Of a stretch of DNA of 34,356 nt, positions 1 to 34,356 are shown one piece after another (within the stretch, counting starts at the first letter, position 1; every line of letters starts with the position of its first letter). The notes under the pieces were generated by a model. That model ran no database searches. It was not told where the DNA came from and saw only the letters and a list, made by a program, of their open reading frames with translations. The position numbers and the translations under genes are program-made. Location: contig CALKGV010000032.1 in assembly GCA_938091805.1 (NCBI GenBank), positions 1 to 34,356 on the forward strand, given 5' to 3'. This DNA comes from an uncultured archaeon. GTDB lineage: Archaea; Thermoproteota; Bathyarchaeia; Bathyarchaeales; DTEX01.

Positions 1-2
1 TC

Positions 3-98
3 GCCAGATCGGTGGATGAGGCTAGGAGGCTAATTGAGGTCGGCTTCGAATACGTCTGCACCTTCGAAGGTGCAATGCTCTTCAGGAAGCGAAAGTAA
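3..98 (+). CDS. C-terminal fragment of an ORF entering from the left edge (...ARSVDEARRLIEVGFEYVCTFEGAMLFRKRK*); resembles archaeal tyrosine-recombinase/integrase C-termini
   Basis: Open frame from base 3 to TAA at 96-98; the 'EARRLIEVGFEYV...GAMLFRKRK' ending recalls archaeal site-specific integrases. Only 31 residues are visible. Confidence 0.35.
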   Translation, partial: ARSVDEARRLIEVGFEYVCTFEGAMLFRKRK

Positions 99-158
99 AT
101 ATTAATGCGAAAAATTAAATTTTAATACGCTTTATTTATTACAATCGCTAATATTTTA

Positions 159-1163
159 ATGATAATACTACGAGGCAGAATTATGGAGCTTCGAAGGATT
201 CAAATGACAAGGGGCGGAACCTTCTTTGTCACATTACCTAAAGAATGGGCCTTACGTCATGGCATAAGTCGAGGATCTATCGTCGCAAGCTTAGTAACAT
301 CCGACGGAAAACTTGTTATTGATCCAAAATATGATATTGAACCGGCTCCGCGGATCATAAGTATTAAACCTGGACTTTATCTCAGCCGTGAGATCATTAG
401 CAAATACCTTCTAGGTTATGATATTATAAGCATTGAGGCCAAAGATCGAATTACTCTCGAGCAAAGAGAAATTATTAAACAAACAGCTTCCCGTCTTATA
501 GGTCTAGAAATAATTGAAGAAGATTATAGTAAAATAGTTATGCAGTGTTTACTTGAACCCTCAGTTTTATCACCTGAGAAGATTCTACGCCGCGAACACT
601 TAATTACCTCAGGCATGTGTAAGGATGCAATAATAGCGTTATTAGAGAGAGACATAAATTTAGCTAAAAATGTTATCGCTAGAGATAATGAAGTTGATAG
701 ATTATACTTTCTCTTAGTTAGGATTCTAAGAACAATCATCCAGAACCCTAATCTAGGTCAGAAACTTAATTTGCATCCAATAAGCTGTTTAGATTATAGG
801 TTAACCGCAAGTTTGGTTGAATCAGTTGCTGATCAATCATCCCAAATTGCTGAGCATGTTATTAAACTTAAAGATTTAATTTTAGCTGAAGAGGTTTTAA
901 AAGCGCTATATGACCTCTACAAATCTGTTCATGAAACCTATGAAGACGCTGTCGCTGCATTCATATCGCATAATACTACCCTAGCGGAATCTGTAAGAGA
1001 AAAAGCAAAGGATATTGAGGAACTGGGTCAAAAAACCGAATCCTTAGTCAACATTTTACCTATTGAAAAAGCCCAAGATTTAGTTGCTATCGTTCTGCTA
1101 ATGAACCGCATATATGATCATAGCGTAGATATCTCCGACCTGACAACTCCAATAATAGCTTAG
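159..1163 (+). CDS. AbrB/SpoVT N-terminal domain + PhoU domain protein (phosphate-uptake-regulator-like)
   Basis: 'MELRRIQMTRGGTFFVTLPKEWALRHGISRGS' is a SpoVT/AbrB swapped-hairpin signature, followed by an all-helical PhoU-like region. Start may be the internal Met MELRR at 183. Confidence 0.8.
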   Translation: MIILRGRIMELRRIQMTRGGTFFVTLPKEWALRHGISRGSIVASLVTSDGKLVIDPKYDIEPAPRIISIKPGLYLSREIISKYLLGYDIISIEAKDRITLEQREIIKQTASRLIGLEIIEEDYSKIVMQCLLEPSVLSPEKILRREHLITSGMCKDAIIALLERDINLAKNVIARDNEVDRLYFLLVRILRTIIQNPNLGQKLNLHPISCLDYRLTASLVESVADQSSQIAEHVIKLKDLILAEEVLKALYDLYKSVHETYEDAVAAFISHNTTLAESVREKAKDIEELGQKTESLVNILPIEKAQDLVAIVLLMNRIYDHSVDISDLTTPIIA

Positions 1164-1236
1164 ACATGCACATAACTACAATTACAAAAACCTCGACAAG
1201 AAAGCCTATGATTTTAACTGTGGGATGAATGGTATC

Positions 1237-1295
1237 GTCAAGTTAAGCCCATTTATTTAAATACTCCTTTTATAAATACAGCATCTTAACTTGAC
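1237..1295. repeat. 11-bp perfect inverted repeat (gtcaagttaag ... cttaacttgac) with a 37-bp A/T-rich spacer
   Basis: Arms 1237-1247 and 1285-1295 are exact reverse complements; the spacer contains TATA-like tttatttaaata/tttataaata. Confidence 0.8.
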
Positions 1296-1327
1296 AGTAT
1301 CCGATGGATTGTCGATAGGTTTATATG

Positions 1328-1615
1328 CGCCCCATCCACGCTATGTTTTGAGTGGGCTGCTCGAAATGTGGCTTGGATGTCCAAAGGCTGGAATAAGGCT
1401 CAGGAGCTGAAATGGGTGGGGGAAGGTTCCAGCAAGCGAATATAGGGCTTGCTCGGGCGTTGAACGTCCTGTGGAAGCCGTTAACGGGGGCGGCGGCACA
1501 CCTCCTGCTTCTAAGGTGGAACGGGATGAGGCGGGAGCCTGAAAGGGCGGTGACGACCAGCCGATGAAGACCTTAGAAGCAAGAATCTCCCGACTTAGTC
1601 GTGGAGAGTGTCAAC
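1328..1615 (+). pseudogene. TnpB (IS200/IS605-type OrfB) C-terminal remnant plus right end / omega-RNA-like region
   Basis: Frame-broken TnpB zinc-ribbon tail: PRYVLSG / CSKCGLDVQR / WNKAQELKWVG / VEAVNGGGGTPPASKVERDEAGA. Then 'gaagcaagaatctcccgacttagtcgtggagagtgtcaac', a typical IS605 right-end hairpin (CTCC-CGAC-tta-GTCG-t-GGAG) and terminus. Confidence 0.75.
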
Positions 1616-1676
1616 TAAAGAAGAGTTTAGCTTTTATTTATTGCAACCCCGCTTATTCTTGCTCAATGTTAACTTC

Positions 1677-2265
1677 GAACTCATCTCAAAACTATTTAAG
1701 TCTTTCTTGACTATGTTTTGGTATGGAGTTTCCTGAGCTTTCTGATGGTGAGTGGGAGTTTATTAGTCCTTTGCTGCCTCCTAAGGCTAGGGTTGGCAGG
1801 CCTAGGGCTGATGATAGGAGAATAATAAACGGCATTCTATACGTCTTGACTACTGGATGCAGATGGATGGATATGCCTATACGCTATGGCTCCTACAAGA
1901 CTGCTTGGAGGAGGTTTAGGCGATGGCAGGATGAGGGCGTATGGGATAGAGTATTCAGGGCCTTATCATCTGTGAGGGAGCATGGTAGGGTATGCGTTGA
2001 TAGCTCGACTGTGGAGGCTAAAAAGGGGGGAGAAATGATAGGATATGATGGCTTCAAGCATAGGAAGGGCTCAAAGATACATGTATGTGTGGATGAATAC
2101 TCCATGCCCTTAAGCATAGCTTTGGGTGCTGGAAATGAGCATGATTCGAAGCGTATAGATGAGCTATTGGAGGGCTTAAGGGAGCTTTATGCCGACTCAG
2201 CGTATGATGCTGAAGCCGTAAGGGCATAACAATACATTTAAGATATGGAATTTAGAGATGAGTTC
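1677..2265 (+). mobile_element. IS5-like insertion sequence, copy A (internally deleted)
   Basis: Terminal inverted repeats gaactcatctc (1677-1687) / gagatgagttc (2255-2265). Transposase is homologous to copies B and C. About 205 bp present in copy B (about 16701-16906) is absent. Confidence 0.9.
1723..2229 (+). pseudogene. IS5-family DDE transposase, truncated (168 aa)
   Basis: Motifs VCVDSSTVEAKKGG..IGYDGFKHRKGSKIHVCVDE and ELYADSAYD are present. The C-terminal segment with the catalytic Glu (ERFYGWLKSFRRIIVRYE in copy B) is deleted. Confidence 0.85.
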
Positions 2266-2396
2266 TAGGAATAATTTTCTGGACGTGCTTAGCTGAGGAG
2301 CCGAAAGGCTCAGGTATCCCCTCTATGCAAACATCAAACATTTTTCAAAAAACTGCGCATTGTTTTTAACGTTAACTGGAAAATCTCTCGGCTTCA

Positions 2397-2705
2397 TCAT
2401 TGAATTGTTAGAAGCCCCATTTTGCGCAGATGTTCCGCCTGGCCCTTTGTGTAGCGCCAGATTATGTCGCCGCGCGTGTCATACTGGAAGTCCCATGGGG
2501 ATACTAAGACAACATCACCGATCCTTATCCAGAATCTCCGCTTAAGCTTGCCCCTTATCCGGCATATGCGTTCATGCCCATCTTGACATTTAACCAGTAC
2601 GCGGTCGTAGCCAAGCAGCTTCATAGCTATCCCTAGTACATCATTTCCAGATGGGAGCACCAGCTCACTCATGTCTTCCTCGCTGATAACCTTCTTTTTA
2701 CCCAA
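2397..2705 (-). CDS. eif1A: Translation initiation factor aIF-1A
   Basis: GNDVLGIAMKLLGYDRVLVKCQDGHERICRIRGKLKRRFWIRIGDVVLVSPWDFQ matches the eIF1A S1-like OB fold; probable TTG start. Confidence 0.93.
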   Translation of the reverse strand: MGKKKVISEEDMSELVLPSGNDVLGIAMKLLGYDRVLVKCQDGHERICRIRGKLKRRFWIRIGDVVLVSPWDFQYDTRGDIIWRYTKGQAEHLRKMGLLTIQ

Positions 2706-2801
2706 ACTTTTGCCTCTCGAAGGATCCCGTCTTCAACTTATCTGTTAAAGGGGGAACCTTGCTTAAATACTTTTAATTATTTCGGCTGGAGAAATGCTGG
2801 A

Positions 2802-3683
2802 TTATAAGCCGGATAAACTCCAAACTCTTCTAACCGCCTCACCGGACTTTTTCACAGCTTCCCGAATCGGTAGGCTTCTTAATCTCTCATCGAAAGGTTC
2901 AGGTGTTACCGGCCCGTCGTACCCGACATCCCTCAGCGCCCTTAGGAAACTAACGATGTCTATGACGCCGGTCTCGCCTGGAAGCCTTCTGACATTGTCC
3001 CTCTGTTCATCAACTGGTATGCCCTGGGGCGCATCATTAATGTGAACGTAAATTATCTGCTTACTTCTTAAACCCCTTATCTGCTCCACCGTCCCATGCG
3101 ATGTGTACCAATGCCAGCTGTCAAGTAGTAATCCAGCATTTTCAGTTCCAATCGCATTGCAGAGCTTCAGCATGCCGTCCATTGTGCATATGAACTCATA
3201 TTTATGTCCAACTCTAAGGGTTTTAGGCGCTACAAACTCCAACCCTAGCAGGCAACCGTAATCTTCCAAAATTTCAGCTATGGGCTTAAGTCTCCTAACG
3301 TGGAATTCAAAGTTCTCATTAAATGGCAAACTATCAGAGAATGGAACTATCCATGTAAAAGCCCTATAACAGCCGATTTCATCCGCAATCTTGGCTAATA
3401 TGGGTAAATTCTTAAGATCCCCCTCATATTTCTCCTCACTGCCTCTGAAGTCCACCGGTAAAGCCCAGCCGCCGAGCCTTAGATCTCCCAGGAGGCTTTT
3501 AATATCCATAACGCTGCTCTCTTTAAGGAGGCTTCTAGCTTCCAGGATATTTATGTCTATTCCCTCGAAGCCGCCTAGATTGGCCAAATCTATTGTTTCA
3601 TGGAATGATGCTTGGAAGCCCAGCGCGTTGGGATTAAGGTTTTTAAACATATGAACACCGCCGGTTAGGAGGGGATTACTCAA
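2802..3683 (-). CDS. Sugar phosphate isomerase/epimerase (xylose isomerase-like TIM barrel, AP endonuclease 2 family)
   Basis: Motifs LLLDSWHWYTSHGT, IIYVHINDAPQG, LPGETGVIDIVSFLRALRDVGYDGPVTPEPF. Confidence 0.85.
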   Translation of the reverse strand: MSNPLLTGGVHMFKNLNPNALGFQASFHETIDLANLGGFEGIDINILEARSLLKESSVMDIKSLLGDLRLGGWALPVDFRGSEEKYEGDLKNLPILAKIADEIGCYRAFTWIVPFSDSLPFNENFEFHVRRLKPIAEILEDYGCLLGLEFVAPKTLRVGHKYEFICTMDGMLKLCNAIGTENAGLLLDSWHWYTSHGTVEQIRGLRSKQIIYVHINDAPQGIPVDEQRDNVRRLPGETGVIDIVSFLRALRDVGYDGPVTPEPFDERLRSLPIREAVKKSGEAVRRVWSLSGL

Positions 3684-4902
3684 AGAGCGTAACAGTTACC
3701 TCCTCACCCTCATCTATGACATCAAGGTTGACTGGTAAGATCACGTAGCCATCAGCATTCGAAAGGCTTGTTATGTCACCTGACTTCTTAAATGCCGGGT
3801 AAGCCTTTCCGTCAACTATCCTCACGGTGAAGAATTGCTCTCGTCCAGAGGCGGAAACAATACGCTTTGCCATCCTAGCCTTAACGGTTGTCGGCTTTTT
3901 AGGCGGCAGCCTCGCCATCTTACGTATAACCGGGATCAGAAATACGTATGCGTTGCTTAGGCATGATGCTGGGTAACCCGGCATCCCAAAAACTGGTTTT
4001 TCCCTCACCACGCCGAATAATGTTGGTTTACCCGGCTTAATCTGGACACCGTGAAATAGGAGCTTCCCATCCTCCTTTATGATGTCCGACAGCATGTCCC
4101 GTTCACCCACGGAGCTTCCCCCTGAGAAAACTATTAAATCATGATCTATGTAGCGATATAGGGCTGACCTCAAAGCTTCATATGAATCTGGAATTATCGG
4201 GGCTCTTGTGACTGATGCACCGTTTTCAAGAAGCAAAGAGGCCAAAGTATATGAGTTTACATCATAGACTTGCCCCTCTTTAAGTTCAAGCCCTAGATCC
4301 TGAACTTCAACACCTGTTGGAATTATTGCCACTCGAGGTTTCCGGTAAACCAAAGCTTTTCTTAAGCCTAAAGCCGCGAAAACCCCTATTTTAGCAGGCG
4401 TTAAAACCTCACCCTCCCTAATTATTACCTCACCCCTCTTCACATCCTCCCCCCTAGGCGATATATTTTCAAGCGGATGTACAGCCCTATAGATTAACAC
4501 GTTATCCCCCTCCTCTTCGGTGAACTCGGCCATAACTACAGAGTCGGCGCCGGGCGGTATGGGGCAGCCGGTTGCTATGCGGATACATTCCCCATTTCTT
4601 ATCTCCCTGCTCGTTGATTCACCGGCGCGTAAAACCCCGACCAGCCTTAGGGTTTTAGGGTTAAACTCCGATGCGCCGTAAGTATCCTCAGCCCTCACAG
4701 CGTAACCATCCATAGCAGCCCTATCAAAAGGCGGGATATCCATCTCAGCCACAAGATCCTTTGCTAAAACCCTGTTCGCAGACCTCTCTATTGGAACCAG
4801 CTCCGCCGCCTCCACGGGTCTAATGTGCTCCATGATTATATCCAGGGCTTTTTCGCGAGGCATTAAAAGTTTGAAGGGCGTGATCTCACTCATGCTGACC
4901 AA
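3676..4902 (-). CDS. moeA: Molybdopterin molybdenumtransferase MoeA
   Basis: PPFDRAAMDGYAVRAEDT, IATGCPIPPGADSVVMAE, IIPTGVEVQDLG, VFSGGSSVGERDML, GMPGYPASCLSNAYVFLIPVIR. Confidence 0.93.
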   Translation of the reverse strand: MVSMSEITPFKLLMPREKALDIIMEHIRPVEAAELVPIERSANRVLAKDLVAEMDIPPFDRAAMDGYAVRAEDTYGASEFNPKTLRLVGVLRAGESTSREIRNGECIRIATGCPIPPGADSVVMAEFTEEEGDNVLIYRAVHPLENISPRGEDVKRGEVIIREGEVLTPAKIGVFAALGLRKALVYRKPRVAIIPTGVEVQDLGLELKEGQVYDVNSYTLASLLLENGASVTRAPIIPDSYEALRSALYRYIDHDLIVFSGGSSVGERDMLSDIIKEDGKLLFHGVQIKPGKPTLFGVVREKPVFGMPGYPASCLSNAYVFLIPVIRKMARLPPKKPTTVKARMAKRIVSASGREQFFTVRIVDGKAYPAFKKSGDITSLSNADGYVILPVNLDVIDEGEEVTVTLFE

Positions 4903-5047
4903 TTCTCCTCACCTTACTCTCCTTAATTAAGAGACATGATGAGCGAAACATAAAGGTTTTCAATCTCACGGCTTAGGCAACATTGCGGAAAAACGCTTTT
5001 CTGGGAAAATTTATAAGACATGGTTCGTTCAAAAATAATGTGGGATC

Positions 5048-8000
5048 ATGCCTAAGAACATTCCCTTCAAAAAAGCATTATTTTTCTTAGCTCTCTCAAT
5101 ATTTTTAACATCATTTTTCCCAGTCAACTCCTTCACCGTTCATGCTGAGAGATACGTTGAAACCGCGGAGAGAGCAGCCTACTCAATATCGATATATGTG
5201 AAGGCGGTAGACGCCGTAACAGGGCAGCCAATTCAGGACGCAACGCTGATGCTTTGGGATCTCAGCACATTTGATAAGCCTCAGCCAGGCGCAGGCATAT
5301 ACTCCACAGATGAAAATGGCGAATGCCTTATTTTCGGGGATTACTTAAGAATTAAGCATTTCTATTGGCTTTATATTTACAAAGGCAACTTCGAAGAAAA
5401 AATCGTTGACTATGTTCCGGTTAAAAGGGAAATCTATCTTGAGAGGCCGGAAAACGTAAGCCTAATCCTGCAGATGGTTCCCGGAGCGATGATTGAAGTT
5501 GAGGGGATCCCCTATCTCGTTCAATCCCCAAGCCCGGAAGAACGCTATATGATCATAACAATTAAGGAGAGATCCGGAGCCCTAAATTATTCATTCATTA
5601 GGGAATATGGCAACTCACCGGATGTCTACATGCTAGGTCTAAATAGAAAAACCATCATCGTTCCGGCAAACGCACCAATTGATCTTGAAGTTAAGGTCTG
5701 GTTTTTCCTAAGGGGGATAGGCCGCATATCAGTGAGCAGCGAAATATTCTACATAAACAATAATTCTTTGCCATTAATACTTCCCCAAAGAGGCCTTTTA
5801 TCATCTGTAAAAATTCCAGCCTACAGCCTTAGGAAGGGGCTATCGCACATCGAATCGGTGTTTGCAGATGTCTCCTCAAAGCTGGACGAAGCCCAAAGAA
5901 TCGGATTCACGGTTTTCGATGAAAGACGCATACTCACCCGGGTAAGCCAGAGGAAGATTGAAGCCGAATCCCTTCTGCAAAGCGCACAAACCGATAAGGA
6001 TTTTGAAAACATATGGTTGACGCTTAGAGAAGCCCTAGGTGAAATGAACTATGTGTATGCGGTGCTGCAAAACAAATACCTAGTCAGCAAGACTAATGCC
6101 GTCTATCTCTCAGCGGTAATCTCAGTGTTCAGCATCGTATTATCATCATTCCTCTTCGAGAGTGAGAGGAAAAAGATACATGTAGGCATAATATTTTACG
6201 TCGTCTCAATAGTGATCCTTTACTTTATACATCCCGGGTCGCACGTGATAATCGACGAAAACTTCATATTGTTTTTGCAGTCAGCATCCGTATCCTTCAT
6301 CGCGGTTTTAGCCATAGTTTTCGGTATACCGCGTGTTTGGAAGGAGAGAACCGTTGAAGGCGAGGTTTCCTGGAGAAGCGCCATATCGGTGATCTTCTCC
6401 ATGGGTAAGCGCCAGATAAGGCGGAAAAAGATACGCGGTTTCTTCACAATCCTATCAATATGCATCCTCATTTTAGCGTTCACTTCGCTCACATCCTTCG
6501 GAACAGCCTTCGGCGTGGTCTCCAGCAAACTAAACGCCCTTCCCCCATCTGAAGGCATCCTCATAAGGCGGATGATAAATGGTTCATCATTAATTTTTTC
6601 ACCTCTAGGATACGGCGACATAATATCAATTTCAAATGTCGCACCAATACGTAACGTCGCGCAGAGACTGAAAAACTATCCTAAAAATGAACCCGTGGTT
6701 CGCCTTGTAAATCCCAATACCGGAGCCTTCCACTTTATTTACGGTGTTCTCGCAATATCGCCCACCAATGAATCCATCTACACAAATCTGGATGAGGTTG
6801 TTGAGGGAGGATATCTAAGTGAAGAGGTTGATGGTGAGGTTCTTATAAGCGTAAATGTAGCGAATAAGCTGGGCGTTAGAGTAAATGGCAATGTAACCCT
6901 AGAAGTTTCCGGCACAACATTAAGGAAAAACATGATAGTTAAGGGGCTGATTAACGATGAAGGATATGAGGGTTTAATTGACATCGACGGCAACCTTCTA
7001 GGGCCATCACGCCTCCTAGAAGACGGCTCGGTGAGAAGATGTAATAGCACAGAAATCATGGTGACCAATCTGAGGACCGCTGAAAAAATACAGGTGGATC
7101 TTGATGCCGTTTACGGGAGAAACGCGCCGCAATTTGTTTTGCCATCAGAAATCCTTTTTCAATTCGATCCGGAAGTGAACATTGAATCGTCCGTTAAAGA
7201 ACTAATTTTCCAATCCGGATACGACATCTTCGTCTCCCGCAACAATGAGGTCACCTACTACTACGTCGGCTCCTACATTGAATTTAAAGGGGTCGCTGAG
7301 CTTCTCATCCCAATGATTATGGTGGTCCTAAACGTCAGCATGGTTATGGTTAACAGTGCATATGAACGGGGTAAAGAGATCAGGGTGCTCTCAATGCTTG
7401 GTTTAAACCCGACGCATATAGGGCTAACATTCGTGGCTGAGGCAATAGTTATGGGAATGGTTGGCGGCAGCCTGGGCTATTTAGCCGGGCTTGGCTTCTA
7501 CAGGATCATGATCCTATTCGGGCATGATTTGATGGTTAGGGAAAAACTCGAATGGTGGTGGAGCGCCCTAGGATTCCTTCTAGCCATACTCGTCTCAGTG
7601 CTCTCAGCTATGAGGCCGGCTGCCATGGCCGTCAGCGCCTACACGCCTTCAAAGGTGAGGAAGGTTAAAAGATCTGAGGAGGAAAAGAAGAAGCGCAAGG
7701 AAGAAATATTCAAGGTTTATCACGCAAGAGAACTCACCATGCCTGTGAAGGTGCTTACAAGCGAGAAGGAGTTCTTCTTAAGCTTCTTCCTCGATCGCCT
7801 AGACGAGCTGAGAACAGGCTACACTGAGAGGGTGGAAAACATAGAGGATGTTCCCGAGATTGAAAATGTTAAGGGCGAGGTTGTAAAAACAATAAAGTTT
7901 ATTTACTATTTCGGGCCGCCGGAGCGTAGGAGAGGGACGAAGAACCGCCTAGTTTTAATAAAGAGCCCATACGAAGATTACTACAGGGTTAAATTAATTT

Positions 8001-8116
8001 CGGAGCCGGCTGCCCCAGGGATTCCCGAGAGCGCTGTGGACAGAACCGTTGACTTTGTCCACGACATAATGATGTTTTGGGCTAAAGATAAAAAGAGAAT
8101 CATGGGCGCCCCCTAG
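5048..8116 (+). CDS. Large membrane protein: N-terminal Ig/carboxypeptidase-regulatory-like extracytoplasmic region, C-terminal FtsX/MacB-type permease domain
   Basis: Signal/TM at N-terminus, 'VDAVTGQPIQDATLMLWD..YSTDENGEC' (CarboxypepD_reg-like), multiple TM segments, FtsX-like 'YERGKEIRVLSMLGLNPTHIGLTFVAEAIVMGMVGGSLGYLAGLG'. Confidence 0.75.
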   Translation: MPKNIPFKKALFFLALSIFLTSFFPVNSFTVHAERYVETAERAAYSISIYVKAVDAVTGQPIQDATLMLWDLSTFDKPQPGAGIYSTDENGECLIFGDYLRIKHFYWLYIYKGNFEEKIVDYVPVKREIYLERPENVSLILQMVPGAMIEVEGIPYLVQSPSPEERYMIITIKERSGALNYSFIREYGNSPDVYMLGLNRKTIIVPANAPIDLEVKVWFFLRGIGRISVSSEIFYINNNSLPLILPQRGLLSSVKIPAYSLRKGLSHIESVFADVSSKLDEAQRIGFTVFDERRILTRVSQRKIEAESLLQSAQTDKDFENIWLTLREALGEMNYVYAVLQNKYLVSKTNAVYLSAVISVFSIVLSSFLFESERKKIHVGIIFYVVSIVILYFIHPGSHVIIDENFILFLQSASVSFIAVLAIVFGIPRVWKERTVEGEVSWRSAISVIFSMGKRQIRRKKIRGFFTILSICILILAFTSLTSFGTAFGVVSSKLNALPPSEGILIRRMINGSSLIFSPLGYGDIISISNVAPIRNVAQRLKNYPKNEPVVRLVNPNTGAFHFIYGVLAISPTNESIYTNLDEVVEGGYLSEEVDGEVLISVNVANKLGVRVNGNVTLEVSGTTLRKNMIVKGLINDEGYEGLIDIDGNLLGPSRLLEDGSVRRCNSTEIMVTNLRTAEKIQVDLDAVYGRNAPQFVLPSEILFQFDPEVNIESSVKELIFQSGYDIFVSRNNEVTYYYVGSYIEFKGVAELLIPMIMVVLNVSMVMVNSAYERGKEIRVLSMLGLNPTHIGLTFVAEAIVMGMVGGSLGYLAGLGFYRIMILFGHDLMVREKLEWWWSALGFLLAILVSVLSAMRPAAMAVSAYTPSKVRKVKRSEEEKKKRKEEIFKVYHARELTMPVKVLTSEKEFFLSFFLDRLDELRTGYTERVENIEDVPEIENVKGEVVKTIKFIYYFGPPERRRGTKNRLVLIKSPYEDYYRVKLISEPAAPGIPESAVDRTVDFVHDIMMFWAKDKKRIMGAP

Positions 8117-8201
8117 TTCTTCTACGCCTAAGGCGGAAAGAAAACTTTATCTTTTTAAAAGCACTTAAAAACATGATCGCACTTGTTGGAGATGCTGCTG
8201 G

Positions 8202-8681
8202 TTGACTTCGAAAAATGATATTGAAACCTTTATTAAAAGGCAGATTGAGATCGAGAGGGAGATTGTTGCATTGCTAAATGAGGGGATAGCCGACTTAGAA
8301 AACCCAGCAGTTAGGGAAGTTTTAAAAGGAATCTCGCTTGACTCCACTAAGCATGCAGGAATCTACTCAGCCGCCCTAGAACTTATGACTAAAACGCCTA
8401 AAGCATTAACTCAGGAGCAGCTGGATAGGCAGGTGGCGCTCGTGAAGAGGCATATACGCATGGAGGCTGAGCTGATAAAGAGAATAAGCGAAACGCTTCC
8501 ATCAATTGAAGAGGAGAAGATCAGATTTCTCCTCAGCGCAATATTAGAGGATGAGAAAAGGCATCATGAACTCTTAAAAAGGGTTCTTGAAATCATAGTT
8601 AAAGGCGAAACAATAACGGATAAAGACCTGTGGGACATAATCTGGCGGAACGTTCCGATGCATGGTTCGCCGGGCGGATGA
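8202..8681 (+). CDS. Ferritin-like/rubrerythrin-like four-helix protein
   Basis: Repeated E..H motifs (KHAGIYSAALEL, DEKRHHELLKRVLEI); probable TTG start. Confidence 0.65.
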   Translation: MTSKNDIETFIKRQIEIEREIVALLNEGIADLENPAVREVLKGISLDSTKHAGIYSAALELMTKTPKALTQEQLDRQVALVKRHIRMEAELIKRISETLPSIEEEKIRFLLSAILEDEKRHHELLKRVLEIIVKGETITDKDLWDIIWRNVPMHGSPGG

Positions 8682-8837
8682 AAAATATAAGGGCAAACCC
8701 AGCCTACACTATGCGATGCAATAAATTCAATATTTAGGCTAGTGGTGGATTCGAACCCAACCTTCACGCCGCAGATAAACTTATCTTCATTCCTTAAAGT
8801 GAAATCTTCATAAATAGATGCAACTATAATCTTTCTG

Positions 8838-9134
8838 TTGGGGTTGGAGGGTTTGAGAGATGCGTGGGATGATGTTGAGGCTGGGCTTGGCAGCCCTGGC
8901 AGGATAAGGATTTTAAGGATATTGCTTAAGAAGCCTGGTGAATGCTTCACCAGGTATGCTCTTGAAAGGCTCACCGGTCTTAAGCCCGTGGACGTTAGGA
9001 GGGATCTGAGCATTCTTGTGGGTTTAGGTTGGGTTAAGGAGAACCCCTATGATCCCAGAACTTATGAGGTGAACATGGATAACGATGTTGTTAAGGTCAT
9101 AGCGGAGTTCTTCAGGAGGTTGCCGGGCGCATAG
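8838..9134 (+). CDS. ArsR-like winged-helix transcriptional regulator
   Basis: GSPGRIRILRILLKKPGECFTRYALERLTGLKPVDVRRDLSILVGLGWVKENPYDPRTYEVN is wHTH-like. Confidence 0.75.
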   Translation: MGLEGLRDAWDDVEAGLGSPGRIRILRILLKKPGECFTRYALERLTGLKPVDVRRDLSILVGLGWVKENPYDPRTYEVNMDNDVVKVIAEFFRRLPGA

Positions 9135-9227
9135 TTTTCAGCGTCGGTCAGCTACACCCCCCTCCCCCCAACGGTACGTTGCCGAATAAATACTTTCAGC
9201 CACATCTATTTTTTGTGGTGTCATATT

Positions 9228-9335
9228 ATGGAGGCTGCGGGCGTCTGCTGGAGGAGGGACGATTGGGTCTTCAGCATCTATAAGCGGCGTGGAGACAAGT
9301 ATCCAACTTTGAAGGTTAGGAGGCTGAGGGGTTAA
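9228..9335 (+). CDS. 35-aa small ORF overlapping the radA start (TAATG): MEAAGVCWRRDDWVFSIYKRRGDKYPTLKVRRLRG
   Basis: ATG at 9228, TAA at 9333-9335 sharing a base with the radA ATG (9335-9337). Basic/aromatic composition; A/T-rich promoter-like stretch upstream (aataaatact). Too short for the supplied ORF track. Confidence 0.6.
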   Translation: MEAAGVCWRRDDWVFSIYKRRGDKYPTLKVRRLRG

Positions 9336-10306
9336 TGGCGACTAGCGATCTTGAGAGGATTAAGGGCGTCGGCTCCTCAACGGCGTCTAAGCTCAGGTCT
9401 GCAGGCTTAACAACCGTTGAGGCCATCGCGGTTACGCCGGCCAGGGAGGTTGCTGAGAGATCAGGCTTAAGCGAGGAAGTAGCGTTCAGGATATGTGAGG
9501 AAGCGCGTAAGCTGATGGAGTTCAGCTTCATGAAGGCTGCTGACCTATGGGAGAAGCGTAAGAGCATGCTTAGGTGCACAACGGGCTCAAGAAGGCTTGA
9601 TGAGATTTTAGGCGGTGGAGTTGAAACCCAGGCTATAACTGAGCTTATAGGCGACTACGGCGTCGGTAAGACGCAGATATGCATGACGCTTTCAGTTATG
9701 GCTCAGCTGCCGAGGGAGAGGGGCGGTCTTGAGGGAAACGTCGTATACATCGACACTGAGGGGACGTTCAGCCCGGAGAGGGTCTACCAGATAGCCGTCA
9801 GCAGGGGTTTGGATGGTAAGAGCATTCTAGGCGGTATCATTATGGCTAGGGCTTACACAAGCGACCACCAGTGCCTCCTAATAGACCATCTGTTTAAGAA
9901 GTGCCCTGAGGAGAACGCTAGGCTCGTCGTTGTGGACAGCATGATAAGCCACTTCAGAGGCGAATACATCGGCAGAGATGAGCTCTCGCAGAGGCAGCAG
10001 AAGCTAAACCAGTACCTGCATAAGCTGCTCAGGCTCTCGGAAGCATACAACCTGGCTGTCGTCATAACGAATCAGGTTCAGGCGAACCCTGCTCAATTCT
10101 TCGGGAACCCTGAGCAGCCGACAGGCGGACACGTTATGGCGCACGCATGCACACATAGGGTTAGGTTAAGGAGGGGAAAGGGCGGGACAAGGGTTGCGAC
10201 GATAATAGACTCACCCTATCTGCCTGAAAGTAAGGCGGCGTTCAGGATAACTGAGAAGGGCATAGAGGACGCTGAGGGAGAAATCCAGGAGGATGAGGAG
10301 GGGTAG
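9335..10306 (+). CDS. radA: DNA repair and recombination protein RadA
   Basis: N-terminal HhH (LERIKGVGSSTASKLRSAGLTTVEAIAVT), Walker A GDYGVGKTQ, LVVVDSMISHFRGEY, VVITNQVQANPAQFFGNPEQPTGGHVMAHACTHRVRLRRGK. Confidence 0.97.
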   Translation: MATSDLERIKGVGSSTASKLRSAGLTTVEAIAVTPAREVAERSGLSEEVAFRICEEARKLMEFSFMKAADLWEKRKSMLRCTTGSRRLDEILGGGVETQAITELIGDYGVGKTQICMTLSVMAQLPRERGGLEGNVVYIDTEGTFSPERVYQIAVSRGLDGKSILGGIIMARAYTSDHQCLLIDHLFKKCPEENARLVVVDSMISHFRGEYIGRDELSQRQQKLNQYLHKLLRLSEAYNLAVVITNQVQANPAQFFGNPEQPTGGHVMAHACTHRVRLRRGKGGTRVATIIDSPYLPESKAAFRITEKGIEDAEGEIQEDEEG

Positions 10307-10372
10307 GCGAAAGATTTAACCCCAACATAGGCAAATATTTAGAGTGTTTAGCTGAATAGGTGGCGCATGTGA

Positions 10373-10699
10373 TTGTCCAGCGAGAAGCTCGCTGAGTTCC
10401 TGAGGAGCGGGAAGGACTGGGCTAGGATGAGGACGAGTGTTCAAGGAGTCTTCGTGCTCAAGCTGCCGGCGTATAGAGGTTCGCCAAGCAGGCTGGCGAT
10501 TGAGCTTAACCCGGTAGGCGAGGATGGAAGCCCAAAGAAGAGGCGCGGATTAGTCTTAAGATCTCAGGCTGAACTCGACGAGTATAGGGAGATATTCCAA
10601 TATGAGAAGCTCGTTAAGCTCATGGAACTGCTTGAGTCAGTGAACCCTAAGGCTGAAGAGGCTAAGCGTAGAAGAGGCGAAGAAGTAATAGAGATATAG
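10373..10699 (+). CDS. Uncharacterised 108-aa protein between radA and the Hef-type helicase gene
   Basis: Good ORF, same strand, short intergenic gaps; probable TTG start. No family recognised with confidence. Confidence 0.7.
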   Translation: MSSEKLAEFLRSGKDWARMRTSVQGVFVLKLPAYRGSPSRLAIELNPVGEDGSPKKRRGLVLRSQAELDEYREIFQYEKLVKLMELLESVNPKAEEAKRRRGEEVIEI

Positions 10700-10719
10700 A
10701 GGTTAGAGAGCTGCAGCCT

Positions 10720-12705
10720 ATGCGTGAACATGCAGCCGGATCCGCCGGGGAGCCGAAGTACATTGAGCACCCGCTTATATGGCCCAGAACCCTAGAGTTC
10801 AGACTCTACCAGAAGTGCATTGCAGACGCGGCGTCTGAGAGGAACACGCTTGTAATCCTGCCAACAGCGCTTGGGAAGACAGTGATATCGGCGCTTGTAG
10901 CCGCAAACACGCTGTACAATTACAGGGACTCTAAAGTTCTCGTTATGGCGCCAACCAGGCCTCTTGTGATGCAGCATAGGGAAACGTTTCATAGGTTCCT
11001 TAAGCTCAGGGAGAAGGACACGGCTGTTTTAACTGGCAGGATACCGGCGGCTTCTAGGCGGCTGTTCTGGGAGGGGAATGCAAGGGTTTTCTTTTCGACA
11101 CCTCAGGTTGTTAGGAACGACCTTTTAGAGGGCAGGTTGAACCTGAGGGATTACGGGCTTCTGGTCTTCGACGAATGCCACAGGGCCGTCAAAGAATATG
11201 CGTACACAGATACTGCGAGAATATACGTCAGCCAAGCCGCCTACCCGCTTATACTCGGAATGACAGCCTCACCAGGCTCAGACATAAGTCGCGTCCAGGA
11301 AGTGTGCAGAAACCTATATATCGAGCACATAGAGTTCAGAAGCGAGGAAGATCCGGATGTTAAGCCATACATCCACCCGATAGACGTCGAGTGGAAGCGG
11401 GTGGACCTGCCAGCGGAATACGCAAGCGTGAAATCGCATATAAGAGGCATGCTTGACAAGAGGCTGAAGTGGCTTCACGAAAACGGCATACTGAAATGTA
11501 AACCCGAATACGCCACTAGGAAGAGGATTATTGAAGCCGGAGATGAGCTGAGATACATGCTTGAAGCCGAGAGCGTTGAGGAGGAGAGGGGAAGCATATT
11601 CAACGCAATAATTAACCAGTCCATCGCGCTCACATTATTCCACATGCTTGAGCTCCTTGAAACCCAAGGGCCGCACACGCTTAAGGCCTTCATGGACAGG
11701 GTTAGGCTTGAGAGGCGTGAAAAGCAGAGCTACGCAATATTAACAAGCGACCCGGATTATAAAGCGCTGGAGACGCTTATACAGTCAAGCCGCCTACCGG
11801 AACACCCCAAGGTTGAACTGCTGAAGCGGATCATAAGCGAGCAGCTGCTGAGCAATCCATCCTCACGCATGCTAGTCTTCACGCAGTACAGGGATACAGT
11901 AAGCCACCTGCTCAACGAACTCCGCAGGGTTCCAAGAGTTAGAGCTGAAAGGTTCATTGGGCAAGCATCCAGGAATGGAGATAGGGGATTAAGCCAAGAA
12001 GAGCAGGCGGAAAGAATAAGGATGCTTGAGGACGGAAGGCTGAACGTTCTGGTCGCAACAAGCATAGCCGAGGAAGGCTTAGACATACCCTCAGTGGACC
12101 TCGTGATATTCTACGAGCCCATCCCCAGCGAGATACGCTACATCCAAAGAAGGGGAAGAACGGGGAGGAAAGCCCCTGGGAAAGTCGCAATACTCGCAGC
12201 CAACGAAAGCCTAGACATGATATACCTATACGCAAGCAGAAAAAGAACTGAAAAGATGAAGAGAATAGCTGAAACAATAGGCATGAAGCTTCAGCCAATA
12301 GTGAGGAAACGCGTAAAACCCCCGCTTAACCCGATGACCCCCGATGAAATAAGAGAGATCGAGAAGGAAGCAGAGAGAATAGAGGCGGAGGAAGCTGCAC
12401 CATACGAGATAGAAATAGAAGCCGAGATGCTCAAAGACCTCAATAGAAAAGCCGCAAAAGCTGCAAGACTAATATATATGAGGCTCCTTGAAGCCGGCGC
12501 TGAAGGAATGGCCCTGAAAGAAATAGCCCAGGAGATGGGGGCTGAAGGCGTAACGCCGCAGATAGTGAAGGCCGCACTAAACATACTAATGAAGAACGAA
12601 GCCGCTGCAGAAGTTAAACGAGGAAAATGCACCCCCACATCATCCGTTAAACGCAAGCCCGGCGGATCATACGAGATCATACGAGATCATGCGAGATACT
12701 CGTAG
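10720..12705 (+). CDS. hef: Hef-type (FANCM-like) SF2 DNA repair helicase; no ERCC4 nuclease domain visible
   Basis: Motifs LPTALGKTVIS (Walker A), LLVFDECHRAVKEYAY, LGMTASPG, VFTQYRDTVSHLLNEL, VATSIAEEGLDIPSVDLVIFYEPIPSEIRYIQRRGRTGR. Confidence 0.9.
   Translation: MREHAAGSAGEPKYIEHPLIWPRTLEFRLYQKCIADAASERNTLVILPTALGKTVISALVAANTLYNYRDSKVLVMAPTRPLVMQHRETFHRFLKLREKDTAVLTGRIPAASRRLFWEGNARVFFSTPQVVRNDLLEGRLNLRDYGLLVFDECHRAVKEYAYTDTARIYVSQAAYPLILGMTASPGSDISRVQEVCRNLYIEHIEFRSEEDPDVKPYIHPIDVEWKRVDLPAEYASVKSHIRGMLDKRLKWLHENGILKCKPEYATRKRIIEAGDELRYMLEAESVEEERGSIFNAIINQSIALTLFHMLELLETQGPHTLKAFMDRVRLERREKQSYAILTSDPDYKALETLIQSSRLPEHPKVELLKRIISEQLLSNPSSRMLVFTQYRDTVSHLLNELRRVPRVRAERFIGQASRNGDRGLSQEEQAERIRMLEDGRLNVLVATSIAEEGLDIPSVDLVIFYEPIPSEIRYIQRRGRTGRKAPGKVAILAANESLDMIYLYASRKRTEKMKRIAETIGMKLQPIVRKRVKPPLNPMTPDEIREIEKEAERIEAEEAAPYEIEIEAEMLKDLNRKAAKAARLIYMRLLEAGAEGMALKEIAQEMGAEGVTPQIVKAALNILMKNEAAAEVKRGKCTPTSSVKRKPGGSYEIIRDHARYS
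12666..12695 (+). repeat. Three tandem 10-bp units (atcatacgag, atcatacgag, atcatgcgag) inside the hef 3' coding region
   Basis: Read directly: ...ggcgg|atcatacgag|atcatacgag|atcatgcgag|atactcgtag... The unit length is not a multiple of 3. Confidence 0.95.
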
Positions 12706-12893
12706 AGGAAATCTGCCCAGGCTCAGCGGTGGTAACAGTAAACGACAAATGGAGAGCAAGGCTGGAGCCGCAAGACTACAAGGGGCCGAGAAACCTAATA
12801 AAAAAGAACAGCGGATTCATAGCCATAGCAGAACTATGTAAAATGAACGGAACACTACACATAAAAATAAAAGACGTTATGCAGAAGCTCTGA
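12696..12893 (+). other. Displaced C-terminal continuation of the hef reading frame (ILVEEICPGSAVVTVNDKWRARLEPQDYKGPRNLIKKNSGFIAIAELCKMNGTLHIKIKDVMQKL*)
   Basis: 66-codon open frame directly after the tandem repeat. It is out of frame with the 661-aa ORF, but 1 or 4 repeat units would join it in frame. Confidence 0.75.
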
Positions 12894-12934
12894 AACCTCA
12901 AAACATGAGATAAGCCCACGGACAAAAACATGAT

Positions 12935-13068
12935 GCTCATATAAAGCTGATGTGGCATGCCTTTTCTGATTATAAAATTTAATCAGGTAAGCCAGTTTTG
13001 GGCTTCGCTGAGGAGTAAAAAACTAAATCATGGAAGAAAAGGTCATGCCATGCCTCCTTAATATGAGC
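12935..13068. repeat. Imperfect inverted repeat (arms about 38-43 nt), with an internal perfect 7-bp hairpin CTGATTA-taaaatt-TAATCAG at 12966-12986
   Basis: Left arm gctcatataaagctgatgtggcatgccttttctgatt. Reverse complement of the right arm gctcatattaaggaggcatggcatgaccttttcttccatgatt. Confidence 0.7.
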
Positions 13069-13232
13069 GAAACATAAAGAGGAAGGGGTTTGCGGGAGAT
13101 ATCACCAGTTTTCAATTTTCTAACTTAAAAGGTGAAATCTAGACGTGCGCCATTAATTAAGGTGATTAATAAAATTCATTTTTTATTTTGTTCTTAAGCA
13201 TTAATCCCCTTTACGGAGAATATTTAATGTTT

Positions 13233-13260
13233 GAACTCATCTCTAAACTCCATATCATAA
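13233..13260 (-). mobile_element. Solo terminal end of the IS5-like element (gaactcatctctaaactccatatcataa)
   Basis: Near-identical to the copy C end gaactcatctctaaattccatatcttaag; no transposase is attached. Confidence 0.75.
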
Positions 13261-14211
13261 AATCTTTACAGTGCATCCTTTAACTGCGGATTTAAGCACT
13301 GCCTCCGCTATTTCTAAGGCTTTTATACCGTCCACTCCCGACGCCGCGGGCTCCTTATTGTTCAATATGCAGTCCGCGAAGTGTTGGAGCTCCAGTTTCA
13401 AGGGTTCCTCCCACTCGTATCTGGGGGTTAATGTTTGCCCAGACGTCTCAATGGTCATTTCCTGCGTGATGTAGTCTAAAGTGATTATGGCTTCGCTTCC
13501 AGTAACAGTTAACTTTCTAATTTTATATGGGGTTAGCCAATTTGCTTCTATAAATGCTGTCTTGTTATTCGGCAATGCCAGCATTATCTGCGCGTAATCT
13601 TCAAATCTCTCATGTTGGAGGCATCCTGCTCTCGCATATACTGCTATCGGATCTTCATTGAATATGAAACGCATAATATCTATATCATGTATCGCCGTGT
13701 CTTTAACCACCCCAACATCGCCTAGTCGCTGAGGCCATTTGGAAACTCGCCTAGCCGTTGCTGAGACTGGTGATCCAATAAGCCCTTCCTCCATAGTTTT
13801 CTTAACCCTTATAACTCCGGGATTGAACCTCTCTATGAAGCCAACTGCTAATTTACGCTTCTTTGCCTCCGCCATCCTTAAAACTTTTCGCGCTTCCTTA
13901 ATGGAACTTGCCATCGGCTTCTCAACCAGCACGTGCTTTCCGGTTTTTAGGGCCTTTAGGGACTCCTCGGCGAGTTTAGAAGACCAGACGCAGATTGTCA
14001 CAGCGTCCAGATCTTCCTCTTTATACATTTTTAGACTTTCATTGTAGGATTTTAAACCATATTTTTCCGAAACAGCATCCGCCCTCTGCTTATCTACATC
14101 GCAGACGGCGATAAGATCTACTTCAGGCAGCTCGCTTAGAACTCTAATATGGTTTCTACCCCAGAAGCCTGCTCCAACAACAGCCATCTTTATTTTTCTC
14201 ATCTTGACCAA
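13255..14211 (-). CDS. Gfo/Idh/MocA-family oxidoreductase (UDP-N-acetylglucosamine 3-dehydrogenase-like)
   Basis: Rossmann MAVVGAGFWGRNHIRVLSELPEVDLIAVCD; VLVEKPMASSIKEARKVL; GDVGVVKDTAIHDIDIMRFI. Confidence 0.88.
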   Translation of the reverse strand: MVKMRKIKMAVVGAGFWGRNHIRVLSELPEVDLIAVCDVDKQRADAVSEKYGLKSYNESLKMYKEEDLDAVTICVWSSKLAEESLKALKTGKHVLVEKPMASSIKEARKVLRMAEAKKRKLAVGFIERFNPGVIRVKKTMEEGLIGSPVSATARRVSKWPQRLGDVGVVKDTAIHDIDIMRFIFNEDPIAVYARAGCLQHERFEDYAQIMLALPNNKTAFIEANWLTPYKIRKLTVTGSEAIITLDYITQEMTIETSGQTLTPRYEWEEPLKLELQHFADCILNNKEPAASGVDGIKALEIAEAVLKSAVKGCTVKIL

Positions 14212-15575
14212 ACCCCTCTGCCTAAGCCTCGATAAATGAACCCTTCTTTCTCAGCCTTAGCCGGATCAATTATGTGGGCTAAGTCCACCAATGCAGCGGG
14301 TTTCTTCATTAAGACGCGTATTTTCCCAAGATTTAAGCGCTTAAGCTTATCATGTCCAACTGCTATCACGATGCAATCTGAGCTCTCTAAGGTTTTAGTG
14401 AAGCTGTCCTCAGCGGGTAAACCTAGATCTTTTATCTCCCCGAAGGAGTAGAAGGGGTCGAAGACGCTGACTCTCACACCCTTATCCTGCAATATCTTCA
14501 CTAGACTTATTACTAGTGAACCCTTAACCTCCTTAACATTAGGCTTGTAGGAAATGCCCATAACTACAATCTTTGATCTCTTAAGTGTTTTCTCCATGGC
14601 TTTGAAAGCATCTCTAATAAGCTCAATCGCCCTTTTAACAGACTCATCATTTACTCTTCTAGCTACGATTGGAAGCCGCATTTTAACACCTAAGTTCTCC
14701 GCCTCCTCAATCAGGAGATATGGATCTTTAGGTATATGTCCGCTGATAATGCCTGGGCTAAGAAGATGACAGTATGGTTGAGTGTTAGCAGCCTTTTGAA
14801 CCTCAATATAATCTATACCAGACTTCTCGCAGAACTCCGCGAACTCATTAGCTAATGCTAAATTTATATCGCGATAAATGTTCTCAAACAATTTAACAGT
14901 CTCGGCAGTTTTGATGTTGCTGACCTCAACTATTTCACCCTTAATAATGGTTTTCAGCACGGCTTTTGCAGCAGATAAACTCTGTTTATCTATAGCCGCT
15001 AAAATCCTGGGGTAATTTATGATGTCATGAATGACCCTTCCAGCTGTGGCGCGTATTGGACTAAACGCTAAGCCAAAATCTTTCCCAGCTCTCAAACCTG
15101 AAGCTGCTTCTAAAGTTTCTCTGATAAGCGTCTCTGTTATTCCGGGACCAACTGTACTTTGGAGAATTATTAGCGTCCCTGGCTTAAGGTTTAGCCCTAT
15201 ATCCTTGCACGCGCTTTCAAGGTTGGAGTAGTCGGGTCTTTTTTTATCATTGATGGGAGTATTAACTACAACTGTTATTATGTCGCTTTTCGGAACTGAT
15301 AATTTTGGATCGCTTGTGGCAGTTAAGCGTCCCTCTCTCAGATTCTTCTTTATAAGCCTCTCTAAATTATGCTCAAGGAAGGGACTAATTCCCCTGTTAA
15401 TTTGATCCACAATCTGCGGATTAAGATCCAGGCATATAACTTTGAAGCCTGCATCTGCAAATAGGCATGCTGTTGGAAGCCCCATTCTTCCACATCCGAC
15501 AACGGTAATAGTATATTCCTCGCGCCCCTCAAAAGACTCCAGATCTTTCTCCTTAAGAGATAAAGCCCTAGACAT
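14199..15575 (-). CDS. Nucleotide sugar dehydrogenase (UDP-glucose / UDP-ManNAc dehydrogenase family)
   Basis: ITVVGCGRMGLPTACLFADAGFKVICLDLN; VVVNTPIND; LQSTVGPGITE; NIYRDINLALANEFAEFCEKSGID; VVMGISYKPNVKEVKGS. Confidence 0.92.
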   Translation of the reverse strand: MSRALSLKEKDLESFEGREEYTITVVGCGRMGLPTACLFADAGFKVICLDLNPQIVDQINRGISPFLEHNLERLIKKNLREGRLTATSDPKLSVPKSDIITVVVNTPINDKKRPDYSNLESACKDIGLNLKPGTLIILQSTVGPGITETLIRETLEAASGLRAGKDFGLAFSPIRATAGRVIHDIINYPRILAAIDKQSLSAAKAVLKTIIKGEIVEVSNIKTAETVKLFENIYRDINLALANEFAEFCEKSGIDYIEVQKAANTQPYCHLLSPGIISGHIPKDPYLLIEEAENLGVKMRLPIVARRVNDESVKRAIELIRDAFKAMEKTLKRSKIVVMGISYKPNVKEVKGSLVISLVKILQDKGVRVSVFDPFYSFGEIKDLGLPAEDSFTKTLESSDCIVIAVGHDKLKRLNLGKIRVLMKKPAALVDLAHIIDPAKAEKEGFIYRGLGRGVWSR

Positions 15576-15800
15576 GATACCACCATTGGTCTCATCTATG
15601 AATCCCTATTCCAAGTTAAAAATATAAGCATGATGTAAAACAAAAATTTGCCAATATAAATTTATGTCTAAATATACTCTTCTAAATATACTCTACTTCT
15701 AAAACTTCCTTTCTATAAATTATAAAATTCCTGCTTAAATTCTTAAAAATCAAACCGATAAAGATTTAACTAGAGAATAAACTTTATAAAATCTTAGATG

Positions 15801-15904
15801 GCGGGGGTTGCCAAGCCAGGCCAAAGGCGCAGCCCTGAGGAGAAAAACGCCTCTCAGAGCGGCTGTCCCATAGGGGTTCGTGGGTTCAAATCCCACCCCC
15901 CGCA
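15801..15904 (+). tRNA. tRNA-Leu (anticodon GAG at 15837-15839) with a 19-nt intron at 15841-15859
   Basis: Acceptor GCGGGGG/CCCCCGC + A discriminator; D arm GCC...GGC; anticodon stem CAGCC/GGCTG; variable-arm hairpin CCCATAGGG; T arm GTGGG-TTCAAAT-CCCAC. The anticodon loop holds an extra 19 nt after position 37, with a BHB-like CTGA/TCAG helix flanked by 3-nt bulges GG^A and AG^C. Confidence 0.92.
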
Positions 15905-16143
15905 CTAAATACTACAAACAGCGTTTAAATTCTCGGTTTTTCCCGGTTTTTCCTCACCTTCCACAGTATTATACCAAACATCTTCTTCTACGTTTATGGC
16001 GTCTAATTCAGGTTTAAGTTCAGTCTCAAACATCAGTTACAACAAGCTTATCGGTTGATAAGGGATGCTTAGAATGATCGGGCTGAAAGACATCAGAATT
16101 GCTCAAGATGCATTTGCGTAACTCATAAATGCTGGTTATTTCT

Positions 16144-16948
16144 GAACTCATCTAAAAACTATTTAAGTCTTTCTTGACTATGTTTTTGGTATGGGGTTTC
16201 TTGAGCTTTCTGACGGTGAGTGGGAGTTCATTAGTCCTTTGCTGCCTCCTAAGGTAGGGTTGGTAGACTCTGGGGCTGATGATAGGAGGATAATAAACGG
16301 CATTCTGTACGTGCTTGTTACTGGATGCTGATGGATGGATATGCCTATTCGCTATGGCTCATATAAGACTGCTTGGAGGAGGCTTAGGCGCTGGCAGGGG
16401 AGGGCGTATGGGATAGGATATTCAGGGCTTTATCATCCATGAGGGAGCATGGTAGGGTATGCGTTGATAGCTCAACTGTGGAGGCTAAAAAGGGGGAGAA
16501 ATGATAGGCTATGATGGCTTCAAGCATAGGAGGGGCTCAAAGATACATGTATGTGTAGATGAGTATTCTATGCCTCTAAGCGTAGCTTTAGGATCTGGAA
16601 ATGAGCATGATTCGAAGCGGTTCGATGAGCTATTGGAGGGCTTAGAGAAGCCTCCAAAGGAGCTTTACGCTGACTCAGCATATGACACTGAAGCAATAAG
16701 ATATAGGCTATCATCCATGAATGTGGAGGCAAACATACCCGTGAACCCTAGGAACGGTAGGAAGCCCATACAATATAGCATCGAGATCTATAAGAGGATG
16801 AGGTCAGCCGTCGAAAGATTCTACGGATGGCTCAAAAGCTTCAGAAGAATAATCGTAAGGTATGAGAGGCTGGCAGCAACATACAAAGCCCTAATAACAA
16901 TAGCATGCATAACAATACACTTAAGATATGGAATTTAGAGATGAGTTC
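16144..16948 (+). mobile_element. IS5-like insertion sequence, copy B (near full length, transposase disrupted)
   Basis: Ends gaactcatct (16144) / agatgagttc (to 16948). The transposase matches copy A but has a 1-nt deletion near 16253, a TGA in 'ggatgctgatgg', and other small lesions. ORF 16501-16938 keeps the C-terminal half including ERFYGWLKSFRR. Confidence 0.9.
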
Positions 16949-17384
16949 AAATGAGCAGAAAATAGCCTATGAATATGGTGTAGAAATAAAGACTCCAAAC
17001 CTTTATCCAGATGCAAAAGAAAGAAGATGCCCATACGTGGATAAAAACACGGCCTTTATTAGATCAGACGGAACGGTTGCACCGTGCCTAGAGTTCGCAT
17101 ATTCACATCCAGTCTATGTCAATATGCACGCTAAAAATGTGCATGCTGTAACCTTTGGTGACTTAAAAGAGGAAAACGTGGAGAAAATATGGGGAGAAAA
17201 GGCATATGTGAGTTTTAGGGAAACTAGGCGAAAAATGAGTGAAAACATACCCTGGTGCGGAGATTGTCTTTATTCATCTTTAGGATGCTACTTCACAAAA
17301 ACAAATAGTTCAGATTGCTATGCAAATGAGCCTGGATGCAACGAATGTTTCTACAGCGTGGATTTAGTTCAATGCAATATATAG
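16905..17384 (+). pseudogene. C-terminal SPASM region of a radical SAM protein (tungsten/AOR-cofactor-maturase-like), truncated by IS copy B; N-terminal rSAM core absent
   Basis: RRCPYVDKNTAFIRSDGTVAPCLEFAYSHPVYV..YSFGDLKE-like layout ('VTFGDLKEENVEKIWGEKAYVSFRE') and CGDCLYSSLGC..DCYANEPGCNECFYSVDLVQC resemble AOR-cofactor radical SAM maturases. The ORF starts inside the IS right end. Confidence 0.75.
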
Positions 17385-17435
17385 TAATTTTTGTTTCATC
17401 AAATTAAAGGTTCGTTGCGTGTGCCGAAGGAAATT

Positions 17436-18575
17436 TTAGTCTTTCAATGCAACTTCCTCAACTGTTCTGTTGAGCGTTACCTCAGATATATCCCGACTAT
17501 ATTTTATTATTCTGCAAGTGTTGTCTATTGCAAGTCTAAGTATAGTGGCTATATTTGGGTCGGTCTTCTTTGTCGATATTAAGGCTATGAGGTTACCCTC
17601 AGCGGCAGCGTCATCTTTAGATTTAGCTATCACTTTATCCGCAAGCGCATAGTCCCTTTTAAGCATGGCTTTCAACGAGTCTTCAAGCAGCCGATGCGCT
17701 GAAACATTAAACTGCAGTATCTGCGAGTAATCTTCCTCATCTAATGGTTCCTTTATGAAGAGGATCTGCTCATCAATCATCCTTTTAAGGGCAGCGATGC
17801 CATCTATCAGGTTAAGGGCGTTTTCAGCGATGTTTTTCAAAACGTTTACAACTATTCTGTAACCTAAAAATTCCTTTGGGGATTTAAATCCTAAATCTTT
17901 ATAGAGATTATGCTCTAAACCAAATTTTAATTGCCTGATCACATAGAGGTTAAGCCTATTCACGTCACTGCATATACTGACAACTTCCCCCACAAGGTTT
18001 TGATTAAAGTCTTTTATAGCTAAAACCGAGCTTTTGTCAGCTAAAAGCGCAAGCGCAAACATTCTTCTAATGGCTTTCTCTACTGGAAACTCAAGGTGAT
18101 TTATTAATATTTGGATGGTTAATTCATGCTGATTTTCATCGATTATCTCAGACCCTAAAAGCGTATTCCTAATAAGGCTTCTGATGGGCAACTTAAATTG
18201 CGTAGAGTTCTCGATGTCGCTGCTGAAGCGCACATGAATAAGGCTTGCGCCCACAACGTAAAGCGCCGTTATCTTCCGGCATAGAGCCTCAGCATCATCT
18301 TTTGAGCCAACATTAATCCAGTACTCATTTAATTTTAATCTTTCTTCCAATTTTTTCTCCATGATTTTTCTCGGAATCAGGAGGAGCGAAAGGTCATCGT
18401 TAATTATGAAGTCTATTTCGCTTCCCTTCTCTATCGAGATCTCATCCACCCATTCCTTCGGTAAAGAAATAATGTAGGCTCCTCTGCCGGTGCATTGAAC
18501 TCTTCTGTAGCCTAAATCTCTCACCATTTGAAATCCCTGCTTAAAATAAAAATATTGAAAGATATATTTTTCCAT
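17436..18575 (-). CDS. AbrB domain + PhoU domain protein (second copy in the window; likely start MVRDLGYRRVQ at about 18527)
   Basis: MVRDLGYRRVQCTGRGAYIISLPKEWVDEISIEKGSEIDFII is AbrB-like, then PhoU-like helices. Confidence 0.8.
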   Translation of the reverse strand: MEKYIFQYFYFKQGFQMVRDLGYRRVQCTGRGAYIISLPKEWVDEISIEKGSEIDFIINDDLSLLLIPRKIMEKKLEERLKLNEYWINVGSKDDAEALCRKITALYVVGASLIHVRFSSDIENSTQFKLPIRSLIRNTLLGSEIIDENQHELTIQILINHLEFPVEKAIRRMFALALLADKSSVLAIKDFNQNLVGEVVSICSDVNRLNLYVIRQLKFGLEHNLYKDLGFKSPKEFLGYRIVVNVLKNIAENALNLIDGIAALKRMIDEQILFIKEPLDEEDYSQILQFNVSAHRLLEDSLKAMLKRDYALADKVIAKSKDDAAAEGNLIALISTKKTDPNIATILRLAIDNTCRIIKYSRDISEVTLNRTVEEVALKD

Positions 18576-18661
18576 TTTTCATTTTTTTCAATATAAATCA
18601 TTATGATTAACCTTATACGCCTCCATAAATAATTCACGGAAAAAATAATGGGTGCAACAAT

Positions 18662-20269
18662 ATGACTGAAAGGGTTCAGAAAAACTCCTCATATCTTAAT
18701 GCTAAATCCACAACTGGAACAATTACCCGTGTGAGAGATACAAGCCCAACAAGCGGCATGTGCCCAATATGCATAAGAGACTGCCCCTTCTTATGTGAAA
18801 TAGCACTCTCAGCATTTAGGGGGAGAGAAGCCTTATATCCGGAGCCGCATCATTTCGGGTTAAGCACCGCAGGTGCTCTAAAAGACTTCGGTTTAGACTG
18901 GTCGCACTTTAATATTCTAGCATCACTTATAGGCGCGGAAGGCATAGAGCCTAATCCGGACTTAGCACTATTTCCAAATGTTGATATAAGCAGCGAAGTT
19001 GCCGGCATACCCCTAAAACTTCCAATAGTGACTGGAGCATTCGGCTCAACAGAGGTTGCTAGAGCGTTCTGGAACGGTTTAGCTGTAGGTGCAGCCCTAT
19101 CTGGCGTTTTGATTACCGTGGGTGAGAACGTCTGCGGCGTTGATCCAGAAGCAGTCTTCACAAATGGCAAAGTGACTTATTCAAAGGAATTAGAGCGCAG
19201 GGTCAAATCCTTCAGAGAGTTTTGGGATGGAAAATACGGCGACATAGCCATACAAACAAACGTTGAAGACCAAAGACTTGGAGTTGACGTTTATGCAATA
19301 TCAAAACTTGAGGTTAATATAATAGAGCGAAAATGGGGTCAAGGTGCTAAAGCAATAGGCGGCGAAATAAGGGTTACTGACATAAATAGGGCGATTGCAT
19401 TAAAGAAACGCGGTTATATAGTGATCCCGGATCCGGAAGATCCCTCAGTTCAGGAGGCGTTTAAAGAGGGCGTCTTCAAATCTTTTGAGAGGCACAGTCG
19501 GGTCGGAATGCCTAATGAAAAGGATTTTGTAGAGGACATTGAATGGTTAAGGATGCAAGGCGCAAAACACGTAATGCTTAAAACAGGCGCCTATAGACCA
19601 TCCGCAGTAGCATTTGCAATGAAACTTGCATCAGAGGCAAAAATAGACTCTGTAACGTTCGACGGGGCTGGCGGCGGAACCGGAATGAGCCCGGTGCCAA
19701 TGATGGATGAAATGGGGACGCCGACAGTCTACTTAGAAGCTCAGGTTCTAAAATGCGCCGAGATCTTAAGAAAGAAAGGTAGACACGTCCCCGATATAAT
19801 CATGGCCGGGGGCTTCATAAATGAAACCCAAATATTTAAAGCCATCGCCATGAGCAACTTCGGTGATGGACCATACGTTAAGGCTATTTTAATGGGCCGT
19901 TCGCCGATAACCGCGGCCATGAAAGCCTCATACTTCGTTGAACTTGCCAAAAAAGACAAACTGCCAAAATCCTTCGCGGATCTATATGGTTCTGAACCGG
20001 AAAAGTTTTTTGCCGCAATGCCTGAGCTTAAAGAAGCGTATGGTGAAAAATTCTCAAAAATTCCTTGGGAGGCTGTTGCAGTTTACACTTATTTAACACA
20101 GAGGGTGGGCGTTGGTTTGAAGCAGCTTATGGCTGGGGCCCGCAAATGGAAACTTAATTTAATAAATCGTGGAGACCTAGCGGCTCTAACCGAAAGAGCT
20201 TCAAAAGTTACTGGTATACCTCTTATGGAAGAGGCTGATGCTGATGCTATGGAGCGCATACTGGATTAG
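18662..20269 (+). CDS. FMN-binding glutamate synthase-like protein (archaeal GltB central/FMN domain type)
   Basis: N-terminal CPICIRDCPFLCE, GGEIRVTDINRAIALKKRG, SVTFDGAGGGTGMSPVPMMDEMGTPT, DIIMAGGFINETQIFKAIAMSNFGDGPYVKAILMGRSPITAAMKA. Confidence 0.85.
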   Translation: MTERVQKNSSYLNAKSTTGTITRVRDTSPTSGMCPICIRDCPFLCEIALSAFRGREALYPEPHHFGLSTAGALKDFGLDWSHFNILASLIGAEGIEPNPDLALFPNVDISSEVAGIPLKLPIVTGAFGSTEVARAFWNGLAVGAALSGVLITVGENVCGVDPEAVFTNGKVTYSKELERRVKSFREFWDGKYGDIAIQTNVEDQRLGVDVYAISKLEVNIIERKWGQGAKAIGGEIRVTDINRAIALKKRGYIVIPDPEDPSVQEAFKEGVFKSFERHSRVGMPNEKDFVEDIEWLRMQGAKHVMLKTGAYRPSAVAFAMKLASEAKIDSVTFDGAGGGTGMSPVPMMDEMGTPTVYLEAQVLKCAEILRKKGRHVPDIIMAGGFINETQIFKAIAMSNFGDGPYVKAILMGRSPITAAMKASYFVELAKKDKLPKSFADLYGSEPEKFFAAMPELKEAYGEKFSKIPWEAVAVYTYLTQRVGVGLKQLMAGARKWKLNLINRGDLAALTERASKVTGIPLMEEADADAMERILD

Positions 20270-20416
20270 AACTATCTCTTTTTCTTACTTTACCCACAGA
20301 TCTCAAGTAACATACGCGGCACGTCAGATTTTAGCTCTCAAAACAGGAGATAAAAGACGGTGAAAAACATTATTATAATGACAAACTTTTAAAGGAAATG
20401 ATAGATTAAAGAGTGA

Positions 20417-20983
20417 GTGGTTTACTTGAGGTTTCATGGCTTATTATCTAGGGAAAAATCGGTTTTAGTTATCATTGATGTGCAGGAGAAACTTTTTCCC
20501 CTAATTCATGATAAGGAAAGGGTTCTTAAAAACTTGAGGAAACTGATTCAGTTTGCTAAAATAGTGGGTATGCCAATTATTTTAACTGAGCAGTACCCTA
20601 AAGGGTTAGGGAGGACAATTTCGGAAATAAAAGAGATCCTTCAGGATGCTCAGCCAATTGAAAAGGTTGATTTCAGCTGCTTTGGCTCCGAGAAATTTAG
20701 AGACGTCTTAAAAAATCTGGGCGTAGAGAACCTTATAATCGCCGGGATAGAAACTCACATCTGTATTGCTCAAACATCAATTGAAGGCGTAGGTAATGGT
20801 TATAGGGTTAGCGTGGTCATAGACGCAACATCCTCAAGAAGCATTGAAGATAAGAATATATCTCTTGAAAGGATGAAGCAAAATAACGTTATAGTGGTAT
20901 CGACAGAGATGCTCATATACGAGCTTTTAAGGAGAGCTGGAACTCGGGAATTTGATGAAACTTTGAAACTAATAAAGGCTTAA
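20417..20983 (+). CDS. Isochorismatase-family cysteine hydrolase
   Basis: VLVIIDVQEKLFPLI; ILTEQYPKGLGRT; FSCFGSEKF; LIIAGIETHICIAQTSIEG. Confidence 0.9.
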   Translation: MVYLRFHGLLSREKSVLVIIDVQEKLFPLIHDKERVLKNLRKLIQFAKIVGMPIILTEQYPKGLGRTISEIKEILQDAQPIEKVDFSCFGSEKFRDVLKNLGVENLIIAGIETHICIAQTSIEGVGNGYRVSVVIDATSSRSIEDKNISLERMKQNNVIVVSTEMLIYELLRRAGTREFDETLKLIKA

Positions 20984-21076
20984 AAGTATTTTCCACGAAC
21001 AACTCTTTTCAGAATTCATAAGCTCCCTTAGATTTTCTTAGTTAAAAACCGAAAAATAAAATAAATAGATATAAAC

Positions 21077-21472
21077 ATGTTTGATGTTTATTCCTTAACA
21101 TGTTTGAATGGAGATTTAGGGCGAATGGCTAGGGGATTATGGAAAGCTGCTGCATATGTTGTTTCCGCGTTTCTACTTTTTTTAGGAGTGGTTTTCATTA
21201 TTTCAGTTAATCTCGGGATAATCTACTTCTTTGAGGGACTTGTTTTTATATCAATCGCGGTGCTGTTGCTTATATTAAGCCAGGAGAAAAAGCCTGTTGA
21301 AATTAAACAGACGATATCCGTTGGCGGCCCGGTTAAAGTTAAAGAGGTACACTGCCCAATTTGCGGCGCCATTATAGATGTAACAAAAGTTAAGGTGGTT
21401 GCTGGAAAACCAGTTGTAATATGCAGTTACTGCGGGAATAGCTTTGAGTTAACAGAGGAGCCTTTATGGTGA
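21077..21472 (+). CDS. Small membrane protein (two TM helices) with C-terminal zinc ribbon
   Basis: Hydrophobic segments LWKAAAYVVSAFLLFLGVVFII and IYFFEGLVFISIAVLLLIL, then CPICGAIIDV...VVICSYCGNSFEL. Confidence 0.75.
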   Translation: MFDVYSLTCLNGDLGRMARGLWKAAAYVVSAFLLFLGVVFIISVNLGIIYFFEGLVFISIAVLLLILSQEKKPVEIKQTISVGGPVKVKEVHCPICGAIIDVTKVKVVAGKPVVICSYCGNSFELTEEPLW

Positions 21473-21494
21473 CAACTATGGATGAGGCTTAAAA

Positions 21495-23072
21495 ATGCGT
21501 AGTTCGATTTCAATCATTATTTTGCTTCTGCTTCTTTCTGCATTCGTCATTTTTGTTGAGGGAGCTCCCGTCACATATAGGGTTGACAAGGAGTGGATGC
21601 AAATATGGGTGAATAAGGATGGTTCAATTGACATATTATACAATATAACCTTAACCTATACATCTGGCTCTCCTGAGGGAGTAATCACTGTAGGCATGCC
21701 GAAAAAAGATTTTCAGATCGAATACGTTAAGGATATCGAAGGCAATAACCTTGAATACCAATCCATATCAAACGGAGATTTCTACGGCGTTGAAATTAAA
21801 CTTAGGAAGCCGGTGAATCTCAATCGGCGGAACATAATAATTGTTTACGTTGTTGTTCCAGAAATGATTTATAAAGATGAAAATAATCCGGGAAATGTTG
21901 GGCTGAAAATTTATCCCTCAACATTTGATGACGCTGAGGATCCAATAAACAATATTCGAGTTGCAATAGTTCTTCCAGAGGAAGTTAAGGAGGATGAAAT
22001 AAAATATTTAGCGGGCTCCGCCCCAAAAAGCATTTTTAGAAACGATGAAGGATCACTCGTCGTCTATTGGGAATCCGACAACTGGCCAGCCTACAGAGAG
22101 TTCTGGATTGGAGTTTCATTTCCGGAAAAATACGTTAACATAGGTCCAGACATATGGTATTACATTACAGTTGGCGGTGCAATAGCAGTCTTTTCAGTCA
22201 TCGTGATGATTATGGCTGTGGTTCTCGTTAGAAGAAAGGCTGAATATGAAAAGCCTAAGATAGCAATTGAGGCTCTTGGTCCAGCGCGCGGGCTCACCGC
22301 TGTTGAAGCGGCGGTTGTCTTAGATTTGAAACCTATAAGGGTTTTAATCATGATTATTTTTGGGCTTCTCCTCAAAAGGGCCATAATGGTTATGTCAACT
22401 GAACCTGTCATTAAACTTAAAAGATTAGATTGGGAAAATGCAGAGCCGCCCAGCCTAAGATATTATGAGATTGATTTTCTAGATGCCTTAAGACCTGATG
22501 GAAGTTTGAACGAAGTTTTGCTTGCGAAAACCTATCTGAACCTTAGAGATGCTGTAAACATTAAGCTCCGAGGTTTCTCAAGGGTTGACACCGTAAACTA
22601 CTATAAATCTATTGTTCATAGGGCTTGGCAGCAGGTTACACAGGCTGGCATACCGGAGCTTAAATGTGGCGCTCTTGAAGAGAACATGGAGTGGCTTTTA
22701 GCCGACGAGCATTTTGAAGAGAAGATGAAAGTGGCGTTTCCGCCGGATATCATAATTTATCCTAGACCGGACTGGTGGTGGTACTGGCACGGACCGCGGC
22801 TTCCAACCCAAACTGGCGGAGGTGAAGTGAAGCCGTTGCCCATACCCGGGCAAGAGTTTGCGAATAGCATAGTTTTGGCCCTTGAGAAAACCGCGAATAA
22901 CATTGTTAAGAACACGCAGGAATTTGCAAATCGCCTAGTTCCAGCTCAAAGAACCTCAGTAAGCCCGAAACCGCTTAGATATCCAAGCTGCGTTTGCGCT
23001 TGTGCTAACTGCGCATGTGCATGCGCATGTGTAAGCTGCGCCTGTGCCTGTGCTCATGGAGGTGCTAGATGA
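21495..23072 (+). CDS. DUF2207-like membrane protein with Cys-alternating C-terminal tail; candidate RiPP precursor fusion
   Basis: Signal peptide MRSSISIIILLLLLSAFVIFVEG, extracytoplasmic beta-rich domain, TM helix IWYYITVGGAIAVFSVIVMIMAVVLV, cytoplasmic domain, W-rich linker, terminal CVCACANCACACACVSCACACAHGGAR*. Confidence 0.8.
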   Translation: MRSSISIIILLLLLSAFVIFVEGAPVTYRVDKEWMQIWVNKDGSIDILYNITLTYTSGSPEGVITVGMPKKDFQIEYVKDIEGNNLEYQSISNGDFYGVEIKLRKPVNLNRRNIIIVYVVVPEMIYKDENNPGNVGLKIYPSTFDDAEDPINNIRVAIVLPEEVKEDEIKYLAGSAPKSIFRNDEGSLVVYWESDNWPAYREFWIGVSFPEKYVNIGPDIWYYITVGGAIAVFSVIVMIMAVVLVRRKAEYEKPKIAIEALGPARGLTAVEAAVVLDLKPIRVLIMIIFGLLLKRAIMVMSTEPVIKLKRLDWENAEPPSLRYYEIDFLDALRPDGSLNEVLLAKTYLNLRDAVNIKLRGFSRVDTVNYYKSIVHRAWQQVTQAGIPELKCGALEENMEWLLADEHFEEKMKVAFPPDIIIYPRPDWWWYWHGPRLPTQTGGGEVKPLPIPGQEFANSIVLALEKTANNIVKNTQEFANRLVPAQRTSVSPKPLRYPSCVCACANCACACACVSCACACAHGGAR

Positions 23073-24437
23073 ATGGTTAAAATCAATTTCAGAAGTTTTA
23101 ATCCCTTCAAGAGGAGAGAGAGGGCTCCACTATATCATTTAAGGATTCATGATGATGAACACAGGGGTTTACGTCTCCACTTAAGGTTGGAGAAGGATGG
23201 AAGCAGCGTATTAATTATTAATGCCTCAAGGATTCTATTTCTGAATCGAGTTGCAACTGAGTATATTGAATCCTTCATGAAAGGTGAAAGCGAGGATGAA
23301 ACCGTGAGGAAGATGGTTAAGCGCTATAAAGTTGACGCTGAAACTGTCCGAAGGGATTATCAGAATGTTTTATTTGTGATAAACACTTTTGTGAACACTC
23401 CAGATGTCTGCCCGGTTTCTTACCTAGGCGTTGAAAAGATGGAGCCCTTTCAAAAGGAGCTGAGCGCACCTTACCGCATGGATTTAGCCATAACATACCG
23501 GTGTAATAATAAATGCTTACACTGTTATGCTGGCGGACCGAGGGAAACCATGGAGCTAACAACTCAAGAATGGTTCAGGGTGATGGATAAAATCTTTGAG
23601 CTTGGGATCCCGCACGTAGTTTTCACCGGAGGAGAGCCGACGTTAAGAGATGATCTGCCGGAGCTGATTGCTTACGCTGAGAGGGTCGGTCTTATCTGCG
23701 GCTTAGTTACGAATGGACGTAGGCTTAAGGATGAAGCCTACTTTAAATCGCTTGTTGATGCTGGTTTGGATCACGTCCAAATAACGCTTGAATCCCATGA
23801 TCCTAAAATACACGATATGATCACCGGCATTACCGGCAGCTGGGATGAAACTGTTCAAGGTTTAAAGAATGCCATTGAATCGCCCATCTACACTTTAACG
23901 AACACAACTCTAACTAAACATAATGCCAACGATATGCTGAAAACCATAGATTTCATTCATGATTTGGGGCTAAAACAGTTTGCATGCAACAGCCTAATAT
24001 ACTCTGGAAAAGCTGCTGAAACGGAGGTTATTAAGAAAATTGCTATTGAAGAAAATATGCTTGAACCAATATTAAGTAAAATAAAAGAGCATGCTCAAGA
24101 TCTAGGGATGGAGTTTATATGGTATACGCCCACAGAATATTGTATTCTAAACCCCTTGAAGTTAGAGTTGGGAATAAAGACTTGCAGCGCATGTCGCATA
24201 AGCATGTGCGTAGAACCGGATGGAACAGTTATCCCATGCCAAAGCTATTTTACGCCTCTCGGAAACATACTTAAAGACGATTGGGTGAAAATATGGCGGC
24301 ACCCATTATGTCTCGAGATTAGGTCGAGAAAATATGTTCCGGAAAAATGCTATGAATGCCCAGATCTAAACATCTGCGGAGGCGGATGCCCGCTGAAAAT
24401 TAAGTATGAAACCTTGGTCTGCAGCAACACGCCGTAA
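23073..24437 (+). CDS. Radical SAM/SPASM peptide maturase with PqqD-like N-terminal recognition domain
   Basis: PqqD-like region (SVLIINASRILFLNRVATEYIESFMKGESEDETVRKMVKRYKVDAETVRRDYQNVLFVINTF), CNNKCLHC, FTGGEPTLRDDL, SPASM CSACRISMCVEPDGTVIPCQSYFTPLGNI..CYECPDLNICGGGC. Confidence 0.92.
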   Translation: MVKINFRSFNPFKRRERAPLYHLRIHDDEHRGLRLHLRLEKDGSSVLIINASRILFLNRVATEYIESFMKGESEDETVRKMVKRYKVDAETVRRDYQNVLFVINTFVNTPDVCPVSYLGVEKMEPFQKELSAPYRMDLAITYRCNNKCLHCYAGGPRETMELTTQEWFRVMDKIFELGIPHVVFTGGEPTLRDDLPELIAYAERVGLICGLVTNGRRLKDEAYFKSLVDAGLDHVQITLESHDPKIHDMITGITGSWDETVQGLKNAIESPIYTLTNTTLTKHNANDMLKTIDFIHDLGLKQFACNSLIYSGKAAETEVIKKIAIEENMLEPILSKIKEHAQDLGMEFIWYTPTEYCILNPLKLELGIKTCSACRISMCVEPDGTVIPCQSYFTPLGNILKDDWVKIWRHPLCLEIRSRKYVPEKCYECPDLNICGGGCPLKIKYETLVCSNTP

Positions 24438-24480
24438 ATGGTTTTTAAGACAACGCCTAGCGAACAATCGTATTCACCAA

Positions 24481-24966
24481 TTAAGTTCCGAAAGATGTTA
24501 ACGCGGCCTTTAACATTCTATAGGCTTCATCAGGCGAACTTACAGTTAAAGATATTTTTTCGAACGGACATATGTCATCGCCGAGTCTATTCAATATTTT
24601 TGGAACAAGATTATCATATTCAGCCTTTACGCCGGCCTCCTCTAAAACAGCTAGACCCCATTTGCTCATTGTAATAGCGTAAACCTCACTAACATGCGAA
24701 TAAACTAAAAGTAGCGCCGCTGCTCTACCAACAATTTTATCTGCGACGGAAGATGAGTGAAGCAACCCATTTATGCTTTCAATAGCTTGGATTAATCCGG
24801 CTACGCCTGAAAGACGCGACTCAAATATGACTTTTCCATTCCTAACTGCAGCAAGGGATAAGTTTCTATTTTTCAGAAAATCTTTAGCTATATCTAGATC
24901 CCTCATTTTCCCGCATCCCAAAAATGTTATCTGACGCATACTTAGTAATATATTAAGTTTTAGCAA
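24481..24966 (-). CDS. DUF1893-like small protein (true start probably MRDLDIAKDFL or MRQITF)
   Basis: DIAKDFLKNRNLSLAAVRNGKVIFESRLSGVAGLIQAIES..ADKIVGRAAALLLVYSHVSEVYAITMSKWGLAVLEEAG matches the general DUF1893 layout. Confidence 0.7.
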   Translation of the reverse strand: MLKLNILLSMRQITFLGCGKMRDLDIAKDFLKNRNLSLAAVRNGKVIFESRLSGVAGLIQAIESINGLLHSSSVADKIVGRAAALLLVYSHVSEVYAITMSKWGLAVLEEAGVKAEYDNLVPKILNRLGDDICPFEKISLTVSSPDEAYRMLKAALTSFGT

Positions 24967-25006
24967 TAGCTTTATTTTTAATTTAATTGGCTATAAACAT
25001 TCTTTT

Positions 25007-26077
25007 GTGATATTAATGAGTAGCCGTCTTGAAAAATTAAGGAAAATTTTAGCATCAGAAAATGTTGACGCCATCTTAATATCCGATGAGAAAAATATTT
25101 TCTACTTCACCGAGTTTTTAGGCGGCTTTAGACTTTTAGCTTCCACAGATGGAGAGTGCATACTCTTCGTTCACTCCGTCAATTATGAAGCTGCCAGGAA
25201 GCAAGCTAAAAATGTGAAGGTTGAACCGATAAGGATCGGTGAAAAAGCAGATGCTAAAATTTTCGAGGAGGTGAACAGAAGCGGCATTAAGTCGCTGGGG
25301 CTTGATAGGATAGGCGCCGCGGAATACTTAAGGATTAAGGAGGGACTGAAAGATGTTAGGATTGAATTCCTAGATAATGCCATCTGGTCACTACGCAAGG
25401 TTAAGGATGAAAATGAGATTGCATTTATGAGAAAAGCAGCGGAGCTAACTAGTAAGGGTATGGAGAAGGCGATTGAAATAGCTAGAGCTGGACGAAGGGA
25501 GTATGAGGTTGCGGCCGAAATTGAGTTTGAAATGCATAAATTAGGCTCAAACGGCATCGCGTTTGATACTATAATATGCAGCGGGCCAGATTCAGCGTTC
25601 CCACATGGCGGATGGGGCGAACGTGAAATCAGGAGCGGGGATCTACTCGTTATCGATATAGGCGCCAAATATCGCGGCTATTGCTCCGATCTAACGAGAA
25701 CCATAATTATTGGCACGCCCTCAGAGAAGCAGATCCATATTTATAGGACGGTTGCTGAGGCGCAGAAAGCTGCCATAAGCCGAATGAAATCTGGCGAAAA
25801 AGCCAGCGAGATCGATGCTGCTGCCAGAAGACATATAGTTGAAAGGGGCTACGGCGGATACTTTGTTCACAGTCTAGGACATGGCGTTGGGCTAGATATT
25901 CATGAGCCCCCAAGCCTAGGCCCATTTAGTGAGGATATTTTATCTTCTTGTAATGTTGTAACTGTTGAGCCTGGGATATATATCCCCGGCTTCGGTGGGG
26001 TGCGTATAGAGGACACGATTCTCATCCGTGAGGAAGACGCTGTAAAGTTGACTGACGCGCCAATATTACAACTTTGA
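25007..26077 (+). CDS. pepQ: M24 family Xaa-Pro aminopeptidase/dipeptidase
   Basis: GIAFDTIICSGPDSAFPHGG, DLLVIDIGAKYRGYCSDLTRTI, HSLGHGVGLDIHEPPSLGP, VVTVEPGIYIPGFGGVRIEDTILI. Confidence 0.92.
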   Translation: MILMSSRLEKLRKILASENVDAILISDEKNIFYFTEFLGGFRLLASTDGECILFVHSVNYEAARKQAKNVKVEPIRIGEKADAKIFEEVNRSGIKSLGLDRIGAAEYLRIKEGLKDVRIEFLDNAIWSLRKVKDENEIAFMRKAAELTSKGMEKAIEIARAGRREYEVAAEIEFEMHKLGSNGIAFDTIICSGPDSAFPHGGWGEREIRSGDLLVIDIGAKYRGYCSDLTRTIIIGTPSEKQIHIYRTVAEAQKAAISRMKSGEKASEIDAAARRHIVERGYGGYFVHSLGHGVGLDIHEPPSLGPFSEDILSSCNVVTVEPGIYIPGFGGVRIEDTILIREEDAVKLTDAPILQL

Positions 26078-26097
26078 AAAGTTGGACCGCATTTATT

Positions 26098-26718
26098 CTA
26101 TCCCAAGGTTTTTCTGACAATAATTCCGTTGGGACTTTTCTCTTCGAATATTATACATTGGAACTTGTAGATTTTTGTTCCCTTCATAACCCAGCAGTCA
26201 GGCGGCAAGCCAGCTTTCATGCAACATTGGCATAGAAACTCTTCTTCATCCCAGCCCCATTCCACAGGCACCTGTGGAAGCAGAAGACCTTTATAGAAGC
26301 CCCTCTCAACTATAAGTCCATCCTCCCCAATTTTTATCTTCGACGGGTATTCGCTGGGGGATTTAACATCAATAAGTTTTGGCTCTGTTAAAACGCTAAC
26401 TTCGAAGACCACTTGATTAAGCTCACGCGCTGATATTGGTGGGAAACGCGGGTCTCTAGTCGCTGATTCTATAGCTGCCTCAATAACCGCTTTAATAAGG
26501 GGATAAACTGGGTACGGGAAGCCTATGCAGCCCCTCAAGCTTTTCTCGCCGTCTACCACCTTATTTATTGTAACAAAAACCCCTTTTTTCTCTAAAAGGT
26601 TTGGTGAAATGTTTTCTGGAGGGCTTATTATTCTTCCATCTTTAAGATTTTCCTCAACAGCTTTTCTGGCAATCTTAACAAGTAAAGCTCCTTCCTCAAT
26701 TGATAGGTCGAATTCCAT
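26098..26718 (-). CDS. AMMECR1-domain protein
   Basis: VFVTINKVVDGEKSLRGCIGFPYPVYPLIKAVIEAAIESATRDPRFPPISARELNQVVFEVSVLTEP. Confidence 0.93.
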   Translation of the reverse strand: MEFDLSIEEGALLVKIARKAVEENLKDGRIISPPENISPNLLEKKGVFVTINKVVDGEKSLRGCIGFPYPVYPLIKAVIEAAIESATRDPRFPPISARELNQVVFEVSVLTEPKLIDVKSPSEYPSKIKIGEDGLIVERGFYKGLLLPQVPVEWGWDEEEFLCQCCMKAGLPPDCWVMKGTKIYKFQCIIFEEKSPNGIIVRKTLG

Positions 26719-26784
26719 AGCTTATCATCAAACATTAATGTGCAAAGCAATTAAAAAAGATTATACCGAGCTCTTGTCGTAGGC

Positions 26785-27507
26785 TTAAAGACTTTTCTGT
26801 TTGCTGCATACCAATTTTTTCACAGATGTTCTCATGCCTACATAAGCAGATTGCACCATACCCACAAAAAGCCCGGTCTCCACAACCCCCGGGATCATCT
26901 TCAACTCCTCATTCAGCTTTTTCGGATTCTCGACGATTCCGAAGCCCGCATCAAGTATGAAGTTTCCATTATCAGTTATGTAGGGCCAACCCGCCTTAAT
27001 CTCCCTTAAACATGGGTCTCCACCTATCTCCCTAATTTTCGCAGTGACAAATGGTTCAGCAAAAGGTAAAATTTCAATTGGCAGAGGCTGGCCTCCACCA
27101 AGTTGATCAACCAGTTTTCTTTCATCCGCGATTATAATTAGTTTCCTTGAGGATGCTGCGAGAATCTTCTCCCGCGTTAGGGCGCCGCCCATGCCCTTTA
27201 TTAAGTTTAAATTTGGATCGATTTGATCAGCTCCATCAATTGTTAGGTCTACTGTTGGGTGCTCATGAAGCGTTGTTGTTGGAATACCGTATCTTACGGC
27301 TAGGAGAAGCGACTGATATGATGATGGAATGCCTAGAACTTTCAGTCCGGCTTCTCTTATTCTCCGACCTATTTCCTCTATAGCGTACTTAACAGTTGAA
27401 CCTGAGCCAAGACCAATGACAAAGCCGTCTCTAACTTCGCTATTTACAGCCTCAACTGCAGCCCTTCTCTTCGCGTTCTCAACCCAATCCATATCCCTAC
27501 TCCTCAA
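26785..27507 (-). CDS. rpiA: Ribose-5-phosphate isomerase A
   Basis: VIGLGSGSTVKYAIEEIG, TIDGADQIDPNLNLIKGMGGALTREKILA, PIEILPFAEPFV. Confidence 0.95.
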   Translation of the reverse strand: MRSRDMDWVENAKRRAAVEAVNSEVRDGFVIGLGSGSTVKYAIEEIGRRIREAGLKVLGIPSSYQSLLLAVRYGIPTTTLHEHPTVDLTIDGADQIDPNLNLIKGMGGALTREKILAASSRKLIIIADERKLVDQLGGGQPLPIEILPFAEPFVTAKIREIGGDPCLREIKAGWPYITDNGNFILDAGFGIVENPKKLNEELKMIPGVVETGLFVGMVQSAYVGMRTSVKKLVCSKQKSL

Positions 27508-28225
27508 TCTCTATTTGACTAAGTCTGCTAAGAACTTTTTCAACCTCGGCCATTATTTGTTCAATTCTCCTATCAGCCTCGCCCTCTTCTCTTTCCTCTT
27601 TTTCCGGACTCGGTTGCTCGGTAGCAGACTTAGGTTTAGCGCTTTCTTTCCTCCTTTTAGGAGCAGGGGTCTTTTCAAGCTGCTCTTCCTCTTTTTCCCT
27701 TACTGCCTCTTTAGGCTTAGTAGCTAATTCCGCCGGTGAAGGTGCCAGTCCAGTTATTGCTCTTAATTCTTCAATCCTCCTATTTAAGGTCTCAAATCTC
27801 TCTGAGAACATTTTTATGAACTCTTCCTGCATTCTTTCTAACTCATTTAGAGCTATAATTGATTCGCCTCTTGCAATCTCTTGCTTCACTCGTTCCAAAT
27901 CCTCCCTGTACTTCAGTATTAGACCATCCCTCTCCTCAATGGTTATTTTCCCCTCAGCCTGAGCCTCATATAGCCTCCTAATAGCGTAGCTTAAGATTTC
28001 CCGCTCAAGCTCAAGCACTCTAAGTTTATCCTTAGTTCCTTTAATAACTTCCTCTGAAACCGTTTTGCCAGTAGGCCATGTCCATTTTTCCGGCGGGCTG
28101 TCGCTTACAGGGCGCTTCTCAACTCTTAATGCGATTTTTCTCTTCTCATGTTCCATCAGCCACAACATCGTTAAGGCCACTAGGGTGACGCCGAAGATCA
28201 CGGTTAAGTAAAACCATAAGTCCAA
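27497..28225 (-). CDS. Membrane-anchored coiled-coil protein of unknown function
   Basis: N-terminal TM (LWFYLTVIFGVTLVALTMLWLM), then long charged coiled-coil and K/E-rich linker; overlaps the rpiA start. Confidence 0.7.
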   Translation of the reverse strand: MDLWFYLTVIFGVTLVALTMLWLMEHEKRKIALRVEKRPVSDSPPEKWTWPTGKTVSEEVIKGTKDKLRVLELEREILSYAIRRLYEAQAEGKITIEERDGLILKYREDLERVKQEIARGESIIALNELERMQEEFIKMFSERFETLNRRIEELRAITGLAPSPAELATKPKEAVREKEEEQLEKTPAPKRRKESAKPKSATEQPSPEKEEREEGEADRRIEQIMAEVEKVLSRLSQIEIEE

Positions 28226-28384
28226 ACCGCCAGCCTCTCAATGCGCAACTTACTTATATTACATTTCTGATAAATTGCAAAATATAACTTTCTGTTTCGA
28301 GCAATTTTATTTATATTTGAAGGTATGCATTACATTAATTAAATCCATACTGCCACGCCAAGTGGAAGGTTAAGGAGAAAAATC

Positions 28385-29314
28385 ATGTGTTCCCATAAGC
28401 TTTCGTTAAGAAGATACGGGTTGATACCCGCCACCTTAACTCCAATGGATAAGGATTACAGGGTGGACTATGATCAACTTGCAGATTATATTCGTTGGCT
28501 CACTAAATTTGACATAGGCGGGTTAGCGGTTAATGTTGATACTGGTGAGGGACCGCATTTATATCCGGAGGAACGCGCGGGTATACTGAGGGCATTATCT
28601 CCAATAGTTAAGGGGAAAGTCCCAATAATAGCTGGTTTGCATGCTAGGAACACTGAGGAAGCTGTGAAGTTGGGTTTGGAAGCTAAGGAGGCTGGCGCTG
28701 ATGGATTGCTGGTCTTTCCACATCCGGCTTTTTCCGGCGAATCAGCTGTTGACGTAATATACAACTATCACTTGGAAATATCTGAAAAGGTTGATATGCC
28801 CCTAATACTTTTTCAGTTACAGCCAACGCTGGGCGGCGTCGAGTTCAGCCCTGAAACGCTGTTAAAACTTGCGGAAATCAAGAATGTCATAGCAATTAAG
28901 GAAGCCTCGTTCGATGCAAGGAAGTTTGTTAATGTTATCCGCATATTAAGCAATGCTCCCAAAAGAATCACGGTGTTAACGGGAAATGACAACATTATTT
29001 ATGAATCCCTGATTTTAGGCGCTGAAGGCGGGCTTCTGGGGTTTGGAACTATAGCAACTGATAAGCAGGTTGAAATATTTAGACTTGTTGCTCAGCATAG
29101 ATTTAAGGAAGCTAGGGAAATCTGGGACGAGATACTGCCGCTGGAAGAAGCGATTTTCTCCCCTCCGGTCAGAAACTATAGGGCGCGTTTAAAAGAATCA
29201 CTTGTTATGATGGGGATCATCAAGACCCCCTATGTTAGACCGCCGCTGCAGCCCATATCTGTGGAGGAAAGAAAGACTCTGAGAAAAATATTGAAGAGCC
29301 TTAATATGTTGTAA
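28385..29314 (+). CDS. Dihydrodipicolinate synthase/N-acetylneuraminate lyase family aldolase
   Basis: GLIPATLTPMDKDYRVDYDQLADYIRWL, GGLAVNVDTGEGPHLYPEER, IAIKEASFDARKFVNV, VLTGNDNIIYESLILGAEGGLLGFG. Confidence 0.9.
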   Translation: MCSHKLSLRRYGLIPATLTPMDKDYRVDYDQLADYIRWLTKFDIGGLAVNVDTGEGPHLYPEERAGILRALSPIVKGKVPIIAGLHARNTEEAVKLGLEAKEAGADGLLVFPHPAFSGESAVDVIYNYHLEISEKVDMPLILFQLQPTLGGVEFSPETLLKLAEIKNVIAIKEASFDARKFVNVIRILSNAPKRITVLTGNDNIIYESLILGAEGGLLGFGTIATDKQVEIFRLVAQHRFKEAREIWDEILPLEEAIFSPPVRNYRARLKESLVMMGIIKTPYVRPPLQPISVEERKTLRKILKSLNML

Positions 29315-29328
29315 AGGGGGTTACTTGA

Positions 29329-30516
29329 ATGACGGTAGATATGTCAGTTAACATATCTGGCTTAACGTTTAAAAACCCAATAATTGTGGCTTCGGGGTCG
29401 AGAACCGCATCTGCAAAGCACATCTTGAAATGCTTTGAAAATGGTGCTGCGGGAGCCGTCACGAAAACAATAACCTATGATGTTATGCAACGGGTTCAGC
29501 CTAAACCCAGAATGCATGTTGTTAATCCTGAGGATGCTTTAAGGGGAAGGTTCTACTCGCTTTACTCAATAGAGCTTATGTCTGAATATAGCCCGGAACA
29601 ATGGGTTAAGGAGATAGGGAAGATCAAAGCAGCGGTTAAGAGAAATGGGGGCATTTTGATTGCGAGCATCGCTGGCAGAAATTTCGAAGAGTGGGAGAAG
29701 CTAGCCAACCTGGTTGAGGATGCAGGAGCGGACATGATAGAAATTAATTTATCGTGCCCGCACATTGAGGAGGGCGCTCTTATGGGAAGAGCCGCATCCT
29801 CAAGCCTAAATGTTGTTTCCCAAATAGTGAGGATCGTAAAGAACACCATCTCTCTTCCAGTAATAGGCAAGTTAACACCGCATGGCGCTAACCCTGTCAA
29901 TCTGGCGAAGGCGATGTTTTCTTCCGGAGCGGATGCTGTTGTTTCAACCGCAAGATTTCAGGGATTAATTATAGACGCCGGATCAATGAAGCCGATTCTG
30001 TGGGGTAGTTACGGAGGTTATGGCGGACCTTGGCAGCTGCCAATAAGTTTGAGTTGGACTGCGCATATAGCGAGGGAAAACGTGGGAAAGCCAATAATAG
30101 GTTCCGGTGGAATTTCTGGATGGGAAGATATTGTAAGGTTTCTGTTGGTTGGCGCGTCTGCAGTTCAAATATGCACGGCAATCATAATTGGGGGATATAG
30201 TATTATACCGAAAATGCTAAAGGGGTTTGCGGAATGGATGGAGGCTAAGAGCTTCCAACGAATTAATGAGTTTATTGGCTTATCTCTAAGGGATATTATG
30301 CCATTAGACAATTTAGAAAGAAGAAGAATCTACATCGTGTCAGTTGACGTAGATAAGTGCTCAGGCTGCGGAGTATGTGAGCTCGTATGTCCATATGAAG
30401 CCATAAGCATTGATGAGCGGAATAAGGCGGTAATCGGGCTAGAATGTGACAACTGTGGGTTATGCGCATCTATATGTCCGTTCAGAGCATTATCCTTAAA
30501 GGTGATGGTAAGTTAG
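29329..30516 (+). CDS. Dihydroorotate dehydrogenase-like / dihydropyrimidine dehydrogenase (PreA-like) with C-terminal 2x[4Fe-4S] ferredoxin domain
   Basis: FKNPIIVASGS, EINLSCPHIEEGALMGR, PVIGKLTPHGANP, KPIIGSGGISGWEDIVRFLLVGASAVQICTA; CSGCGVCELVCP and CDNCGLCASICP. Confidence 0.9.
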   Translation: MTVDMSVNISGLTFKNPIIVASGSRTASAKHILKCFENGAAGAVTKTITYDVMQRVQPKPRMHVVNPEDALRGRFYSLYSIELMSEYSPEQWVKEIGKIKAAVKRNGGILIASIAGRNFEEWEKLANLVEDAGADMIEINLSCPHIEEGALMGRAASSSLNVVSQIVRIVKNTISLPVIGKLTPHGANPVNLAKAMFSSGADAVVSTARFQGLIIDAGSMKPILWGSYGGYGGPWQLPISLSWTAHIARENVGKPIIGSGGISGWEDIVRFLLVGASAVQICTAIIIGGYSIIPKMLKGFAEWMEAKSFQRINEFIGLSLRDIMPLDNLERRRIYIVSVDVDKCSGCGVCELVCPYEAISIDERNKAVIGLECDNCGLCASICPFRALSLKVMVS

Positions 30517-30572
30517 AGCGCTATTTGGAAGCGAACAATTTTTAAGTTTTCCGGGAGAATTGGGAATAATAA

Positions 30573-32249
30573 GTGGCGGACGAAATGCTTATTGTGACTG
30601 AGAAACCTTCGGTTGCTAGGGCCATTGAAAAGATCATAAAACCTAAAGCCGAGATTGTTGCCTTAAGCGGGCATATGCTTAACCTTGATTTTCCAGAGAA
30701 ATATTCAAACTGGTGGAACACGAATCCAAAAGATCTTTTTCACGTTGAAACTAAATGGGTCATCGCTGACAGGAGGGCTTACGAAACTCTCACTAGTGCT
30801 CTTAAGGGCGCTGGAGACCCTATAGTTTTGGCGACTGATAATGACCATGAGGGTGAACTCATAGCCTACGAGGCTCTTTTAACTGCGCAGGATATTCTGG
30901 GTAAGCCGCGTTACATGCGCATGCGTTTTAACACGGTTTCCGAAAGTGAACTTAAGGATGCTTGGAGCAGATTTGAGCCTGATCTAAATTGGGGGTGGGT
31001 TAGGAAAGCGCTTTTCCGCCAAAAATTCGATTTGATTGTGGGCGCAGCGTACACTAGGCTATTGACGATCTCCGCTAGAAGGGCTGGGCAAAACGTTAAG
31101 TTAATTTCCTACGGAAGCTGTCAGACCCCAACATTATGGTTTGTCTATGAGAGAGATCTTTCAATCAGAAACTTCAAGCCTGAAACCTATTATGTTGTTT
31201 GGGCTATTCTCGACAATAGAGGCGTTAAAGTTAAAGTTTCAACTGAGAGTATAAGGGATAAGGCTAAGGCAAAAGCCATCTATGAGGATGCTGGGAAAGC
31301 CAAAGATGCCGTTGTGAAAGAGTATGCTCTAAATGTTGAGGGCGAACAGAAGCCTCTGCCAACCGATACTGATACTATGCTGCAGGAGTTAACGAGAATT
31401 TTAGGGCTTAGCAGCAATAAAATTATGAGCGCTGCTGAGGATCTTTACGCCAATGGTTACATAAGCTACCCTAGGACTGAAACCAACATGTGGGTTAGGG
31501 TTAACCATAAAGAGGTTCTGGATGTACTCTCGAGAACCCCGCTTTCACGGTTTATCCATTATGAGGATTTCAGCCCCGTAAACGGTAAGAAGAATGACGG
31601 CGCCCACCCACCTATACATCCAATTAAGCCATATCTTGGAAAAGATTTTTCCGGGAGGATTTGGGAATATATTGCACGCCGATACTTAGCGAACACGGTT
31701 GGCAGAAACGCCGTCTTCGAACGTTGGAAGCTGAGCGTTGATGTAAATGGTATCAAAATGGATGCCGTGGGCAAGTATATTGTTGAGGAAGGATTTTATG
31801 AGGTTTTCCCATATTTTAGGCCTAAGGATCTCCAGTGGATTCCTGAGCTTAAAAATGGCCAAATCCTTCCCATTCTGGAGGTCGGTTTAAGTGAGCGTAA
31901 AACTAAGCCGCCGTCGCATTTGACGGAGTCTGAGCTCCTTAGGCTCATGGAGAGGCATGGGATAGGCACCGATGCAACTAGGCATATTTTTCCAACGCTT
32001 ATAGTTAATAGGGGCTACGCTGTTAAGAAGCGTAAAAGCTTCCTTCTAACAAACCAAGGAGAGGCTCTTATAAAGATGCTGAGAGGCGTTGATGGGAGGC
32101 TTGTCACGCCTGAAACCAGGCGATATGTTGAGCAGATGATGAGTGAGGTTGAATCTGGACGCCTAAATTTGGAGGAGGCGCTTAGTCAATCTATAAAAAT
32201 ATATGAGCAACTCTATGACGAATTGAGCAAGCGGCTTAGTGGACGCTGA
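30573..32249 (+). CDS. topA: Type IA DNA topoisomerase (TopA/TopIII-like), GTG start
   Basis: Toprim LIVTEKPSVARAI, ATDNDHEGELIAYEAL; active-site Tyr YISYPRTETNMWV; LTESELLRLMERHGIGTDATR. Confidence 0.93.
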   Translation: MADEMLIVTEKPSVARAIEKIIKPKAEIVALSGHMLNLDFPEKYSNWWNTNPKDLFHVETKWVIADRRAYETLTSALKGAGDPIVLATDNDHEGELIAYEALLTAQDILGKPRYMRMRFNTVSESELKDAWSRFEPDLNWGWVRKALFRQKFDLIVGAAYTRLLTISARRAGQNVKLISYGSCQTPTLWFVYERDLSIRNFKPETYYVVWAILDNRGVKVKVSTESIRDKAKAKAIYEDAGKAKDAVVKEYALNVEGEQKPLPTDTDTMLQELTRILGLSSNKIMSAAEDLYANGYISYPRTETNMWVRVNHKEVLDVLSRTPLSRFIHYEDFSPVNGKKNDGAHPPIHPIKPYLGKDFSGRIWEYIARRYLANTVGRNAVFERWKLSVDVNGIKMDAVGKYIVEEGFYEVFPYFRPKDLQWIPELKNGQILPILEVGLSERKTKPPSHLTESELLRLMERHGIGTDATRHIFPTLIVNRGYAVKKRKSFLLTNQGEALIKMLRGVDGRLVTPETRRYVEQMMSEVESGRLNLEEALSQSIKIYEQLYDELSKRLSGR

Positions 32250-32387
32250 GGCGCTGGGTAACATGGGCTGAATCACGATTTATGCCACGCGACTCGGAAA
32301 GCAAACCTTTTTCCTCTGATCCTAAATCGGATCTTAAATAATGAAGTTAATCTGTTTAAAAATTATGGTGGTTACGTTGCGTCTTAT

Positions 32388-33896
32388 TTACAGCCAATAA
32401 TTTTTTAAAGAGGAATATAGGTTGCGATAAACCTTACTATAGGTTCTTTCGTAAATTTTAACTCTCTCTCCATTAGGTTCATTGATGCTTATGGTTTTAA
32501 CAGCCTCAGCACATGCTTTTTCCAAGCTAGAGTATATTCCGACACCCACACCGGCCAAAAGGGCCGCGCCGAAAGCTGAATCCTCTTCAACTCCCGTCTT
32601 AATGATTGTGGAGCTAAAGATGTCTGCTTGTATTTGTCTCCAAAGGTTGCTTCTGGAGCCGCCGCCACGGGCGATTATCTTCCCAATTTTGACGCCTAGC
32701 TCCCTGAAGATTTCTAAGCAGTCCCTTAGGGCATAGGCTACGCCTTCCATGATCGCCCTAATAAAATGTTGCCTGCTATGCTGGAGCGTTAAGCCGAAGA
32801 ATCCTCCCCTGGCTTTAGGGTCCATATGAGGGGAACGTTCACCTAAAAGGTATGGGAGGAATATTAGCCCGTTACATCCCGGTTCAGCTTTTTCAGCTTC
32901 CTTTGAGAGCAAATCGTAAGGGTCGATGTTGCTGGATGAGCCGACAACCTTCTCCATATGGGCAAAGTTATCTCTAAACCATCTTAGTGATAATCCGGCT
33001 GAGAGTATTGCTCCTTGCAGACACCATTTGTTCGGGACAGCGTGGCAGAATGTGTGAACTCTATTCTTAGAATCTACTATTAACTCATCCAACGTCGTGA
33101 AGATCTGCCCGCCAGTTCCTATATTAGATGAAGCGATTCCGGCTTTAATTACCCCGGAACCTACTGCTCCAGCTTGAGAATCCCCTGCACCTGCAACAAC
33201 CGGTGTTCCCGCATGTAAGCCTGTTTCTTCAGATGCCTTTTTTGATATGCTTCCAACAACGCTTGTCGATTCAAAGGCTTCTGGAAAGGCTTCTCTTGGG
33301 AGATTGAGGGCGGAAATTATCTCATCTGACCACATTCTTCTCCTTACGTCAAATAGGAGCGTTGCAGATGCATCGGAGAAGTCTGTTGCGATGATCCCTG
33401 TTAGTTTATGCCTAATATAGTCTTTTGGAAGTAAAACCCTGAATATACTGTTGAATATTCTTTTTTCATTATCTTTAATCCAGAGTAACGTTGGGCCCAT
33501 GAACCCCGGCATTACTGGGTTACAAACCATGCTCAGAACTCTTTCCCTACCAATTATCTCATAAAACTCATCACATTTAGAGGTGCTCCTCTTATCTGAC
33601 CATATTATCGCTGGTCTGAGAGGCTTCATATCTCTCCCTATAAGCACTGTTCCATGCATTTGTCCAGAAAGCCCCACCGCTGAGATCTCGGAAGGTTTCA
33701 GCCCGGAACTTTTCAATGCCGCTTTTATCGAGGTTTTAGCCGCATCCCACCACAGATCTGGATCCTGCTCAGCATAATCATGGAGGGGTGAATAAATAGG
33801 GTACTCCTCAGAAGATCTTGCAATAACATTTCCTTCCTCATCTACAATAAGGACTTTGACGCTGGATGTACCGAGGTCTAATCCCATCAGATACAT
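32388..33896 (-). CDS. xylB: FGGY-family carbohydrate kinase, xylulokinase-like
   Basis: MGLDLGTSSVKVLIVDEEGNV, AEQDPDLWWDAAKTSIKAAL, VGLSGQMHGTVLI, GAGDSQAGAVGSGVIKAG, GGGSRSNLWRQIQADIFSSTI. Confidence 0.9.
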   Translation of the reverse strand: MYLMGLDLGTSSVKVLIVDEEGNVIARSSEEYPIYSPLHDYAEQDPDLWWDAAKTSIKAALKSSGLKPSEISAVGLSGQMHGTVLIGRDMKPLRPAIIWSDKRSTSKCDEFYEIIGRERVLSMVCNPVMPGFMGPTLLWIKDNEKRIFNSIFRVLLPKDYIRHKLTGIIATDFSDASATLLFDVRRRMWSDEIISALNLPREAFPEAFESTSVVGSISKKASEETGLHAGTPVVAGAGDSQAGAVGSGVIKAGIASSNIGTGGQIFTTLDELIVDSKNRVHTFCHAVPNKWCLQGAILSAGLSLRWFRDNFAHMEKVVGSSSNIDPYDLLSKEAEKAEPGCNGLIFLPYLLGERSPHMDPKARGGFFGLTLQHSRQHFIRAIMEGVAYALRDCLEIFRELGVKIGKIIARGGGSRSNLWRQIQADIFSSTIIKTGVEEDSAFGAALLAGVGVGIYSSLEKACAEAVKTISINEPNGERVKIYERTYSKVYRNLYSSLKNYWL

Positions 33897-34067
33897 TTGA
33901 ATCCCATTACTAAGAGTAGTGCTGAAGTATTTTAATACTGTCTACTCTTCCTTTAATTTTTAGGGTGAGAAAAAGGTATAGGGCGTGATAGGGCATTATC
34001 CAACACGCAGGCAGTCGTCAACAGCAAAATGAGCTTTAATTGTAATTACCTTCTTGACCTTATCAGA

Positions 34068-34356
34068 GAACTCATCTCTAAATTCCATATCTTAAGTGTA
34101 TTGTTATGCATGCTATTGTTATTAGGGCTTTGTATATTGCCGCCAGCCTCTCATACCTTACGATTATTCTTCTGAAGCTTTTGAGCCACCCGCAGAATCT
34201 CTAGACGGCTGACCTCATCCTCCTATAGATCTCGATGTCGTATTGTATGGGCTTCCTACCGTTCCTTGGGTTCACGGGTATGTTTGCCTCCACATTCATT
34301 GACGACAGCCTACCCCTTATTGCTTCAGTATCATATGCTGAGTCAGCGTAAAGCTC
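34068..34356 (-). mobile_element. IS5-like insertion sequence, copy C (right end and C-terminal transposase part; continues beyond the window)
   Basis: End gaactcatctctaaattccatatcttaag at 34068. Reverse complement encodes ELYADSAYDTEAIRGRLSSMNVEANIPVNPRNGRKPIQYDIEIYRRMRSAV*RFCGWLKSFRRIIVRYERLAA with an in-frame TAG. Confidence 0.9.

Follow-up and report, generated by a model that had tools for sequence, protein, structure and literature searches.

A radical SAM enzyme encoded in an archaeal genome of 1.7 Mb probably modifies the cysteine-rich C-terminal tail of the membrane protein encoded just before it. The product would be a membrane-anchored, RiPP-like domain bearing, most likely, cysteine thioethers. 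The two genes lie in a DNA stretch of 34 356 nucleotides (the window). Modification of the tail was retained as the simplest mechanism because a cytosolic enzyme, a peptide-binding RRE, a peptide-crosslinking fold and a matched Cys repeat that is itself predicted to be cytosolic are brought together in this system.

The locus and the membrane protein

Three consecutive genes on the + strand encode a 131-aa protein, a 525-aa membrane protein and a 454-aa radical SAM enzyme (Table 1). The TGA stop codon of the membrane protein gene occupies positions 23070-23072 and the ATG of the enzyme gene starts at the very next base. The first-pass annotation of this DNA had described the 525-aa ORF, its ten-Cys tail and the maturase gene directly after the stop codon. 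Its coordinates and description of the pair were correct in the details checked, but it had missed the conserved upstream gene. According to neighbour clustering, the TM/zinc-ribbon family to which the upstream protein belongs adjoins the pair in 19 loci from three groups. A 237-aa zinc-ribbon/HTH protein is encoded close by in the Asgard loci of the second enzyme clade (see below).

Table 1. Features of the three-gene locus (positions in the window; aa, residues of the encoded protein)
Feature	Position	Strand	Remarks
Small accessory protein, 131 aa	21077..21472	+	Hydrophobic segments and zinc-ribbon-like C-terminal part (two CxxC)
DUF2207-like membrane protein, 525 aa	21495..23072	+	Proposed substrate
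Signal sequence, aa 1-24	21495..21566	+	Hydropathy
Extracellular beta domain, aa 25-215 (predicted)	21567..22139	+	AlphaFold2; weak PF09972 match at aa 34-199
Transmembrane helix, aa 220-246	22152..22232	+	AlphaFold2 model and hydropathy
Winged-helix-like and helical region, aa 263-433	22281..22793	+	Predicted cytosolic; common to the (CHSA)n-tailed family
Amphipathic helices, aa 451-482	22845..22940	+	Candidate leader-like recognition segment
Cys/Ala tail CVCACANCACACACVSCACACA, aa 499-520	22989..23054	+	Proposed modified core
C-terminal HGGAR	23055..23069	+	GG-containing end common to both tail types
RRE-radical SAM-SPASM enzyme, 454 aa	23073..24437	+	Proposed maturase
RRE/PqqD-like N-terminal domain, aa 19-108	23127..23396	+	Model: strands 20-57, then helices 59-108
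CxxxCxxC radical SAM motif (C144, C148, C151)	23502..23525	+	Invariant
Linker Cys C357 and SPASM Cys C371, C389, C426, C429, C435, C439, C450	24141..24422	+	

Other neighbours of the pair were recorded. Downstream in many loci from the taxonomic order of the window (L137, L140, L204-L209; cluster 5) lies a gene for a HAD-phosphatase protein whose C-terminal part is a membrane region. In most Asgard loci of the first enzyme clade (L150-L162, L179-L195), the enzyme gene is followed by that of a class-I SAM methyltransferase, possibly acting in an extra tailoring step. Unlinked or tail-less Asgard enzymes (L168, L170, L171, L200, L201) are found beside a PHP-domain protein (cluster 9) and this methyltransferase. 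Elsewhere in the window, genes at 159-1163 (+) and 17436-18575 (-) encode related proteins that combine an AbrB/MazE-like N-domain with a PhoU domain. An IS4/5-type transposase ORF (DUF4096 and a partial DDE domain) is present at 1723-2229 (+), with a related ORF at 16501-16938 (+). Reading the locus as a defence system was rejected, PADLOC having returned only generic viperin-type radical SAM matches. The plasmid search gave a single generic Paenibacillus radical SAM match.

In the AlphaFold2 model, residues 27-210 of the membrane protein form a beta domain and residues 220-246 its single TM helix. Parts that are winged-helix-like and helical follow, then two amphipathic helices (452-481), and the tail region (484-525) is disordered, with a pLDDT below 50. 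The charges flanking the TM helix favour a cytosolic C-terminus, and two Asgard members with three TM segments have their C-terminus on the same side. The Cys tail is predicted from this model and these charges to be cytosolic, in support of the topology put forward at first. Conservation in the amphipathic segment preceding it was 0.55, vs 0.43 and 0.41 in the two flanking linkers, and this segment may be the recognition site for the enzyme.

With the DUF2207 profile (PF09972), the window protein scored 20.3 bits, below the Pfam gathering cut-off of 24.4, and 5 of 41 homologs of the membrane protein matched at E<=0.01; judged by these scores, 'DUF2207-like' denotes a resemblance and not membership. 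The profile of the membrane protein gave no match when searched against solved structures. The predicted fold of the beta domain matches that of ribophorin I, from the oligosaccharyltransferase (E 1e-10), and those of the N-domains of M1 aminopeptidases, in both cases with low TM-scores. These matches may be of interest, the family being present in Asgard archaea.

Conservation of the tail and its pairing with the enzyme

The membrane protein of the window ends in ...RYPS-CVCACANCACACACVSCACACAHGGAR, with 10 Cys within 22 residues. The CxCxCxxCxCxC codon pattern occurs in the window's genome at this locus only (two overlapping matches). Tails of the standard form (n=58) were compared over the 22-residue block; they had been selected with a pattern in which the Cys and part of the Ala positions are set, so that the full invariance of these residues partly reflects the selection. 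Tails of other forms, ten in number, some with fewer Cys and some of the Methanocella type, were left out. The 58 tails are encoded by 57 different DNA sequences and give only 17 peptides. Genome pairs showed on average 12.5 silent codon differences vs 1.35 residue-changing ones, i.e. about nine silent differences per residue change. Mean peptide identity was 0.94 in the block vs 0.26 in the 35 preceding residues (ungapped comparison). When 41 whole proteins (22-94% identity) were aligned, few columns were invariant, the Cys and Ala of the tail being among them, and the tail was the best conserved region (0.79 vs 0.32-0.57 elsewhere). The Ala spacers are nearly invariant too, the VS interruption is kept and Cys is the most strictly kept residue in this tail type as in the second one described below. 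These sequence comparisons show that the tail is maintained by selection at the protein level.

A functionless repeat produced by chance or slippage has a negligible probability. The codon pattern does match microsatellites in some genomes, but the tail is not a product of chance because the pattern is unique in its genome and silent codon differences predominate; the excess of the latter refutes slippage. The diversity of the DNA sequences, the kept VS interruption and the occurrence of the tail in three phyla argue in the same direction.

The class of the window was sampled with 251 genomes and the enzyme was counted at E<=1e-80. It was found in 67 of them. Orthologs that keep the maturase but are devoid of the tail had been named beforehand as a refutation of the first-pass reading; the tail is present in all 67 genomes. 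Most of these tails were read individually, a few (e.g. G150, G233) being taken from match counts and body-search positions. Starting from the tail, 69 class genomes carry it and the enzyme gene lies beside it in every one, with two damaged copies: the enzyme is frameshifted in G006 and runs into an assembly gap in G199. As to further apparent exceptions in the class, runs of N are present in or near the enzyme gene of G199 and G222, and the loci of G078, G081 and G159 end at contig edges. The tail-less homologs of the membrane-protein body (E<=1e-8) that were seen were all either short fragments or cut by a contig edge. The tail pattern itself matched in 86 class genomes, 17 of which were found on reading to hold microsatellites or unrelated sequences. 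The match in G031 was rejected as a poly-Cys microsatellite.

Two further samples were used, with 295 genomes from the phylum of a Methanocella MAG and 196 from the phylum of a Heimdallarchaeota MAG (Asgard). In the former, four genomes have the tail and the enzyme is adjacent in all four. In the latter, a CACACAGG-type tail, with 6-8 Cys and ending in AGGGR, was found in 32 genomes, and 31 of these also have the enzyme family; the enzyme was not detected in the remaining one, G564. A Fisher test of this association gave 3e-16 for the enzyme family and 6e-29 for its closer group alone, both values being descriptive as related genomes are non-independent. The enzyme lies elsewhere in the genome, unlinked to the tail, in G572, G593 and G708, and co-occurrence in such genomes says more than adjacency. 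Outside its class, the window's phylum has the enzyme in three genomes (G885, G983 and G951). The tail is beside or near the enzyme in the first two, and none was found on the stretch read around the enzyme of G951. The locus of G983 (L211) had been considered tail-less, which was rejected as the tail protein lies about 1 kb off. No tail was found in six Asgard genomes with the close enzyme (G580, G587, G599, G605, G649, G733). Some of the genomes with a tail-less enzyme, which include G951 and G595, are explained by contig edges and others are unexplained. By its sequence matches, the pair recurs in three archaeal phyla, with Bathyarchaeia, Methanocellales and Asgard groups. The co-conservation of tail and maturase that the first-pass annotation expected across archaeal genomes holds, unlinked Asgard cases included.

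About 30 genomes of the Asgard phylum sample have an enzyme of lower similarity (32-38% identity; E-values mostly 1e-60 to 1e-90). Twenty of the 24 loci read for this second clade carry a 707-735-aa membrane protein with a (CHSA)n...GGFR tail or a close variant, the gene being usually divergent from that of the enzyme. The tail is nearly invariant and ends in SGGFR at L258 (2578-4761, - strand), at L259-L280 and at L281, the most distant locus, which is interrupted by the contig end. The remaining four loci are at contig edges (L271, L277), hold a fragment only (L276) or have no such tail locally (L261, in G595). The (CHSA)n carrier is homologous to the window protein over the winged-helix/helical region (hhalign 99.9%, E=1.6e-36). 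On the enzyme tree, 9 changes of tail label were counted, for a minimum of 8 and a mean of 29.2 after shuffling; the tree was a quick one and near-copies inflate the clustering of labels. Each main tail type is confined to one clade of the tree, so a change of enzyme clade goes with a change of Cys spacing, CxC in one and CxxxC in the other; Cys-richness and the GG-containing end are kept. Enzyme and tail are thereby shown, in sequence terms, to co-vary as a matched pair.

With this pairing, the tail is very probably the substrate of the enzyme. CxC repeats are typical of metallothioneins, and one might see in the tail an unmodified metallothionein-like metal or Fe-S module, the enzyme then having its target elsewhere, in a different part of this protein or outside it; the zinc-ribbon protein of the locus would fit. 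This is improbable, since enzyme and tail co-occur even when unlinked, the enzyme clade tracks the tail spacing and the Ala spacers are kept beyond what metal binding alone requires.

The enzyme and the proposed modification

Pfam profiles matched the PqqD-like, radical SAM and SPASM parts initially read in the enzyme: the E-values were 4e-29 for Radical_SAM, 1e-8 for SPASM and 2e-4 for PqqD, the latter with 21.8 bits, just under the cut-off of 23.4. Among 58 family members, Radical_SAM and SPASM matched in 58/58 and PqqD in 34/58 at E<=0.01, and C144, C148 and C151 are invariant. The structure model (mean pLDDT 91) has an RRE-like N-domain, with strands followed by three helices, and the SuiB and CteB matches cover its full length. 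The SPASM pattern CX9-15GX4C + CX2CX5CX3C is present. Its cysteines C371, C389, C426, C429, C435 and C439 are invariant; the last one, C450, is found in 83% of the main clade and is absent from the (CHSA)n clade. The linker cysteine C357 is nearly invariant; the linker Cys of SuiB completes Aux I (PMC6231123).

The nearest solved structures in the fold search were SkfB, SuiB and CteB, with PqqE lower and the epimerase EpeE also among the matches. SkfB (5e-36) and PqqE led the profile search, followed by SuiB and CteB. Sequence identity to solved maturases was about 16-22%. In NCBIfam, 66 families matched and none of the best 25 came near its curated cut-off (best NirJ2, 141 bits vs 500). The nearest named relative, 97% identical to the window enzyme, is from a Candidatus Bathyarchaeota MAG. 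At L158, two tandem enzymes (2288-3712 and 3753-5156) follow one tail gene; the first has the SPASM end CGGGTPL instead of CGGGCPL and is possibly a degenerate partner.

The class of the enzyme and the Cys-richness of its presumed substrate tip the balance towards thioethers as the modification. RRE/SPASM-type enzymes catalyse varied reactions, and the tail could be acted upon without crosslinking, for example by epimerisation, desaturation, methylation at C or S or some other radical chemistry on the Cys/Ala repeat; the EpeE match and the methyltransferase gene after the enzyme in Asgard loci would agree with this. Such an outcome is nevertheless unlikely, as crosslinking enzymes are the top matches by fold as well as by profile and Cys is kept most strictly in both tail types. 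We know of no radical SAM crosslink on a (CA)n repeat. The tail had been presented at first as a core peptide fused to a membrane protein and matured by the neighbouring enzyme; co-conservation, co-variation by clade and the maturase-like fold speak for this, while a thioether crosslink and a metal, redox or signalling role of the tail are inferred.

The mechanism proposed is the following. The carrier would start with a signal sequence and an extracellular beta domain, cross the membrane with one TM helix and continue in the cytosol with a winged-helix/helical region and the disordered Cys/Ala tail. The RRE-like N-domain of the enzyme would bind the amphipathic segment and the radical SAM/SPASM part would then install several Cys-derived bonds in the tail. 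Thioethers would link Cys sulfurs to neighbouring residues, Ala being an acceptor present in both tail types. Once modified, the tail would remain part of the protein at the cytosolic side of the membrane and serve there as a fixed module, with a structural, metal/redox or interaction role.

There is no sign of a release of the tail. The usual RiPP scheme of leader, core and cleavage, together with the GG that follows the Cys block, could make the membrane protein a very long precursor whose modified tail is cleaved and released as a peptide. This is very unlikely: no conserved protease or exporter was found among the neighbour clusters of the pair loci, the carrier's own domains are conserved and the tail is predicted to lie in the cytosol instead of being exported. 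In the preferred reading, with a tail that stays attached, the chances seem evenly divided as to whether this is a widespread archaeal modification, in which a fused Cys/Ala or Cys-His-Ser-Ala repeat would be turned into a cytosolic multi-thioether tail according to a code matched between enzyme clade and spacing. If true, it would be a new archaeal protein modification and offer naturally occurring repeat substrates with which to study radical SAM chemistry. The two natural enzyme-tail pairings can be used for swap experiments.

Comparison with known systems

RiPP enzymes are usually regarded as makers of small secreted peptides; the likely target here belongs permanently to a membrane protein, whose end it forms, and is nearly unchanged across Bathyarchaeia. 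The system resembles RiPP maturation but departs from it on two RiPP criteria, the short precursor and the released product. Sactipeptides and ranthipeptides have a short precursor with a leader and a released core, and the partner found here is a protein of 500-730 aa. The open literature searched, in which subscription papers are mostly not included, yielded no paper that pairs DUF2207 with a radical SAM enzyme or mentions tails of this kind. A survey of archaeal RiPPs reports ranthipeptide and sactipeptide clusters without going into particulars, and no such Cys-tailed protein turned up when its text was searched by term (PMC12144867).

SkfB, CteB and SuiB are sactipeptide and related maturases with RRE and SPASM or Twitch domains. 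They share with the window enzyme the order RRE, radical SAM, SPASM, and the linker Cys of SuiB is comparable to C357. Their substrates are short precursor peptides, whereas here the substrate would be a membrane protein of 500-730 aa whose tail is a repeat. Radical SAM-SPASM enzymes also act inside real proteins: anSME modifies sulfatases and QhpD a dehydrogenase subunit. As proposed here, what they modify stays within a functional protein instead of being released; unlike here, their targets have no repetitive terminal tail on a membrane protein and no pairing of two enzyme clades with two tails.

The nearest published idea is that of the TIGR04222 membrane proteins, whose Cys-rich C-terminal tail was proposed as the substrate of MNIO (DUF692) enzymes (PMC12452194). 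A third of the genomes bearing a TIGR04222 gene are without MNIO and more than a quarter of the proteins have no C-proximal Cys (PMC12452194). The TIGR04222 profile matched 3 of 41 members of the present family, with E 0.001 at best; for L146 the score was 14.5 bits vs a cut-off of 43, and the match spans the TM and winged-helix region. The two systems have in common a membrane protein, a C-terminal Cys-rich low-complexity segment and a gene adjoining that of a peptide-modifying enzyme. They differ in that MNIO is not a radical SAM enzyme, occurs with these proteins mostly in Actinomycetota, and has a substrate tail predicted to be periplasmic (PMC12452194). The tail pattern differs as well, and protein and enzyme are less tightly associated there than in the archaeal pair. 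The logic is the same and the profile similarity weak; if true, the modification proposed here would lend weight to the similar bacterial TIGR04222/MNIO proposal.
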